Shown here piece by piece: positions 1-64,000 of a stretch of 64,000 nucleotides of DNA. Origin of the DNA: Sporomusa sp. KB1. GTDB taxonomy: Bacteria > Bacillota > Negativicutes > Sporomusales > Sporomusaceae. Each line of letters opens with the position of its first letter. The first letter of the stretch is position 1. Location: positions 577,773-641,772 of the forward strand of contig NZ_VLKC01000001.1 in NCBI RefSeq assembly GCF_007830295.1, read 5' to 3'. Under the pieces are notes generated by a model. The model was given only the letters and a program-made list of their open reading frames with translations, was not told the DNA's origin and searched no databases. Both the position numbers and the translations under genes were made by a program.

Positions 1-546
1 AATATATTGCAGAATGCTCTTCATTTTTTCCAGATAGGCTTTAGCTTCTTCGGGCGACCGGAGATCAGGCTCAGACACAATTTCGATGAGCGGCACACCG
101 GTGCGGTTGTAATCTACCAAAGCGTACTCACTATTGCTGATAGTGCCTGAATGCACTAGTTTACCGGCATCTTCTTCCATATGAACGCGAGTAATGCCAA
201 TGCGTTTGGTCTCGCCATTGACTTCAATATCCAGGTAGCCGTCAACGGCAATAGGCAAATCATATTGCGAGGTTTGGTAGTTCTTCGGCAAGTCAGGGTA
301 ATAGTAATTTTTTCGGTCAAATTTACTGAACGGTAAAATTTTGCAGTTGAGGGCGACTCCTGCGCGAATGGCAAACTCTACTACTTTTTCATTAATGACC
401 GGCAGTACCCCGGGAAGTCCCAGACAAACCGGACACACATTGGTGTTTTGGTCTGAACCGAATTTGGTGCTGCAGCCACAGAATATTTTAGATTTAGTTT
501 TCAGTTCTGAATGGACCTCAAGTCCAATGACTGTTTCATAGTTCAT
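1..546 (-). CDS. gatB: Aspartyl/glutamyl-tRNA amidotransferase subunit B, 5' part (cut by window edge)
   Basis: The first 182 codons read [18 protein letters not shown], the usual GatB opening, followed by a Cys-rich stretch (CGCSTKFG...CPVCLGLPG) and the HMEEDAGKL motif of the catalytic cradle. GatB works with GatA and GatC to convert mischarged Glu-tRNA(Gln) or Asp-tRNA(Asn) to the amide, using ATP and ammonia from GatA. The ATG at 546-544 lies only 3 bases after the gatA stop, and its Shine-Dalgarno GGGAGG sits in the end of gatA, so the two are coupled. The gene runs off the left edge; roughly the last 290 codons are missing. Confidence 0.96.
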
Positions 547-549
547 AGC

Positions 550-2010
550 TTAAACCTCCCCCAGCGGCGCAAAACGCGTATGATAATCATTAGCCTGTTC
601 GAAGGCATAAGCCGCCTGAATAATAGTGGCTTCGGCCAGCGGTTTACCAATAATCTGCATACCAACAGGCAGTCCCGCTACAAAACCACAAGGGATGGAT
701 ATCCCAGGCAGTCCAGCCAGGTTAATGGGAATGGTGCAGATATCCTGCAGATACATAGCCAGCGGATCACTAAGTTCGCCGATTTTGAAAGCTGTTGTCG
801 GCGCTGTTGGCGTAATAAGTATATCAACTTCGGCAAAGGCTTTATCAAAGTCCTGCTTGACTAAGGTACGTACTTGCAGCGCTTTGAGATAGTAAGCATC
901 ATAATAGCCTGAGCTCAAGGCATAGGTGCCCAGCATGATGCGGCGCTTAACCTCGGGACCAAAGCCCTCGCTGCGGGTCTTTTTATACATCTCAATAATA
1001 TCATTGCCTGGCGCACGATGGCCAAAGCCTACGCCATCATACCGGGCCAGGTTGGAGCTGGCTTCTGCCGGAGCAATGAGGTAATAGGCCGGCAGGGCAT
1101 ACTCGGTGTGCGGCAGGGAAACTTCCTTAACTTCAGCACCCATAGCGGTTAGCTGGTCAATCGCCTGTTTGATGGCAGCGGCAACTTCCGGCTGAATACC
1201 AGCGCCGAAATATTCTTTGGGCAACCCAATTTTTAGCCCCTTAACATCCTGTACCAATGCTTTGGTATAGTCAGGCGTCTCCGCATTAATGGATGTGGAA
1301 TCTTTGACATCATACCCGGCAATCGCGTTAAGCACAAGGGCACTGTCAGTCACATCCCGGGTAATAGGGCCAAGCTGATCTAGTGATGAAGCGTACGCGA
1401 CCAGACCATAGCGGGATACGCGGCCATAGGTTGGCTTGAGACCGACATTGCCGCAGTAGGCAGCTGGCTGACGAATAGAACCGCCGGTGTCTGAGCCAAG
1501 CGCCCAGATAGCCTGGCCTGCTGCCACTGACGTGGCCGATCCGCCGCTTGAGCCGCCAGGAACCCGCTCGGTGTCCCAAGGGTTGTGAGTAACAAAAAAA
1601 CCGGAGTTCTCGGTAGAGCCGCCCATAGCAAATTCATCACAATTGGCTTTGCCTGTCAGGACAGCATCCTGAGCCGCCAGCTTGTCTACTACTGTAGCAT
1701 TATAAGGCGGGACAAAGTTAGCCAATATTTTGGACGCGCAGGTAGTCTTAATGCCTTTGGTACAAATATTATCTTTCAGGGCTCCAGGGATACCAGCCAG
1801 CGGTGCAATCGCTTCGCCACGCATGATTTTGGCATCAACAGCGGTTGCCTGAGCCAGTGCGTGCTCCCTGGTCTCTGTTATGTAGGAATGTATCTGGGGT
1901 TCGACAGCGTCTGTCCGGGCAAATACGGACTTTGCCAGTTCGACGGCTGATATATCTTTTTTAACAAGCATGCCATGCAGGGCATGCACAGTGTGCTTAA
2001 ATAATTCCAT
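550..2010 (-). CDS. gatA: Aspartyl/glutamyl-tRNA amidotransferase subunit A
   Basis: This 486-residue amidase-signature protein releases ammonia from glutamine for GatB. The Ser-cisSer-Lys triad is visible at the classical positions: K79 (GALKDN), S154 (GGSSGGSA) and S178 (GSDTGGS). I start it at the ATG at 2010 because GGAGG lies 8 bases upstream; a longer reading from a TTG at 2025 would begin inside that ribosome site. The gene is third in the order gatC-gatA-gatB on the minus strand, 19 bases after gatC. Length and motifs are ordinary. Confidence 0.97.
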
Positions 2011-2029
2011 GGTATCAACCTCCAATCGC

Positions 2030-2320
2030 TTAGCCTTCCATTACTTTCGGTACCTTGAAATAGCCGTCCTCGGCCTCTGGTGCATTGGACAGGGCTAGTT
2101 CCTGCGGCAAAGAGGGTTTAACTTCATCAGGCCGCATTACGTTTTTCAGTTGCAAAACGTGAGCCGTAGGCTCAATGCCTTTTGTATCAAGCTTATTGAG
2201 GACATCAACGTATTCTAAGATGGCGTTGAGCTGGCCGGAATAAGCCTCTAATTCCTCGGCAGTCATCTCCAGACGTGACAATAGGGCCACGTTTTCAACA
2301 TCTTGGCGGTTTATTTTCAT
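2030..2320 (-). CDS. gatC: Aspartyl/glutamyl-tRNA amidotransferase subunit C
   Basis: A 96-residue protein beginning [19 protein letters not shown] and ending in the typical [10 protein letters not shown] tail. GatC wraps around the GatA/GatB interface and stabilises the amidotransferase. It is the first gene of the gatCAB operon here; a candidate promoter lies about 50 bases upstream (2370-2398). Length and composition match the family. Confidence 0.95.
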
Positions 2321-2369
2321 AATCTCACCTTCCTAAAAGTAAAATGTGCCAATATTTTCAATAACAGAT

Positions 2370-2398
2370 ATTATATCATGCCTCAGGCTTTTGTACCA
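2370..2398 (-). promoter_or_regulatory. Candidate promoter of gatCAB
   Basis: On the minus strand a TGGTAC -35-like box (2393-2398) is followed after 17 bases by TATAAT (2370-2375), preceded by TG in extended -10 position. The predicted start is about 45 bases ahead of gatC. The -35 is weak, so this is a sequence-based guess. Confidence 0.45.
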
Positions 2399-2502
2399 GC
2401 GCCAGAAACTTGTAATATATTATATCACACATTGGACACCACACTCTAAAAATTGGAGTGTCCCCGGATACTGTTGAAACATATACTGCTTGCAATTTCA
2501 GA

Positions 2503-3420
2503 CTATGATCTGCTTTTGCTCCAGGATGGCGCTGACATTTTGAAGACGCCAGTCCCTAAGCTAACACCTATCATAACAAGGATAAGCGCATAAAAGTGCT
2601 GCCAGTGTAATTCCTCACCAAGAAATAAGGCCGAAGCGAAAATACCAATAAGAGGGGTAGCGTTTTGAAAGAAAGATGCCGTAGAGGCACCTACTTTTTG
2701 AATGCTCATATTCCATAATAGTGCACCCACAGCAGTACTCATCAAGCTTGAAAATAGTAATACCGCAATGGGCCAGAATCCAAGATGATCTGGATAAAGC
2801 CAAACTGAATTAGTGACTAAGCCGAGAACATCAAGGCCGATTGCCGCCATCACATGGCTGTAGGCAGTAACCACCAATGGAGAAACATAATAGGTAGCCT
2901 TTTTTACAAAAAGAGAACCAATTACAAAGGTAATTGTAGCAATACACGTGATTCCATCGCCTACAAGGCTTGCACCGGTTTGGGCTTGACCTGCTACAAC
3001 GAAAAGTAAGCCACTAAAACCGAGTGCAATACCAAGTCCTTTAGCAAGGGTAAACGATTCATGTAAAAGAAAAACGGAGAAGCTTGTTGTAAACAAAGGA
3101 CTTAATCCCAGTATCAGAACCGCATGAATACCACTAGTAGCACCGATTCCTATCGTCAGTGCAATTTGGTGAAGGAAGATGCAAAATACTGCAATACCAG
3201 TAATAGGTAATAAAGCTCTCTTTGGTATTTTTTGATAACCATATTGATAAAACACAATCGGCAACAATAAAGCACTTGCCAAAGTTAAGCGAATAGGCGC
3301 TAGTGCCAGTGGCGGGAAAAAATGGGTAAGATATTTTATTGAGACGGAATTAAGGCCCCAAAGAAATACTACAAGAATTAATAGCAAAAAAGCACTCTGA
3401 TCGTTTGATGTTTTTTCCAT
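2503..3420 (-). CDS. DMT-superfamily (EamA) transporter
   Basis: A roughly 305-residue, very hydrophobic protein with about ten predicted membrane segments arranged as two EamA repeats; the opening FLLLILVVFLWGLNSVSIKY and the later LFLGEELHWQHF stretch are typical. Family members export amino acids, metabolites or drugs; the substrate cannot be told from sequence. The ATG at 3420 is preferred over an upstream GTG because GGAG sits 8 bases before it and overlaps the GTG. It sits between ligA and gatC and probably has its own promoter, because a strong hairpin (3484-3513) follows ligA. Confidence 0.85.
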   Translation of the reverse strand: MEKTSNDQSAFLLLILVVFLWGLNSVSIKYLTHFFPPLALAPIRLTLASALLLPIVFYQYGYQKIPKRALLPITGIAVFCIFLHQIALTIGIGATSGIHAVLILGLSPLFTTSFSVFLLHESFTLAKGLGIALGFSGLLFVVAGQAQTGASLVGDGITCIATITFVIGSLFVKKATYYVSPLVVTAYSHVMAAIGLDVLGLVTNSVWLYPDHLGFWPIAVLLFSSLMSTAVGALLWNMSIQKVGASTASFFQNATPLIGIFASALFLGEELHWQHFYALILVMIGVSLGTGVFKMSAPSWSKSRS

Positions 3421-3483
3421 AAAAGTCACTCCAATCCTATTGCACAGTGCATAAGATTAGTATATTCTAGCAAAAAAGAAATT

Positions 3484-3540
3484 GTTCAGGTGGGGTAGAC
3501 TCCCCACCTGAACCCGCCGGTGTTTCAGCTATGCTGAAAC
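3484..3540 (-). repeat. Two-hairpin repeat, copy 1 (also acts as ligA terminator)
   Basis: Two perfect hairpins stand in tandem: 12-base arms with a 6-base loop at 3484-3513 (arm GTTCAGGTGGGG) and 8-base arms with a 3-base loop at 3522-3540 (arm GTTTCAGC). The same pair occurs at 50340-50394 with compensating changes in the first stem. On the minus strand, copy 1 follows the ligA stop codon and runs into a T-rich stretch, so it can serve as a rho-independent terminator. Copy 2 has no T-run, so termination is not the whole explanation. Confidence 0.85.
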
Positions 3541-3544
3541 AAGT

Positions 3545-5791
<2,247 letters not shown>

Positions 5792-5865
5792 CTAAGCTGC
5801 AGCAAAAAGGTAGTTTTTATTAAAGAGCCTGTTTCGATATATAACAATGGCCCGGCGCGGACAAA

Positions 5866-8088
5866 TTACACTCTGCTGATCGGTGCCATCTGGGCCACCA
5901 GTTTTTTGATACCTTCATTAGGAAAAGCAATGCTTAACTGCATATTGCTGCCGCTGCCGGTAACAGCGACAATAGTGCCTGTACCCCATTTAGCGTGATA
6001 CACCTTTTCGCCTGCTTTCCAGTTGATGCTTTGCGGTTTAGCCGGATTTTGCACCATATCTTTGAGCAGCGTCAGCTCTGGTTTGTTTATCGCGCCAAGC
6101 GGCATGTTGACACTTGCCGGACGGCTGATTGGCACAGACGGTAAGGGATTAGGCCGCTTGGGTGCATACTTCTCGATAAGCTCAGGCGGAATCTCGTCAA
6201 GAAAGCGGGAGGGTGAATAGCATACAATATTACCATAAATCATGCGCTGGCGGGCATTGGATATATATAGCTTACGCTTCGCCCTGGTAATACCAACATA
6301 GCATAGGCGGCGCTCTTCCTCGACTTCATGCTCATCCATAAGGGTCCGGACATGGGGAAAGATTCCCTCTTCCAGACCAGCCAGGAATACCATGGGAAAC
6401 TCCAGTCCTTTGGCCGAGTGCAAAGTCATGACCGTAACCTGATCATCCCCCTCTTCTGACTTGTCGCTATCAGTTAGCAGTGATACATGACTCAAGAAGT
6501 TTTCCAGCGTGTTATCCTCTTCATTTTCCGCGAACTTCTTGGCATCACTGACAAGCTCTTTCAGATTTTCAATGCGGTTAGGTGCCAAAGGATCGTCATC
6601 GCTTTCCAGTTCAGCTAAATATCCGGAATCACGCATTACTTTATCTACCAATTCAGCAACTGGTAACGTATTCTGGCAAGCCATCAGCGTAAAGATGAGT
6701 TCAGCCAGCTTTTCCAGCTGATGCTTGGCACGGGCGGTTAAGCCTGGCACCAAATCGGGATTGGATACAGCGTCAAACAACGGCACATTATTTTGGGCAG
6801 CATATTCGGCTAAATGTCTGATGGTGGTGTCGCCAATTCCCCGGCGCGGCACATTGATAATCCGCAGCAATCCGATAGCATCTGCCGGATTGAACAGAAC
6901 CTTAATATAGGCCATAATATCTTTTATCTCTTTACGGTCATAGAACCTAAGTCCACCCACCATGGTGTAGGGAATAGCGGCATTACGCAAGGCTTCTTCC
7001 AATACCCGTGACTGAGCATTTGTACGGTACAGGATGGCTATATCTTTGTAGGGTGTACGGTAAACCGTATTGAGCTTAACAATATTATCGGCAATGTAGC
7101 GGGCTTCGTCCCGTTCATCAACCGCTAGGTAGTGGGCTATTGACTCCCCTGCCTGGTTATCTGTCCAGAGTGACTTCGGCTTGCGGTTGCTATTATTCTC
7201 GATAACCGCATTAGCAGCATCCAAAATTATTTGGGTGGAACGGTAATTTTGTTCAAGTTTAATGACCTTGGCCTCAGGGTAATCGCTTTCAAAATCCATG
7301 ATATTTTTAATATCCGCCCCTCGCCAGGCATAGATGCTCTGATCAATATCGCCTACAACGCAGATGTTGCGGGACTTGGCCGCCAGTGTCCGCGCAAGCA
7401 GATACTGGGCCCGATTGGTATCCTGGTACTCGTCAATCAAAATATAGTGAAACTTATCCTGATATTTTCCCCGGACTGTGGCATTATATTCCAGAAGTTC
7501 TACTGCCAGCATCAGGAGATCATCAAAATCAAGGGCATTATTGGCTTTAAGCTTGCTCTGGTACAGTTTGTACACTTCGGCTACCCTCAGGTTATAAAAG
7601 TTGTCAGCCTGAGTGGTAAATTCCCGCACATCCTGCAGCGCGTTTTTGGCATTAGAGATAGTAGATTGCACACCATTTGGCGTAAACTGTTTTTCGTCCA
7701 GGTTAAGCTCTTTCAAACAGCCTTTAATGACTGACTGGGCATCGCTGGCATCATAGATAACAAAATTTCGGGTATAGCCGCCCAGGCTTTCGATCTCCAT
7801 CCGCAAAAACTTGGCACAAAATGCGTGAAATGTACTTAGCCAAATGTCTTTGGCGACATGACCTACTATACCGGCTACCCGCTCTTTCATTTCAGCAGCC
7901 GCTTTGTTGGTAAATGTAATGGCCAGAATATTATACGGCGCCACTCCCTGGGCCAGCAGATTGGCAATCCGACTGGTTAGTACCTTAGTTTTGCCTGATC
8001 CGGCCCCGGCCATAATTAGCAGTGGTCCGTTTATATGGGCGACAGCTTCCTGCTGCGCCGGATTCAGACGCTCAAAAATATTTTGCAT
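5866..8088 (-). CDS. pcrA: ATP-dependent 3'-5' DNA helicase PcrA/UvrD
   Basis: A 740-residue superfamily-1A helicase that unwinds DNA in repair and rolling-circle replication. Walker A is AGAGSGKT (27-34); the helicase motifs LIDEYQDTN, VVGDIDQSIYAWRGAD, LEQNYRS, VTVMTLHSAKGLEFP and CYVGITRAKRKL are all intact. The C-terminal region (KAGEKVYHAKWGTGTIVAV) is the Tudor-like tail of PcrA. GGAGG lies 5 bases before the ATG. pcrA followed by ligA is a common Firmicute arrangement. Confidence 0.97.
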   Translation of the reverse strand: MQNIFERLNPAQQEAVAHINGPLLIMAGAGSGKTKVLTSRIANLLAQGVAPYNILAITFTNKAAAEMKERVAGIVGHVAKDIWLSTFHAFCAKFLRMEIESLGGYTRNFVIYDASDAQSVIKGCLKELNLDEKQFTPNGVQSTISNAKNALQDVREFTTQADNFYNLRVAEVYKLYQSKLKANNALDFDDLLMLAVELLEYNATVRGKYQDKFHYILIDEYQDTNRAQYLLARTLAAKSRNICVVGDIDQSIYAWRGADIKNIMDFESDYPEAKVIKLEQNYRSTQIILDAANAVIENNSNRKPKSLWTDNQAGESIAHYLAVDERDEARYIADNIVKLNTVYRTPYKDIAILYRTNAQSRVLEEALRNAAIPYTMVGGLRFYDRKEIKDIMAYIKVLFNPADAIGLLRIINVPRRGIGDTTIRHLAEYAAQNNVPLFDAVSNPDLVPGLTARAKHQLEKLAELIFTLMACQNTLPVAELVDKVMRDSGYLAELESDDDPLAPNRIENLKELVSDAKKFAENEEDNTLENFLSHVSLLTDSDKSEEGDDQVTVMTLHSAKGLEFPMVFLAGLEEGIFPHVRTLMDEHEVEEERRLCYVGITRAKRKLYISNARQRMIYGNIVCYSPSRFLDEIPPELIEKYAPKRPNPLPSVPISRPASVNMPLGAINKPELTLLKDMVQNPAKPQSINWKAGEKVYHAKWGTGTIVAVTGSGSNMQLSIAFPNEGIKKLVAQMAPISRV

Positions 8089-8163
8089 AGCTTCCTCCGT
8101 ATGTTAAGTAGGGTAAACATGACTATTTTCTCCATATATTTGTCTTTTCCTGTTGATTGACCG

Positions 8164-8194
8164 AAAAAATAAGAGCCTGCACCTACAGACTCTT
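8164..8194 (-). terminator. Rho-independent terminator after the DUF3343 gene
   Basis: On the minus strand AAGAGTCTG pairs with CAGGCTCTT (8171-8194, one G-U pair, 6-base loop) and is followed by ATTTTTT. It ends the yedE-tusA-DUF3343 transcript before pcrA. Confidence 0.85.
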
Positions 8195-8211
8195 GAAATT
8201 CTTATTTTTGA

Positions 8212-8445
8212 TTAATATGCTTGCACAAGCTTTACACCCTTCTGCAGCATCACTATGCCTTTTGCTCCCAGTACTTCGACAGCCCTGTCAACATCCTGTT
8301 CACTGACTTGCGCTGCTAACCCCTCACAGGAAGCGCTTAATTCGCGGGGTACAGGTACAAGCTCAGCAAGGATACTCTGCTCTTTTAAGATTTTTTTGGC
8401 CCTGAAAGCATGATAGACTGATGGAAATGTAATTACACAATTCAT
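8212..8445 (-). CDS. DUF3343 family small protein
   Basis: A 77-residue protein (MNCVITFPSVYHAFRAKKIL...) of the DUF3343 family. This family is commonly found beside YedE/YedF-type genes and is suspected to be a sulfur or selenium carrier or adaptor; no activity is proven to my knowledge. AAGGG lies 7 bases before the ATG. It is the last gene of the yedE-tusA-DUF3343 group. Confidence 0.8.
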   Translation of the reverse strand: MNCVITFPSVYHAFRAKKILKEQSILAELVPVPRELSASCEGLAAQVSEQDVDRAVEVLGAKGIVMLQKGVKLVQAY

Positions 8446-8487
8446 AAACTGGCCCTTTCATCATTTACAGCTAGTACATAATCTGCT

Positions 8488-8694
8488 CTATTTGGATATG
8501 TTAATAGTATACTCACCATTTGCCTCTGAACATTCTACCCGGAAATTCTGGGACTTGGCAAATTTAATAATATTTTCTTTAGCTGGTGGTTCGTCAACCA
8601 CAACACTGACTGCTTCAGCCCCGGCTAATGCGTCTTTGGTCCTGATGAGTGGTATCGGGCAACTTAACCCTCTCAAATCAAGAGTATTCGCCAT
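8488..8694 (-). CDS. TusA/YedF-type sulfurtransferase-like protein
   Basis: A 68-residue SirA/TusA/YedF-fold protein with the diagnostic Cys-Pro at 12-13 (DLRGLSCPIPLIRTK). TusA relays sulfur as a persulfide; the YedF branch is tied to selenium metabolism. Here it starts 6 bases after yedE and precedes DUF3343, so the selenium role is favoured. It lacks the second (DsrE-like) domain of full YedF. Carrier function in this organism is inference. Confidence 0.85.
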   Translation of the reverse strand: MANTLDLRGLSCPIPLIRTKDALAGAEAVSVVVDEPPAKENIIKFAKSQNFRVECSEANGEYTINISK

Positions 8695-8700
8695 AACTTA

Positions 8701-9774
8701 TCAGACTCCTTTGCTTATCGGCACAAGTTTTTCTCGATATACATAACCTAACGCGGAAATTACAACAATTCCCAGCACTACGGCAATTTGTCCATTGATA
8801 CCAACACCGGCAGCCGAACCAGCGGCATTAAGATTATGGGCTACACCGGCTCCTGCCAGCATACCCAGTACACAAAACATAGCATCTGTATTGCCTTCGC
8901 CGGCCATAATCATTTGCCGCAGCGGACAGCCGCCTGCCAAAGTAGCTGCCAAACCTGTCAGGAATAGTCCAAGGAAATTCCAGACATGCATGGTATGCGC
9001 CAGTGGCTGATTTTCAAAACCTAATTTAAAAAAGCCAAAATAAAGATTGCCTGCCAAGGCAGCTAAAAACATAACTCCGTAGATTTTAAGCAACGAGGTA
9101 TCACGAATAAGCAGATAATCGCGGAAACCACCGCTCAGACACATGCGGGTGCGCCCAGCCAATGCGCCTGCTGCCAAACCGGCTAGTAAACTAATGATAA
9201 TCGGGGCATGCATAGAACCCGGTCCTTTAGCACTAAAGTTTAAAAAGCCAGCCCCCATACTTACAGCAATAAGCAATACCAGCGCCGCAACTGCGGCCAG
9301 ATAACCTGTAATCTGCATGCCGCCTGTATAAACATGCGCCCGGCCCAGGTTAAAGCCGCGTTTCAAAAATACAACGCCCACGCCAATACCGGCAATAAAA
9401 CCTGCCAAGGCCGTAAGGCCATTGAGATCGCCACCTGCTACCCGCAAAATGGCCCGCAGCGGACAGCCCAAAAAGACCAACGCCCCGATCATCATAGCCA
9501 TCCCCAGCACAAATCGTAGTACAGGATTGGAACCACCACGCGGCCTAAATTCACCGCCAAAACGGGACAGGCCAAACGCCCCCAGGATAAAGCCGATAAT
9601 TTCCGGGCGAGCATACTGCAGCGTAGCGACACTGTGAATACCTAGCGCGCCAGCAATATCCCGCAATTGACAGGCGGCACAGAAACCATAATTGCCCGGG
9701 TTACCAAACTTGACCAGCAGCACTGCTCCTAATCCAAATACCACGCCTGTGACAATAATTAACCAGTTCACCAC
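8701..9774 (-). CDS. yedE: YedE-like (YeeE/YedE) selenium/sulfur membrane transporter
   Basis: A 357-residue polytopic membrane protein with two YeeE/YedE repeats, each carrying a Gly-Cys-Pro-(Leu)-Arg motif (LGCPLRAIL near 103 and GGCPLRQM near 290). The selenium-linked YedE branch is predicted to move selenium-containing compounds. GAGGTGAT precedes a GTG start; a second GTG follows directly and could be used instead. It is first in a three-gene operon and diverges from a LysR-type gene of the kind associated with selenium genes. Confidence 0.85.
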   Translation of the reverse strand: MVNWLIIVTGVVFGLGAVLLVKFGNPGNYGFCAACQLRDIAGALGIHSVATLQYARPEIIGFILGAFGLSRFGGEFRPRGGSNPVLRFVLGMAMMIGALVFLGCPLRAILRVAGGDLNGLTALAGFIAGIGVGVVFLKRGFNLGRAHVYTGGMQITGYLAAVAALVLLIAVSMGAGFLNFSAKGPGSMHAPIIISLLAGLAAGALAGRTRMCLSGGFRDYLLIRDTSLLKIYGVMFLAALAGNLYFGFFKLGFENQPLAHTMHVWNFLGLFLTGLAATLAGGCPLRQMIMAGEGNTDAMFCVLGMLAGAGVAHNLNAAGSAAGVGINGQIAVVLGIVVISALGYVYREKLVPISKGV

Positions 9775-9787
9775 ATCACCTCATAGA

Positions 9788-9815
9788 AATATTTATTATT
9801 ACACCAATAAATATT
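9788..9815. promoter_or_regulatory. Perfect inverted repeat in the yedE/lysR divergent promoter region
   Basis: AATATTTATT and AATAAATATT form perfect 10-base arms separated by 8 bases. A further AT-rich dyad follows near 9813-9840. The position between two divergent starts and the dyad form suit a LysR-type operator; no direct evidence of binding. Confidence 0.5.
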
Positions 9816-9928
9816 ATATATGGGCAATATATATTCCTGCTTGAGGAAGACGTTAACAGGAAATTTTGTCTCCCTTTACGAATTACTACTTATAACTATG
9901 TTTTGGTATTAACAAACGAGGTGAGCTC

Positions 9929-10855
9929 ATGTCTTATATTCAATCCTTAACCGTATTTTTATATGTTGCCGAAGAAGGTAGTTTTTCCGCGGCCGCCAAA
10001 AAGCTAGAACTTACACAACCAACTGTGTCTTTTCACATTGACAATCTGGAAAAAGATTTTGGATGCCCGCTATTTACCCGGACATCCAAAGGCGTTTCTT
10101 TAACAATTTATGGTAAGAAGCTTCATGAGACTACGCGGACAATCAATGGCTTGATTGCCGGCACTCACCAGGAAATTCAAGCCATGGCACAGGGTTCCGC
10201 CGGGCGGATACTGCTTGGCGGCAGTACCATCCCCGCCGATTATATTTTACCGCCGTTGATTGCAAAATTTCTTAAAGACCACATGGGACTGACTGTATCC
10301 CTGGTAACAGGTGACAGCCAGGCTATCTTAGAAAAGTTTAATGCGGGTGAGATCCCCATCGCAGTAGTTGGCGCTAAACCAGCGGATAATCTCGTCAGCA
10401 TGCCCCTTTGGCATGACACGCTGGTACTTGCCGCCCATCCCGATTATAAAACATACGCCCAGGCCAGTCCTGTACAAGACTGGCTGCTTTCCTTACCGTT
10501 TATTTTGCGCAAAAAATCCTCAGGCACAGCAAGAGCAGCTTTAGACGCACTTGCTGGCTTGAACATTGCACCTGAACAGCTTAGTGTTATTATGGAAGTA
10601 GGCAGTAACCAAGCAGTAAAAGCAGCCATTCTTAACAAAATCGGCATCGGTTTTATTTCGGCCTGGGCAGTGGAAACTGAGCTAAAATCCGGTCAACTCA
10701 TCACCCTGCCGCTGCCTGGTCCGGCAATCAAGCGCCAATTCTACGCTGTGAGCCGTCAACCGCTGTTTCCTTTCTGTCTTGAATCATTCTGGCAATACCT
10801 CATTAATCAGAACACCACTCCGCAACTCTTACCTGATTGCGCCCACCACTCTTAG
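9929..10855 (+). CDS. LysR family transcriptional regulator, selenium-metabolism type
   Basis: 308 residues with an N-terminal winged helix-turn-helix (MSYIQSLTVFLYVAEEGSF, SAAAKKLELTQPTVSFHID) and a LysR substrate-binding domain from about 90. GAGGTGAGCTC precedes the ATG. It diverges from yedE-tusA-DUF3343, and a LysR subfamily is named for its association with selenium genes, so it probably controls that operon; the effector is unknown. Its last 53 bases overlap the 3' end of the convergent REC-GGDEF gene. Confidence 0.88.
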   Translation: MSYIQSLTVFLYVAEEGSFSAAAKKLELTQPTVSFHIDNLEKDFGCPLFTRTSKGVSLTIYGKKLHETTRTINGLIAGTHQEIQAMAQGSAGRILLGGSTIPADYILPPLIAKFLKDHMGLTVSLVTGDSQAILEKFNAGEIPIAVVGAKPADNLVSMPLWHDTLVLAAHPDYKTYAQASPVQDWLLSLPFILRKKSSGTARAALDALAGLNIAPEQLSVIMEVGSNQAVKAAILNKIGIGFISAWAVETELKSGQLITLPLPGPAIKRQFYAVSRQPLFPFCLESFWQYLINQNTTPQLLPDCAHHS

Positions 10856-11795
10856 CTTCGTACAGCGCTTTATCTGCCAAAGCAAGCAATTCCTGCGGCT
10901 TGTCTGTCAAAGACATTTTCCCACCAACAACCCCAATACTCACTGTTACATGATCAGCGATCCTGGAAGCGCTATGCGGAATAGTACACTTTTCAATGGT
11001 GGTGCGAATATCTTGTGCTACTTTATAGGCACCATCCACCCCGGTTTCTGGCAGAATAACAACAAATTCTTCGCCGCCATAACGAGCCAGCAGATCACCG
11101 GGACGTTTTAATACACTACCAGCCGCGGCTGCTACCTTTTTAAGACAATCGTCACCTTCCTGATGTCCATACGTATCATTATAATTTTTAAAAAAATCAA
11201 TATCAAAAAATACAATGGACAGGTCATGACCTGTCCGTATTGCCCGTTGCCGTTCCATCTCATATATCTGATCAAAATGCCGCCTGTTCGCTATACCGGT
11301 TAAACCGTCCAGCGAAGACAGGCGGCTTAATTCTCTATTGACACTTTCCAACTCTTCCAAGACTTTGACCAATTCAGCTTCACGGGCTTTGCGTTGATCA
11401 ATCGCATGCTTCATATTGAGTGCTGAATTAACCCGTGCTTTCAATTCCAGTTGCTTGATTGGTTTTGTGATGAAATCTATCGCGCCGGCGGCAAAGGCTT
11501 TGTCCAGAGTTTCCGCGTTATCATTGGCGGTAATTACAATAACAGGTATGTCTTTAAACCAGGTATGCGACTTAATCAGCTCGCAGGCCTTAATACCATC
11601 GATGCCTGGCATAACACCATCCATAAGGATAAGATCAATATTCTTAGCCAGACCTTCTGGCTGATCCATTCCTAGCAAAGCAAAGGCATCGGTTGCATTT
11701 TCGGCTGTAAGAATATCACCAAATCCATGTTTTTCTAAAAAGCGCTTAATCAGCGCCCTGCTGTCGGCCGAATCATCAACAATTAGTATTGCCAT
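10803..11795 (-). CDS. Response regulator with GGDEF diguanylate cyclase domain
   Basis: A 330-residue protein: receiver domain at 1-125 with acidic pocket D7/D8, phospho-acceptor D59 and K111; a coiled linker; then a GGDEF domain. The catalytic GGEEF is intact (240-244), and an RxxD product-inhibition site (RPGD, 231-234) sits five residues ahead, so an active, feedback-inhibited c-di-GMP synthase is expected. It follows the Hpt gene by 20 bases. No cognate kinase is in the window. Its 3' end overlaps the convergent lysR by 53 bases. Confidence 0.93.
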   Translation of the reverse strand: MAILIVDDSADSRALIKRFLEKHGFGDILTAENATDAFALLGMDQPEGLAKNIDLILMDGVMPGIDGIKACELIKSHTWFKDIPVIVITANDNAETLDKAFAAGAIDFITKPIKQLELKARVNSALNMKHAIDQRKAREAELVKVLEELESVNRELSRLSSLDGLTGIANRRHFDQIYEMERQRAIRTGHDLSIVFFDIDFFKNYNDTYGHQEGDDCLKKVAAAAGSVLKRPGDLLARYGGEEFVVILPETGVDGAYKVAQDIRTTIEKCTIPHSASRIADHVTVSIGVVGGKMSLTDKPQELLALADKALYEAKSGGRNQVRVAEWCSD

Positions 11796-11815
11796 GCACC
11801 ATAACCTCCCAGCTG

Positions 11816-12190
11816 CTATTCATAGTGAATTTCAATATTTTCAAAATAGGTTTTCATTACTTGCGCTAATTCACATGCTTTGCCGCCTTCCTGCTGTTTG
11901 CCGGCCTGTTCAATGGCAGCCCCCAGTTTTGTTACCCGGTCAAAGCCATAACCGCCACCGATACCCTTTAGATTATGGCCAATATTTCGTATTGTTTCAT
12001 AATCCCGGGCAGCCGCAGCAGCTAGTATTGCCCGAATATCTTCCTGACGTTTTTCTATAAAACCTGGAATTAAGTCTTCCAAGTCACTGTCAATCACAAC
12101 ACAGTCATTCACACCGGTTTCCTCCCCGCATATTGCAGACTGTATATATTCTCCTAAACCTTCACAGTCCTGGTAGATTTTTCGACACAT
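11816..12190 (-). CDS. Histidine phosphotransfer (Hpt) domain protein
   Basis: A 124-residue all-helical protein with the Hpt motif IGHNLKGIGGGYGF; the phosphorylated histidine is H72. It should pass phosphate between a hybrid kinase and the REC-GGDEF protein encoded 20 bases downstream. GAGGG precedes the ATG. Its promoter region is shared with the divergent radical SAM gene and contains the large palindrome at 12236-12274. Confidence 0.88.
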   Translation of the reverse strand: MCRKIYQDCEGLGEYIQSAICGEETGVNDCVVIDSDLEDLIPGFIEKRQEDIRAILAAAAARDYETIRNIGHNLKGIGGGYGFDRVTKLGAAIEQAGKQQEGGKACELAQVMKTYFENIEIHYE

Positions 12191-12235
12191 TGACCCTCTT
12201 TTCCTGCTGCGCTGACTATTTTATCTGGCACCGCG

Positions 12236-12274
12236 CCATAAGAACAAATGTTTGCAAAACATTTGTTCTTATGG
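12236..12274. promoter_or_regulatory. Perfect 39-base palindrome containing an SOS (LexA) box
   Basis: Two perfect 18-base arms (CCATAAGAACAAATGTTT) flank a 3-base centre. Inside the left arm GAACAAATGTTTG (12242-12254) fits the Gram-positive LexA consensus GAACRNRYGTTYG at every position; the mirror copy (12256-12268) fits at 12 of 13. The sites overlap the promoter at 12252-12280, so LexA binding would block transcription of the radical SAM pair, and possibly of the hpt operon on the other side. Confidence 0.7.
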
Positions 12275-12280
12275 TATTCT
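12252..12280 (+). promoter_or_regulatory. Promoter of the radical SAM / TIGR03915 operon
   Basis: TTGCAA (12252-12257), a 17-base spacer and TATTCT (12275-12280) form a sigma-A-like promoter, with the start codon 23 bases past the -10 box and AAGGGG as ribosome site. The -35 lies in the LexA-box palindrome. Confidence 0.6.
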
Positions 12281-12303
12281 AGTTACGTAAGGGGCTGAAG
12301 TAT

Positions 12304-13629
12304 ATGGATGTGTATGATAAGTTAAAAATTCTAACCGATGCTGCAAAATATGATGTAGCATGCACATCAAGCGGTGTGAATAAAAAAGCATCGGCCGGAG
12401 GAATTGGTAATGCCTCTGCTTGTGGAATCTGTCACAGTTTTTCAGCAGATGGACGGTGCATTTCCCTGTTAAAAGTACTGATGACCAATGTTTGCGTTTA
12501 CAATTGCCAATACTGCGTCAATCGCATATCCAATGACACACCGCGGGCCTTTTTTACACCACAGGAACTAGCTGAACTAACCATGAACTTTTATCGTCGC
12601 AATTACATTGAAGGCCTTTTTTTAAGTTCCGGCGTACTAAAAAATCCAGACTATACCTGCGAACAAATGATTGAAGCGCTGCGTATCCTGCGCGAAGAAT
12701 ATCGGTTTTCCGGGTATATCCATGCCAAGGCTATCCCTGGCGCCGACCGTCTGCTGCTTGCCCGCCTTGGTATGCTTGCTGACCGGATGAGTGTGAATAT
12801 TGAACTACCCTCCCAAAACAGTTTGCAGCTCTTAGCACCGGACAAATCCAAGCATTCCATTTTAACTCCCATGGGCTATATTCAAAACCGGATACAGGAA
12901 AACTCGCGGGATTTAGTAAAATACCGGCATGCTCCCAAATTTGTTCCTGCAGGGCAAAGCACGCAGATGATAATTGGAGCTACCCCCGAATCGGATTATC
13001 AAATATTAAATTTAACCGAAGGTCTTTATCATAAATATAAACTTAAGCGCGTCTTTTTCTCAGCCTATATGCCAGTTGCAGAGAATAGTCTTCTGCCAGC
13101 AATAGATACAAAACCACCGCTATGGCGTGAACACCGGCTTTATCAGGCAGACTGGCTGCTCAGATTTTACGGTTTTGCCGCTAATGAACTTCTTGATCAG
13201 CAGCATCAAAACTTCAATCCCTATTTAGACCCCAAATGCACCTGGGCACTCAATCATATGGATTTTTTTCCTTTGGATGTAAACCGCGCTTCTTACCGCG
13301 ACTTACTGCGAGTACCAGGTATTGGCGTAACAAGTGCCAAACGTATTCTTACTGCCCGGCGTACAACAACTCTTTCTTTTAATGGCCTTAAAACCCTGGG
13401 AGTTGTCCTCAAGCGAGCGCAATATTTTGTTACTTTCAGTGGAAAAACAGCACCTGATATAAAGCTTACTCCGAACACAATGCTCCGCGCCTTACTGTCT
13501 GAAAAAACACGGGAACTACATCATTTGGGTTTTTCATCACCTACAGAACAACTTTCTCTTTTTGACCAGCCGTTACTGCTATCATTGCCACAGGAGGAAC
13601 TACGAAAATGCCTACCCAATCTGAGCTAA
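12304..13629 (+). CDS. Putative DNA modification/repair radical SAM protein
   Basis: A 441-residue protein with the radical SAM cluster CxxxCxxC at C64, C68 and C71 (CVYNCQYC), preceded by a conserved Cys-rich N-terminus (SACGICHSF). The C-terminal third has a helix-hairpin-helix-like DNA-binding segment (RVPGIGVTSAKRIL). This is the family whose members pair with TIGR03915 proteins and are suspected to act in DNA repair; the reaction is not established as far as I know. The partner gene overlaps its end by 22 bases. An SOS-box palindrome overlies its promoter. Confidence 0.88.
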   Translation: MDVYDKLKILTDAAKYDVACTSSGVNKKASAGGIGNASACGICHSFSADGRCISLLKVLMTNVCVYNCQYCVNRISNDTPRAFFTPQELAELTMNFYRRNYIEGLFLSSGVLKNPDYTCEQMIEALRILREEYRFSGYIHAKAIPGADRLLLARLGMLADRMSVNIELPSQNSLQLLAPDKSKHSILTPMGYIQNRIQENSRDLVKYRHAPKFVPAGQSTQMIIGATPESDYQILNLTEGLYHKYKLKRVFFSAYMPVAENSLLPAIDTKPPLWREHRLYQADWLLRFYGFAANELLDQQHQNFNPYLDPKCTWALNHMDFFPLDVNRASYRDLLRVPGIGVTSAKRILTARRTTTLSFNGLKTLGVVLKRAQYFVTFSGKTAPDIKLTPNTMLRALLSEKTRELHHLGFSSPTEQLSLFDQPLLLSLPQEELRKCLPNLS

Positions 13630-14450
13630 TTTATTGCTATGACGGAAGCTTTGATGGCTTATTGTGCTGCGTATTTGAAAGCTACGAAAACAAAGAAATT
13701 CCAATAGATATTCTTCTGCCCGAGGCCTCACACGCCATACTCTTTGCCACAAAAAGCATCCCGACTGACACACAAAAAGCAAAGCGGGTGCTGGATTCTA
13801 TTCCAAAAAAAATGGGAGTATCGGCACTTAACTTTGTCCAACACGCTTTTTTAACTTGTCTTTTGCAAAAAGAGTTACATATCTTGTTATTCCTGCGTCT
13901 AGGATTCCGCCATGGCCGGTCCGTAATGAATATGCTGACAGACGACATCGTAAATACCCTGTTTAAAGCAGTTAAGTATTTAGAGCAGGAAAGCCATTTA
14001 TTCAAAGGCTTTCTGCGATTTTCTATCATCAACAATGTTCTTGTGGGCGAAATAGAGCCAAAAAATTATGTATTGCCACTGCTGGTACAGCATTTTTGTG
14101 AGCGTTATCCGGAAGAGCGCTTTTTAATCCATGACAAAACACATGGCATGGGACTGGTTTATCAGCCATACCAGTCTGCAGTCATTCCTATTGGAGCTCT
14201 TGAATTGCCTGCAGTAGATGAGGAGGAGCAAACTTTTCGCGAACTGTGGCAGCTGTTTTACGATACCATTGCAATACAAGGACGGCATAACCCAGAGTGC
14301 CGCATGAGCCATATGCCAAAGCGTTACTGGAAATATATGACCGAGTTTGACCGCATACAAAAAAATATCACGCCAAAGCTGCCTAGCTCGAGCGTGAAGT
14401 TATTGAGCACATCTGCGCATGAAAAATCGAAATCTATCTCCTGCAAATAA
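13608..14450 (+). CDS. TIGR03915 family putative DNA repair protein
   Basis: A 280-residue protein starting MPTQSELIYCYDGSFDGLLC, the hallmark opening of the TIGR03915/DUF4130 family. This is the obligate neighbour of the radical SAM protein encoded just upstream; in some genomes it is fused to a uracil-DNA glycosylase domain, which is absent here. Translation is coupled (22-base overlap). Its biochemical role is unknown; a joint DNA-repair function is inferred from pairing. Confidence 0.82.
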   Translation: MPTQSELIYCYDGSFDGLLCCVFESYENKEIPIDILLPEASHAILFATKSIPTDTQKAKRVLDSIPKKMGVSALNFVQHAFLTCLLQKELHILLFLRLGFRHGRSVMNMLTDDIVNTLFKAVKYLEQESHLFKGFLRFSIINNVLVGEIEPKNYVLPLLVQHFCERYPEERFLIHDKTHGMGLVYQPYQSAVIPIGALELPAVDEEEQTFRELWQLFYDTIAIQGRHNPECRMSHMPKRYWKYMTEFDRIQKNITPKLPSSSVKLLSTSAHEKSKSISCK

Positions 14451-14660
14451 TAAATTTCATGGCTTCTCTACTGTGTTCTGCGTCCGTTGCAGCACCCAGT
14501 AAACGTAGCTATGTCGAGTACGATTACGAAGCCTGTTGATATAGATATTTTTAAAAACCTGCAAATACATTTCTAATCTGGGGCGCGTCGCCTAAGATTG
14601 GTTTGCCATCGGCGCTCTAGAAGAAAGTGTCCATCATATGGCCAGCCTATTATATCATGA

Positions 14661-15221
14661 TTATATAAGACTACCCCACTCTTTAACTAACCCGCTTTTT
14701 ATTTCCATGTGGTCAACCATACGGCCCACGGTATGATTGATAATATCCTCGACCGTCGCTGGCTTATTGTAAAAGGCAGGCATAGGCGGCATAACGGTGG
14801 CTCCTGCCTGTGCCACCAGCAACATGTTATTCAGATGAATGACGCTGAGCGGAGTCTCCCGCGGCATGACAATAAGTTTTCTTTTTTCTTTCAGCGTGAC
14901 ATCAGCCGCGCGTACGATTAGGCTGTCGCTATAGCCATGGGCAATAGCCGCCAGCGTTTTCATACTGCATGGCGCAACAATCATACCGCCTGTATGAAAC
15001 GATCCGCTGGAAATGCATGCGTCCATTTCCTTGTTATCATAGCAGTATGCTGCCAAAGAGTTAAGCTGTTCCAAACTATAATTAGTTTCATACGCCAAAT
15101 TGCGCGCAGCCCACTCACTGACAACTAAATGCACTTCTGCATTAAGAGTATTTAGAACTTCTAATAGCTTTACGGCATACATAATACCCGAAGCTCCAGA
15201 TACGCCGAGAATAATTTTCAT
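14661..15221 (-). CDS. ubiX: UbiX family flavin prenyltransferase
   Basis: A 186-residue flavoprotein (MKIILGVSGASGIMYAVKLL; VAPCSMKTLAAIAHGYSD; MPRETPLSVIHLNNML), the canonical UbiX/Pad1 signature. It makes prenylated FMN, the cofactor of UbiD-type decarboxylases; a UbiD gene lies at the other end of the enzyme cluster (27404-28756). It is the last gene of the long minus-strand run and follows dpaL by 29 bases, with AAGGAG before the ATG. Confidence 0.93.
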   Translation of the reverse strand: MKIILGVSGASGIMYAVKLLEVLNTLNAEVHLVVSEWAARNLAYETNYSLEQLNSLAAYCYDNKEMDACISSGSFHTGGMIVAPCSMKTLAAIAHGYSDSLIVRAADVTLKEKRKLIVMPRETPLSVIHLNNMLLVAQAGATVMPPMPAFYNKPATVEDIINHTVGRMVDHMEIKSGLVKEWGSLI

Positions 15222-15250
15222 ACTTGCTCCTTACAAATTAATTTATGATA

Positions 15251-16483
15251 TTAGCAGTTTCCCGCTTCATACGGATAGGCGCCATTCCAGACAATGTTCT
15301 GATATCCAACCGCATCTGTATCGCCTTCTGTACTAATAATAAGGATTTTAGAATGCTCGTCAAGGCCAATTTTTTCTTTCAATGCGTTAAGCGCCTTATT
15401 TTCTGCCAACATGCTAAGAAGTCCCAAGCCTACCGCCCCGGATTCCCCAGAAACAACTTGCGGATCATTGCCTAAAGGATTTGCAAGAATTCTCATGCCG
15501 CGTGCAGTAACATAATCCGGGCACGAAACAAACGCCTGGGCATAATATTTTAATATATCCCACGATAATGTGCTTGGCTCTCCGCAAGCTAAGCCAGCCA
15601 TGATCGTTTCCATCATACCTGTTACAGCATGTGGATTTCCATCTCCGGCCGCAACAGATTTATAAAAACAAGCTGCCTTATCCGGCTCAACCACTACGGC
15701 TACTGGCCGATTTTCGCCATACTTTGTTACAAGATAGCCCAACATGCTCGCCGCAAAACAACCAACACCCGCCTGTAAAAATACATGGGTTGGTTTATCT
15801 TCGCCTAATTCACTAATCTGCTGGATTGCCTCGCCCATGATAGTGCCATACCCTTGCATAATCCAGGCCGGAATATCTTTATAGCCTTCCCAGGCTGCAT
15901 CCTGAATTAAAACCCAGCCGTTTTCTTCGGCATGCTTATTTGCCAGCCGCACGGTATCATCATAATTCAGTTCAGTAATAGATACTGCTGCGCCTTCGGC
16001 TTTAATATTATCAAACCTGGCAGCCGCTGAGCCCTTGGGCATATAGACAACTGCTTTCTGCCCCAGTTGGCGGGCTGCCCAGGCCACACCGCGCCCATGA
16101 TTGCCATCTGTTGCCGTAATAAAAGTAATCTCACCAAGTTTGGCTTTCACTTCCGGCGAAGCAAGCAGTTCAAAATTTACATGTTTAATATCCATTCCGA
16201 GTTTTTTCGATAAATAATTCGCCACTGCAAAAGACCCGCCAAGTACTTTAAAAGCATTCAGTCCAAAGCGGTAGGACTCGTCTTTAAGCCAGATATTTTT
16301 TACTTGAAAGGCTTTTGCCAATTGGTTTAACTCATGTAATGGCGTAATCGCATATTGCGGAAAACTTCTATGAAAGTTAGTAGCCTGTGCAATGGATTTT
16401 TCTGAAATATAGTCAAGTTCCTCCATAGTGTCAGGCTGATTTTTTAATCGATCATTACTTACCCATAGCACTTTACTAGTCAT
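15251..16483 (-). CDS. dpaL: 2,3-diaminopropionate ammonia-lyase (YgeX-like)
   Basis: A 410-residue PLP enzyme that splits 2,3-diaminopropionate into pyruvate and two ammonia. The PLP lysine is K79 in GLNAFKVLGGSFA; a glycine-rich phosphate loop and TATDGNHGRG follow. The ATG at 16483 has AGGAAG 7 bases ahead; the open frame continues another 34 codons upstream, but that part overlaps the hydantoinase gene and is unlikely to be translated. It overlaps the end of the hydantoinase gene by 8 bases. In E. coli ygeX sits in the purine-linked yge cluster with ygeY and ygeZ, as here. Confidence 0.92.
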   Translation of the reverse strand: MTSKVLWVSNDRLKNQPDTMEELDYISEKSIAQATNFHRSFPQYAITPLHELNQLAKAFQVKNIWLKDESYRFGLNAFKVLGGSFAVANYLSKKLGMDIKHVNFELLASPEVKAKLGEITFITATDGNHGRGVAWAARQLGQKAVVYMPKGSAAARFDNIKAEGAAVSITELNYDDTVRLANKHAEENGWVLIQDAAWEGYKDIPAWIMQGYGTIMGEAIQQISELGEDKPTHVFLQAGVGCFAASMLGYLVTKYGENRPVAVVVEPDKAACFYKSVAAGDGNPHAVTGMMETIMAGLACGEPSTLSWDILKYYAQAFVSCPDYVTARGMRILANPLGNDPQVVSGESGAVGLGLLSMLAENKALNALKEKIGLDEHSKILIISTEGDTDAVGYQNIVWNGAYPYEAGNC

Positions 16484-17891
16484 ATTCAAACTTCCTTTCA
16501 TTATTATATACAGTATTGGCAAACGGCTTACGCATAAGATACTTGCCGCGCGGTGCCGCCAACGACAATTGTCCGTCAGTGACAACTTGCTCGCCGCGTA
16601 AAAAGACCTGCTCTGCCTGCCCTATTTTTCTAAACCCTTCGTATGGATTATAATCCAAGGCATAATGGTGAGTTGCAGCCGATATGGTTCCCTCCTCTGC
16701 GGGATTCCATACAACAATATCCGCATCACTGCCGACAGCAACCGTTCCTTTTTGGGGATACAAGCCAAAAATTTCTGCTGGCTTAGTAGCTGTCAGAGAA
16801 ACCATACGGCAAAGATCTATTTTCTTTTGCATAACTCCATACGTATACAGAAGACTTAATCGGTCTTCCACCCCGGGAATACCGTTAGGAATTTTGCTAA
16901 AATCATGAATTCCCTTATCTTTTTGCCCTTTAAACAAAAAAGCACAGTGATCGGTTGACAAGGTATCTATCATCCCCTGACTGACGCCTGCCCACAAAAC
17001 TGTAAGATGATCTTTTGCTCTTAAGGGCGGTGAAAGCACATACTTTCCTCCAGCAAAATCACTTCCGGCATAATACGTATCATCAAGCAAAAGATATTGC
17101 GGACACGTCTCTATATATACGTTGGCACCTCGCAGCCGGGCTTGTTCTACAACCCGGAGCGCTTCACGCGTAGATAAATGAACAATGTAAAGAGGGGCTT
17201 TAGCAAGCATGGCAAGACTAACTGCTCTATTCACCGCTTCCTCTTCGACAGCTGGCGGGCGGGTAAGCGCATGATATGCAGCCGATGTATTGCCCGCTTT
17301 AAGCGCCTGACGGATCAATACCTCGATAACATCTCCGTTCTCACAATGAACCGCTGCTATGCCCCCCAGCTCCGCTGTTTTTTGGAAAACCTGAAATAGT
17401 TCCTCATCACTTACCTGAAGATCATTTTTATACGCCATAAACAGCTTAAATGAAGTAACCCCCAGCTTTACCAGTTTCTCCATCTCTGAGCCTATCGACT
17501 GCCCCCAGCCAGTTATTGTCATGTGAAAACCAAAATCGCAAAAACTGCGTCCAAGTGCTTGGCTTCGCCGAGACTCAAACGCATGCTGCAAGGTTTCCCC
17601 TGGCAGTGGTGTGGCAAAATCAATAAAGGTTGTTGTCCCGCCAAGTAAACCCGCCCGGCTGCCTGTAAAAAAATCATCAGCAGTTTTCACCGTTCCCGCG
17701 ATATCTTCAAAATGCGTATGCGCATCCACCGCCCCTGGCAATAGGAACCGCCCCCGAACATCCACCACTTGGTCATTCGGCTCTTGCACCTGAAGTCCGA
17801 CAGCAGCAATCTTTTCCCCTTCGACACGCACATCGACGGCAAAACACGCCTCACTGGTAACAACAGTTCCGCCTGAAAGCACAATCCCCAT
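16476..17891 (-). CDS. Dihydropyrimidinase / D-hydantoinase family amidohydrolase (YgeZ-like)
   Basis: A 471-residue cyclic-amide hydrolase. Metal ligands are H58 and H60 (AVDAHTHFED) and the carboxylated lysine K149 (GVTSFKLFMAYK); later His and Asp ligands (AVHCENGD, IVHLSTRE, LSTDHCAF) are intact. Such enzymes open dihydropyrimidine or hydantoin rings to carbamoyl amino acids. The ATG at 17891 follows GGAGG by 5 bases; a start 20 codons earlier would overlap the PreA-like gene. Best read as a ring-opening step in the cluster's pathway; the true substrate is unproven. Confidence 0.9.
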   Translation of the reverse strand: MGIVLSGGTVVTSEACFAVDVRVEGEKIAAVGLQVQEPNDQVVDVRGRFLLPGAVDAHTHFEDIAGTVKTADDFFTGSRAGLLGGTTTFIDFATPLPGETLQHAFESRRSQALGRSFCDFGFHMTITGWGQSIGSEMEKLVKLGVTSFKLFMAYKNDLQVSDEELFQVFQKTAELGGIAAVHCENGDVIEVLIRQALKAGNTSAAYHALTRPPAVEEEAVNRAVSLAMLAKAPLYIVHLSTREALRVVEQARLRGANVYIETCPQYLLLDDTYYAGSDFAGGKYVLSPPLRAKDHLTVLWAGVSQGMIDTLSTDHCAFLFKGQKDKGIHDFSKIPNGIPGVEDRLSLLYTYGVMQKKIDLCRMVSLTATKPAEIFGLYPQKGTVAVGSDADIVVWNPAEEGTISAATHHYALDYNPYEGFRKIGQAEQVFLRGEQVVTDGQLSLAAPRGKYLMRKPFANTVYNNERKFEYD

Positions 17892-17904
17892 GGCTACCTC
17901 CTCC

Positions 17905-18984
17905 TCAGATTCTGCGGTACGTGAGCGCTTTAACCGCACAAACCGATCCACACAGACCGCAGTACCGGCACTTATCTTGATTGAGACGCATCACTTTGTC
18001 TTGAGACAACTCGCGAGCTTGATACGGGCATACCACCACACAGCGACGGCAGTTGGTGCAGTTGTGTTCATTATAGGTAAAAGAAAGTTTCCCAACATTT
18101 TCCTTTGCATCAAGATACGAAAGACTCAGCCCACACAGCTCTTCCAGCGAAGAATAGTTATACTTTTCCATAAGTTGCGCCATTTGCTTAAGCAGAGGCG
18201 AAAGCATTTCCGGTCCTCTTAAAATAACAGCGGAACACATTCCCACTACACTGGCACCAGCCATCAGCATTTCGAGTGCATCTTCAGCGCTTGTTACGCC
18301 CCCTAAGCCAATAATCGGGCAAGAATAGGCTTTTCTGAGCTCTGAAATTTTATAAAGAACAAGCGGTTTTATAGCGGCACCTGACAGCCAGCCTGCCCCC
18401 TTGACACCACCAAGCAACGGCCGACCTGTTGTCACCTCAATCCTGAGTACCTGACCAAACGAATCAAATCCTGTAATTCCATCGGCACCCGCAGCTAAAC
18501 AATCACCGGCAAGCTTAACCACATCGCAGGCAAGCGGCGGTAATTTCGCCAGAATAGGCAACTTGGTTTTTGCTCTGGCAGCTCGAACCATATCCGGAAT
18601 ATCGTTGTGATCATAAGAAACCACCTCAATTATATCCGCCCCGGCACTTGCAATGGGCGCACACAGCTCGGATACTTCGCCAGCCGACATGCCAATGCTG
18701 GCAATCACTGTCACACCGGCTTTTTTAGCCTGTGGTATTTCACGCTCGATCCATTGCGCAGCAGGAAAATCAGCCCATTTCTCACAATTAATTAAGCTGT
18801 CCCTACCGCTTAACAGCATGTGCGGATTGGCATTAACAGCAGCAGCCATGCGAATGGTTTTTGTTACCACAGCGCCGGCCCCAGCATTATGCAGGCGAAT
18901 CATACCTTCTGCGCCATAAGTTAAAGGACCTGAGCCAATTATAATTGGCGACTTGAGCGTCAAACCAAACAGTTTTGTTTGCAT
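17905..18984 (-). CDS. PreA-like dihydropyrimidine dehydrogenase (FMN, two 4Fe-4S)
   Basis: A 359-residue protein: a dihydroorotate/dihydropyrimidine dehydrogenase-type FMN barrel (about 1-290; KSPIIIGSGPLTYGAEG) and a C-terminal ferredoxin with two complete 4Fe-4S motifs (CTNCRRCVVVCP and CRYCGLCGSVC). It resembles PreA, which reduces uracil or thymine with a PreT partner; no PreT is next to it. In this cluster it may reduce a purine-derived ring before hydrolysis. The ATG at 18984 overlaps the ssnA stop by one base (TAATG) and has GGGAGG 7 bases ahead. Confidence 0.88.
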   Translation of the reverse strand: MQTKLFGLTLKSPIIIGSGPLTYGAEGMIRLHNAGAGAVVTKTIRMAAAVNANPHMLLSGRDSLINCEKWADFPAAQWIEREIPQAKKAGVTVIASIGMSAGEVSELCAPIASAGADIIEVVSYDHNDIPDMVRAARAKTKLPILAKLPPLACDVVKLAGDCLAAGADGITGFDSFGQVLRIEVTTGRPLLGGVKGAGWLSGAAIKPLVLYKISELRKAYSCPIIGLGGVTSAEDALEMLMAGASVVGMCSAVILRGPEMLSPLLKQMAQLMEKYNYSSLEELCGLSLSYLDAKENVGKLSFTYNEHNCTNCRRCVVVCPYQARELSQDKVMRLNQDKCRYCGLCGSVCAVKALTYRRI

Positions 18985-20309
18985 TATTGTTCCTCCCAAA
19001 AAACACTAACCTGATTTTTCAGCGCCGCGCCTGCCACTTGTATATCTACCTGTTGCAGTTTATGGTCAAGCATCACCGGATTGCCGGCAACAAATACGCT
19101 GCGAACCATTTCCCGCGCACCGTGAACCACTAGTTGGTCAAACACATTTTTCCGGGTTAGCGGCGTGGGAAACAAGTTATCCAGTATGACAAAATCAGCG
19201 GCATAGCCGGGCTCCAAACGACCGACATCAGCCCAGCCAAGCACTTTCGCGCCATATTCCGTCGCCATTTTAAACACCTCTTGCGCAGGCATAACTGAGG
19301 CGTTTTGTAAATTCCCTTTGTGAATTAAAAAAGCGCCTCGCATCACTGAAAAAAAGTCGGTAATATAACCATCAGAACCCAATCCCACTTGCATACCGGC
19401 TGCCAGCATTTCTGGCACCGGAGCAATACCTCCGCCGACTTCGCAGTTGCTAAGCGGCATATGGACAGCACCTGCACCGGATTTTTGCAACATTTGGCGT
19501 TCCGCGGCATCGATTTGTACACATTGTGAAGCTAACACCTGCGGCGACAAAAGCCCAGCCTCATGATAAAACTGTACAGCTCGTTTACCATATTGCCTAA
19601 GACAATATTCGCTTTCGTAGGTGCTTTCCGATATATGAAAATGCCACTTTACCCCATATTCTTCTGCCAAACTTTGCGCTTTCCGAAGAAATGACGGCGA
19701 ACAAGTAAAGGACGTATGGGTGCAAATCATGCCTTGAATCAAGCTCTGCCGCTTACGGCACCACTCGATAAACGAACGATTTTCTTCTAAACAAGCTACG
19801 CCATTTTCTTCACTAATCCGCTCTGAGCTTTCCAGAGATAAAATGGCTCTCAGCCCAAGTTTTTCTATTTCCCCGGCCTGCTGCACCAACACCTTTGGAA
19901 GTGCATAAGGCGCTTCCAAAGTATCACAAAAACCCGTAACTCCCGACCGAATCATTTCTGCACCCGAAAATAGCGCCGATACGGTTACATTCTCAATTTG
20001 CAGCCGATTTTCAATCCGTGGCCACCAAAAATCTTCCAAAAACTCTCTAAAGCCTGCTACAGGAACATCCATGGGGATGCCATGCGAAAATAAGCCATAC
20101 TGATGTGTATGCGCATCAATAAACCCGGGTATTACAACAGCATCAGACGCATCAACCAGCGAACAATCATGGGATAACGCCCACTGTTCCAGATCCTTGT
20201 TCACCATGACCGCAGTAACTTTTCCATCTTTGATAACAAACCCAGCCTGACATAATACTTTGTCACCAGAACAAACCAGCATACCTGCTGTAATTGCCAG
20301 CATTGTCAT
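18984..20309 (-). CDS. ssnA: SsnA-like amidohydrolase / aminohydrolase
   Basis: A 441-residue metal-dependent hydrolase of the ATZ/TRZ deaminase group: HxH motif in IDAHTHQYG, HFHISE, and GLGSDGY near 315. It resembles SsnA, a companion of xdhD, ygfK and ygfM in the E. coli purine-linked cluster. It likely deaminates or hydrolyses a purine-derived ring; the substrate is unknown. GGGGG lies 5 bases before the ATG, and the stop is joined to the PreA-like start. Confidence 0.84.
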   Translation of the reverse strand: MTMLAITAGMLVCSGDKVLCQAGFVIKDGKVTAVMVNKDLEQWALSHDCSLVDASDAVVIPGFIDAHTHQYGLFSHGIPMDVPVAGFREFLEDFWWPRIENRLQIENVTVSALFSGAEMIRSGVTGFCDTLEAPYALPKVLVQQAGEIEKLGLRAILSLESSERISEENGVACLEENRSFIEWCRKRQSLIQGMICTHTSFTCSPSFLRKAQSLAEEYGVKWHFHISESTYESEYCLRQYGKRAVQFYHEAGLLSPQVLASQCVQIDAAERQMLQKSGAGAVHMPLSNCEVGGGIAPVPEMLAAGMQVGLGSDGYITDFFSVMRGAFLIHKGNLQNASVMPAQEVFKMATEYGAKVLGWADVGRLEPGYAADFVILDNLFPTPLTRKNVFDQLVVHGAREMVRSVFVAGNPVMLDHKLQQVDIQVAGAALKNQVSVFWEEQ

Positions 20310-20335
20310 CTTTTCCCCCCATAGTAAGTCTTAAT

Positions 20336-21922
20336 CTATTTCCGTAGCACTTTTCCAGCAAGACATGTATGATATACTCCGTGCTGTACCACTTGCCGCC
20401 CATTGACAAATACCTGCTCGATACCCACCGGGTAAACTTTCGGCTTAGCAAAAGTCCCTTTGTCAGCAACAGTAGCCGCATCAAAAATTACAATATCCGC
20501 AAAATATCCTGCCCTGAGCTTGCCCCGCCGTTCAATGCCAAAGGTTTCCGCTGGCTTACCAGTCATTTTGGCAATTGCCGCTTCCAAGCTAAGCGTTTTT
20601 TCTTCCCGAACATATTTCCCCAGTATGCGAGGAAAGGCGCCGAACAGCCGCGGATGCGGGTTTTCGCCGTAAATACCATCTGTACAGACATTTTGCTCCG
20701 GTCTCTGCAAAAATTGCTTGATATGATATTCCTCGCCGTAAAAATCCACCATGCCTACAGCATTGTTTTCTTCATACAAAAGGTCAAATACTGCCTCATA
20801 AACGTCTTTACCACGCAATTGTCCAATTTCCACTAAATTTTTACCAATTAAATCCTGATTTTGTTCGCTGGCTACACTGGTAATAAAAATTTGCTCAAAG
20901 CCGGCAAAATCGATAAAATTATCCCAGCCTGGCAAACCATTTTCGATATCTTGTACTATTTGCCGCCGGAGTTGAGAACTGGTGAGACGCGTCAACAGCT
21001 TATCCACGCCTCCTTCATGAACCCAAGGCGGCAATACGGCGCTTAGCATGGTACTGCCAGCAACATACGGGTATTGATCAAACGATACCTGGATACCTTC
21101 TGCCCGCGCCTCATCCAACAACTTGAGCATGCCCTCCATGAGATGCCAGTTCTTGCGTCCACATAGCTTAAAGTGTGAAAAATGCACTTTTACACCTGAC
21201 TTGCGCCCAATAGCAAGCACTTCGCGCATAGAGGATAGCACATCATTCGCTTCGCTGCGCTGATGCACGGCAAATACTCCATTGTATTTAGCCACAACTT
21301 TGCACAGGTTAATAAGTTCGGCCGCATCAGCAAATACACAGGGTGCATAAATTAAGCCTGTCGAAATGCCAAATGCGCCAGTCTCCAACCCGTTTATCAA
21401 CTCCGCCTGCATGTTAGAAACATCTGCCGGCATAGCCTTCCGGTTGTCAAGCCCCAGCACAGCCGCCCGAATATTGCCATGCGGCACGAGATAAGCTTCA
21501 TTGAGGCCCACTCCGCCTTCTTCCATAATTTTTAAATATTCATGTACCGACGCAAAATCCCAGTCAATTTTATCGCTGTCACCATCAAAACCGGTCAGAT
21601 TTTTACGCCAAGCTGCAACGTGCTTGCGTGGCAACGGTGCCGTGGAAATACCATCCTGGCCAATCACCTCGGTGGTAACTCCCTGCCTGATTTTATATTC
21701 AATACAAGGATGACTCAGCGCTTCTACTGCGGAATGACTGTGGGTATCAATGAATCCGGGCGCAACTACTTTACCCTTAGCATCAATCACCTGATCAAAG
21801 CATGCCTGGTTAAAGGCCACGCCTACAGACTCAATACATTCACCATCCAACGCGAGTTCACCATAAAACCCCGGTCTTCCTGTCCCGTCAATCACCATGC
21901 CATTTTTAATTAATGTTTTCAT
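20336..21922 (-). CDS. D-aminoacylase-like (N-acyl-D-amino-acid deacylase) amidohydrolase
   Basis: A 528-residue amidohydrolase: opening LIKNGMVIDGTGRPGFYGEL, metal site APGFIDTHSHSA, then FSHFKLCGRKNW and QYPYVAGSTM, all typical of the D-aminoacylase (DAN) branch. Family members remove acyl or carbamoyl groups from amino acids. It overlaps ygeY by 17 bases and precedes ssnA by 26, so it belongs to the same transcript. A role on an N-carbamoyl or N-formyl intermediate is a reasonable guess only. Confidence 0.85.
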   Translation of the reverse strand: MKTLIKNGMVIDGTGRPGFYGELALDGECIESVGVAFNQACFDQVIDAKGKVVAPGFIDTHSHSAVEALSHPCIEYKIRQGVTTEVIGQDGISTAPLPRKHVAAWRKNLTGFDGDSDKIDWDFASVHEYLKIMEEGGVGLNEAYLVPHGNIRAAVLGLDNRKAMPADVSNMQAELINGLETGAFGISTGLIYAPCVFADAAELINLCKVVAKYNGVFAVHQRSEANDVLSSMREVLAIGRKSGVKVHFSHFKLCGRKNWHLMEGMLKLLDEARAEGIQVSFDQYPYVAGSTMLSAVLPPWVHEGGVDKLLTRLTSSQLRRQIVQDIENGLPGWDNFIDFAGFEQIFITSVASEQNQDLIGKNLVEIGQLRGKDVYEAVFDLLYEENNAVGMVDFYGEEYHIKQFLQRPEQNVCTDGIYGENPHPRLFGAFPRILGKYVREEKTLSLEAAIAKMTGKPAETFGIERRGKLRAGYFADIVIFDAATVADKGTFAKPKVYPVGIEQVFVNGRQVVQHGVYHTCLAGKVLRK

Positions 21923-23120
21923 GTAATTTCCCAGTATCCGTCAATACACTTTTGATGATTCCGTAATATCCTGCCGCAGCTTGTACAAGCTGCTCTACTT
22001 CAATATATTCGTCAATGGTATGCGCCAGATTTTCACGCGACGGGCCAAAGCCAATCGTTTTTATACCTGCTTCTCCCGCATAATGACTGCCATTTGTACA
22101 AAAAGAATACTGCGTAATATCAGGCTCAAGGCCTGCGCTCTTCAGGCCTTTTAAAGCAGCCTGCACAAATTCGTCAGTTTTTTCATACAACCAGCCTGGG
22201 AAAAAACGCTCGCCCGTGATGGCTTCGCCTGTATAACACTGCTCTGAACCTGTGGCAAAACTTACCCTAGCGTCAAACTTAGGGTCTGCTTCTTGCATAG
22301 TACGGAGCAACTGAGTGAGCGGCGCTAAAACGGATTCCTTAGTCTCGCCGACCAGTAAACGCCTATCATATGTTGCTCGGCAATAATCAGGCACTACCGA
22401 TGCTCCCGGATAAGGTGATGATTTGATGTCGGTTAATTCCATAATGCCCTGCCCCAAAACAAGATGTTCGACAAGCGGCAGCTTGCGTATCTGTTGAATG
22501 GCGTCCGCCATTTTATACACTGCATTTATTCCGGTTTGCGGATTAGCAGAATGAGCGGGCTTACCGAACGTTTCCACCACAATTTCCGCCCGGCCGCGCT
22601 GGCCGATTTTTAAATTCAGTTCTGAAGCTTCCCCAATCACAACATAATCTGGGTTAACCCGTTTACTAATTTGGCGGGCAGCGATGCCCTCAAAGCATTC
22701 TTCATGCACTACGCCTGCCACATAAATGCGCCCAGCAAAGTTTTTACCGCAATCTGCGGCAAAAAAGCCGGCGGCCGCAACCATGGCGCTTAGCGCCCCT
22801 TTCATGTCAGAAGCGCCGCGGCCATAAATCCGCCCCCTAGAAAGCTCCCCGCCGAACGGATCATGCTTCCACTGTGACGCATCCACTACAGGCACAGTAT
22901 CAATATGTGCATCAAATAAAAGGGATTTTCCCGGCTGTTTTCCCCGAATTTCGCCAATAATATTGCCATAGGTATCAACAAAAAACTCATCGTAACCTAA
23001 CTCAATAAATATGTCTCGCAATGTTTCCGCTACGCCTGCTTCTTCGCCAGAATAGCTTTTTTTCTGTAACAAGGCTTGACATATCGAAATAATCTTTTGT
23101 TCCCGTTCTGCCGTAATCAT
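21906..23120 (-). CDS. ygeY: YgeY family M20 hydrolase, selenium-metabolism associated
   Basis: A 404-residue M20 zinc peptidase-like protein with LFDAHIDTVP (first metal site), GRGASDMKGALSAM, VHEECFEG (catalytic Glu) and IGEASEL. The YgeY branch is named for its co-occurrence with selenium-dependent molybdenum hydroxylase genes and is thought to cleave a ureido or carbamoyl intermediate in purine degradation. GAGGAGG precedes the ATG by 7 bases. It stands between the flavoprotein and D-aminoacylase-like genes. Confidence 0.88.
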   Translation of the reverse strand: MITAEREQKIISICQALLQKKSYSGEEAGVAETLRDIFIELGYDEFFVDTYGNIIGEIRGKQPGKSLLFDAHIDTVPVVDASQWKHDPFGGELSRGRIYGRGASDMKGALSAMVAAAGFFAADCGKNFAGRIYVAGVVHEECFEGIAARQISKRVNPDYVVIGEASELNLKIGQRGRAEIVVETFGKPAHSANPQTGINAVYKMADAIQQIRKLPLVEHLVLGQGIMELTDIKSSPYPGASVVPDYCRATYDRRLLVGETKESVLAPLTQLLRTMQEADPKFDARVSFATGSEQCYTGEAITGERFFPGWLYEKTDEFVQAALKGLKSAGLEPDITQYSFCTNGSHYAGEAGIKTIGFGPSRENLAHTIDEYIEVEQLVQAAAGYYGIIKSVLTDTGKLHENIN

Positions 23121-23158
23121 CTACATGCCTCCTCTTGGACTCCAGCCCTTGGGCCTAT

Positions 23159-23776
23159 TTATACGTTAACCGCCTTACGTCCAGCATCATAAATTAATGC
23201 CACTTCGGCCAGCTTATTTACAAGCTTACTGGCAGATTCAATAGCTTTATCATCTTCCATAGCGCCTAATGCTTCTTTATCTTTCGACCACAGCATAGCT
23301 CCTGCATACCCGCCGATTTCATTACTTACGACATTTATCCCTTTGGCAAGCAAAAGATTGATAATCGTATTTACCGTCATTTCCTGTCCCCCGTTTCGCA
23401 TACCGCCTGTCGCCATTGCTACGCCGAATTTATTACGCAGTTTTTCCGGATAAACATGGAATAACGGGCGCATCCGGCTAAAAAACGCTAATAGCTGAGG
23501 TGTAACCGTATATACATATACCGGAGAAGCAACAACATAGGCATCTGCTTCCACAAACTTTTCCAATAGTTCCTGCATATCGTCTTTTATAACACACCAG
23601 GTTTTCTCCCGTTTGCAATAATTACAATTATTACATGGCGCGATTTTTTTGCCCCGCACGGTGATCCATTCTGTCTCAACTCCAGATACATTTCCAATAG
23701 AAGAAAGCGCCTCGCTCAACATTTTTTCGGTTGCCCCGCTGCGCGGACTGCCGCAAACCCCTAATATCTTAACCAT
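23159..23776 (-). CDS. Iron-sulfur flavoprotein / NADPH-dependent FMN reductase family
   Basis: A 205-residue flavodoxin-fold protein with the FMN loop GVCGSPRSGATEK and a compact Cys motif (CNNCNYCKREKTWC) typical of archaeal and clostridial iron-sulfur flavoproteins. It could carry electrons to or from the molybdenum hydroxylase or PreA-like enzyme next door. I use the ATG at 23776 because GAGGTG stands 9 bases before it; in-frame GTG and ATG codons 3-4 codons earlier overlap that site. Confidence 0.85.
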   Translation of the reverse strand: MVKILGVCGSPRSGATEKMLSEALSSIGNVSGVETEWITVRGKKIAPCNNCNYCKREKTWCVIKDDMQELLEKFVEADAYVVASPVYVYTVTPQLLAFFSRMRPLFHVYPEKLRNKFGVAMATGGMRNGGQEMTVNTIINLLLAKGINVVSNEIGGYAGAMLWSKDKEALGAMEDDKAIESASKLVNKLAEVALIYDAGRKAVNV

Positions 23777-23801
23777 ACTCTTCATCACCTCATATGAATA
23801 T

Positions 23802-24248
23802 TTACATTTCCAAATATTTTATAATTGCACGCATTTGCCCCATATAACCGGAACATCTGCACAAGTTTCCTGTTAAATAATGCGCGATTTCCTGTTCTGT
23901 CGAGTGACTTAGTTCGCGCTTCATAGCAAGCACAGTCATAATTAAACCAGGTATGCAGTAGCCGCACTGCACAACCCCTTCGGCAACCAAAAACTTAGCA
24001 AGTACCTCGGCCTCAGTTTGTACACCTTCTATTGTCGTTATTTTTTTCCCTTCGGCCTGTGCCGTAGGTACAGAACACGACAATACCGGTTTTTCATCAA
24101 TCCATACCGTGCAAGAACCGCAGGTTGCCTCATCGCAGCCTGTCTTTACGCTGGTATAGCCGTTTTTACGGAGTGTATCTGCCAAAAAATCGTCCGGATT
24201 GATTTCCAGTATTTTCATTTCTCCGTTTATTGAAAGACTGACTATCAT
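23802..24248 (-). CDS. Molybdenum hydroxylase small subunit (two 2Fe-2S)
   Basis: A 148-residue XdhC/CoxS-type subunit. The plant-type 2Fe-2S motif CDEATCGSCTVW...C is in the first half; the second cluster motif CGYC...CRCSGY is in the C-terminal helical domain. It relays electrons from the molybdopterin centre to FAD. Its start overlaps the end of the FAD subunit by 4 bases (ATGA), so the two are coupled. Confidence 0.93.
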   Translation of the reverse strand: MIVSLSINGEMKILEINPDDFLADTLRKNGYTSVKTGCDEATCGSCTVWIDEKPVLSCSVPTAQAEGKKITTIEGVQTEAEVLAKFLVAEGVVQCGYCIPGLIMTVLAMKRELSHSTEQEIAHYLTGNLCRCSGYMGQMRAIIKYLEM

Positions 24249-25030
24249 CTAAGCACCTCTTTTACCGCCTGTCGGACAATTTTTTCACAAATAAGCCGGC
24301 GGTATTCCCCGCTGCCAGCCATATCATCGCTAAAACTCAGTTCTCCCGCCGCCAGAGCTGCGGCTTTAGAAATATCGTTCTCCGTAAAATTTGATTGCGT
24401 CAAATACTGCGAGGCCGATACTGCCACTTTCGGCCTGCCTGGCCGCGCACCGATAACAATTTTTAAGCCCGAACCGTTTTGCGCAACTGCGGTGTTCAAC
24501 AAAGCAAAGTCATTATAGGCTTTTCGCACTGCCTGAAAAGCGGCCACAGAGGTGTCGAGCGGTATAATAATTTTTTCTAAAATATCGTTAGGCATACCTT
24601 GTTCGAGAAACTGCGCTAATTTTACTTTGCCTGCACGAAAAAAAGACACTTCCGCCTCAAGACTTACCAGTGCTGTAAGCGAATCAGACAAACCAAAACG
24701 ACAGTATGCTGTCGCGCCAACTGTCGCCATATTTCTCAGCTGTACGCTGCCAAATTGTACAGTTTTAGGAAGAATTCCTGAAAACAGCATGCTCAATTCC
24801 GCATGTACTTCCATATCCCGCAACGTTGTCATAGCCCCCATTTCAATTTGCTTTTCTGTGACGGTAATATAGCGTAAGCCAAGCCTTGAAAGATCTATCG
24901 CAATATCTATGTCAACATTTCTTGTTCTAAGAAGTGTACAACCTGCCAATATAACATTATTTCCCCCCTTATGCAAAACACGGTATGCATCTTCCAATGT
25001 GGCAGGCTTAACATATTCCTTTATTCTCAC
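24245..25030 (-). CDS. Molybdenum hydroxylase FAD-binding subunit
   Basis: A roughly 260-residue FAD-binding subunit of the XdhB/CoxM type (NNVILAGCTLLRTRN, then GSVQLRNMATVGATAYCRF, the usual FAD contact regions). It passes electrons to NAD+ or ferredoxin. I chose the GTG at 25030 with GGAGGAGG 8 bases ahead; a TTG one codon earlier is also possible. It stands between the large and small subunits, as in many xanthine-dehydrogenase-like operons. Confidence 0.9.
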   Translation of the reverse strand: MRIKEYVKPATLEDAYRVLHKGGNNVILAGCTLLRTRNVDIDIAIDLSRLGLRYITVTEKQIEMGAMTTLRDMEVHAELSMLFSGILPKTVQFGSVQLRNMATVGATAYCRFGLSDSLTALVSLEAEVSFFRAGKVKLAQFLEQGMPNDILEKIIIPLDTSVAAFQAVRKAYNDFALLNTAVAQNGSGLKIVIGARPGRPKVAVSASQYLTQSNFTENDISKAAALAAGELSFSDDMAGSGEYRRLICEKIVRQAVKEVLR

Positions 25031-25073
25031 CAAAGCTGCCTCCTCCTTAGTACCTCCCCTATGAAAACCGCCC

Positions 25074-27365
25074 CTACAAGTTACGTATGCCCCTCAGCAC
25101 TTGTTCTGAAGTAATGGGTAACTCAGTCACCCTTACACCCACTGCATTGTAGATAGCATCTGCAATAGCTGGCGGTGGAGTTGTAAATACCACCTCACCT
25201 ACTGATTTTGCACCAAACGGACCTGTTGATTCATAGCTAGGCGCGAATCCAATCATAATATTTCCGACATCTTGCCTGGTAGGAATATGATATTGCACAA
25301 AATTATCAGCAAGCATCCGCCCGGCTTTGGTATATCGAACTTCCTCAAACATAGCAAACCCAATTCCCTGTGCAATTCCGCCCTCAGCCTGTACCCTGGC
25401 CAGCGTGGGATTAATAAGTGTACCACAGTCAACCACTGCGGCAAAATTGATCACTTGCACCTGTCCGCTGGTAATATCTACTTCTACTTCAGCAAACCCG
25501 GCAACAAATGGCGGCGGGCTTTCCTCCGCAAGCGCAGTCGCGCTCACAGACAATTGCCCTGCCCCTTTACCAGATACACTCCAAGCGGCAAAGTCCGCTA
25601 AAGTCATTTGCCATATACCATCAGCAGATGATAAGCTGTTGCCGTCAAATTGAATGCTTTCGGTATCTTTTTTGCAGCAGGCCGCACCCTGCTTAATAAT
25701 CTCTTCTCGTAGCAATCTGGCCGCTTTTAACACGGCATTGCCTGTAATATAGGTTGTGCAGGAAGCATAAGCGCCGGTATTGTACGGGGTCAAGTCGGTA
25801 TCAGCCGAAAGCACATAAATGTTTTCCATAGTGGTTTCCAAAATTTCCGCCGCAATTTGTGCCAAAATAGTATCACTGCCTGTCCCTAAATCGGCTGAAC
25901 CAACAAATAAACTATAACTGCCGCCGTCATTCAGCCGCAGCTCAGCCACAGCCGTCTGTACGCCGATAATCCCCGATCCATGCATGGCGACCGCCATGCC
26001 AACACCGCGGACCTTATTGTTATTGAGCTTGCGGCAAGGATATTTTTGATCCCAGCCAATTAATTCCTTGCCGCGTCTAATACATTGATCAAGACTGCAG
26101 CTGGTAACTCTTGGCGGTTTTTGTCCGCCATTTAAAAACGGATGGAAACCCCCTTGGCAAATGATATTTCGTTCCCTTACAAATATTGGATCAAGCGCTA
26201 ACCTAGCCGCCAGCATATTGACCATGGATTCAATAGCAAAATTAGACTGCGGTGCTCCAAACCCCCGGAATGCGCCGGCGGACACCTTATTGGTATAGAC
26301 AGCTGTACCAGAATATCGCACCGCCATAGGTTGTCCGTATATTGGCAGTGTATTGGTACAAGACACGCAAAGAACATCCGGCGCATGTTCGCCATACGCC
26401 CCGGTATTCGACAGCACCTCTACATCAAGGGCCTTCATAAGCCCTTCTTTATCGGCGCCCAGCCGAACTTTAATGCGCATAGCATGACGGCTGTTCGTAC
26501 AAGTCATACACTCACGCCGGTCATAAATAATCTTGGCTGGTTTGCCTGTTTTTAACGTAACAAGCGCCGCAAAGCCTTCAATTAGCACAATGTTTTTACC
26601 GCCAAAGGCGCCGCCCACACGGGGTTTTATTACTCTGATGGAGCTCTGCGGCATATTGAGTACAGAAGCAACAATCCGCCGCACATGAAAGGCGGATTGC
26701 GTAGAACTGACAATAACAAGCCGACCCCTCCCGTCCAAATACGTAAAGGCGCGATGCGTTTCCAGCATCGCATGCGCCTGTGCCTGTGTATAAAAAGTCT
26801 CTTCAAGTACAATGTCACATTCATTGAGCGCCTTCTCAACATCCTCATGGTTCCTGTTATAAGCCGCCGCGATATTGCGCAAAGGAGCAGAGCCCACATC
26901 AAAATTGGTAAAAACCTCTTCCGGCTGATGTAATAAGCTGAGGTGATCCTTCGCCTGCTCAAAATCCAATACCGGCTCTACTATTTCATATTCGACCCTG
27001 ATTAATGCCACTGCCTGCTCTGCCTGGCTTAGCGTCTCGGCTGCAACAACTGCCACCGGATCACCAACATACCTAACCGTTGAACCAAGAAGCATCCTGT
27101 TATAGGGTGATGGTTCAGGATAGGTTTCAGCCGCAATGGTATGCAGTTTTTCCGGAACATCTTGATAAGTCAGCACACATTTAACACCATCAGCTTGTTT
27201 TGCCAACTCTGTGTCAATGTGTTTAATTTTTGCAAACGGATAAGGACTGCGCAGCAATTTTATATGCAAAGCATCTTTAGGGCATAAGTCATCAACAAAT
27301 AGAGGTTTTCCCATCGCAAGTTCCATACCATCAATTTTGTTAACGGATTTAGATACGATTTTCAT
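25074..27365 (-). CDS. Molybdenum hydroxylase large subunit, xanthine dehydrogenase-like
   Basis: A 763-residue molybdopterin subunit with the family landmarks KPRVGGAFGGKN, SAGAFRGFGAPQ, GSADLGTGSDT and the C-terminal SVGEVVFTTPPPAIADAI, whose Glu corresponds to the catalytic glutamate. Together with the two following genes it forms a complete hydroxylase for purines or another N-heterocycle. The selenium genes at 8-10 kb and ygeY make a selenium-dependent enzyme possible. The ATG at 27365 has GGGGAG 8 bases ahead; a GTG 7 codons earlier overlaps that site. No maturation genes (xdhC, yqeB, yqeC) are visible. Confidence 0.92.
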   Translation of the reverse strand: MKIVSKSVNKIDGMELAMGKPLFVDDLCPKDALHIKLLRSPYPFAKIKHIDTELAKQADGVKCVLTYQDVPEKLHTIAAETYPEPSPYNRMLLGSTVRYVGDPVAVVAAETLSQAEQAVALIRVEYEIVEPVLDFEQAKDHLSLLHQPEEVFTNFDVGSAPLRNIAAAYNRNHEDVEKALNECDIVLEETFYTQAQAHAMLETHRAFTYLDGRGRLVIVSSTQSAFHVRRIVASVLNMPQSSIRVIKPRVGGAFGGKNIVLIEGFAALVTLKTGKPAKIIYDRRECMTCTNSRHAMRIKVRLGADKEGLMKALDVEVLSNTGAYGEHAPDVLCVSCTNTLPIYGQPMAVRYSGTAVYTNKVSAGAFRGFGAPQSNFAIESMVNMLAARLALDPIFVRERNIICQGGFHPFLNGGQKPPRVTSCSLDQCIRRGKELIGWDQKYPCRKLNNNKVRGVGMAVAMHGSGIIGVQTAVAELRLNDGGSYSLFVGSADLGTGSDTILAQIAAEILETTMENIYVLSADTDLTPYNTGAYASCTTYITGNAVLKAARLLREEIIKQGAACCKKDTESIQFDGNSLSSADGIWQMTLADFAAWSVSGKGAGQLSVSATALAEESPPPFVAGFAEVEVDITSGQVQVINFAAVVDCGTLINPTLARVQAEGGIAQGIGFAMFEEVRYTKAGRMLADNFVQYHIPTRQDVGNIMIGFAPSYESTGPFGAKSVGEVVFTTPPPAIADAIYNAVGVRVTELPITSEQVLRGIRNL

Positions 27366-27403
27366 ATAGACATCTCCCCTTTGCACCTGATGCTAGCCTG
27401 CTT

Positions 27404-28756
27404 TTAGCCCAGATATCTGCTCAAGTCAGCTTCCGGATAAGACACCCGCTCAATTTCCCGACTATTCTCGGCAAGCGTAGCATCAATTCCCATTTTCGTT
27501 TGTGTCCCACGTTCGTCTGAGCACGGATCAAGTTCGTGCCCCTGCGCATTAGGAATGTAAAATATATCTTTTTCCGGTATGACACGACATGACATAGCCC
27601 ACATCACATCAGCCGGATTGTAGATGTCTACGTCTTCATCAACAACAATTACATTCTTGATATTGACATATGTCATCATCGCGGCAAGCGCAATATTTTT
27701 AGGCTCACCTGGATTTTTTTTCTTAATCTGCACAATCGCTAAAAAACCGCTGCCATAAGGCGGAATGTGCACATTGACCACGCCCGAACTTACATATGTG
27801 GCGAACTTTTTCAGGAGTGGCTCGCGAGGCAATACATTTCCCAAATTAATATGCTCGTAGGATGCTCCGTTAATTGTCTGGTAAATGGCGCCCTTCCTAT
27901 GTGTAATCGCAGTGACTTTGACAACCGGACTTAACCACGGCGCACTGTAATGCCCCGTAAATTCGCCAAGCGGACCTTCTTCTTCGCGATAATCAGGCAG
28001 AATTTCACCTTCGATGACAAATTCTGCCGTCGCCGGCACATAAATATCAGATGTAACGCATTTAACAACATCAATGGCCTTTCCCCGAATCGCCCCTGCT
28101 ACTTCGGTTTCATCCCCATCATAGCGAAGGCCTGCGGCAACATAAATAACAGGATCGGTGCCGGAAACAATCGCGATCGGCAATGACTTACCTGTTTTTT
28201 CCGCCGCATCGTAGAATTCTTTTAAATGCCGCCATTCATTAATCATAATGCTTAGCTTATTTTTGCCTTTGACCTGTAGCCGTTGAAAGGATAAATTTTG
28301 TTTTGTGCCATTATGTTCTTTACTGACAATGACACCGCCAGTAATAAATGGTCCTCCATCTTTGGGCGCATGCTGAGGAATGGGAACTTTATCAAGGTCG
28401 ACCTCATCGCCGACATACACATTCTCTTGACAGACAGCCTGCTTTACAATGTTAGGTTTTATCGGATTTTCCAGACACTTTACTAAAAAATCATTGATAT
28501 TTCCTTTTTTGCAGTTCATTGCAAGTGCAATTCTATCCATCGATCCCAAAATTCCACCGCAAAGTGAAAAATCACGGTCTTTGACTGAAGTAAATAGCCC
28601 GGCTCCTAAACCTTTCTTTTCTAAGGTTGCAAGCACCGAACCAATTTCAAATTGAAGCGCTACCTCTTTGTCAATTGTCTTAAGCTCATCATTTTTTTCC
28701 AATATTGCTAAAAAGCTGCGTAAATCATAAATATCTGTTGTTGAACAGTTAGCCAT
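27404..28756 (-). CDS. ubiD: UbiD family prenylated-FMN decarboxylase
   Basis: A 450-residue UbiD-fold (de)carboxylase (DLRSFLAILEKNDELKTIDKEV; EEGPLGEFTGHYS with the catalytic Glu; HVNLGNVLPREP-type segment HINLGNVLPREP). Such enzymes decarboxylate aromatic, heteroaromatic or unsaturated acids using prFMN made by UbiX (14661-15221). The ATG at 28756 follows AAGGAG by 8 bases, with 89 bases to the permease gene upstream. Its substrate here is unknown; a carboxylated imidazole or pyrimidine would fit the neighbours. Confidence 0.9.
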   Translation of the reverse strand: MANCSTTDIYDLRSFLAILEKNDELKTIDKEVALQFEIGSVLATLEKKGLGAGLFTSVKDRDFSLCGGILGSMDRIALAMNCKKGNINDFLVKCLENPIKPNIVKQAVCQENVYVGDEVDLDKVPIPQHAPKDGGPFITGGVIVSKEHNGTKQNLSFQRLQVKGKNKLSIMINEWRHLKEFYDAAEKTGKSLPIAIVSGTDPVIYVAAGLRYDGDETEVAGAIRGKAIDVVKCVTSDIYVPATAEFVIEGEILPDYREEEGPLGEFTGHYSAPWLSPVVKVTAITHRKGAIYQTINGASYEHINLGNVLPREPLLKKFATYVSSGVVNVHIPPYGSGFLAIVQIKKKNPGEPKNIALAAMMTYVNIKNVIVVDEDVDIYNPADVMWAMSCRVIPEKDIFYIPNAQGHELDPCSDERGTQTKMGIDATLAENSREIERVSYPEADLSRYLG

Positions 28757-28845
28757 CCTATATACTCCTTCATAATTAAAATAGCCGCAAATGGTTTTAT
28801 TACTGCAATATGCCAATAGGAGAAGATACTATCAGCCTCTTTTTC

Positions 28846-29769
28846 CTATTTAGATTCAGAACTATAAGGTTTTCCCATCGCGCTTGGCCCAACCGTACGT
28901 CCGACTACTCCCGCAAGCACAAGCATTGTTAAAACATACGGCAGCATCATGAAAAATTGGTGTGGTATACCAATTCCAAAAGCCTGCAGGCGTAATTGCA
29001 GTGCATCAGCTAAACCAAATAGCAGCGACGCTCCCAAAATACCAAACGGATTCCAGTTACCTACAGTAACACTGGCCCATGCAACATAACCACGACCGGC
29101 TGTCATATTTTCCATGAACACAGATAACTGCGCAATTGACAAGAAAGCCCCGCCCAGGCCGCCCAGTAGCCCGGAAATAACAACCGCTATATAGCGTGTT
29201 TTAACTACACTGATCCCCAAGCTGTCGGCTGCGCGGGGATGTTCACCGACGGCGCGTAAAGTTAGTCCGAACGATGTTTTATATATCACGTAATAACAAA
29301 AGGGTACAAACAGCATAGCAATATATACTAACGCATTTTGATTGAAGAGAATTGGTCCTATAAACGGAATCTGGCTTAAAATAGGAATATCCTGAAAAGA
29401 AGCTACCTGGGATGGTTTTGCGCCAATATCGAAAACAATATTCAGCAAATAACTGGTAAGCCCAAGAAATAAAATGTTAATCCCTGTACCTGATACAACC
29501 TGGTCAACTTTTACGGTAATGCTCATAAAGCCTAGTATCAATGCAGCTGCCATTCCGCCTATCATACCAAAGAGGGCGCCAATCCAAGGACTGCCGGAAA
29601 TATACGAGCCAAAAACGCCAAAAAAAGCACCCGTGACCATGATTCCCTCCAGAGCAAAATTAATAATTCCAACTCGGGAAGTAAACAATCCGCCAAGACC
29701 TGCAAGTAGAATCGGGGTCGACATACGAATTGCCGCCTGAATGAACCCAATTACATTAACTTCATCCAT
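28846..29769 (-). CDS. ABC importer permease 2, BMP/nucleoside type
   Basis: A 307-residue inner-membrane permease of the branched-chain/nucleoside family (STPILLAGLGGLFTSRVGIINFALEGIM is the typical opening; TLRAVGEHPRAADSLGI is the ATPase coupling region). It forms the channel with the preceding permease. The ATG at 29769 has AAGGAGG 9 bases ahead and overlaps the first permease by 8 bases. The NupABC/YufPQ-like arrangement suggests nucleoside or purine uptake. Confidence 0.9.
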   Translation of the reverse strand: MDEVNVIGFIQAAIRMSTPILLAGLGGLFTSRVGIINFALEGIMVTGAFFGVFGSYISGSPWIGALFGMIGGMAAALILGFMSITVKVDQVVSGTGINILFLGLTSYLLNIVFDIGAKPSQVASFQDIPILSQIPFIGPILFNQNALVYIAMLFVPFCYYVIYKTSFGLTLRAVGEHPRAADSLGISVVKTRYIAVVISGLLGGLGGAFLSIAQLSVFMENMTAGRGYVAWASVTVGNWNPFGILGASLLFGLADALQLRLQAFGIGIPHQFFMMLPYVLTMLVLAGVVGRTVGPSAMGKPYSSESK

Positions 29770-30859
29770 GTACCACATCCTCCTTAACGATACGAATGCT
29801 GTACTGGCGCAGCAGTGCATCCATTAATACAAACAAAATAACTAGACCCTGAATAACAAAAACCAAGGAAGCAGGAACCTGTGCCGTACGCTGCATCATG
29901 TTTGCTCCAACACGCAATGCGCCGAAAAACAAGGCCGCAATAACCACACCTGCCGGGTGCAGTTTACCCAGTAACGCAACTGCCATGGCATCAAAACCAT
30001 AACCCGAACTAAAACCATTGACCAACCGGTGATGAATAGCCGCAACTTCAACCATTCCCGCCAATCCCGCAAATGCCCCGGATAGCCCCATAGCCAGCAC
30101 TAGGTTCTTTTCTACATTAATACCGCTGGTATGGGCAGTTGTTTGACTTAACCCCACTGCGCGCATCTGATAGCCGATAGGTGATCGCCACAGGAGAAAA
30201 TACACAACCAAAATAGCGATGATCGCAAACAACACGCCTAAATGAAACCTTGTACCAGTAACCATAATCGGTAGCCAAGCCTGTTTGGCGATCATTGCCG
30301 ACTGAGGAAAATATCCGGGAGGTTCACGCAAAGGAATATCTAAGAGATATGTCACAAAAAAAATGGCAATATAGTTAAGCATAATGGTGTTAATTACTTC
30401 AGAAACACCCAATTTAGCCTTCAAATATCCCGGAATAGCACCCCACAGGCCACCGCCAAGCATGCCGGCAAGCATAACAAGAGGAATAAGTACAAAGCCT
30501 GGCAGCATAGTAAAGTAAATGCCTGCCAGTGTAGCCATAAGCCCCCCCATAACAATCTGTCCTTCCGCACCAATAGAAACGAGCCCTGTGCGGTAAGAAA
30601 TAGTCAGACCCAACGCCGCAAGTAAGAGAGGTGTCGCTTTTACTACCGTCTCGGCAAAACTACGGAAATTGCCAAAAGCTCCGTCAATCATGCTCGTGTA
30701 GGCTAGAATCGGGTTAACGCCGGAAAGGGCAATAATTGCTGCCGAAACCAATAAAGCAAGAAATAGAGCAACCAGCGGCCCTATTAAGTCCGAAAACATA
30801 GTTTTTGTTTGTGGTTTTCGTTCAATCATAATTTGAGAATTTCCCAGCTTTATGTTCAT
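29762..30859 (-). CDS. ABC importer permease 1, BMP/nucleoside type
   Basis: A 365-residue permease with about ten membrane segments (PLLLAALGLTISYRTGLVSIGAEGQI; QMRAVGLSQTTAHTSGI coupling helix). It pairs with the next permease and the double ATPase. Start overlaps the ATPase stop by 4 bases (ATGA). Family homologues import nucleosides or purines. Confidence 0.9.
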   Translation of the reverse strand: MNIKLGNSQIMIERKPQTKTMFSDLIGPLVALFLALLVSAAIIALSGVNPILAYTSMIDGAFGNFRSFAETVVKATPLLLAALGLTISYRTGLVSIGAEGQIVMGGLMATLAGIYFTMLPGFVLIPLVMLAGMLGGGLWGAIPGYLKAKLGVSEVINTIMLNYIAIFFVTYLLDIPLREPPGYFPQSAMIAKQAWLPIMVTGTRFHLGVLFAIIAILVVYFLLWRSPIGYQMRAVGLSQTTAHTSGINVEKNLVLAMGLSGAFAGLAGMVEVAAIHHRLVNGFSSGYGFDAMAVALLGKLHPAGVVIAALFFGALRVGANMMQRTAQVPASLVFVIQGLVILFVLMDALLRQYSIRIVKEDVVHG

Positions 30860-32388
30860 TCACACACACCCAGCCTTTCTTGAGGAGTTCCTCCCATCAT
30901 TAAACCAATATCTGTAATCGAAACTTCACCAGGAATAAACTGTCCCATAATCCGCCCTTCGTACATTACGATCACCCGGTCTGACACCAGCAATACTTCA
31001 TCTAAATCAGCCGAAATCATTAAAACCGCGGCCCCTTTTTCTTTTTCTGCGAGCAATCGCCGATGAACGAATTCCGTTGCCCCAATGTCAAGTCCTCGTG
31101 TAGGCTGCACTGCCAAAATAAATTGAGGACTGCGGGTAAATTCACGCGCCAAAATAACCTTTTGCTGATTACCGCCGGAAAAATTGCGTATAATAGCATC
31201 ATAATTAGGCGGCCGTACGTCAAATTCTTTAATAAGTTCTTGGGCAATATCCTGCATTTTTTGTGGCTGGAAAATACCCTTACACGTAAGCGGCGGCTCA
31301 TCATAAGTATCAAGTGCCATGTTTTCCGCTACAGTAAAATCAAGTACCAATCCCTGCTTTAATCGATCTTCTGGAATGTGAGCCATACCAAGTTTAATTC
31401 TCTTGCGGATAGGCATATCGGTAATGTCTTTCCCGTTCAGACAAACTTGCCCTTTGGTTACTGCTCTCAACCCCATAATACTTTCGGCTAATTCCCGCTG
31501 ACCATTACCATCAACACCGGCTACGCCTACAACTTCACCTTTTTTTATGCATAGTGAAAATTCATTAAGACATGACACCGGCAAATCACCTTCTGCACAA
31601 ACGCCATGTAGTGCAAGCAAAGCTTCCGAACTGGCAACAGGCGTCTTGGCATATTCGAGAACAACGCTGCGTCCAACCATCATGTCCGCTAAAACCTCTT
31701 TGGTAATCTCTGCAGTTTGCACCACATCGACAAAACCGCCTTGGCGAAGTACTGTCACGCGGTTTGAAATTTGCATAACCTCCCATAATTTGTGTGAGAT
31801 AAAAATCACCGATTTACCCATCGCCACAAATTGACGCAGAATCGTAAACAGTTCTTTAACCTCTTGGGGAGTGAGTACGGCTGTCGGTTCATCTAATATC
31901 AAGATGTCCGCTCCGCGGTAAATGGCCTTGAGTAGTTCTACCTTTTGCTGGGCACCAATGGATAAATCTTTTACTAAAGCCTTGGCATCTACCTGAAAGT
32001 TAAACTGGTCACTTAGCTGCTGTACTTTTTCTACAGCTTTCTCCATATCTAGTTTTTTAAGATTTGCCGTAAGACCCAAAATTACGTTTTCAGCTACCGT
32101 TAAAGTCGGCACCAGCATAAAATGCTGATGAACCATTCCTATGCCTAAACTAATGGCATCTTTGGGCGAATCAATATCGGTAAGCTGGCCTTTAAGATAA
32201 ATTTCGCCTTCCTCAGGCCGATAAAACCCATAAAGAATATTCATTAGCGTCGTTTTTCCCGCGCCATTTTCACCAAGCAACGCATGAACTTCGCCTGACT
32301 TGACAAAAAAAGTTACTCCATTACAGGCTTTGACGTTGGCAAATTTTTTGGTAATATTACGCATTTCTAATATATTTTGAGTATCCAT
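30856..32388 (-). CDS. ABC importer ATPase, two nucleotide-binding domains
   Basis: A 510-residue fused ATPase. Domain 1 has Walker A GENGAGKTT, signature LSIGAQQKVE and Walker B LILDEPTAVLTP; domain 2 has a degenerate P-loop (GVDGNGQRE), signature FSGGNQQKVILARE and a weakened Walker B (FILAVQPTRGLD). This is the usual asymmetry of RbsA/NupO-type ATPases. The ATG at 32388 follows GAGGAGG by 5 bases and is preceded by the hairpin at 32402-32433. Confidence 0.93.
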   Translation of the reverse strand: MDTQNILEMRNITKKFANVKACNGVTFFVKSGEVHALLGENGAGKTTLMNILYGFYRPEEGEIYLKGQLTDIDSPKDAISLGIGMVHQHFMLVPTLTVAENVILGLTANLKKLDMEKAVEKVQQLSDQFNFQVDAKALVKDLSIGAQQKVELLKAIYRGADILILDEPTAVLTPQEVKELFTILRQFVAMGKSVIFISHKLWEVMQISNRVTVLRQGGFVDVVQTAEITKEVLADMMVGRSVVLEYAKTPVASSEALLALHGVCAEGDLPVSCLNEFSLCIKKGEVVGVAGVDGNGQRELAESIMGLRAVTKGQVCLNGKDITDMPIRKRIKLGMAHIPEDRLKQGLVLDFTVAENMALDTYDEPPLTCKGIFQPQKMQDIAQELIKEFDVRPPNYDAIIRNFSGGNQQKVILAREFTRSPQFILAVQPTRGLDIGATEFVHRRLLAEKEKGAAVLMISADLDEVLLVSDRVIVMYEGRIMGQFIPGEVSITDIGLMMGGTPQERLGVCE

Positions 32389-32401
32389 TTGTTCCTCCTC
32401 G

Positions 32402-32433
32402 CTAAAGTGCAGCACATAAGTACTGCACTTTAG
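32402..32433 (-). promoter_or_regulatory. Intercistronic hairpin between bmpA and the ATPase gene
   Basis: Perfect 11-base arms (CTAAAGTGCAG / CTGCACTTTAG) with a 10-base loop lie between the bmpA stop and the ATPase ribosome site. There is no T-run, so it is more likely a stabilising or processing hairpin that keeps bmpA transcripts in excess, as often seen after solute-binding-protein genes. Confidence 0.55.
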
Positions 32434-32444
32434 TCATCAAGCAA

Positions 32445-33479
32445 TTACTTTTCAAAAACTGATTTAGGTAATATACCTTGCGTTTTCAAGGAACCATCTT
32501 TGATCTTAGCCATAACTTCCTGGATTTTTTCCTTTGCCCCTGTCGGCAGCTTGGCATCATTGCCATGATAATCAGAAAGCAGAATTGCTCCTTCATTTAT
32601 TCCCATCAGGTATAGCGCTGGTTTTGCTTCCTTATTGACTGCTTCTTTAATAATTGAATCAATCATTAAAGTAACGCTCTGAATTGCTGAAACAAACACA
32701 GTATCTGGAGCCACGTTATATTGATCACTAATATAGCCGATTGCCTTAATTTTCTTGGTTTTAGCAGCATCTATTACACCTAATGTAGCCTGATTTGCAT
32801 TACCGCCCACAACGTCGGCACCTTGTTCAATCATAGCCATAGCCATTTCTTTACCTTTAGGCACATCTGTCATCGTTTCTGTAAAGCCTGTCAATACTTT
32901 AGCATTTGGATTTACGTATTTAGCACCAGCCTCAAACCCAATCAACCCGTCTTGGATGTGCGGTAATTTTGTCCCGCCAATCATCCCAACTACGTTTGTC
33001 TTGGTAATTAAACCAGCGACTGCACCTGCCAGAAAACCTGTCTGCGGTGTATTGAAACGCAAGGATAACATATTTGGTTCTTGAAAACTGTCGCCATTTA
33101 CAACAGCAAACAATACGTTAGGGTACTGTGGTGCAATTTGTTTAACTACATCACTAAACTCAAAACCATGCAAAATAATTAAATCATACCCTTTATCAGC
33201 ATAATCGCGAATTACAGATTCAAAGTCAGGCTGTGGTACATTCTCGGTATACGCCGTTTCTACCTTATATTTTTCTTTAGCCTGCATCAGTCCTTTGTAC
33301 GCCGACTCATTCCAGCCAGCGTCATTAATTGGTCCCGTCATTACCATGGCAACCCGAAACGCTTTATTTGCTGCACTTTTTTCTTGTTTTGTTTGAGAAC
33401 TGCATCCAGCCAAAACTCCCATAGAGAAAATAATAACCATTACCCATACTAACATCTGCTGTAATCTTGTTTGCTTCAT
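32445..33479 (-). CDS. BMP family ABC transporter substrate-binding lipoprotein
   Basis: A 344-residue lipoprotein: signal peptide with lipobox LAGC (Cys near 26), then the BMP/PnrA fold (AMVMTGPINDAGWNESAYKG; DYADKGYDLIILHGFEF; GMIGGTKLPHIQDGLIGFEAG). PnrA/BmpA relatives bind purine nucleosides; here the cluster suggests a purine-like ligand. AGGAGG lies 6 bases ahead. First gene of the importer set bmpA-ATPase-permease-permease. Confidence 0.92.
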   Translation of the reverse strand: MKQTRLQQMLVWVMVIIFSMGVLAGCSSQTKQEKSAANKAFRVAMVMTGPINDAGWNESAYKGLMQAKEKYKVETAYTENVPQPDFESVIRDYADKGYDLIILHGFEFSDVVKQIAPQYPNVLFAVVNGDSFQEPNMLSLRFNTPQTGFLAGAVAGLITKTNVVGMIGGTKLPHIQDGLIGFEAGAKYVNPNAKVLTGFTETMTDVPKGKEMAMAMIEQGADVVGGNANQATLGVIDAAKTKKIKAIGYISDQYNVAPDTVFVSAIQSVTLMIDSIIKEAVNKEAKPALYLMGINEGAILLSDYHGNDAKLPTGAKEKIQEVMAKIKDGSLKTQGILPKSVFEK

Positions 33480-33520
33480 AATAACCTCCTAATAATTTGT
33501 ACCTTTTGCAGTGCAAACAG

Positions 33521-34909
33521 CTACGAAAAATATCCTGCTTGGACTACCAATTCATTTGCTTTTTGTTGTTCATCCACTAATACTTTTTCTTCGTCTACTT
33601 TTACAAAATTCCCATTATTAAGAACTACCCTCCCATTAATCATCACCTTTTCTACAGCTCTGTTTCCCCCGGAGTAAACCAGCGATGCAACTGGATCATG
33701 CACTGGACACATCCTAGCACACCGATAAGGATTAACTATAAAGAAATCTGCTTTTTTGCCGACTTCCAGCGATCCAATTTCTTTTTCCATGCCTATGCAC
33801 TTTGCAGCATCTATTGTTGCCATTTCCAAAACACGCTGTGCGGTCATAGCCAAAGGATCAATCAAATGTACCTTTTGTAATAAAGCAGTGGTTTTAATTA
33901 CCTCCAAAAGATCATTGCAATTATTGCTTGCGGCTCCATCAGTCCCCAAACTAACTGTTAAACCGGCCTGATGCATTTTAGGCACTGGAGCAACCCCTGA
34001 AGCCAGATACATATTAGAAACCGGATTATGAGAAACTTGAACTCCATACTTCTGAAACATCTTGAATTCTTCTTCTCCGGTTTTTACACAATGGACGGCC
34101 AATAACCGATTTGTTAACAGGCCGCTATTAATGAAATAGTCAAGTGCCGAAGTATTATATTTTTTGCGGCAAACAATCTCATCGGTATCAGTTTCATACA
34201 TATGCATCATGACAGGAATGTCATATTGACGAGAAAATTCGCTTGTTTCCTGCAGGCTTTCTAAAGAAAGCGCCCAAGCCCCCGCCGGTGCCAGCCAAAT
34301 GTTTGTCATCTGATCAGGCTTTTCAAATCTTTCCTTTAAGCGCAGGACATCTGAAAAAACGTTCTGTGTTTGTTCAATCAGTTCTGCAGGAAAACCGCTG
34401 TCGCGCCCGGTAGTACGAAAGCCCCGTCCGTAGACAAGCCTAACCCCTATATCCCGCATCACTGTAATTTCGCTATCAGACAAATTAGGAATCGGATGCA
34501 CCTGCATATAATCGACAATTGTCGTCACACCAGAGCGAACGGCCTCAATCGCGCCGCCCGCCACCGCTGCCGCCAAATGGCTGTGCTTGAGGTGTATCCC
34601 TGCAGGCGCAATTACCTTATGCCACCAACTCTCTAAAGCAGTATCCGTTCCAAGCCCTTTTAAAAGATTCTGATATAGATGAGTGTGTGTGTTAACAAGA
34701 CCGGGGAAAGCTATTTTTCCTGAACAATCTTGACTTTCTATATTACGTTCTTCGGCAAACTTGATTATTTCTGTAGAGGAACCAATCATTTTAATACGAT
34801 CATCTTCCCATAAGATACCAGCATTTTTTATAATCCTTCTTGTTTCATCCATTGTTACCAGAGTTAATCCGTGCAAGGCACCGCAGGTTACTTTTTCTTC
34901 ATTATTCAT
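33521..34909 (-). CDS. ATZ/TRZ-type amidohydrolase (probable nucleobase deaminase)
   Basis: A 462-residue metal-dependent hydrolase (GLVNTHTHLYQNLLKGLGTD; MMHMYETDTDE; AVHCVKTGEEE; SLGTDGAASNNC), in the group containing guanine, 8-oxoguanine, S-adenosylhomocysteine and cytosine deaminases. It lies between a GntR gene (10 bases upstream) and bmpA (41 bases downstream), so uptake, deamination and regulation appear to be co-transcribed. The exact substrate cannot be called. Confidence 0.85.
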   Translation of the reverse strand: MNNEEKVTCGALHGLTLVTMDETRRIIKNAGILWEDDRIKMIGSSTEIIKFAEERNIESQDCSGKIAFPGLVNTHTHLYQNLLKGLGTDTALESWWHKVIAPAGIHLKHSHLAAAVAGGAIEAVRSGVTTIVDYMQVHPIPNLSDSEITVMRDIGVRLVYGRGFRTTGRDSGFPAELIEQTQNVFSDVLRLKERFEKPDQMTNIWLAPAGAWALSLESLQETSEFSRQYDIPVMMHMYETDTDEIVCRKKYNTSALDYFINSGLLTNRLLAVHCVKTGEEEFKMFQKYGVQVSHNPVSNMYLASGVAPVPKMHQAGLTVSLGTDGAASNNCNDLLEVIKTTALLQKVHLIDPLAMTAQRVLEMATIDAAKCIGMEKEIGSLEVGKKADFFIVNPYRCARMCPVHDPVASLVYSGGNRAVEKVMINGRVVLNNGNFVKVDEEKVLVDEQQKANELVVQAGYFS

Positions 34910-34919
34910 TATCTACAAC

Positions 34920-35630
34920 TCACTTCCATAACATTTTCATTTTTACGATATCCGGATTAAACTTTACCGTCCCTAAGCATATTGGCTTATCTTCAATTGT
35001 GTAAAAGGTTTCCTTCCATGAAATCATCGCGCTTCCTGACATTATGCCAAATAAACATTCTTCAAATTTTCCTGCCACCATTGGACTAATTTCCTGGATG
35101 CCATGCGTCAATTTTTGCTGACAATACTCTTCAATAAATGAATTAAGATCAAATTGACTTTCTATTTCTGACCGCTCTCGAACAAAATAACAGTAAGAAA
35201 TCCGATTCTGTGCATGTATCGCCGCTCTGCCATTAGCGTAAAAAGTTCGATCATATACAGCAATTTTACTGTCGATACTTATTTGCAAATCCTTTGCAAC
35301 AGCAGCATCTGGTTTTTCCAAGCGTAACACTGAATAGGTTGAAGTTACACTATGTCCACCATCTTTCAGTAAATCTACAAAATCAGAAAAGCGGTCAATT
35401 CGCATCTTTGTTTCTAAGGTACTTTTATGAATAAAGTTACCCAACCCGTGTCGTTTACTGATGATTCCTTCCTTATTTAATTCGAGCAGCGCTTCGCGCA
35501 ATGTCGCCAAACTGACCTGCAATAACTTTGCTAACTCATCTTCCGTCGGTAGTTTGTTGCCACAAATTTTATTTGTTTTAATCATTTCTAAAATAATATT
35601 TTTAACCAATTGAGCCCGCGTTAGAATCAT
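34920..35630 (-). CDS. GntR family (UTRA) transcriptional regulator 1
   Basis: A 236-residue regulator with a GntR winged helix (NKLPTEDELAKLLQVSLATL, then REALLELNKEGIISKRHGLG) and a UTRA ligand domain ending IVKMKMLWK. The ATG at 35630 has AGGAGA about 9 bases ahead; a longer frame reaches 35678 without a ribosome site. First gene of the unit gntR1-amidohydrolase-bmpA importer; a dyad at 35648-35666 just ahead may be its own operator. Nearly identical in its DNA-binding domain to GntR 2. Confidence 0.9.
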   Translation of the reverse strand: MILTRAQLVKNIILEMIKTNKICGNKLPTEDELAKLLQVSLATLREALLELNKEGIISKRHGLGNFIHKSTLETKMRIDRFSDFVDLLKDGGHSVTSTYSVLRLEKPDAAVAKDLQISIDSKIAVYDRTFYANGRAAIHAQNRISYCYFVRERSEIESQFDLNSFIEEYCQQKLTHGIQEISPMVAGKFEECLFGIMSGSAMISWKETFYTIEDKPICLGTVKFNPDIVKMKMLWK

Positions 35631-35647
35631 ATATTTAATTCTCCTAT

Positions 35648-35666
35648 TCATCAGGTCACTGAATGA
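35648..35666. promoter_or_regulatory. Candidate GntR operator upstream of gntR1
   Basis: TCATCAGGTCACTGAATGA is an imperfect dyad of form TCATnnnGTnACnnnATGA, with a GT-N-AC core often seen in GntR sites. It lies just before the gntR1 ribosome site and suits autoregulation of the importer operon. Predicted from sequence only. Confidence 0.4.
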
Positions 35667-35690
35667 CTTAATAAGCAAAAAAATACTACT

Positions 35691-35735
35691 AAAAAATGTA
35701 GCTCTGCAAATAATAAACTATTTGCAGAGCTACAT
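35691..35735 (-). terminator. Rho-independent terminator after gntR2
   Basis: Perfect 17-base arms (ATGTAGCTCTGCAAATA) with a 6-base loop, followed on the minus strand by TTTTTT. It separates gntR2 from the gntR1-importer transcript. Confidence 0.92.
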
Positions 35736-35817
35736 CGCTCACTTATCTTCTATTAATTTTTATAATATACCATTTCGACAATTCTTGCAAGTACTATATA
35801 AAAAATAATAATATTAA

Positions 35818-36579
35818 TTAGCATTTTTGCCCATGTTTCCATAGCATCTTCATCTTTACTATTTCCTGGTTAAACCTTACGTTACTAAGGCAAATCGGTA
35901 TATCCTCTAGTGTATAAAATATTTCTTTCCAGGAAATCATAGGGCTTCCTATCTTAACGCCAAATAACTGTTGATCTTTTTTCTCAGCAAGAATAGGCGT
36001 AATTTCCTGAATGCCATGTGTCATTTTTTGCCCACAATATTCTTCAATATAAGAAGTTAGATTACTCTGCCCCTCTGCTGCCGGCTCCTTTACAAACCAG
36101 GAATAAGGTATTCTATTTTGAGCATAAATTGCAGCTTTGCCATCCGCAAGAAAAATCCGCTCACACATAACAATTTTACTATCCTTCGGTATATTCAGAT
36201 CCTTAGCAATCTCCGAATCAGGCACAGCTAAGTGTGCACCAAAATAGGTTGAACTTGGCACATAGCCTCCGTCTTGCAATAAATCCGTAAAATCGGTAAA
36301 TCGATCTATCCTCATTTTTGTTTCTAATGTACTTTTGTGAATAAAGTTTCCTAACCCATGCCGTTTACTGATAATGCCTTCTTTATTCAATTCTAAAAGT
36401 GCTTCCCGCAATGTCGCCAAACTAACTTGCAGTTGTTTGGTTAATTCATCTTCCGTCGGGAGCTTATTGCCCTTAATCTTATTTGTTTTAATCTTTTCTA
36501 AAATCTCGTATTTTGCCAACTGAACTCTGCTAACTGCTCTAATTTTCATCACCCTATCTAAAAGTTTCAGAACCATCAT
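35818..36579 (-). CDS. GntR family (UTRA) transcriptional regulator 2
   Basis: A 253-residue paralogue of GntR 1. Residues spanning the recognition helix and wing (SLATLREALLELNKEGIISK and the following RHGLGNFIHKSTLETKMRID) are the same in both, while the ligand domains differ at many positions and synonymous sites have diverged. It likely binds the same operator but senses another molecule. AGGA lies 10 bases before the ATG at 36579. It has its own promoter (36632-36659) and terminator (35691-35735). Confidence 0.9.
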   Translation of the reverse strand: MMVLKLLDRVMKIRAVSRVQLAKYEILEKIKTNKIKGNKLPTEDELTKQLQVSLATLREALLELNKEGIISKRHGLGNFIHKSTLETKMRIDRFTDFTDLLQDGGYVPSSTYFGAHLAVPDSEIAKDLNIPKDSKIVMCERIFLADGKAAIYAQNRIPYSWFVKEPAAEGQSNLTSYIEEYCGQKMTHGIQEITPILAEKKDQQLFGVKIGSPMISWKEIFYTLEDIPICLSNVRFNQEIVKMKMLWKHGQKC

Positions 36580-36631
36580 TTATACTAAATCCTGTTGTTT
36601 TACCGCAACTACAAATATAACTAATATTTAC

Positions 36632-36659
36632 ATTATAACCTTTTCGCAAAATTATACAA
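36632..36659 (-). promoter_or_regulatory. Promoter of gntR2
   Basis: Minus strand TTGTAT (36654-36659), 16-base spacer, TATAAT (36632-36637), about 50 bases ahead of the gntR2 ATG. Confidence 0.55.
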
Positions 36660-36777
36660 TGTAACAAAAATAATTAATGTGCCCTAATGAATCGCTACCC
36701 CTTGCTAATACTGAGTTACTAAGCAAATACTTTATATACTTGTTCAGCCTGATTTTTACATGTATATGAATATGCTT

Positions 36778-36873
36778 ATGAACAAAAATTCTTCTGGCTT
36801 TGCTAAAGATACGGTCTACCGATTCTTAAAATCCTTCCACATTAACTGGCTTCGTTTTACGTCGCTGCTTTAA
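36778..36873 (+). pseudogene. Fragment of an IS4-like transposase
   Basis: A 31-codon frame reads MNKNSSGFAKDTVYRFLKSF then HINWLRFTSLL and stops. The pattern SGF(A/S)KDTVYRFLxSxxINWLRF is the N-terminal part of an IS4-group DDE transposase. No DDE domain or terminal repeats are visible, so it is a scrap of a lost insertion sequence. It lies in the 334-base gap between gntR2 and the deacetylase gene; the rest of that gap, apart from the gntR2 promoter, holds nothing I recognise. Confidence 0.55.
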
Positions 36874-36913
36874 ATCTTCTTCTGTTACATTTTTATATTT
36901 GTCCCTGGCCCAA

Positions 36914-38134
36914 TTAATTCAGCAACTGATCTGCATAGACCAGTCGAATGCCGGCAGCCTCCATTTCGGAGATCATCTCCCGCACCGCGATGACCGTATT
37001 GGGCCGGGCATGGCCGATAACAGTTACATTGCCATTTTTATGAGCCATATCAACTGCTTTACGCAGTTGTTTTTTTATTAGTTCTACATCTGAACTGTTA
37101 TCCACAAACAACTCATTTTCCCCGCTTCTCACACCTAGCTGTCTCGCAACCTCTGCGCCCACCGTTGTGCCAATAGTGCGGCTGTCAATAAAAAACAGAT
37201 TCTGTGATTTCAAAACCCCAAGTACAGCCTTCATGACCCGACGATCAGATGTTGCTCTTGAGCCTTGGTGGTTATTGACCCCTTTAACCCCTGGTACAGA
37301 AGCGAGAGCTTGGGCTACTGTCTGCTTGATTTCATCATCACTCATACTAACAGTGATCACGGTCGGCTCTGTCGCTGCGCTAGCGTCCATTGGCTCTAGC
37401 GGCAAATGCAGTATAACCAGGTGACCTGCACTCAGCGCTCTGGAGGCAGCCTCATTGCTATAGGTACGATAAGGCAAAACGGCAAAAGTAAATGGCCTTC
37501 CCATATCGGCAAAATCAGCAACAGGCCCCATGGTATAACCACAATCATCGATTACGATCGCCATATTTCCCGTCCCAGCTTCGCCCTTGGGTTTTGGTGG
37601 TGCAGCCTGCGGTAATGTGCCGTTAGCTTTAACAATATATAAGCGGTCAGTCACTATCGTAAGCGGCTCGCTATTAAGAACATCCTTAATTCCCACATCC
37701 ATCCGTACAGCTGATACGCCATTATAATTATCCGGTTCATTCCCGATGACTTTACCGCCTGCTTTGCCAACCAACGGAGCCAGGGCCTGCTCAACTCCTT
37801 CCAAGGACATGGTTTCCGGGATCACCAGCAGCATACTCCGGGTATGCCAGCGGATACGTCCCTCCACCCCTTTGCGGGAAATTTCCCGTTGTTCCTCTTT
37901 ACCTTCTTTCGGAGTTATAGACGCCTTTGCCAACCCCTTATCCACAGCAGTATGAATCTTGGAAGCCGTTGTTGTGAAGTCAACCACCACTCCCGCTCCC
38001 GTCTTTTCCAGTTCATAGCCAGGACCAGGTGACGGCAATTTTTCTGGTGTCTGCATTGTCTGATAATAGATAACAGCTGCTAAAAAAAGCACAATTACCG
38101 CTATCCATTTCCATTTATTATCTTTTTTCGCCAT
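36914..38134 (-). CDS. Divergent polysaccharide deacetylase family protein (YibQ-like)
   Basis: A 406-residue protein anchored by one N-terminal membrane segment (WIAVIVLFLAAVIYYQ). The C-terminal 230 residues carry the divergent deacetylase fold (MAIVIDDCGYTMGPVADF; HLPLEPMDA; GVNNHQGSRATSDRRVM; VIGHARPNTVIAV). Family members are thought to trim envelope polysaccharide. GAGGAG lies 8 bases before the ATG at 38134; the open frame extends 8 codons more without a site. It is alone on its transcript. Confidence 0.88.
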   Translation of the reverse strand: MAKKDNKWKWIAVIVLFLAAVIYYQTMQTPEKLPSPGPGYELEKTGAGVVVDFTTTASKIHTAVDKGLAKASITPKEGKEEQREISRKGVEGRIRWHTRSMLLVIPETMSLEGVEQALAPLVGKAGGKVIGNEPDNYNGVSAVRMDVGIKDVLNSEPLTIVTDRLYIVKANGTLPQAAPPKPKGEAGTGNMAIVIDDCGYTMGPVADFADMGRPFTFAVLPYRTYSNEAASRALSAGHLVILHLPLEPMDASAATEPTVITVSMSDDEIKQTVAQALASVPGVKGVNNHQGSRATSDRRVMKAVLGVLKSQNLFFIDSRTIGTTVGAEVARQLGVRSGENELFVDNSSDVELIKKQLRKAVDMAHKNGNVTVIGHARPNTVIAVREMISEMEAAGIRLVYADQLLN

Positions 38135-38381
38135 CGAAAATTCTCCTCGCCTATACACTTACTTTTCATAATAATTATATATTCCGCCTCCTACTATGTC
38201 TACTTATTCTAGTATTTAGCCACTTTACCTAAACGTAACATAAAGTTAACAAGACCTTAAATTACCAGGGGAGGAGAATTAGCTGGAAAGAATAACATGT
38301 ATTATATTGAGTAAATTGTTTCTATCTTAGTACTAAGCCGCATCTTCCCGCAAAATGCATGTAGACAAAGGAGTATCTGCC

Positions 38382-40211
38382 ATGAGCTTTCTAAAAAAAT
38401 CTACTACTACTATCACCAGGTCACTAACTACTATAAAAACCTTCATAACTGCTACTCTGCCTGTAAAATTAAAATTTCATTACCAACTAAGTTTACGCAC
38501 TAAGCTGCTTGCCGTTGTAGCTATCTTCTCCCTGTTATCAATTAGCATTGGCATCGTTGGCTTGCATGGCATAAAAGCATCCAACGATGCTTTGAGGAGC
38601 ATGTACACTAGTCGCATTATAACCCTACAAGAACTTAAGCTTATGTCTGACGCACTTACAGTGAATGTTGTAGAAACCTGTCATAAGATTAGTGACGGCC
38701 ATATGGCCTGGGCTCTGGGCCGAAACAAACTTACTGAAGGCACCACAATTATTAAGCAGCAGTGGACCACTTACAAAAACCATGTAGCTACAACTGAAGA
38801 AGAACGGCTGGTTGCTCAGATAGACGGTTTTTTAGGAATTGCTGAGGGTGCACTTGCCAATGCCACTACCATCATGATAAAAGAAGACAAACAAGCGTTG
38901 AATGCTTTTATGATTGAAGAATTATACGCAAGTATTGAGCCAGTCTCAGGTAAACTGTCTGAACTCATGGACCTCCAACTGGAATTAGCCCAAAAAGAAT
39001 ATCAAGCCGCTACTGACAGATATCATTGGCTCATCGTGCTGTTTTCAATCATGATTATCGCCGGACTAAGCACAGCCATTGCCTTGGTCCTATTTATCCT
39101 CCAACGAACTCTCCGCGAAATCCACGATATGGTTACTTACGTCGAACAAGTGGCTACAGGTAATCTGGCAATGCCCGAAATTTCTATCACCGCTAATGAT
39201 GAGCTGGGACGTCTGGGTATTGCCATCAATGCCATGGTCATTAACCTGAATTCATTGGTAGGAACCGTTTCCTCATCAGCGAATCAGGTAGTGATTGCCT
39301 CAGAGGAAACAGCAGCATCTGTTGAGCAGGTCTCGACTACCGCTACTGAGTTGGCAGGTTATAGTACCGACTTGGCCGCTGCTGCTGCTGTCGGCACAGT
39401 TTCGGTTATCGAAGTATCTAAATCATTATTAGAACTCTCCTCACTCATTGAAATTGCCAAGCGTGAAGCCACGTCAGCGGTAGCTAACTCACAATCGACA
39501 CTGAACACCGCCCTGGACAGCCGTCGAACCATGGCCAGTACCGTTGTCCGCATGAATAACATCCGGAGCAAAACACTGGAAACCGAGGAGCTTATTGGAA
39601 CCCTTAATCAATATATCGCCAAAATTGGTGCTATTACCGACACCATAACAAGTATTGCCTCCCAAACAAGCTTGCTTTCTCTAAATGCGGCTATCGAAGC
39701 TGCCCGGGCAGGTGAGGCTGGCCGCGGTTTCGCGGTAGTAGCACAAGAAGTCAAAAAGCTGGCCGAGCAATCTACGCAGGGAGCCACTGAGGTTGCGGCA
39801 CTTATTCAAAGAATAAAGGAAAGCACTGCTGACGCCGTTCAGGCTATGCAAGGCAGCCGAGCCGAAGTGGAAAATGGCGTAGCCAGTGCCGGTCAGGCTC
39901 AGCAGGCGTTAAATGATATTTTTTCAGCAGTAACCAGCACCGTAACTGACATTGAAGCCGTGCTGTCCATCACCGATGAAGAAGTCACCCATTCAGATAG
40001 GATTATTGATTTAATTGACTCTTTGGCAACTGTAATTGAAAATACGGCAGAACAGGCCGAAACAGTCTCAGCAAACACCAAACAGACCGCTGCTGTCATG
40101 GATTCGCTGGCAGTCAATTCTACTCAAACCAATCAAATGGCGGCTAGCTTAAAAGTTGCCATTGAATTCTTTACGACAGACAATAAAAATATGAATCATT
40201 TGGAGGTATAA
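38382..40211 (+). CDS. Methyl-accepting chemotaxis protein
   Basis: 609 residues: a membrane segment ([20 protein letters not shown]), a four-helix-bundle sensor domain, a second membrane segment ([20 protein letters not shown]), HAMP, and a signalling domain whose tip contains [20 protein letters not shown], then [18 protein letters not shown]. The ATG at 38382 follows AAAGGAG by 8 bases; the frame is open 9 codons further up. STAS, CheY and CheX-like genes follow, so it may feed a dedicated small pathway. Confidence 0.93.
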
Positions 40212-40215
40212 GAGA

Positions 40216-40542
40216 ATGGAAAATCACGTATTTCATATTGAAAACAGTCAGGTCATCGCAAATTTGACAGGCAGCTTGCAAGGAGAAGCAGCCGCCCAGC
40301 TCCGGGCGACGCTGCTAACGTATATCGCAGACGGCTACAACAATTTTACAGTTGATTTTTCCCATGTAAGCAATATTGATTCAACCGGATTGGGTATTCT
40401 TGTTACTATTCAAAAACGCGCCCTACAAAGTGGCGGCAGCATCACTCTTCAAGGCCTGCACGGCACAGTCAAAACTGCCTTTGACCGCACCCGGCTGAGT
40501 AAAGCCTTTACCATTGCCGATGCTGAGCATGCAGTAGCATAA
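40216..40542 (+). CDS. STAS domain protein (anti-sigma factor antagonist-like)
   Basis: A 108-residue STAS domain with the phospho-site region FSHVSNIDSTGLGILVTIQK (Ser-Thr after Asp). It starts 4 bases after the MCP stop and is thus coupled to it. Such proteins usually switch anti-sigma factors by phosphorylation; no anti-sigma kinase is nearby, so its partner is unknown. Confidence 0.88.
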   Translation: MENHVFHIENSQVIANLTGSLQGEAAAQLRATLLTYIADGYNNFTVDFSHVSNIDSTGLGILVTIQKRALQSGGSITLQGLHGTVKTAFDRTRLSKAFTIADAEHAVA

Positions 40543-40578
40543 AGGAAATTCCAAGCCATAAATTAGTCATTTTTTGCA

Positions 40579-40635
40579 ATATTCTAGTTTACTTAGTAAA
40601 ATTTACAAGGAATTTTACTAAGTAAACTAGAATAT
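40579..40635. repeat. Long perfect inverted repeat between the STAS and cheY genes
   Basis: Perfect 25-base arms (beginning ATATTCTAGTTTACTTAG) enclose a 7-base loop. No T-run follows, so it is not a standard terminator. It stands 36 bases after the STAS stop and 37 before cheY and could act as an attenuating or processing structure, or be a small mobile palindrome. Confidence 0.8.
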
Positions 40636-40672
40636 ATCCTTTAAAATCATTAGTTTATGGAAGGAGTTTACT

Positions 40673-41038
40673 ATGGAATCTCGAACCTGCCCAGTATTAA
40701 TCTGTGATGACTCAATGCTTATTCGAAAAAAACTCCGGGCCACACTTGAAGCAATGCACTGCCAGGTTTATGAAGCCAAAAATGGCCTTGAGTGTGTTGA
40801 AATGTTCAAATTACACACCCCTAACACAGTATTTTTGGATATTGTAATGCCTGAACTTGACGGCCTGGAAGCCCTTAAGCAAATCAAACAATGTGACAAA
40901 AGTGCACGTGTTATTATGCTGTCATCAACCGGCACTGCCAAAAAACTTCTCGAAGCCCTTAAAAATGGCGCTACTGATTTTATCCAAAAACCCTACACCA
41001 AAGACCAAATTGCCAAAGCGATTGGTTATATTGAATAA
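40673..41038 (+). CDS. CheY-like single-domain response regulator
   Basis: A 121-residue receiver domain: D12/D13, phospho-acceptor D56 (VFLDIVMPELDG), SSTGTAKK (Thr switch) and KPYTK (Lys). No output domain. The CheX-like gene follows by 12 bases and could be its phosphatase. AAGGAG lies 7 bases ahead. Confidence 0.92.
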   Translation: MESRTCPVLICDDSMLIRKKLRATLEAMHCQVYEAKNGLECVEMFKLHTPNTVFLDIVMPELDGLEALKQIKQCDKSARVIMLSSTGTAKKLLEALKNGATDFIQKPYTKDQIAKAIGYIE

Positions 41039-41050
41039 AAGGAGCTAATG

Positions 41051-41923
41051 ATGTATACACAATATTTGGGTCAATACCTAATTAATACAAGCCTCATTTC
41101 TGCCGACCAGCTTTGCGAGTTACTGTCATTAGCCGAATCAACCCATGTAAAGCTTGGAGTTTTAGCCATTGATAACGGACTTATGACAGCAAGTCAAGTT
41201 GAAGAAGTACATGGCCTGCAACGAACGATGGATCGCCGGTTTGGCGAAATTGCCATCACCAAAGGCTATCTTACCCAGACGCAGGTTGATAGCCTGCTTT
41301 CCCAACAAGACAGCCGCCATTTGAGCCTAAGTCAGGCAATTATTGATAAAGGCTACCTTACATTATCACAATTAGAAACAGCACTTACTCAATTTAAGCA
41401 GGATACCCAGTTATCTACCGAACAACTCCAAGCTATGCAGACTGGCAATGTGGATGAAATCGTTCGTTTATTTCTAGATTTTCCTGATAATGATGTTCCC
41501 CAGTTCTACTATGATTATGTCGCACTTTTCCTGAAAAACTGCATTCGCTTCCTCAATGAACGCCCTGTACTGTCTTGGCCGCAACCGTTAAACCAAACAG
41601 CTGATGGCTGGTATATCTCCCAACAAGCGATTGGCAACTATACCGTTTCTACTGGAATAATCCTCAGCGATGCCGGGCTTATTGATGTTGCCAGCCGTTT
41701 CAGCCAAGAGACGTTAACCCATGTGGATGAACTGGCAAAAGATAGCGTAAGTGAATTCCTGAATTTGCATAATGGTATCTTTCTTATTAATGTATCAGAT
41801 AAAGGCTTCAATCTTGATTTGCAACCGCCAGCAATAACGCCTAATACCGGTCATTATACAGGATACCGGATTCCAATCACTCTTTCCAGCGGGTGCATTG
41901 AACTTGTACTCTCTATTGCCTGA
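41051..41923 (+). CDS. MshEN-like repeats fused to a CheX-like phosphatase domain
   Basis: About 290 residues. The N-terminal half has three repeats of GxxLIxxxLISxxQL form (LGQYLINTSLISADQL; FGEIAITKGYLTQTQV; LSQAIIDKGYLTLSQL), as in GspE/MshEN N-domains, some of which bind c-di-GMP. The C-terminal half has the CheX/CheC signature ExxNxxxG (SEFLNLHNG). The neighbour CheY is a likely target. Two ATG codons are in tandem (41048, 41051); the second is 6 bases from GGAG and is preferred. Function is inferred from domains. Confidence 0.7.
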   Translation: MYTQYLGQYLINTSLISADQLCELLSLAESTHVKLGVLAIDNGLMTASQVEEVHGLQRTMDRRFGEIAITKGYLTQTQVDSLLSQQDSRHLSLSQAIIDKGYLTLSQLETALTQFKQDTQLSTEQLQAMQTGNVDEIVRLFLDFPDNDVPQFYYDYVALFLKNCIRFLNERPVLSWPQPLNQTADGWYISQQAIGNYTVSTGIILSDAGLIDVASRFSQETLTHVDELAKDSVSEFLNLHNGIFLINVSDKGFNLDLQPPAITPNTGHYTGYRIPITLSSGCIELVLSIA

Positions 41924-41930
41924 TCACGAA

Positions 41931-41989
41931 AATATAAAAGGCACCCTAGTGTAGGAATAAATCCACAATAGAGTGCCTTTTATATTTTA
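41931..41989. terminator. Bidirectional terminator between the CheX-like gene and yajQ
   Basis: AATATAAAAGGCAC pairs with GTGCCTTTTATATT around a loop of about 28 bases, with A/T runs on both sides. It can end the plus-strand chemotaxis operon and the minus-strand yajQ transcript. Confidence 0.75.
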
Positions 41990-42481
41990 TGAGCGGAAAT
42001 TAATGCACTGCAGCTCGATACCAAAATCTTTCTCTTTGAGCTTTTGAATAACGGCCTGCAAATCATCCTTTTTCGCGCCTGTTACCCGTAACTGATCATC
42101 CATAATCTGGGCCTGGACTTTCAGCTTCTGTTCTTTAATATAGCTGACAACCTCTTTGGCCTTTTCTTTGCTGATGCCCTTTTGAATGGTGACAGTTTGC
42201 TTTACTGTGCCACTGAAAGCAGACTCAATTTTACCAACATCCAGACACTTTAGCGGAACATTGCGTTTAACCATCTTGCTTCTAAGAATATCAAGCATGG
42301 CTCCCAGCTTATAGTCATCTTCAGCCGACAATTTTAAGGATTCTTTATCCAAAACCATTTCCGCTTTGCTGCCTTTGAAATCGTAACGCTGCCCAATCTC
42401 TTTCGTTGCCTGATTGACTGCATTATCCATCTCTTGCAGATCTACTTCTGATACAATATCGAAGGAACAATCCTTTGCCAT
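41987..42481 (-). CDS. yajQ: YajQ family nucleotide-binding protein
   Basis: A 164-residue YajQ protein ([46 protein letters not shown]). Family members bind c-di-GMP or other nucleotides and act in regulation; the role here is not known. AAAGGAG lies 9 bases before the ATG. Single-gene transcript ending at the shared terminator. Confidence 0.93.
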
Positions 42482-42634
42482 AAATTATAACTCCTTTCCT
42501 ACGAAAATATAGTCCAAAAATATAATACCATATTTCTCTATTTTCTCCAAAAAAACCTGCTATTAATGAGCAAGGTACCCTTTCGCCCACGTTAGCATAG
42601 GATAATAAAGGAAAATAAGGGAGGAATTATGTAA

Positions 42635-44488
42635 TTACCTTTGCGTAAAACTCAAGTTTTTCAAAAATCTATTTTGAAACTCCGGCTGTGCGGCCAGTTC
42701 TATATAGCTGACTTTATTGGCTATACTAACGCATCTCTGCATTTTTTCTGCAGATAATAGTGCCTGAACTGCACCTGTCCCGGCCGCATTCCCAACAGAA
42801 CGGATAGCCTCTCTTTTGAATCCTGGTAACAAGCCAATTGTTAAGGCACTATCAATATCAACATAATTCCCAAAGGCACCCGCTAAGCATACTTCCTTGT
42901 ATTGAGTTTCAGCAGGCATCCTATCTATTAAAAATTGGATACCGGTGCATATTGACGATTTTACCAGTTGGAGCTGACGCACATCATTCTGCGTAATTGA
43001 AATGTCAGCCCCACTGGCACTATTTTCTCCTTCATAAAGAACAAATTCCCATTGACCATCCTTTTCTTTCAACCGTTGCCGTAGATGGTCTGGTAAGTTT
43101 GCCCGCTCAGGCTTGTTAAACCGTCCGCTCTCCTGCAATATACTATTTTTTACCATCTCACCAATGGCCTTTACAATGCCTGAACCACAGATACCAGTAG
43201 GTGTAACATTGCCAATTACTTGAACAGACACAGCCTGCTCGGTTATCGTGACATCACTAATAGCACCATCTGCCGCCCTCATACCGTCCCGGATATGAGC
43301 CCCTTCAAAGGCAGGCCCGGCTGCCGTCGAACAGACATACAGCTTTTTTCCATCCCCGAGAGCCATCTCGCCATTAGTGCCTAAATCTACCATTAGTATT
43401 GGTTCTACCGCAATATCCTGATCTACAGCCAGAATAGCTGCCGTCGTATCTGAGCCAACAAAGCTGGCAATATTCGGCAGCATAATAATTTTCCCTTGTG
43501 GATTTATATCCAGTTCCAGCGCCTTGGGACTAAGCGGCGATATATAATTAAACAGAGCGGCATATGGCTTTCGCACCAGCGTCGACGGTGAAATTGCCAA
43601 TACTAAATGTGCCATCGTAGCATTACCAGCAATGGTTCCGGCATAAATATGGTTTTGTGTCACCTCCACTGAGCTGCATAACTCAGCGATAATTTGATTT
43701 AAACAATGCCGGATAAGCTCCGACAGCCGTTCCAGCCCGCCCTCCAGTTCATGCGTAGCTTGAATCCGGGAAATAACATCAGCCCCCATTGCGGCTTGCG
43801 GATTATTTTTAGAGCATACTGCAACTATCTTTTTGGCGTTAATATCTACCAGCATGCCTACAACGGTAGTTGTACCGATATCAAATGCCACACCATACAG
43901 CATACTTGACGTATCCCCTGCTTCAACTGCAATAACCTTACTATCAAGCATTGTAACGGTTATGAGCTTAGGGTTTGTTTCCAGCACTTCACTTAATTGC
44001 CGCAGTATTGCAGCACTCGCAATATTCCCCGTGTTGTCGAAAACACTATCAGTTGGTTTACTTTTTCCTAGCGCCTGACGAATCATCTCCTGCAAAGAAT
44101 AATGATTATCTACAGTAGGATAGGCCGGTGCCAAAACAACCTTTTTGAGTAAAGGCATATCATCGTCAATAACTATTTCAAAAGCTTGTCCTTTTTGACT
44201 TACCTCCGCCCTTTTCAGTACAATGGTGATATCGCCCTGGGGATAAACCTGGCACGCCTGATACATATTGTCCTTATCCGGCTGAATTTCAATTCCGTCT
44301 TTACCGCTAACAGGGCCCTCAAGAACCTGTATTTTACACTTACCGCATGTACCTCTGCCACCACAGTTAGCTTCAAGAAATATGCCGCCATCAATGAGAG
44401 CACGCAAAATTGTTTTTTCCCGCTCGCATGGCAAAGATCGTTCTTCGCCTTCAATACGTAATGTATACACTGAAGATGCCTCTATCAT
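42635..44488 (-). CDS. Corrinoid reductive activator, ferredoxin plus ASKHA domain (RACo/RamA-like)
   Basis: 617 residues: an N-terminal 2Fe-2S ferredoxin (C42, C48, C51, C79; NCGGRGTCGKC), a linker, and a large actin-like ASKHA ATPase domain (GVAFDIGTTTVVGMLVD; LMVDLGTNGEMALGD; GPAFEGAHIRDGM). Such proteins use ATP to re-reduce inactive Co(II) corrinoid to Co(I) in methyltransferase systems and acetogenesis. It should serve the corrinoid protein at 45862-46491, though a terminator (44539-44579) separates them. Confidence 0.92.
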   Translation of the reverse strand: MIEASSVYTLRIEGEERSLPCEREKTILRALIDGGIFLEANCGGRGTCGKCKIQVLEGPVSGKDGIEIQPDKDNMYQACQVYPQGDITIVLKRAEVSQKGQAFEIVIDDDMPLLKKVVLAPAYPTVDNHYSLQEMIRQALGKSKPTDSVFDNTGNIASAAILRQLSEVLETNPKLITVTMLDSKVIAVEAGDTSSMLYGVAFDIGTTTVVGMLVDINAKKIVAVCSKNNPQAAMGADVISRIQATHELEGGLERLSELIRHCLNQIIAELCSSVEVTQNHIYAGTIAGNATMAHLVLAISPSTLVRKPYAALFNYISPLSPKALELDINPQGKIIMLPNIASFVGSDTTAAILAVDQDIAVEPILMVDLGTNGEMALGDGKKLYVCSTAAGPAFEGAHIRDGMRAADGAISDVTITEQAVSVQVIGNVTPTGICGSGIVKAIGEMVKNSILQESGRFNKPERANLPDHLRQRLKEKDGQWEFVLYEGENSASGADISITQNDVRQLQLVKSSICTGIQFLIDRMPAETQYKEVCLAGAFGNYVDIDSALTIGLLPGFKREAIRSVGNAAGTGAVQALLSAEKMQRCVSIANKVSYIELAAQPEFQNRFLKNLSFTQR

Positions 44489-44538
44489 GTGTAAACCCTC
44501 TTTCGCTTCTTAAAATAGTAAAACTATAAATAGAAACC

Positions 44539-44579
44539 AAAAAGAAGAACCACTACTTTACGCTGGTAGTTCTTCTTTT
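44539..44579 (-). terminator. Rho-independent terminator after the 143-residue protein gene
   Basis: AAAAGAAGAAC pairs with GTTCTTCTTTT around an 18-base loop, followed on the minus strand by TTTTTGG. It separates the GTPase/143-residue pair from the ASKHA gene. Confidence 0.75.
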
Positions 44580-44645
44580 GGCAGAATGTATGTAACACGC
44601 CTCTAACGGGAGTAGAGACGCCGAAACATCATGGTAGTATCACAA

Positions 44646-45077
44646 TTAGCAATTGCCACAGCTGTCCCTGCGTAAAATGGCGAGTGAATCATTCACTATT
44701 TCTTCTACAGTCTTTTTACTATGCCCAAAAACTAATACATTGATATCCAAACTAACACTATTAAATTCACTGGATAAGCCAGTTTGCCACTCGGCCGACG
44801 ACTTTACGTCCAGGTGGTCAAGTCTTGTAAGCGATAAAAACAGAAACTCTTCATTCGTTACTTTGGCAAGCACCTTAATATGGCCCACGATAATACCATT
44901 ATGGGCTAAAGGTCTGCCAAGATCTTGGATCAGTTGCTTTACAAGTTTTTCAACATTTAACTTGGTAACAGGCTTATCAAAGCTAATGGTATGAGTTTTA
45001 CTAAAAACGGTAGCATCAGTTAGGGTTGTAGGTGTCTGTTTGCTGTTGATTTTGAATTTGTGTTTGAGTTTATTCAA
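44646..45077 (-). CDS. Unrecognised 143-residue protein next to a COG0523 GTPase
   Basis: I do not recognise this protein. It is soluble and mixed alpha/beta in look (NVEKLVKQLIQDLGRPLAHN; GHIKVLAKV; LDINVLVFGHSKKTVEEIV) and ends in CGNC. Its start overlaps the GTPase stop by 8 bases, so they are translated together. Context suggests a metal- or cofactor-insertion accessory of the corrinoid module, for example a scaffold or target of the GTPase; that is inference only. Confidence 0.75.
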   Translation of the reverse strand: MNKLKHKFKINSKQTPTTLTDATVFSKTHTISFDKPVTKLNVEKLVKQLIQDLGRPLAHNGIIVGHIKVLAKVTNEEFLFLSLTRLDHLDVKSSAEWQTGLSSEFNSVSLDINVLVFGHSKKTVEEIVNDSLAILRRDSCGNC

Positions 45078-45663
45078 AGCGAATTACCTCCTCTATTATA
45101 TCTGGAGGCAATTTATCTGCTGCACTGGCTACCTTAATCGGTGCAGTGTTGACTAGTTCACGAATGTCATTGATAATTTCCGTCCTGTCAGAACCAGCAA
45201 TATCGGCCTTGTTAATAATAACAAGGTCTGTTTTCTCTACCTGTCCGGTAACAAGGGGGCCAAGAACTTCTTTTAACTCCGGCCAACGCCCCATATCAAC
45301 AATCGTTATTGTCTTAAACCCGGTATAAAAGTTGCAATATTCATTAATCAATTTAGCGATATTACCAGGAATTGCTAACCCGGTCATCTCAATGATCAGC
45401 CAATCCGGCTTAATAGTTTCATTGATCTCTCTTACCGCAGTTATTAGGTCACTTGTAATTTGACAGCATACGCAGCCACCAAACAGCGGCCTTACTTGTA
45501 AGCCGCTATCAGCTAACAACTTATCATCAATACCGGCTTCGCCAATTTCGTTTTCAATAAGAGCTACTGTCTCATGCTTATTTTCGGTAATATATTTGGC
45601 AATTTGCAGTATTGTGGTAGTTTTACCTGAACCTAAGAACCCGCCGAACAGTAAAATACGCAT
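45070..45663 (-). CDS. COG0523/CobW-HypB-like P-loop GTPase
   Basis: A 197-residue GTPase: Walker A GFLGSGKT (8-15), the metal-binding CxCC motif at C64-C67 (GGCVCCQIT), Walker B-like LIIEMTG and INKAD for guanine recognition. It lacks the C-terminal CobW domain, being about half the length of full CobW. Relatives load metals or assist cobalamin enzymes. It follows the corrinoid gene after a hairpin (45763-45799) and is coupled to the 143-residue protein gene. Confidence 0.88.
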   Translation of the reverse strand: MRILLFGGFLGSGKTTTILQIAKYITENKHETVALIENEIGEAGIDDKLLADSGLQVRPLFGGCVCCQITSDLITAVREINETIKPDWLIIEMTGLAIPGNIAKLINEYCNFYTGFKTITIVDMGRWPELKEVLGPLVTGQVEKTDLVIINKADIAGSDRTEIINDIRELVNTAPIKVASAADKLPPDIIEEVIRFE

Positions 45664-45762
45664 TCATTCCCCACCTTTACCTACTCACGTAAGCTATCTA
45701 ATAGTTACAAAACCAGTATACCATCTATCTACCAAGTTAGGAAGTATCTTGGAGCCGCTACC

Positions 45763-45799
45763 GAAATAATCCGGATTGCCCTGCAACCCGGATTATTTC
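45763..45799 (-). terminator. Hairpin after the corrinoid protein gene
   Basis: Perfect 12-base arms (GAAATAATCCGG / CCGGATTATTTC) with a 13-base loop. The T-run is poor, so it may only partly terminate the methyltransferase-corrinoid transcript. Confidence 0.65.
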
Positions 45800-45861
45800 T
45801 AGAATAAATAGTATTTCTTGGCAGTGCATACTATGCTATTACTAGTTGGGGATCATACCAC

Positions 45862-46491
45862 CTAGTTAATGCCCGAAGCTTTCTTGGACATTTCAACTGC
45901 GTCATAAGCATTCTTACAATAGCCGTCTGCTGCGCACCATGTAGCAACACTTTCGTCAACCGGGCCGCCGCCAACCAGAATAGTTGCTTTTGTACCAGTA
46001 GCTTTTACCGCTGCTACAGTTTCTTTCATCACATCAAAAGCAGTTGTCAACAGACAGAACATGCCAACTACGTCCGGATTATGAGTTTTTACTGCCTCAA
46101 TAAAGGTTTCGATCGGGGCATCGACACCAATATCCACGACTTTGAAACCGTTACAGCTTAGAATTGTAGAAACAATATTTTTACCGATATCATGAATATC
46201 ATCTTTTACAGTTCCCAGGATAACTGTGCCAACAGCTTTTTTATCGCCGTTATCTGCAAGGGCCGAACCCAGAAGAGCGGCTGCATTTGAAAACACTTCG
46301 GCAGACATAATCAATTCGGACAGGTAGTAGTCACCAGCTTCATACAGTTTGCCTACGCCTTCCATACCTTCTTGCAGCTGCCCAAGAATCTCAACTGCTG
46401 ACACACCGGCTGCAAGTTGTTCATTTACTGACGAAATTACTAAATCTTCCTCTAATTCAATTACCGCTTTTACCAAATCAATATTTGCCAT
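45862..46491 (-). CDS. Methyltransferase corrinoid protein
   Basis: A 209-residue corrinoid protein: an N-terminal helical cap (1-85) and a Rossmann-like B12 domain with the cobalt-ligand motif DxHxxG (D98, H100, G103 in DIHDIGKNI) and GGGPVDE near the end. It carries the methyl group between a donor methyltransferase and THF. The ATG at 46491 has GGGGG 8 bases ahead. It lies 72 bases after the methyl-THF methyltransferase gene. Confidence 0.94.
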   Translation of the reverse strand: MANIDLVKAVIELEEDLVISSVNEQLAAGVSAVEILGQLQEGMEGVGKLYEAGDYYLSELIMSAEVFSNAAALLGSALADNGDKKAVGTVILGTVKDDIHDIGKNIVSTILSCNGFKVVDIGVDAPIETFIEAVKTHNPDVVGMFCLLTTAFDVMKETVAAVKATGTKATILVGGGPVDESVATWCAADGYCKNAYDAVEMSKKASGIN

Positions 46492-46563
46492 TTCAAATTC
46501 CCCCATATCATTAATTTATTTTAAATTAGATACGATACTCGTTGCGTCACCTGCATCACAGGC

Positions 46564-47367
46564 TTATTCATAAATTCCTTTTCTATGAGCCTTAAGATAG
46601 TTTTTACAAAATCTATCATTGCCTAGTAAAGCTTGTCCTGCGTATACCACGCCCATCATAGCTTTATCTGTTGGGTTAAGTATATAGCCATCCATTCCTA
46701 CAGTCATGGTTTGAACTACAAATAAGCGATTGAGAACAGCCCGATTAGGAAAACCGTAGGAGATATTGCTCAAACCACAGGTAAGGTGTACTGCGGGATA
46801 TTTTTGCTTAATAGCATAAATAGCATCCAATACAGATTTGCCATACTTATCATTGGTGCTTAATGGCTTAATCAGTGGATCAAGGTAGATATCGTCTTGC
46901 TGAATTCCCTCTTTTTCCATGTCGTCAACCAACTTGCTGGCAATTCGTAAACGGTCTTCAGCAGTTTCCGGCATGCCGGCATCTTCAATACAAAGAGCGA
47001 CTATCTTTGCGTTGAACTCCTTTACCAGAGGAATAACTGCTTGGTAGCGCTTCTCTTCAGCAGTTGTGGAATTAATCATTCGCTTGCCATTAGTAGTCTT
47101 GGCCAGCATTAACCCGGCTTTTAAAGCATTCTCGTCAGGACTATCGATACATAGAGGTATGTCGGTAACCTCTTGGATGGTATTTACCAGCCATTCCATA
47201 CATTCAATTTCCTGTCCGACCATTGTTCCGCAGTTTACGTCCAGATAATTAGCACCGGCTGCCGCTTGCTGTTTGGCAACCTCTTGGATGTATGCTGCGT
47301 TCCTTGCTTCTACTGCTTCACGAATCGCCTTGCGGCTAGTGTTAATGAGTTCTCCGATTATTAACAT
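46564..47367 (-). CDS. Methyltetrahydrofolate:corrinoid methyltransferase
   Basis: A 267-residue pterin-binding TIM barrel (MLIIGELINTSRKAI; GANYLDVNCGT; PLCIDSPDENALKAGL; HLTCGLSNISYGFPNRAVLN). It transfers a methyl group between the corrinoid protein and tetrahydrofolate, as AcsE and MtvA-type enzymes do. The ATG at 47367 has GGAGG 12 bases ahead; the frame is open 27 codons further upstream but overlaps the promoter. No substrate methyltransferase (MtaB, MttB or MtvB type) is in the window. Confidence 0.94.
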   Translation of the reverse strand: MLIIGELINTSRKAIREAVEARNAAYIQEVAKQQAAAGANYLDVNCGTMVGQEIECMEWLVNTIQEVTDIPLCIDSPDENALKAGLMLAKTTNGKRMINSTTAEEKRYQAVIPLVKEFNAKIVALCIEDAGMPETAEDRLRIASKLVDDMEKEGIQQDDIYLDPLIKPLSTNDKYGKSVLDAIYAIKQKYPAVHLTCGLSNISYGFPNRAVLNRLFVVQTMTVGMDGYILNPTDKAMMGVVYAGQALLGNDRFCKNYLKAHRKGIYE

Positions 47368-47419
47368 GTAAGCTTTATTCCTCCAATCATTTTTATACGT
47401 TGTATATACATCTATATGT

Positions 47420-47448
47420 ATAATAACGCTAGCCTTACATCTTGTCAA
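47420..47448 (-). promoter_or_regulatory. Strong promoter of the methyltransferase-corrinoid operon
   Basis: Minus strand TTGACA (47443-47448), a 17-base spacer and TATTAT (47420-47425), with the ATG about 50 bases beyond. A small dyad ATACATATAGATGTAT overlaps the -10 and start region and could be an operator. Confidence 0.75.
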
Positions 47449-47677
47449 TACTATTTATCTCATATTTCAAAAAAATCATACATTCTCAGTTGTCCACATG
47501 CTTTAGATCTGTTAAAACACAAAGAAACCAGACAATTAAGCCTGGTTTCTCATAAAGACTTTACTGCGGCTTATACACAAATACTATTCGTAATGGAAGA
47601 AGAATTAGTCATTATCGATGACGTTGAAATTATTAAATATGGCATAACGCTTCCCAAACGTTAATACATATTAACCG

Positions 47678-47722
47678 CAAAAGCAGCCGGAAACGGGGTG
47701 TGCACGTTCCCGGCTGTTTTAT
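47678..47722 (-). terminator. Terminator after the DUF190/crcB operon
   Basis: A GC-rich hairpin (CAGCCGGAAACG pairing with CGTTCCCGGCTG) flanked by A and T runs on both sides. It ends the minus-strand crcB-crcB-DUF190 transcript. The rest of the 394-base gap (47368-47761) contains the promoter above and a small 9-base stem near 47522-47549. Confidence 0.8.
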
Positions 47723-47761
47723 GCTTACCCTAATTATCTAAATTTGTAATTGTATGAAATG

Positions 47762-48091
47762 TTAACCGTGCTTCACCACATCAACATCTACAACATAAAC
47801 CAGCCCTCGCGTGACCATTTCAGATATAGCCGGCAACACAGCGCTGATTTTTTCCTCTGTATCGACCGCTTCGATAACCATAGGCAGATCAGCCGACAAA
47901 TCTAAAATCCCTACTTTTTTGATGAGTTTGTCCACTCCGTATCCTTCAACGCCTCGACTAGCCGTAACCCCGGCAATACCGGACTCTTTGAGTTTATAAA
48001 TTATCGCGTGATAAAGATTTTTTCCCTCATATTTTTGCAGTTCTCCAACGTAAATTTTCAGTAGTTTACACTTTCCCGACTGCAATATCAT
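47762..48091 (-). CDS. DUF190 family protein
   Basis: A 109-residue PII-like-fold protein of DUF190 (LLKIYVGELQKYEGKNLYHA; GIAGVTASRGVEGYG). The family is commonly encoded beside CrcB fluoride channels, as here (20 bases after crcB), and is presumed to regulate or sense fluoride or nucleotide state. Function not established. Confidence 0.9.
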   Translation of the reverse strand: MILQSGKCKLLKIYVGELQKYEGKNLYHAIIYKLKESGIAGVTASRGVEGYGVDKLIKKVGILDLSADLPMVIEAVDTEEKISAVLPAISEMVTRGLVYVVDVDVVKHG

Positions 48092-48110
48092 ATCAATTCC
48101 CTCCTTCTTT

Positions 48111-48479
48111 TTAAGCCCCGCAGAGATAACCGATGCCGCAGCACAATAGCCCGACGATCACGCTTCCGGCAACATAATTGAAAAAGTTTTTCCATTCCCC
48201 ATCTTCCACCAACCGGATACTTTCATACGCAAAAGTTGAGTGTGTCGTGTAAGCACCTAAAAAACCAATTTGAAAACCATAGCGTTCGATGATGACCCGG
48301 TTAATTGGAAGGCCCGCAATATGGGCAACCGATAAACCGAGAAGAAACGAACCGGTTATGTTAATTAAAAAGGTCGCCAAGGGAAATGTCATAAAATAAT
48401 GTCTGCCTACTATCAGTCCAATGCTATATCGTGCCAAGGCGCCCGCAATGCCACCAACACCAATGATGAATATTTCCAT
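48111..48479 (-). CDS. crcB: CrcB/Fluc fluoride channel subunit, second gene
   Basis: A 122-residue, four-helix fluoride channel subunit (GGIAGALARYSIGL; FLINITGSFLLG; GFLGAYTTHSTFAYE). Two crcB genes in tandem usually make a heterodimer. The Phe-box region reads YTTHSTF here against FTTFSTF in the partner. The ATG at 48479 follows GGAGGGG by 7 bases, and overlaps nothing: it lies 4 bases after the first crcB stop. Confidence 0.92.
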   Translation of the reverse strand: MEIFIIGVGGIAGALARYSIGLIVGRHYFMTFPLATFLINITGSFLLGLSVAHIAGLPINRVIIERYGFQIGFLGAYTTHSTFAYESIRLVEDGEWKNFFNYVAGSVIVGLLCCGIGYLCGA

Positions 48480-48483
48480 ACTG

Positions 48484-48915
48484 TTACCCCTCCATATCAC
48501 CAATAGTTTCTATATCCGCCTGTCTATTGGCCTTGATTTTTTCAACACCACGGGCGGCAACAAAACCGAATGCCGACATGGCAATGCACAAAAAAATACT
48601 GGAAAATAAATATAACCCAACGTACCAATATTGATGAGCGAAAAATAATTGAACCGTTTCTAGAGAAAATGTAGAAAATGTCGTAAATGCACCGAGGAAC
48701 CCAGTGGAAAATCCCAATCGAAGAAACGGACTGATTACTAATAAGTCTAAAGTAACAGTAAGAAATAGGGACAATATAAAGCAGCCCAGCAAATTAATAA
48801 CCAGTGTTCCCCATGGAAATCCTGTACTGTTTACTAAGTCAACAAAGAGTTGACCCATACCAAACCGGGCTATAGCTCCCAGAAAACCACCAACCGCTAC
48901 TGCAAAATATCTCAC
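48484..48915 (-). CDS. crcB: CrcB/Fluc fluoride channel subunit, first gene
   Basis: A 143-residue, four-helix fluoride channel subunit (AVAVGGFLGAIARFGMG; VINLLGCFILS; GFLGAFTTFSTFSLE). I place the start at the GTG at 48915 because GAGGAGG stands 8 bases before it; a GTG three codons earlier overlaps that site. The sequence immediately upstream runs into the decayed group II intron, so its natural leader may be lost. I see no convincing fluoride riboswitch. Confidence 0.92.
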   Translation of the reverse strand: MRYFAVAVGGFLGAIARFGMGQLFVDLVNSTGFPWGTLVINLLGCFILSLFLTVTLDLLVISPFLRLGFSTGFLGAFTTFSTFSLETVQLFFAHQYWYVGLYLFSSIFLCIAMSAFGFVAARGVEKIKANRQADIETIGDMEG

Positions 48916-48959
48916 AAGCTTCACCTCCTCTCGGTGCGCACGTTGCGCGCTTCATATAT

Positions 48960-49685
48960 ATTTCACAGAAATCATCGCTCCTGCACTGCGATGTAAGACA
49001 ACCGACTTACCTCACGCGAAAGCCTCTGGGGGACAATAGCATGTCGGTAAAGGGATTAGACAGCGCCTGCTGTCGAGTGGTCTGGCGAGTCAGGCCATAT
49101 AATGGTAAAGCCTGTGGGCTGAATCCGGGTCTATGGCTTAGTGCGCTGCCGGACATTCTACTTCAAGAACTTCCACAAGACATCATCAATATGGTAACCA
49201 AGTTCTGCGCGGGCTATTGACTCAGCAGCACGGCTACTGCAATTTCTTTGAAGGCTGGCGCATCCAATACATCATACAATTTTCCATAGCTAAAACGCTG
49301 GCTCGCAAGTTTGACATCAGCCTCAAGAAAGTGTTCGCTCGCTACAGTAAGCGGCTCTCGGTGACCTATGAAAACACCAAGGAATACGCTCGATCTGTCA
49401 GCCTGGCTCTGTATACATCGTTTGCGAGGCGTCAGCATGTATCACAGGAAAACGAAGAAGAAGCTTGTTAAGCCGTACTCACCGATTATCACTGTCAAGC
49501 TTGCAATCAACCGGCGTCAGATTCCTTTATGCGATCACTGTTTTACCAATGTCAATACGAACAGACTTCAACTCAATCAGGTTAACCGACGATAATTCAT
49601 TTGGAATATGGAGAGCCGTATGCGGTTAACGTCGCTTGTACGGTTCGAGAAGGGGCGAGTTACTTTGCTAATCGCCTATTTCATT
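48960..49685 (+). mobile_element. Decayed group II intron
   Basis: The 34-base domain V is recognisable at 49613-49646: GAGCCGTATGCGGT, a four-base loop TAAC, GTCGC, TTGTACGGTTC. The stems GAGCCGTA/TACGGTTC and GCGGT/GTCGC pair fully; the usual GAAA tetraloop has become TAAC. A domain VI-like stem (GGCGA/TCGCC) with a bulged A follows to about 49678. Upstream, 48960-49200 has domain I-like phrases (GCGAAAGCCT, GGTAAAGCCTGTGGG). The intron protein is cut down to a broken C-terminal piece. The 5' end is not resolved; it could be at GTGCG at 48934. Confidence 0.75.
49210..49597 (+). pseudogene. Remnant of group II intron reverse transcriptase/maturase (domain X and endonuclease part)
   Basis: In one frame (from 49217) the text FFEGWRIQYIIQFSIAKTLA then RKFDISLKKVFARYSKRLSV matches the maturase domain X; after a frameshift another frame (to 49595) reads LAINRRQIPLCDHC...NRLQLNQVNRR, like the Cys-containing endonuclease tail (NRKQIPLCxxCH). 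The whole reverse-transcriptase catalytic part is missing. It sits in the domain IV position of the intron. Confidence 0.75.
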
Positions 49686-50339
49686 GTTATGCTAAATTTC
49701 TCCCCGACAAAGTCGATATACTTAGCATGTGGTATTCGCTTACACAACAATAAACTCCTACCAGCAAGGTATACTGGTAGGAGTCATCACCGCATTAGCG
49801 GATTTAATGGCGAACTCCATCGCCGCTATTTATAAATAATTATTACTAAATTATCTACATTTTTCAATTTCAATATTATGCTCTTTTTGCCAATTTGTCA
49901 ATATTTTTTCTGAAAGTTCCTGAAACCTTAAAAGACATGGACTCTGCCTCATTGTGAGAAATAATGAGAAGGAGTAGAACTACTGCAGTAACCTCCTTAC
50001 CAAAATACTAAAGACTATCATGTGGGAATCTCAAAATAAAAATTAGTTTAATGGTCATTCTCCGCAAGCTCCTGTACATCGGCTCGCCAACACAACAGTA
50101 CATGGAATTACCGCCTTTAGATCGAGAGACCGTGTGTGTTATTATTGTAGTGCTGATGATTATTACCCGCATTATTACGACTTACCAATATTCTGCAACT
50201 ATAGAATGTCCCAAATCATCCCAGCCCCACAAGCCCTATCCTACCTAGAACGTCCCTTCGCTTCTTCTTACACATATCAATTTTGGAATAGGTTATCTTT
50301 GGATACAAGTCAAGGCTCCCGCCTCTATAGGCGGCGTTC
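49686..50339. other. Unexplained non-coding stretch between the intron remnant and the HxlR gene
   Basis: No convincing gene is seen. A perfect 10-base stem (CTCCTACCAG / CTGGTAGGAG, 49755-49783) is followed on the minus strand by a T-rich run and could be an old terminator. A small stem CCGCC/GGCGG lies near 50319-50334. Two short overlapping plus-strand frames at 50051-50367 show no family resemblance and no ribosome site. The region looks like eroded mobile-element debris. Confidence 0.5.
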
Positions 50340-50394
50340 ATTCAGGTGGAGTAGACTCTCCACCTGAATCCCAATGTTTCAGCTATGCTGAAAC
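50340..50394 (-). repeat. Two-hairpin repeat, copy 2
   Basis: Tandem hairpins with arms ATTCAGGTGGAG (50340-50369, 6-base loop) and GTTTCAGC (50376-50394, 3-base loop). Compared with copy 1 (3484-3540), both changes in the left arm of the first stem are mirrored in the right arm, so pairing is kept. As in copy 1, it lies directly after the stop codon of a minus-strand gene (hxlR), but no T-run follows. Confidence 0.85.
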
Positions 50395-50398
50395 GAGT

Positions 50399-50758
50399 TC
50401 ACTGACTGCTCCTCTGCTTCTTAATTTCTATCAACTTCTTACCCCATTTGGCAAATTCATCAAGAACTGGCAAAAGTGTCTCCCCAATCTCTGTTAATGA
50501 ATATTCAACACGTGGCGGTATTTCGTTGTACTGCACTCTATTAACAATTCCACTTTCCTCAAGTTCTTTAAGTGAACTTGTTAACATCATATTAGTTATT
50601 CCTACAACACATTTTTTTAATTCATTATATCTAAGCGTCCCGTTTTGACAAAGCACCCAGAGTATCGGTAGTTTCCATTTACCCTCTATAACCTTTAACG
50701 CGAATCCTACAGGGCATACATCATCATCTTCTATTGAAATAGTTACTGTATCTTTCAC
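50399..50758 (-). CDS. HxlR family transcriptional regulator
   Basis: A 119-residue winged-helix regulator with the HxlR opening (CPVGFALKVIEGKWKLPILW) and core LRYNELKKCVVGITNMMLTS. Members respond to redox or electrophile stress or to small molecules. The GTG start at 50758 has AGGAGA 8 bases ahead. It is divergent from a flavin-binding protein gene, its likely target; a dyad at 50796-50828 lies between them. Confidence 0.9.
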   Translation of the reverse strand: MKDTVTISIEDDDVCPVGFALKVIEGKWKLPILWVLCQNGTLRYNELKKCVVGITNMMLTSSLKELEESGIVNRVQYNEIPPRVEYSLTEIGETLLPVLDEFAKWGKKLIEIKKQRSSQ

Positions 50759-50795
50759 GTTTTACTCTCCTATACTCATAAAAAACTTACTTAGT

Positions 50796-50828
50796 AATAA
50801 TAATCTGCATACTTGCTGTATTATTATT
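50796..50828. promoter_or_regulatory. Dyad between hxlR and the flavin-binding protein gene
   Basis: AATAATAAT (50796-50804) and ATTATTATT (50820-50828) form an inverted repeat overlapping the spacer of the plus-strand promoter, suiting an HxlR operator. Confidence 0.4.
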
Positions 50829-50840
50829 AGCACTTATAAT
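50813..50840 (+). promoter_or_regulatory. Promoter of the flavin-binding protein gene
   Basis: TTGCTG (50813-50818), 16-base spacer, TATAAT (50835-50840), about 43 bases before the ATG. Confidence 0.55.
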
Positions 50841-50883
50841 TATACTATAGGAAATAAATTAATTCTATATTGGAGGTTACTCT

Positions 50884-51279
50884 ATGAATGAAGTTCTTAC
50901 ATTTCTTCAGGACTGCGGAACATTTTTCATTTCCACAGTGGAAGGCAATCAACCAAAGGTTCGTCCATTTGGCTTTGTAATGGAGCATAACGGCAAGCTC
51001 TGCTTTGCTACCAGCAACCAAAAACCGGTCTATGCACAATTAAAGGCCAATCCAAACACTGAAATTTGTGCAGCAACTAAAGATGGACGCTGGCTGCGTT
51101 TAAGTGGTAAAACCGTATTCTGCACTACAAAAGAAGCTAAGGCTCAAGCACTAGAGCTGATGCCTATGCTAAAACATATGTATTCTGTCGATGATGAGAT
51201 TTTTGAAATCTTCTATCTTGAGAATGGGATCGCAAATTTTTATTCTATGAGTGGCGAAAATAAAACCGTCACCCTATAA
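50884..51279 (+). CDS. Pyridoxamine 5'-phosphate oxidase-like flavin-binding protein
   Basis: A 131-residue split-barrel protein ([20 protein letters not shown], then [20 protein letters not shown]) of the PNPOx-like family, which binds FMN or F420 and often acts on quinones, nitro compounds or other oxidants. TTGGAGG lies 7 bases ahead. Divergent from hxlR, which probably controls it. Specific reaction unknown. Confidence 0.88.
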
Positions 51280-51286
51280 TTTGCCA

Positions 51287-51323
51287 AAGAACCAGGAGGG
51301 CCAAAATTGGCCTCCTGGTTCTT
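51287..51323. terminator. Hairpin after the flavin-binding protein gene
   Basis: Perfect 13-base arms (AAGAACCAGGAGG / CCTCCTGGTTCTT) around an inner CCAAAATTGG. The T-run is poor. Its outer arms resemble the fhs terminator arms at 60242-60300 (AGAGAACCAGGAA / TTCCTGGTTCTCT), consistent with a copied fhs tail next to it. Confidence 0.65.
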
Positions 51324-51452
51324 ACCGTTATTATCAATATCCATCTTAATGGCGGAAGGCTCTTTCGTCAGCCCCGGCATAGTCATACTATCGCCAGTAA
51401 TGGCCACTAAAAACCTGCGCCGGCAGCAACTCTTATTTCGTGAACAGTAATG
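51321..51452 (-). pseudogene. Duplicated 3' fragment of formate-tetrahydrofolate ligase
   Basis: These 132 bases match the 3' part of fhs (60333-60465) with only about five substitutions and one missing base. Read on the minus strand they give [20 protein letters not shown] then [11 protein letters not shown], against [20 protein letters not shown] then [11 protein letters not shown] in fhs. No start, no upstream domains and one frameshift, so it is not a gene. It is wedged between two terminator-like palindromes. Confidence 0.92.
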
Positions 51453-51482
51453 AGGGCTGTCTCTAGAGACAGCCCTCATTAC
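51447..51482 (-). terminator. Perfect 36-base palindrome after the OmpM-like gene
   Basis: GTAATGAGGGCTGTCTCT is followed directly by its complement. It lies 14 bases past the stop of the porin gene and likely ends that transcript, though the T-run is weak. Its left end touches the fhs fragment. Confidence 0.7.
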
Positions 51483-51495
51483 CTAACAGACAAAC

Positions 51496-52773
51496 TTAGA
51501 ATAAATAATCAATCTGGCAACGAGTATAATTATCGATATCTGCATTGGTAGAAACCCTTTTAGCATTAAAGCCGTAGAAAGTTGTAAAGGTGATATTTTT
51601 GGCGATTGCCTTGCTGCCGATAAGCGCCCAGCCTTTTGCATCACTCACCGAGCCAACCATAGAGGTAGTATAAATACTATTATTGACGCCGGCTTCAAAC
51701 TTACGGTAGTCAGCAGCCACACTCCAGGAACCGGGTTTGGCCGGATTAGCGGCGCCATAGGTCAGGCGATAATGGTAAAATTCTGGTTTTTGCCCATTTG
51801 TCTCAATGTCATTACGACCATAATCAGCATACAGGGTAACAGCCGGTGACAGCTTCGATGTAATATTCAGCGACGTTACATCAAATTTGCTGTCAGCACC
51901 AGTCTGTTCCTTAAACCACCAGGCACCGGCAGTAGTAGCCGGACTGACCGGATAAACAGCTTGTACAAAGAAAGCATCTTTAATCTCACCACTGGTAGTT
52001 GTCGCTGGGTCTGACAGGACAGTGCCTTTTTGCATAGCCGCATAAGGACCAAAATTAGCAAAACCTGCGGTCACTTTTAACATTTTACCTGCCGTAACTT
52101 TAAAACCATCAACCCCACCGGTGGTATTCATCCAATAGCCACCGGGATCCATTATTTGGCTAAAACGGCCAACAGTTACCGTAGTACCGTAAACACCTTT
52201 GGTGGTTAATGCGGCATCGGCCACATTGAACCGGTCAGCATCATTGCTGGTTTTGTACGTTCCCATTTCTGAATGGTTGAGACCGACGAATCGCCCGTAA
52301 AAGCTGGTATTGTCATTAATATCTGCTTTTAAATTGAAGCGTAAGCGCTCAGCAAATTTAGTGTTGCCTGAACCATCATCAATCCACCGCAGACGGGCGT
52401 CACCACTAACGGCTATACTGCCGATTTTTTTTTCCAACTTGGTAACACGTACGCCTAAATTTTCCAATTCACTGGCATATTCTTTTGATAACTTATCAAT
52501 AAGTACTTTATTTTCCGCATCGGCTTTATCAGCATTCCAGATAGCCCGTGCCACCATATGTGCCATTTCATAACGGGTAATGGCCTTGTCACCGTAGAAT
52601 TTGCCATCGCCATAACCGTCAATAATTCCTGCCTTCACCAGCTTATTAACGGCATCGTAAGCCCAATGCTGCGTTGGAACATCACCGAAAGGGTTGGCTG
52701 GCGCTGCCAGCGCGGTACCAGCAATACTAAGAATAAACATGAGTGCCAAAAGAGTAACTAGTTTTTTCTGCAT
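51496..52773 (-). CDS. OmpM-like S-layer-homology outer-membrane porin
   Basis: A 425-residue secreted protein: signal peptide (MQKKLVTLLALMFILSIAGT, cut after ALAA), one SLH domain (about 27-80; FGDVPTQHWAYDAVNKLVKA, then GIIDGYGDGKFYGD), a coiled-coil segment (LSKEYASELENLGVRVTKLE), then a beta-barrel-like region rich in alternating aromatic residues and ending in YLF. This is the classic Negativicutes protein that tethers the outer membrane to peptidoglycan and forms pores. The ATG at 52773 follows AGGAGG by 7 bases. Confidence 0.93.
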   Translation of the reverse strand: MQKKLVTLLALMFILSIAGTALAAPANPFGDVPTQHWAYDAVNKLVKAGIIDGYGDGKFYGDKAITRYEMAHMVARAIWNADKADAENKVLIDKLSKEYASELENLGVRVTKLEKKIGSIAVSGDARLRWIDDGSGNTKFAERLRFNLKADINDNTSFYGRFVGLNHSEMGTYKTSNDADRFNVADAALTTKGVYGTTVTVGRFSQIMDPGGYWMNTTGGVDGFKVTAGKMLKVTAGFANFGPYAAMQKGTVLSDPATTTSGEIKDAFFVQAVYPVSPATTAGAWWFKEQTGADSKFDVTSLNITSKLSPAVTLYADYGRNDIETNGQKPEFYHYRLTYGAANPAKPGSWSVAADYRKFEAGVNNSIYTTSMVGSVSDAKGWALIGSKAIAKNITFTTFYGFNAKRVSTNADIDNYTRCQIDYLF

Positions 52774-52798
52774 TGGTATTCCTCCTATTTTTTGTCTG

Positions 52799-53665
52799 CT
52801 ATTCACTATACATGTTGTTAGCAACCTGCCCCAGCTCACTGGCTAAAATAGCTAATGTTTGGCTGGCTCGCGCCATTTCCTGAATTGACGCCGTCTGACT
52901 GCCAACAATGGTATCCAGCATATTACTTTTAGCGGCAAGTTTGTTAATGGCGGCCCGAATACTGTTTAGGGCCACTGTGATTTCTTTAACCGAACTAGCA
53001 CTAGCCGTGGCTAATTTACGAACCTCTTCTGCTACCACGCCAAAGCCACGGCCCAAATCACCGACCCGGGCCGCTTCAATAGCAGCGTTGAGTCCTAATA
53101 AATTGGTTTGGTCGGCTATATTTTTAATAAAACTGACAATTTCATCTGTTTGATTACTTGCCTTGGCCAATTCCTGGCTTAACAGCTCCAGGTCATTGCT
53201 TGTATTCGCAACAGTCTGCGCGCCTGCTGCCATTTCCTGCATACCTGCGGTGAGTTCCTGCGCGGACGAAGAGAGATTGGCAGCTACCGACGAGACCTCA
53301 TGTTGCTTATCAAGCAGTTGGGCGGTGGTTACACAGCCGATCACCTTGCCCCCCTCTTTAATAGGCAACGCACATGCCACATAAGGTATTCCATAAGGCG
53401 ACTTGTCCTGAGGTACTATTTTAATTACCCGTTCGCCGGTTGCCAGACAATCCAGGCTTGTTTGCCCCTTAACCGGCTTACCGATGTGACTTTCCGATTG
53501 ATTTTCAATCAGCCTTGATACGGAACCAATAATGATCCCGTCTTTTATCACCATAACACTCATTTTCCCGATAATGATATCAGGCAGATAGGAACAAAAT
53601 TCAGCAAACATGTCTAGAATCTCGACTCCAGTGCGTTGCTGTACTGCTATTACTTGTTCTGTCAT
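52799..53665 (-). CDS. Soluble methyl-accepting chemotaxis-type sensor
   Basis: 288 residues without membrane segments. The first 120 form a ligand-binding domain ([36 protein letters not shown]); the rest is a short MCP signalling domain with the tip [20 protein letters not shown] and [15 protein letters not shown]. It probably senses a cytoplasmic signal. AAGGAGAGG lies just ahead of the ATG. Its stop is 25 bases before the porin start, so the two may be co-transcribed. Confidence 0.9.
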
Positions 53666-54020
53666 TGTCCTCTCCTTGACGGTATCAAAACAAAATTCAA
53701 AAAAACTTTTGCTATTTAGTGAACCCGCCTACTATCTGACTTGTTATCGACATTCTCTTACTGGTTTTTATAATTTTATGTAAATACCAATTAGTATCCC
53801 CCCACCCTTTTATAGCATCTATATAGTATCCAACAATGATTTGCAGGCATGCCAATAGCAAGTCTTGATTGGATTTCCTATACTTATCTGAATTTGCTTA
53901 TATATTAGCAAACAAATAATTTGAATTCTGCAAACTTATTTACAAATTCAGAAATTTTTGTACTATAGATAACTACCAGCTATGCTAGTGAGAGGAACGC
54001 ATTTTAGCGATTTTCATTAC
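53666..54020. other. AT-rich intergenic region upstream of the soluble sensor gene
   Basis: About 355 bases without a recognisable gene. It holds the promoter region of the soluble MCP gene and long A/T stretches; no clear operator or RNA is seen. Confidence 0.5.
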
Positions 54021-54048
54021 AAAAAAAAAGCTGACTCCAGCGTCAGCT
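54021..54048 (-). terminator. Rho-independent terminator after the Crp/Fnr gene
   Basis: AGCTGAC pairs with GTCAGCT around a 6-base loop, followed on the minus strand by nine T. It ends the Crp/Fnr regulator transcript. Confidence 0.9.
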
Positions 54049-54092
54049 CCAATACCTCATCTTCATGTGCCTTATAGTTTTGCTACCATCAC

Positions 54093-54785
54093 TTATTGCG
54101 CATATTCCAAAAGACGGTCCATATTATTTATAACCAGACTTCGTTTACTCATATGTCCAATGATTCCCTCACGTTTAAGCTGTGCAATGGCATTATTCAA
54201 AGTTACCCGGTGCACGCCCAAAATAAAAGCCAGTTCCTGTTGGGAAATTCCCTTAGAACATATTTTTTTGTGACTAACTAGATTATCGCTTTCCTTTTGT
54301 AATATATATAACAACACTTTGCATATCCGATTTGGCAGAGATGCTAAATCACCGCCACGATTGACCCCCAGAAATATCTTGTAGGCCATACTTTGCATAA
54401 GATTTGCCACCAGTTCAGGATAGTTACTTACTATCTCTCCATTGAAACAGGATCGGGAAAAAGTGTATATTTCACAATCTTCCATGGTCGTTAGCATATT
54501 ACACATATTAGTGATCGGTCGCCTGTCAAAAAAGGGCGCTACGCCAAAAACGTTGCCTCTTTCGATATACCACACAATCTTTTCGTCGCCGTCCTTATTT
54601 AGCTTGGAAAATTTAATCTGACCGTTCCGTAGATAGTACAGATGATTTACAGGCTGACCGTTACCAAGTACAATACTGCCTTTTTTATAAAAATGCTGCT
54701 GTCCCAACTGCAAAACAGATTCCCATAGGATATTCTGCTTACTGATCCAAGGTGAATAATAATCCTGTATTTGATTGGTTAGCAT
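54093..54785 (-). CDS. Crp/Fnr family transcriptional regulator
   Basis: A 230-residue protein: cyclic-nucleotide-binding-type beta-barrel (VLGNGQPVNHLYYLRNGQIK), long helix, then a Crp winged helix (GISQQELAFILGVHRVTLNN, AIAQLKREGIIG). No FNR-type Cys cluster is seen at the N-terminus, so an oxygen sensor is unlikely; CprK-like or other effector binding is possible. The ATG at 54785 is 12 bases past AGGAGG. Its likely targets are the FAD oxidoreductase, MFS and dehydratase genes upstream. Confidence 0.88.
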   Translation of the reverse strand: MLTNQIQDYYSPWISKQNILWESVLQLGQQHFYKKGSIVLGNGQPVNHLYYLRNGQIKFSKLNKDGDEKIVWYIERGNVFGVAPFFDRRPITNMCNMLTTMEDCEIYTFSRSCFNGEIVSNYPELVANLMQSMAYKIFLGVNRGGDLASLPNRICKVLLYILQKESDNLVSHKKICSKGISQQELAFILGVHRVTLNNAIAQLKREGIIGHMSKRSLVINNMDRLLEYAQ

Positions 54786-54812
54786 GATGACTTGTCTCCT
54801 CCTATTCCTCAA

Positions 54813-55076
54813 ACACTTCTGTACTATATATTATTTAAGTATTTTGACATTTACTAGTATGTTTTGTCAATTTATGCATTAAGTATACTAATTATAAACT
54901 TTCTTTACCGAAATCTCAAGTTAACAACCAGCAAGTATTTTTAGTTCACTGTTTTTCAATCGCACCAGCATACTATTGCTATCTAGTTGTACTATAGTAC
55001 AACCGGTAGCTATAATCTGTAACAATAACTACAATTTTGTTTTTTTATTTTTCAAACAATTTGTGTGGTTTACGTG
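54813..55076. other. Regulatory gap upstream of the Crp/Fnr gene
   Basis: No gene. Two dyads are visible: TTGACA and TGTCAA 15 bases apart near 54844-54870, which also could be a -35 for the Crp/Fnr gene, and a perfect 18-base palindrome GTTGTACTATAGTACAAC at about 54997-55014. Either could be an autoregulatory site. Confidence 0.4.
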
Positions 55077-55135
55077 AAAAATCCGTTCCCTGCTAAATAA
55101 TGCACAATACATTATAGCAAATTGGAACGGATTTA
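55077..55135 (-). terminator. Terminator after the FAD oxidoreductase gene
   Basis: AAATCCGTTCC pairs with GGAACGGATTT; a second inner pairing (TTTGCTATAATG with CATTATTTAGCA) extends the stem. TTTTTC follows on the minus strand. Confidence 0.8.
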
Positions 55136-55172
55136 TAATACTTCTTACGTTTGCCAGGCTTTGCGACAGACT

Positions 55173-56477
55173 TTAGTCGGTGCGTACCAGGTTATCTTTC
55201 AGTCGTTCCTGTAAGACAGCAATGTCGATAGCATGTACGCTGCCGGTACCGGCAAGATCTAAAGCATGGGCTGCCGCCATACCAGTCGCGATACATGGCC
55301 CGTGAACACGAACACTGGAGAGGGCATCTACATCGGCATCAATACAACGTCCGGCTGCGACTAGGTTATCAATATCAGGTGGCGTTAACGCACCCAATGG
55401 AATATAATGCACATGATTTTCCGCAAAAGGCTGCCAGATGTAACCTTCGGATTTGTCATGCAGCTCAATTGGCCAAGCTGTGCGCCCAATAGCATCGCTG
55501 AAATGCGTACCCGCAAATACATCTGCGGTAGTTAACTGTTGACGACCAACAATCCAGCGCGTCTGCCGAACTCCTGGCAAACCATAAGCCCGGATGCGGG
55601 CTTTGCCATAAGCCAGCGGAAACTCTTTTCTAAGAAAGTCAACAACCAAATCAATCTGATCCTTGCCTTCAAGGGCTTTCGCCGATGCCGCCAACGGCTC
55701 AAGGGGAGTCTGGACATGGGTCATGTTAAGCACTGAAGTCCCTCGTGCCGGAAAAACGAAAACGATACCATCAGTACGCACCAAGCCGTACTCTTTAGCT
55801 TTTTCCCGCTGGCGGGCAGTGAGTTCGTCCCTCGTTGGATGATTATTAACATCTATCCCGTCCAATATGGCCGTATGAGAGCCATACACGTCTCCTGTTA
55901 GCCTACGACAGGGAAGACCTGTCTGCCAGGTCAGTGCCGCGTCACCGGTGGCATCAACGAAACCATTAGCAGCAATACGCACATCACCATAACGGGTAGC
56001 AATCTCCAGAGTGGTTATGCGTCGCTCCTTACTAGTTACTCCCCGCAAAATGCCACCGAGAATAACTGTTATGCCGGCAGCTTGCACTGCCTTTTCAATC
56101 CACCGAGACAGAGCAGTCTCATCGTATAGAGGTACCTTGTGATCCCGCCGACCTTCAGGGTAATACAAGCCGCCCGTAGCCGCAAGATCTCGTAGAATGT
56201 CATCGGCAATCCCATGTGTAAACTGATAAAAATGCGGACCGTCCGAAAAAAGACCGCAAAAAGTCCCGATGATCGAATTAACGACTTGACCGCCAAGCAT
56301 TGGTAACCCATCAATCAATACAACCTTACGACCGAGGCGAGCCGCTTCAAGAGCAGCGGAAATGCCGGCCATACCTGCACCTACAACGCAAATATCTGCC
56401 GTGACTTCCTGTACCGGTTCATTAACTGCCTTACGTACCGTCCGGGTCGCTGTTTTAGCATCTTTTTCTTCTAGCAT
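55173..56477 (-). CDS. FAD-dependent oxidoreductase (FAD_oxidored family)
   Basis: A 434-residue flavoprotein with the dinucleotide-binding GAGMAGISAALEAARLG near 34-50 and a later ATG-like segment (NGFVDATGDAALTWQTGL) plus NLVAAGRCIDADVDALSSVR. It belongs to the PF12831 group, whose members oxidise or reduce diverse organic acids; substrate unknown. AAGGAG lies 7 bases before the ATG. It follows the MFS gene but with a terminator between them, so it may be a separate unit. Confidence 0.85.
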   Translation of the reverse strand: MLEEKDAKTATRTVRKAVNEPVQEVTADICVVGAGMAGISAALEAARLGRKVVLIDGLPMLGGQVVNSIIGTFCGLFSDGPHFYQFTHGIADDILRDLAATGGLYYPEGRRDHKVPLYDETALSRWIEKAVQAAGITVILGGILRGVTSKERRITTLEIATRYGDVRIAANGFVDATGDAALTWQTGLPCRRLTGDVYGSHTAILDGIDVNNHPTRDELTARQREKAKEYGLVRTDGIVFVFPARGTSVLNMTHVQTPLEPLAASAKALEGKDQIDLVVDFLRKEFPLAYGKARIRAYGLPGVRQTRWIVGRQQLTTADVFAGTHFSDAIGRTAWPIELHDKSEGYIWQPFAENHVHYIPLGALTPPDIDNLVAAGRCIDADVDALSSVRVHGPCIATGMAAAHALDLAGTGSVHAIDIAVLQERLKDNLVRTD

Positions 56478-56847
56478 GATAACACTCCTTAGTTAAATCC
56501 CGTTCCGCTAGACCTCATTACTCCGTTCCAATATGACGCATCTGCTGCAGAATAACCTTGTTGTACAAACAATGCAGGCATCCAAGTGGTAAAAGAACAA
56601 GGCACTGGAACTGACGATATAATAGATCCGGGCGAGTAAATTTGATATTTTCCACCTAACCTTGCCAGTCATAACAACAGCCTTTTGAACTCAACCTACA
56701 GTTATATCATAATAAAATAACTAATGACAAATCTGCAAAATAATTTACAAAATTAAAAAGTTTATTGCGCTTTGGCTGGCACCGATTTTCGCCAACAAGT
56801 AAATGATCTCTTGCCGTGCGAGGTACAACCTAGCTAGTGCTTGTTTA
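56478..56847. other. Intergenic region upstream of the FAD oxidoreductase gene
   Basis: About 370 bases. No gene, RNA or clear operator recognised; it should hold the promoter of the FAD oxidoreductase gene. Confidence 0.5.
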
Positions 56848-56886
56848 CAAAAAGAAGCTGTCCTGAAACATAAGTTTCAACACAGC
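56848..56886 (-). terminator. Rho-independent terminator after the MFS gene
   Basis: On the minus strand GCTGTGTTGAAAC pairs with GTTTCAGGACAGC (4-base loop, two mismatches) and is followed by TTCTTTTTG. Confidence 0.75.
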
Positions 56887-56967
56887 CCCAAACTATTGTC
56901 TTCAAACTTGAAGCTCACCGGCTCCAGCAGCCCTAAATTTTTTTTGTTGTTTAATACTGCTAGGTCA

Positions 56968-58152
56968 TCAGATTGCTGGTTTTGGTTTGGTGTCCGAATG
57001 CTTAGATTTATAGAAGAACATAATCAGGACTGCGACTATTGTCGCACATACAAAGACTGATCCCGATACTAAAAACTGAGATTTTGGACCTTGTAGCCCA
57101 AAGACAGCAACCAAGAAAGTTAAAAGGAAAGGCGATAAAAATTGTCCCATTTTCATGCCAGCGATATATAAACCAAGAGCAGACGGTACTGCGTCCTTTT
57201 TAACAATACCTGTCAAAGTCAAGACAAATGCCGTATTATACGTTCCAAATGCAAAACCATCAAGCACCGCCGCTAAATAAAACATAGAAAGTGAAGTGGC
57301 ATTATAGAAAATACCAAAGGCAATCGAAAATAAAACCAGCGTAAAGGGTAAAGTAAATCGTTTGAATAGCTTGTTAACCGGTAAATAAGTCAAACCCGCA
57401 AGTGCGCCGAATAAAGTGAATGTTGAAATAACCAACCCTGCATCAGACGGAGTTCCAAGCTTCATTTTCGATATTACTATAGCCGTATTTAACTGCACGG
57501 CAAGATAAAAAACATTAAAAAATAAATTCCATATTATCAAGCCATATGCTTCGATATTTAATTTAGCTTTCGCTATATGTTCCTCTTGCTGAATTTCACT
57601 TTTGGGCAATTTAAAGAGTATGATGAGAAACGGGATAATCATTATGAGATAGCCCCAGAATGCAGTTCGCCAATAAATAGAAGCCAGATAACCGCCAATA
57701 GCCGCGAAAGTCATGCTCCCAATATTCCCTACAGTACCTTTAATCCCCATCATGCCATCTTTATCGCGTCCTGTAAAGAATTCAATAATTACGTTGGTAG
57801 CAAGGGGGAACATTAACCCTGTACCAAGTCCTGTTATAAACCTACAAACCAAAATTACCATAATATCGCCGCCGAAAGCAGGAATGAGTGATCCAATCGA
57901 AGATATAGCTATCCCCAGTAGTGCAATATTCCTACTAGACATACGTCTGGCCAACCAGCCATAAATTAAGGCGATAAGAGCCGTAGCTAATGATGTAATT
58001 GTCGAAACATTCTGGATTATAACGGTAGGAGTATCAGGAAATGCTTTGGCAATGGCGCCAAGCGCCGGATTATAGAAAGACATGGTAAACATAAACGGCG
58101 CAACCGATAAGCATGCCGCTCTCAGCCAAAAATTATTCAGTTTTTTGCCCAT
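56968..58152 (-). CDS. Major facilitator superfamily transporter
   Basis: A 394-residue carrier with 12 predicted membrane segments and the MFS loop motif GWLARRMSSRNIALLG between segments 2 and 3. The substrate is unknown; organic-acid or sugar-acid uptake would fit the neighbouring dehydratase. The ATG at 58152 has AGGA 8 bases ahead; an ATG three codons earlier abuts the ribosome site. Confidence 0.87.
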   Translation of the reverse strand: MGKKLNNFWLRAACLSVAPFMFTMSFYNPALGAIAKAFPDTPTVIIQNVSTITSLATALIALIYGWLARRMSSRNIALLGIAISSIGSLIPAFGGDIMVILVCRFITGLGTGLMFPLATNVIIEFFTGRDKDGMMGIKGTVGNIGSMTFAAIGGYLASIYWRTAFWGYLIMIIPFLIILFKLPKSEIQQEEHIAKAKLNIEAYGLIIWNLFFNVFYLAVQLNTAIVISKMKLGTPSDAGLVISTFTLFGALAGLTYLPVNKLFKRFTLPFTLVLFSIAFGIFYNATSLSMFYLAAVLDGFAFGTYNTAFVLTLTGIVKKDAVPSALGLYIAGMKMGQFLSPFLLTFLVAVFGLQGPKSQFLVSGSVFVCATIVAVLIMFFYKSKHSDTKPKPAI

Positions 58153-58222
58153 TTCTTCCATCCTTTCACATTAAAACAGTTAAAAATAATAGAGTATTAT
58201 TTCATATTGATTAAAGACTACC

Positions 58223-58258
58223 GTAATATGACTTCCCGGTTAAGAGAAGTCATATTAC
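58223..58258 (-). promoter_or_regulatory. Intercistronic hairpin between dehydratase and MFS genes
   Basis: Perfect 13-base arms (GTAATATGACTTC / GAAGTCATATTAC) with a 10-base loop lie after the dehydratase stop. No T-run follows, so partial termination or transcript protection is more likely than full termination. Confidence 0.55.
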
Positions 58259-58275
58259 TTGTCTTCATCTATCAG

Positions 58276-59964
58276 CTATTTCTTATCAACGTCCACAAGG
58301 ACAGCACCCTTATTCAGCGGCGAAACACAGCTCTGGTAAATTGACAGCCATCCACGTTCTTTCCTACGGAAGTCTTGTGCGTGCTTGCGGCGTTCTGCAA
58401 GCACGTCTTCCGACACTTCAAGATCAACAATACGTTGCTCCACATCAATCGTGATCAGATCGCCGTTCTCCACCAAAGCCAGCGGGGTGCCGTCCATCGC
58501 CTCGGGAGAAATCTCTCCCACCAGCAAAGTTTTATTGACAAGTCCTGACAAAAGGCCATCGGTAACCACCGCGACCTTCCCGGTCAAACCTGCGCCATCA
58601 AGAGCGAAGATAAAGTTGGAAGCCTGTCCCATTCCCGGGGTAGTCTTAGGGCCAAGCCCTCTGACTACTGCCACCATGCCGGCTTTGATTTCGCCTTTCT
58701 TCAGACCTTCCATAGCTTCTTCCCCTGATTGGTAAATGATGGCCGGTCCGGTGAATTTCATCGGCCGATCGTTAGCAACAGCCAGCTTGATAATGCCATA
58801 ACCCGGAGCTAGCGATCCTTTAACCATTACAATAGCCGGACGATAGGCCAGAGCACGGTCTAACGGACGAATAATTTCCTCATCGGCTACTTTCACGTTC
58901 TGAAGAACCTCTCCTAACGTTTGACCGGTAAGCGTCTTTGCATCCCTAAACATTAAGCTTTCCAGCTGTTTCATCAGCGCCTGCGCACCGCCTGCGGCCT
59001 CAAGTTCCTCAATTGTATGCTCACCATTGGGGCGAACCGCAGTCAAAAGCGGAATCTTTGGGCCATATTTGTCAAACAATCCAAAGACATCCACATCGAG
59101 TTCCGCCTCGGTGGCAATTGCCTGAAGATGTTTTACTGTATTGATTGAACAACCTGCTGACAGCATTAACATGACCGCATTGGCAAAGGACTCCGGTGAT
59201 AGGATATCACGAGGTTTCATGTCGTCCCAGACCATCTGCACGATTCTCTCGCCCGCTGTCCGTACCGCATCCCACATCTTCCGACTATTGGCTAATAGCG
59301 GTGTGCTGCCGGGAAGTGCCAGTCCTAATGCTTCTGTCATCATATGCGTGGAATTCGCCGTACCCAACCCAGGACACACACCTGGTCCCTGGATGGCAAC
59401 CTCGGTCATTTCTGTCAATTCTTCCAGCGTGATCCGTCCGGCTGCGTAATGTCCGGCTTGTGCAAAGACATCCTCAATATCCATATGCTTGCCACGATAT
59501 TTACCAGCCGGCTGATAGCCACAGGCAAAAACAAGGGTTGGAATGTTGAGCCGGGCTGCCGCCATTATTTGACCCGGCACAGTCTTGTCACATGATGCTA
59601 AGCAGATCATACCATCAAGATATGCCCCTTCGACTTGGGCTTCAATATCGTTTGTGATTAGATCGCGCCCGCCTTGAATATACCCACCGTGGCCGCCCAC
59701 AACGGTAATAAAGTCGCTTGGTGCCGAAGTACGCACCTCAAATGCTAACCCGCCCGCAGCATAGATTGCCTCTTTCATTTTTTTTGCTATATCGTCAAGA
59801 TGACTAAAACAGATTGCTAGATTTGAAGAAGAATTCACGATCGCGATTTTTGGTCTTTTCATTTCCTCGTCTGTGATTCCAAGCGCCCTCCACATTGTTC
59901 GCCGTGTTGCCCACCGTGGACTGCCTATAGCAAAATTACTGCGCAATTCTCTTTTCATTTTCAT
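58276..59964 (-). CDS. IlvD/Edd family dehydratase
   Basis: A 562-residue Fe-S dehydratase with the three expected cysteines: SSSNLAICFSHL, GMICLASCDKTVPGQ and PGVCPGLGTANSTHMM; KGSLAPGYGIIK and GLLSGLVN follow. It may be dihydroxy-acid dehydratase (IlvD) or a sugar-acid dehydratase; lack of other ilv genes and the neighbouring MFS carrier, FAD enzyme and Crp regulator favour a catabolic sugar-acid or hydroxy-acid role. AAGGAG lies 6 bases before the ATG. Confidence 0.85.
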   Translation of the reverse strand: MKMKRELRSNFAIGSPRWATRRTMWRALGITDEEMKRPKIAIVNSSSNLAICFSHLDDIAKKMKEAIYAAGGLAFEVRTSAPSDFITVVGGHGGYIQGGRDLITNDIEAQVEGAYLDGMICLASCDKTVPGQIMAAARLNIPTLVFACGYQPAGKYRGKHMDIEDVFAQAGHYAAGRITLEELTEMTEVAIQGPGVCPGLGTANSTHMMTEALGLALPGSTPLLANSRKMWDAVRTAGERIVQMVWDDMKPRDILSPESFANAVMLMLSAGCSINTVKHLQAIATEAELDVDVFGLFDKYGPKIPLLTAVRPNGEHTIEELEAAGGAQALMKQLESLMFRDAKTLTGQTLGEVLQNVKVADEEIIRPLDRALAYRPAIVMVKGSLAPGYGIIKLAVANDRPMKFTGPAIIYQSGEEAMEGLKKGEIKAGMVAVVRGLGPKTTPGMGQASNFIFALDGAGLTGKVAVVTDGLLSGLVNKTLLVGEISPEAMDGTPLALVENGDLITIDVEQRIVDLEVSEDVLAERRKHAQDFRRKERGWLSIYQSCVSPLNKGAVLVDVDKK

Positions 59965-60241
59965 TCTTCACTCCTTAGTTATTGAAAATACTAGTAGCTA
60001 TAAACTCCGATAATTACTCAAACCCTCCTTTATTACCATCTCTGGCTCTAGTTCCCTTTGACCTTATAATACGTGATTGAGCAGATATAAATCTGTAATT
60101 ATTCTTACACTTTTGAAAATTTATCACAATTGCACCTTAAAGTGTATGATATGTTTCTTTCATTAAACTAACTGTTATAAGACTATTCATTGCCGCAAAT
60201 TCAAATTTTAAACAATACAAGAGGTGCGAAATATCCATTGG
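59965..60241. other. Promoter region of the dehydratase gene
   Basis: About 280 AT-rich bases without a gene. On the minus strand TGTGATAAATTTTCAAA resembles half of a Crp-type site, which would fit the Crp/Fnr regulator nearby, but the second half is poor. Confidence 0.35.
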
Positions 60242-60300
60242 CAAAATAAACAGAGAACCAGGAACGCCATAATTAGCTTCCTGGTTCTCTGTTTATTTTG
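60242..60300 (-). terminator. Terminator of fhs
   Basis: Perfect arms of 23 bases (beginning CAAAATAAACAGAGAACC) enclose a 13-base loop, and the minus-strand arm ends in a T-rich run. It lies 14 bases after the fhs stop. Confidence 0.9.
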
Positions 60301-60314
60301 TATGCTTAGGGAAG

Positions 60315-61982
60315 TTAAAACAACCCTACAATCTTACCGCTATTATCAATATCCATCTTAATGGCGGAAGGCTCTTTCGGCAGCCCCGGCATGGTCATAA
60401 TATCGCCAGTAATGGCCACTAAAAAACCTGCGCCGGCAGCAACTCTTATTTCGCGAACAGTAATGGTAAAGCCGGTTGGACGTCCCATTTTAGTCATATC
60501 ATCACTCAAGGAATACTGGGTCTTAGCCATACAAATTGGGGTTTTATCAAAGCCCAGAGCAGTCAGTTCCTTAACTGTTTTCTCTGCCGCAGCAGTGTAG
60601 TTTACACCGTCAGCGCCGTAAATTTTGGTGGCGATAGCCGCAATTTTATCTTTTATCGGAGCTTGTTCATCATAAGCAAAAGTAAAATTATTGGGTTTCT
60701 CACAGGCAGCCAGCACTTTTTCCGCCAGTGCCTGTCCGCCTAAGCTGCCTTTAGCCCATACTTCAGATAATGCTACCTCGGCACCCATTGCATTGCATTT
60801 TTCTTCAACAAAGCCTAACTCTTTAGCAGTGTCGGTTGGAAATGCATTGATAGCTACTACTGCTGGCAGGCCAAATTGCTGAATATTTTCGATATGTTTG
60901 GTAAGGTTGGCAAGTCCTTTTTCCAGTGCCGCCATGTTTTCGCCAGCCAGCTCATTCTTGGGAACACCGCCATGCATCTTGAGGGCACGAACGGTAGCCA
61001 CAATAACAACTGCACTGGGCTTGAAACCAGCAAACCGGCATTTAATATCAAGGAACTTTTCCGCACCTAAGTCAGCACCGAAACCTGCTTCAGTAACGCA
61101 GTAATCAGCCAGTTTAAGCGCATATTTCGTAGCAGATACGCTGTTGCAGCCATGGGCAATATTAGCAAATGGACCGCCATGAACAAAAGCAGGAGTGTTT
61201 TCCAGCGTCTGTACAAGGTTTGGTTTAATAGCATCTTTAAACAGCAATGTCAAAGCCCCGGTCACTTTAAGATCCTGCGGAGTTACCGGTTTGCCTTCAT
61301 AGGTATAGGCAACAATAATCCGGCTAATTCTTTCCTTCATATCATCCAGGTCTTTAGCCAAACAGAGAATGGCCATCATTTCAGAGGCTACTGTAATATC
61401 AAAACCGGTTTCCCGGGGTACACCATTGGCCTTGCCGCCAAGTCCGCAAACAATATTCCGCAAAGCGCGTTCATTAAGATCAACCACCCGTCTCCAGGTA
61501 ATACGGCGGGAATCAATGCCGAGAGCATTTCCATGATGAAGATGATTGTCAATAATGGCAGCTAATAGGTTATGCGCCGTAGTAATGGCATGAAAATCAC
61601 CGGTAAAGTGAAGATTGATATCTTCCATTGGCACAACCTGAGCATAACCGCCGCCAGCTGCACCGCCTTTAACGCCAAAACAAGGACCCAAAGATGGTTC
61701 TCTAAGAGCAATAACGACTTTCTTACCTTTTCGCCGCAAAGAATCACCAAGTCCTACCGTTGTTGTTGTTTTACCTTCACCGGCAGGAGTAGGGTTAATG
61801 GCAGTAACCAAAATGAGTTTGCCGTTAGGCTTATCTTTAATCCGTTCCCACGTTGTAAGAGATACTTTTGTTTTGTAATTGCCGTAGAGTTCCAATTCCT
61901 CGGCAGGAATCATTAATTCCTTAGCCACCTCGGCGATTGGATTCATCTTGGCTTCTTGCGCAATTTCGACATCACTTTTCAT
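60315..61982 (-). CDS. fhs: Formate-tetrahydrofolate ligase
   Basis: A 555-residue ligase that joins formate to THF with ATP, a key step of the methyl branch of the Wood-Ljungdahl pathway and of purine-derived formate use. The P-loop [36 protein letters not shown] and the C-terminal [15 protein letters not shown] are intact. AGGAGG lies 7 bases before the ATG. A 55-residue CxxC protein gene stands 42 bases upstream and is probably co-transcribed. A 132-base copy of its 3' part lies at 51321-51452. Confidence 0.98.
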
Positions 61983-62024
61983 AAATAATCCTCCTTGTAT
62001 GCTGTATTACTTATTTAGTTAATT

Positions 62025-62192
62025 TTAGCCCTCTGCCCTATCAGCCACCGCTGTGGTTGATCCATGAACTCCGCATAACGGACACATCCAGGTCTGTACT
62101 ATTAATTGTATTTCTTTGTCGTCAAAATTGTATTTAACTGTACTAATTTTGGAGGTTTTTTCCTCATGTTCACACCACAAAGACCGATTCAT
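62025..62192 (-). CDS. Small 55-residue CxxC protein in front of fhs
   Basis: A short frame starting MNRSLWCEHEEKTSKISTVK and ending TTAVADRAEG contains CPLCGVHG near 37-44, plus C7 and H9, a pattern that could bind zinc or an Fe-S cluster. GGGAGG lies 7 bases before the ATG, an excellent ribosome site. It ends 42 bases before fhs, with no terminator between, so it is likely the first gene of the fhs transcript. I do not recognise the family. Confidence 0.65.
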   Translation of the reverse strand: MNRSLWCEHEEKTSKISTVKYNFDDKEIQLIVQTWMCPLCGVHGSTTAVADRAEG

Positions 62193-62331
62193 ATTAGGGC
62201 CTCCCTTACCATTTTTTTAAGCGATTTTTTAATTTCAATACCTTTATTTGAGCATTGCTACTGTTTGTATTGTATCGGATTACTCATTAAATTCGCATAA
62301 AATTCATAACTTTGCCTATTACAAAAACATA

Positions 62332-62363
62332 AAAAACACCAACTTATCACAGTTGGTGTTTTT
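62332..62363 (-). terminator. Terminator overlapping the 3' end of the response regulator gene
   Basis: Perfect 12-base arms (AAAAACACCAAC / GTTGGTGTTTTT) with an 8-base loop and a T-run on the minus strand. Its first arm encodes the last residues (KHQL) of the response regulator. Confidence 0.92.
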
Positions 62364-63063
62364 CGACTTCCTTATTAGAAATCATATAACCTACCCCAGG
62401 GTAGGTTACTATCAAGCCGCCCTCGTAATCCGCGTGTTTGATTTTTTGACGGATACGGGCTATGGCTACCCGCAGGTATTCAACCTCATCCCGGTACTCA
62501 CTGCCCCATACATCACTTAGAAGTTGTTCATGTGTCAATACTTTGCCCACATTGGCCATTAATAACGAAAATAGACCATATTCTGTTTCGGTGAGTTTTA
62601 GTTCTGTATTGCCTAGCCAAACTCGTCGCTGAGCCAGGTTAAGCGTAACCTCGCCATTTTTTATTTCGCTTGCTGAATAGTTATTAGCTATCCGCTTGGC
62701 AGAACGGCGTAAAACAGCCTGAACTCTGGCAAAAAGCTCGTCAAGGGAGAAAGGTTTTGTAAGATAATCATCGGCTCCCATGTTGAGTCCCTGCACTTTG
62801 TCAGTTGAATTGCCCCGCGCCGTTAAAATAATAACCGGCACATCAGAAAATGTTCGCAGTCTTTTTAATAATGTAAAACCATCCATCCCTGGCATCATGA
62901 TATCCAGCAGAATGAGTTCCGGATCTAATAAATCAATGTTTTCCAGCGCCTCCGAACCATTTAGAAAACTATGCGGCTCATAGCCCAGCGATTTGAGATT
63001 GGCAGAAATGAACCGCAGTATTTTCGGTTCATCGTCAATAATAATTATTTTACGTTTCTTCAT
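62347..63063 (-). CDS. OmpR/PhoB-type response regulator (KdpE-like)
   Basis: A 238-residue regulator: receiver domain (KIIIIDDEPKILRFI; LILLDIMMPGMDG; KPFSLDELFAR) and a C-terminal winged helix (LKLTETEYGLFSLLMANVGK, VLTHEQLLSDVWG). The ATG at 63063 overlaps the sensor kinase stop by 14 bases, so the pair is coupled; another ATG five codons earlier is possible. Targets unknown. Confidence 0.93.
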   Translation of the reverse strand: MKKRKIIIIDDEPKILRFISANLKSLGYEPHSFLNGSEALENIDLLDPELILLDIMMPGMDGFTLLKRLRTFSDVPVIILTARGNSTDKVQGLNMGADDYLTKPFSLDELFARVQAVLRRSAKRIANNYSASEIKNGEVTLNLAQRRVWLGNTELKLTETEYGLFSLLMANVGKVLTHEQLLSDVWGSEYRDEVEYLRVAIARIRQKIKHADYEGGLIVTYPGVGYMISNKEVEKHQL

Positions 63064-64000
63064 ACTTATCACCATCACAATTGTATTGAGGTATTGAAAT
63101 AGTAAATACGCTCCCTAGCCCTTGGCTGCTTTCCGTTCTGATGCTGCCCCCATGGGCCTCGAGAATCCCTTTACAAATTGCCAACCCTAACCCTGTACTG
63201 CCGCTTGGGCGTGTTTTTCCATTTTCCACACAGTAAAATCGGTCAAATATTTTATCCAAGTGCTCTTTATTTATCCCAATACCATTATCTGCTACGCTGA
63301 TATGCACATATTTTTCATCACAGCTGGCTAAAATTTTGATTTGCGGACTACGCTCATTATAACGGATGGCATTTGTAAACAGATTTAACAACACCTGGGC
63401 CAAACGAATTCTGTCACCATAGATAAAAGGCAACGTTTTCTCTACCGTTGATTCGATCGTTACTCCGCTGGCAAAATGTTTGGGCAGCTTTTTAATGGCA
63501 TTATCCACAACAACACTTGGCCGCACAGGTTCCCGGTCTAAACCAATGGCTTTGGCATCAATCCGGGAAATATCCAGCCAATCGTTAACCAATTCCTGAA
63601 TACGGTCAATATCTTCATGAATTCCTGTTAACATTTCTCGTTTGAAGTCTTCCTCCCATTCAGCGTCTACACGCAACAAGGTTTCAACACTGCCTTTAAT
63701 GCTGGTTATGGGTGTTTTGAATTCATGGGATACCATGGAAATCAAATCACTCTTGAGCTTATCAACTTCTTGCGCTTTAGTAACATCCCACCAAACAAAG
63801 CCTTTGCCAATGGTGTAATTTTCATCACTAGTAACAGGAAACGCTGACAGCATCATATATTGCTGCCCATCTCCACTCAATAATTTGAACTTATAAATAC
63901 CATATTTCTGCCTGGCTTGTTTAATAATTTGCCTGTCAGCCTCAGATAACCGACCTGCAATTGCATCAAAAATATATTCTTCCGGCAAGCCGCGCAGCGT
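63050..64000 (-). CDS. PAS-containing sensor histidine kinase, 3' part (cut by window edge)
   Basis: The last 316 codons: end of a PAS domain (EDG-like LPEEYIFDAIAGR...KGFVWWDVTKAQE), H-box MVSHEFKTPITSIKG with the phosphorylated His, then N-box LFTNAIRYNE, DNGIGI and GSTGLGLAICKG. The frame stays open to the right edge (TLRGLPEEY...), so the true start and any sensor or membrane part lie outside; a TTG at 63988 is not a credible start. Partner of the OmpR-type regulator. Confidence 0.93.
   Translation of the reverse strand, partial: TLRGLPEEYIFDAIAGRLSEADRQIIKQARQKYGIYKFKLLSGDGQQYMMLSAFPVTSDENYTIGKGFVWWDVTKAQEVDKLKSDLISMVSHEFKTPITSIKGSVETLLRVDAEWEEDFKREMLTGIHEDIDRIQELVNDWLDISRIDAKAIGLDREPVRPSVVVDNAIKKLPKHFASGVTIESTVEKTLPFIYGDRIRLAQVLLNLFTNAIRYNERSPQIKILASCDEKYVHISVADNGIGINKEHLDKIFDRFYCVENGKTRPSGSTGLGLAICKGILEAHGGSIRTESSQGLGSVFTISIPQYNCDGDKYEET

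Follow-up and report, generated by a model that had tools for sequence, protein, structure and literature searches.

The window analysed here is a stretch of 64,000 nucleotides from Sporomusa sp. KB1, and the features described within it all lie on the minus strand. In order of transcription, the locus begins with a gene for a methyl-THF:corrinoid protein methyltransferase (MeTr or MTII, MtgA/CdmA/AcsE-like; 46564..47367, 267 aa from its ATG), which matches NCBIfam PRK07535 (362 bits against a cut-off of 259) and Pfam Pterin_bind. Its best solved relatives are 4o0q and the AcsE-type chains; within the genome, an MeTr encoded at an MttB locus shares 58% identity with it. It is followed by a 214 aa corrinoid protein, the predicted methyl carrier (45862..46506), which combines B12-binding_2 (PF02607) and B12-binding (PF02310) domains, contains the DxHxxG motif and has 4jgi as its best PDB match. 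Together with 22 module corrinoid proteins from relatives it forms a single clade, outside of which every other corrinoid protein of the genome falls. The third gene (45070..45663) encodes a CobW/COG0523-type GTPase of 197 aa (PF02492, 126 bits) that has a GGCVCC motif and lacks the C-terminal CobW domain; its end overlaps by 8 bases with the gene for a small protein of 143 aa (S143; 44646..45077) with no Pfam or NCBIfam match. The last gene (42635..44488) codes for a RACo/RamA-type ATP-dependent corrinoid activator of the ferredoxin-ASKHA kind (617 aa; RACo_C_ter 268 bits, Raco_middle and Fer2). A first-pass annotation had identified these genes as MeTr, corrinoid protein, CxCC GTPase and RACo-type activator, missing S143 as the fifth, and had reported that no substrate methyltransferase accompanies them; both readings are borne out, with no such gene found within 42635-47367.

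The MeTr-corrinoid unit has a sigma-70 promoter, TTGACA-N17-TATTAT (47420..47448), which the same annotation had pointed out. It agrees with the consensus at 11 of 12 positions, ranks first among the 19 promoter-like sites of the region (14.0 expected in shuffles), and its layout is the same in Sporomusa relatives. Directly downstream of its -10 box lies an operator, ATATAGATGTATATA (47403..47417), with one match in the 64 kb at up to one mismatch against 0.03 expected, which is found at 8/8 Sporomusa MeTr promoters. The element recurs at a second operon half outside the window, where a GntR/UTRA gene about 25 kb upstream of the module is followed directly by the gene for a second corrinoid protein and accompanied by DUF1638; in the form common to both halves, ATATAGATGTATAKA, it stands right after the -10 box and is conserved in Sporomusa. 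The training set of the operator matrix comprised 15 MeTr and GntR sites, among them the window's and the GntR gene's own, so these two match by construction, whereas the DUF2284 promoter shares the operator at a site (23.7 bits) that was not part of the set. The common operator makes co-regulation likely, with GntR as the predicted controller of both halves. Inside the module, a terminator-like hairpin in the S143/RACo gap (44536..44582; MFE -22.2 kcal/mol, z -4.2) suggests that RACo is a transcription unit of its own; a weak hairpin separates the corrinoid protein and GTPase genes (45770..45792; z -1.9). The module thus probably consists of two or three transcription units rather than one.

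The genome contains nine Pterin_bind matches, which reduce to six hub-type methyltransferases once DHPS, MetH and one beside an acs-type RACo are set aside. By arithmetic on coordinates, an MtaB, MttB or UroD gene lies no more than 6 kb from five of these six, and the MeTr of the window is the only one with none within 18 kb. The same genome encodes 17 members of a distinct clade of UroD-superfamily methyltransferases (hereafter UROD17), all of them more than 18 kb from any Pterin_bind gene and none in the same operon as the window module. The signature H-x-D…C is found in 16 of the 17, and the UROD17 profile has CdmB as its best solved match (E 5e-52, as against 3e-11 for MtaA). Of the 17, L063 alone combines the length of CdmB (454 aa) with a strong match to it (158 bits); the two short members compared, L070 of this genome and L145 of a relative, reach 58 and 80 bits. 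The four of the 17 that were compared with mtaA_cmuA score 33-53 bits, for which the cut-off is 235; the criterion for a Type 1 mlp gene cluster is an MtaA-like protein more than 25% identical to a known SCMT. The nearest UROD17 gene (C2:643575-644678) lies 1.8 kb past the end of the window and 18.4 kb from the MeTr gene, in a cluster with the same operator as the module. The peripheral UROD17 genes are accompanied by LysR, MFS or SLH-porin genes of their own. Among nine transporters, one has TIGR00895 (aromatic acid family) as its top NCBIfam match at a score far under the cut-off, and hence no transporter substrate is claimed.

Contextual analysis of relatives ties UROD17 closely to the module. 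Across 60 related genomes S143 occurs in 17 and UROD17 in 18, with 17 having both, one UROD17 only and 42 neither (Fisher 5e-14); the exception, G024, is a genome 65% complete. At the genus level the two occur together in 7 of 40 genera and UROD17 alone in 1 (4e-7). A UROD17 gene lies within 21 kb in 13 of the 16 genomes having a window-type S143 (0.72 expected), the remaining three being G008, G011 and G021. In 15 stretches from relatives UROD17 is the sole type of substrate methyltransferase in or beside the module, with no MttB, MtaB or other UroD type present. In distant Bacillota, a single continuous operon encodes a corrinoid protein, UROD17, GntR, a second corrinoid protein, DUF1638, CobW and S143, and it is whole or nearly whole at seven loci (L166-L170, L176, L177); in the present genome it is split into two parts about 18–25 kb apart. 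One relative (G015) has GntR adjoining RACo and DUF1638, and neither S143 nor UROD17. In the phylum sample, UroD matches at E<1e-60 often occur without S143 (at least 60 versus at least 11 of 398, lower bounds as up to five UROD17 candidates were scored per genome), which indicates that related enzymes work without the CobW/S143 pair.

Taken together, gene content, clade membership, co-occurrence, linkage and the common operator suggest, with a probability of close to four in five, that the window module provides a shared THF-side hub for corrinoid-dependent demethylation with many donors, and that the scattered UROD17 enzymes feed it. Each substrate-specific UROD17 would take a methyl group from its substrate and load it onto the module's corrinoid protein in the Co(I) state, and MeTr would pass it on to THF and into the Wood-Ljungdahl pathway, with RACo re-reducing corrinoid that has lapsed to Co(II). 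The CobW GTPase and S143 would probably load UROD17 with metal, zinc being the obvious candidate. The GntR/UTRA repressor would control the hub by binding the common operator, while the LysR regulators would probably turn on individual UROD17 genes. The substrates are most likely methoxylated aromatics; as a circumstantial point, growth on vanillate and syringate is described for the genus in PMC12003927. The scatter of its probable donors over the genome would explain why the module appeared partnerless. Two of the possibilities raised by the first-pass annotation, a donor encoded elsewhere and several donors, are both supported by the 17 unlinked UROD17 genes and the exclusive presence of this type around the module in relatives. 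The label "orphan" has to be given up, as the UROD17 gene just beyond the window, in a cluster sharing the module's operator, is a nearby and probably co-regulated gene of the kind that the annotation itself had named as grounds for abandoning it.

It is also conceivable, though unlikely, that the hub belongs only to this co-regulated neighbor and that the other 16 enzymes use different corrinoid proteins. The distant Bacillota operons do contain just one or two UROD17 genes, and of the other corrinoid proteins of this genome two (CP_L025 and CP_L026) adjoin GntR genes with no hub methyltransferase beside them. Against this, window-type S143 stays at one copy in genomes holding as many as 17 UROD17 genes. 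Furthermore, three related genomes (G013, G020 and G023) have a UROD17 gene inside the window-type operon that belongs to the subclade nearest to L073 and L066 of this genome, and not to that seen in G005 and G009, which suggests that different UROD17 types have partnered the operon.

Donors of the MtaB and MttB types, which the annotation had expected as partners, are probably not the answer. The single MtaB (C1:69361-70725) was rejected as a hub partner since it has a complete locus of its own. This methanol locus (C1:67-76 kb) resembles the module in having RACo, DUF1638, two corrinoid proteins, MeTr, CobW (59% identical) and an S143 homologue (40%), but differs in containing MtaB and a PocR/AraC-type regulator, and is a separate gene set. 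The idea that the module as a whole is a methanol-module paralogue minus MtaB was also rejected, as the nearest relatives within the genome differ from gene to gene: those of CobW and S143 lie at the methanol locus, that of MeTr at an MttB locus and that of the corrinoid protein at yet another. Seven MttB-type genes are present, all on contig C1, and none with the module. The top-scoring one (C1:1220066) has a corrinoid protein and no Pterin_bind gene within 60 kb, and could use the hub; that the module serves such quaternary or tertiary amine donors lacking their own MeTr would also fit the affinity of its MeTr to that of an MttB locus and the precedent of MtqA/MtqC, a known hub for several MttB-type enzymes in E. 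limosum (PMC8604678). As main partner, however, MttB was dismissed on linkage, being found in none of the 15 stretches of relatives and none of 12 from the phylum sample, and both S143 genes of the genome sit away from the MttB loci; we retain it as a quite improbable alternative. Least probable of all is the reverse direction proposed by the annotation, here taken as transfer from methyl-THF to the corrinoid protein, from which an MtaA-like UROD17 would methylate a thiol, a selenol or some different acceptor: membership of the MtaA superfamily, the retained MtaA-aligned His and Cys, and the strong MtaA type of other UroD proteins of this genome, for which methyl-sulfur and methyl-selenide roles have been proposed (PMC10418091), would allow it, but the far closer affinity to CdmB and the uptake-like layout of the UROD17 neighborhoods count against it and leave it unsupported.

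Within the proposed hub, the CobW-S143 pair, which is present at the methanol locus too, may be a split metal-insertion pair. S143 has a conserved GHIK motif, and its AlphaFold2 model (pLDDT 85) matches 3ueb best (VIA-align Z 8.5) and then the YjiA C-terminal domain (Z 6.4-6.6), both only suggestive given how common Z values below 8 are. A sequence search against solved structures gave no convincing match and Foldseek none with E below 0.001. On this modelled fold, S143 is possibly a detached CobW C-terminal-like domain. By its PF02492 match and its position the GTPase is a candidate member of COG0523 subfamily 13, CobW-type GTPases co-localised with corrinoid-dependent methyltransferases for which a link to zinc has been proposed (PMC2770081); the available account of that subfamily mentions no S143 partner. 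The UroD enzymes of the H-x-C...C type have no CobW/S143 neighbor, and hence the metal-chaperone idea is not general. Another GTPase (C1:114338), considered as a third CobW, was set aside for want of a BLAST match to that of the module and reads as a candidate UreG from the sizes of its neighboring genes.

A more speculative and rather doubtful idea is that the second corrinoid protein is a sensor rather than the main-path methyl carrier, its methylation or redox state informing the GntR repressor of methyl flow, so that methyl flux itself would turn the hub on. The same principle would then hold independently at the methanol locus, where a second corrinoid protein is encoded directly beside the PocR/AraC regulator. 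If the hub reading is true, acetogens such as Sporomusa could gain a methyl substrate through one small cassette of methyltransferase, transporter and regulator, and would need no further corrinoid machinery. That would account for the dependence of 1 to 17 UROD17 enzymes on a single hub. The reading would also provide a partner list for 17 unassigned enzymes and a regulon operator, and would hint at functions for S143 and DUF1638.

Among known systems, the corrinoid O-demethylases of acetogens and methanogens (MtvABC, OdmABCD, VdmABCD and MtoABCD) similarly combine a UroD-superfamily methyltransferase, a small corrinoid protein, a THF- or H4MPT-side methyltransferase and an ATP-dependent activator, with transporters adjoining the genes, as described in PMC8630106 and PMC13222342. 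The last three protein types are all present in the window module. UROD17 differs from the methyltransferases in these accounts in being 17-fold, dispersed and hubless, and mostly about 370-380 aa, as against 47-48 kDa for MtoB, and the Sporomusa system additionally has CobW/S143, a second corrinoid protein, DUF1638 and GntR. The chloromethane system of Acetobacterium dehalogenans (CdmBCA) is similar through CdmB, the closest solved match noted above; in the alignment, however, CdmB lacks both the conserved His and Cys of UROD17, and it was found to be zinc-free according to PMC13222342. A comparable arrangement is the MtqC/MtqA/RamQ hub of Eubacterium limosum, where, as reported in PMC8604678, several substrate-specific enzymes share a single corrinoid protein and a single THF methyltransferase; the donors there belong to the MttB superfamily and act on quaternary amines, whereas those of Sporomusa would be of the UroD type.

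The module on the minus strand at window 42635-47367, read as an orphan in the first-pass annotation, is probably a shared hub that has become separated from its regulator half, which lies just beyond the window. It encodes a methyl-THF:corrinoid methyltransferase (MeTr), a corrinoid protein, a CobW-type GTPase, a 143-aa protein (S143) and a RACo-type activator. The four genes listed earlier stand, and S143, absent from that list, is the fifth, overlapping the GTPase gene by 8 bases; the promoter TTGACA-N17-TATTAT is present as claimed. RACo is likely a separate transcription unit, because a strong hairpin precedes its gene. Adjoining the module at 47762-48924 are a DUF190 gene, labeled by family search, and two short genes whose translations read as CrcB-like fluoride channels. 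In most close relatives the chemoreceptor, STAS, response-regulator and CheX-like genes of 38355-41923 (labels from reading) keep their place next to the module and YajQ.

The 6.06-Mb genome (contigs C1 and C2), in which the window spans C2:577773-641772, contains 7 MttB-type genes, 1 MtaB, 19 corrinoid domains, 9 Pterin_bind genes, 9 RACo genes and 32 UroD genes above the Pfam cut-off. Among its six hub-type methyltransferases, only the window's MeTr lacks a substrate methyltransferase within 6 kb. The suggested genome search for unlinked substrate methyltransferases was run and points to a single clade of 17 of the 32 UroD genes (UROD17) as the probable missing partners; in this genome no member lies within 18 kb of a Pterin_bind gene (distances by arithmetic), and 15 lack any corrinoid protein within 10 kb. 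Members score 420-584 bits against their own profile (226-561 bits on leave-one-out) and the remaining 15 UroD proteins at most 106 bits. An H-x-D…C motif is found in 16/17 members, with H-x-C…C at that place in 11 of the other 15 and different residues in four. The H-x-C…C of MtaA binds zinc, and the UROD17 His and Cys align with its His and second Cys; in CdmB aligned to UROD17 neither is present.

The single MtaB gene sits in a separate complete locus of its own, with a CobW protein 59% identical to the module GTPase and an S143 homologue at 40% identity. In this methanol locus (L089, C1:60000-79999) a second corrinoid protein adjoins a PocR/AraC regulator, and DUF1638 with the CobW and S143 homologue just named completes the same accessory set as in the window system. 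In locus L091 (C1:240000-258000) a tRNA-Pyl gene (4138-4209) lies beside MttB genes C1:245559 and C1:247155, each of which carries an in-frame TAG following Gly-Gly, where pyrrolysine is expected; hence the genome probably uses pyrrolysine.

The named relatives compared are mostly Sporomusa species, and S143 is 88-89% identical to its S. ovata counterpart, on which basis the genome is assigned to Sporomusa. Among 60 genomes S143 occurs in 17, UROD17 in 18 and both in 17, the sole genome with UROD17 and no S143 (G024) being 65% complete; genus g6 includes three genomes with both and two with neither. UROD17 lies within 21 kb in 13 of the 16 genomes with window-type S143, where random placement expects 0.72, the relatives being non-independent. 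The order in G013, G020 and G023 is MeTr, corrinoid protein, UROD17, CobW, S143. Of 15 19-kb stretches from relatives, seven contain UROD17 and none MttB, MtaB or another UroD type; among 12 phylum-sample stretches (10 picked for S143, 2 for UROD17, the annotated L178 left out), eight contain UROD17 and one another UroD.

In three distant loci (L167, L168, L170) a single operon encodes MeTr, a corrinoid protein, UROD17 (two genes in L167), GntR, a second corrinoid protein, DUF1638, CobW and S143; the operons of L166 and L169 lack an adjacent MeTr, and L176 and L177 gave no S143 match. G009 and G011 likewise have the parts side by side, the latter without UROD17 at that place. In our genome the second half, made up of UROD17, DUF1638, the second corrinoid protein and GntR, occupies C2:643.6-649.7 kb. 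The MeTr proteins of the three complete operons are closest, at 47-48% identity, to another MeTr of this genome, Pter_L035, whereas the L176 protein is closest to the MeTr of the window (63%). In the tree the hub corrinoid proteins group as a single clade with 23 members (support 0.69) and the second corrinoid proteins as another with 12 (0.96). The system does not always include the second corrinoid protein: in G013, G020, G023 and G015 DUF1638 directly follows GntR.

A putative operator, ATATAGATGTATAKA, stands after the MeTr promoter's -10 box in 8/8 Sporomusa genomes and lies within the GntR promoter in 7/8 readable loci (miss, L192; L189 and L193 were not parsed). With at most one mismatch it occurs once in the window (0.03 expected) and twice in 16 kb of locus L106 (0.00 expected). 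The best three matrix matches in 503,525 bases of this genome are the promoters of MeTr (32.8 bits) and GntR (30.6), both training sites, and of DUF2284 (23.7), outside the training set; three rounds of shuffled sequence gave no match of 16 bits or more. The DUF2284 gene (L106:2777-3400), for a predicted metal-binding protein, also adjoins the module in G009, G011 and G012. In G009 and G011 the operator likewise stands in front of MeTr and of RACo. The operator mostly fades outside the family: L147 and L148 have sites of 15-18 bits, and scans of L145, L146 and L166-L178 found none. In G013 and G020 sites of 22-25 bits occur within the GntR loci, in front of no identified gene. No comparably strong site was found upstream of the other UROD17 genes of this genome; a 17.8-bit AT-rich site lies between one (L056) and its LysR gene.

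The gene neighbors of UROD17 are LysR, MFS or SLH-porin genes. Locus L108 (C1:554000-572000) has no corrinoid protein; its six UROD17 genes, packed into 12 kb, are accompanied by MFS transporters, an SLH porin and a LysR gene. The 454-aa UROD17 of L096 (C1:2502000-2516000), the member closest to CdmB (158 bits), neighbors two MFS-like genes, an SLH porin and a GntR-corrinoid pair of its own; this is a second, separate mini-system. Methoxylated aromatics would be a guess at the UROD17 substrates, since an excerpt of PMC12003927 records growth of the genus on vanillate and syringate.

S143 has a confidently predicted fold (pLDDT 85), and its best structural matches include the C-terminal domain of YjiA, with a score that is not decisive; such a likeness would suit a module GTPase that lacks this domain. 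Fitness data from Phaeobacter tie DUF1638, together with a RamA-like protein, to the reactivation of B12 (excerpt of PMC5764234), and COG0523 subfamily 13 co-localizes with corrinoid methyltransferases, zinc being proposed in the part of PMC2770081 available. The open-licence PMC literature yielded no account of this hub; the hub principle itself is already known for MttB-type enzymes, according to the available text of PMC8604678.
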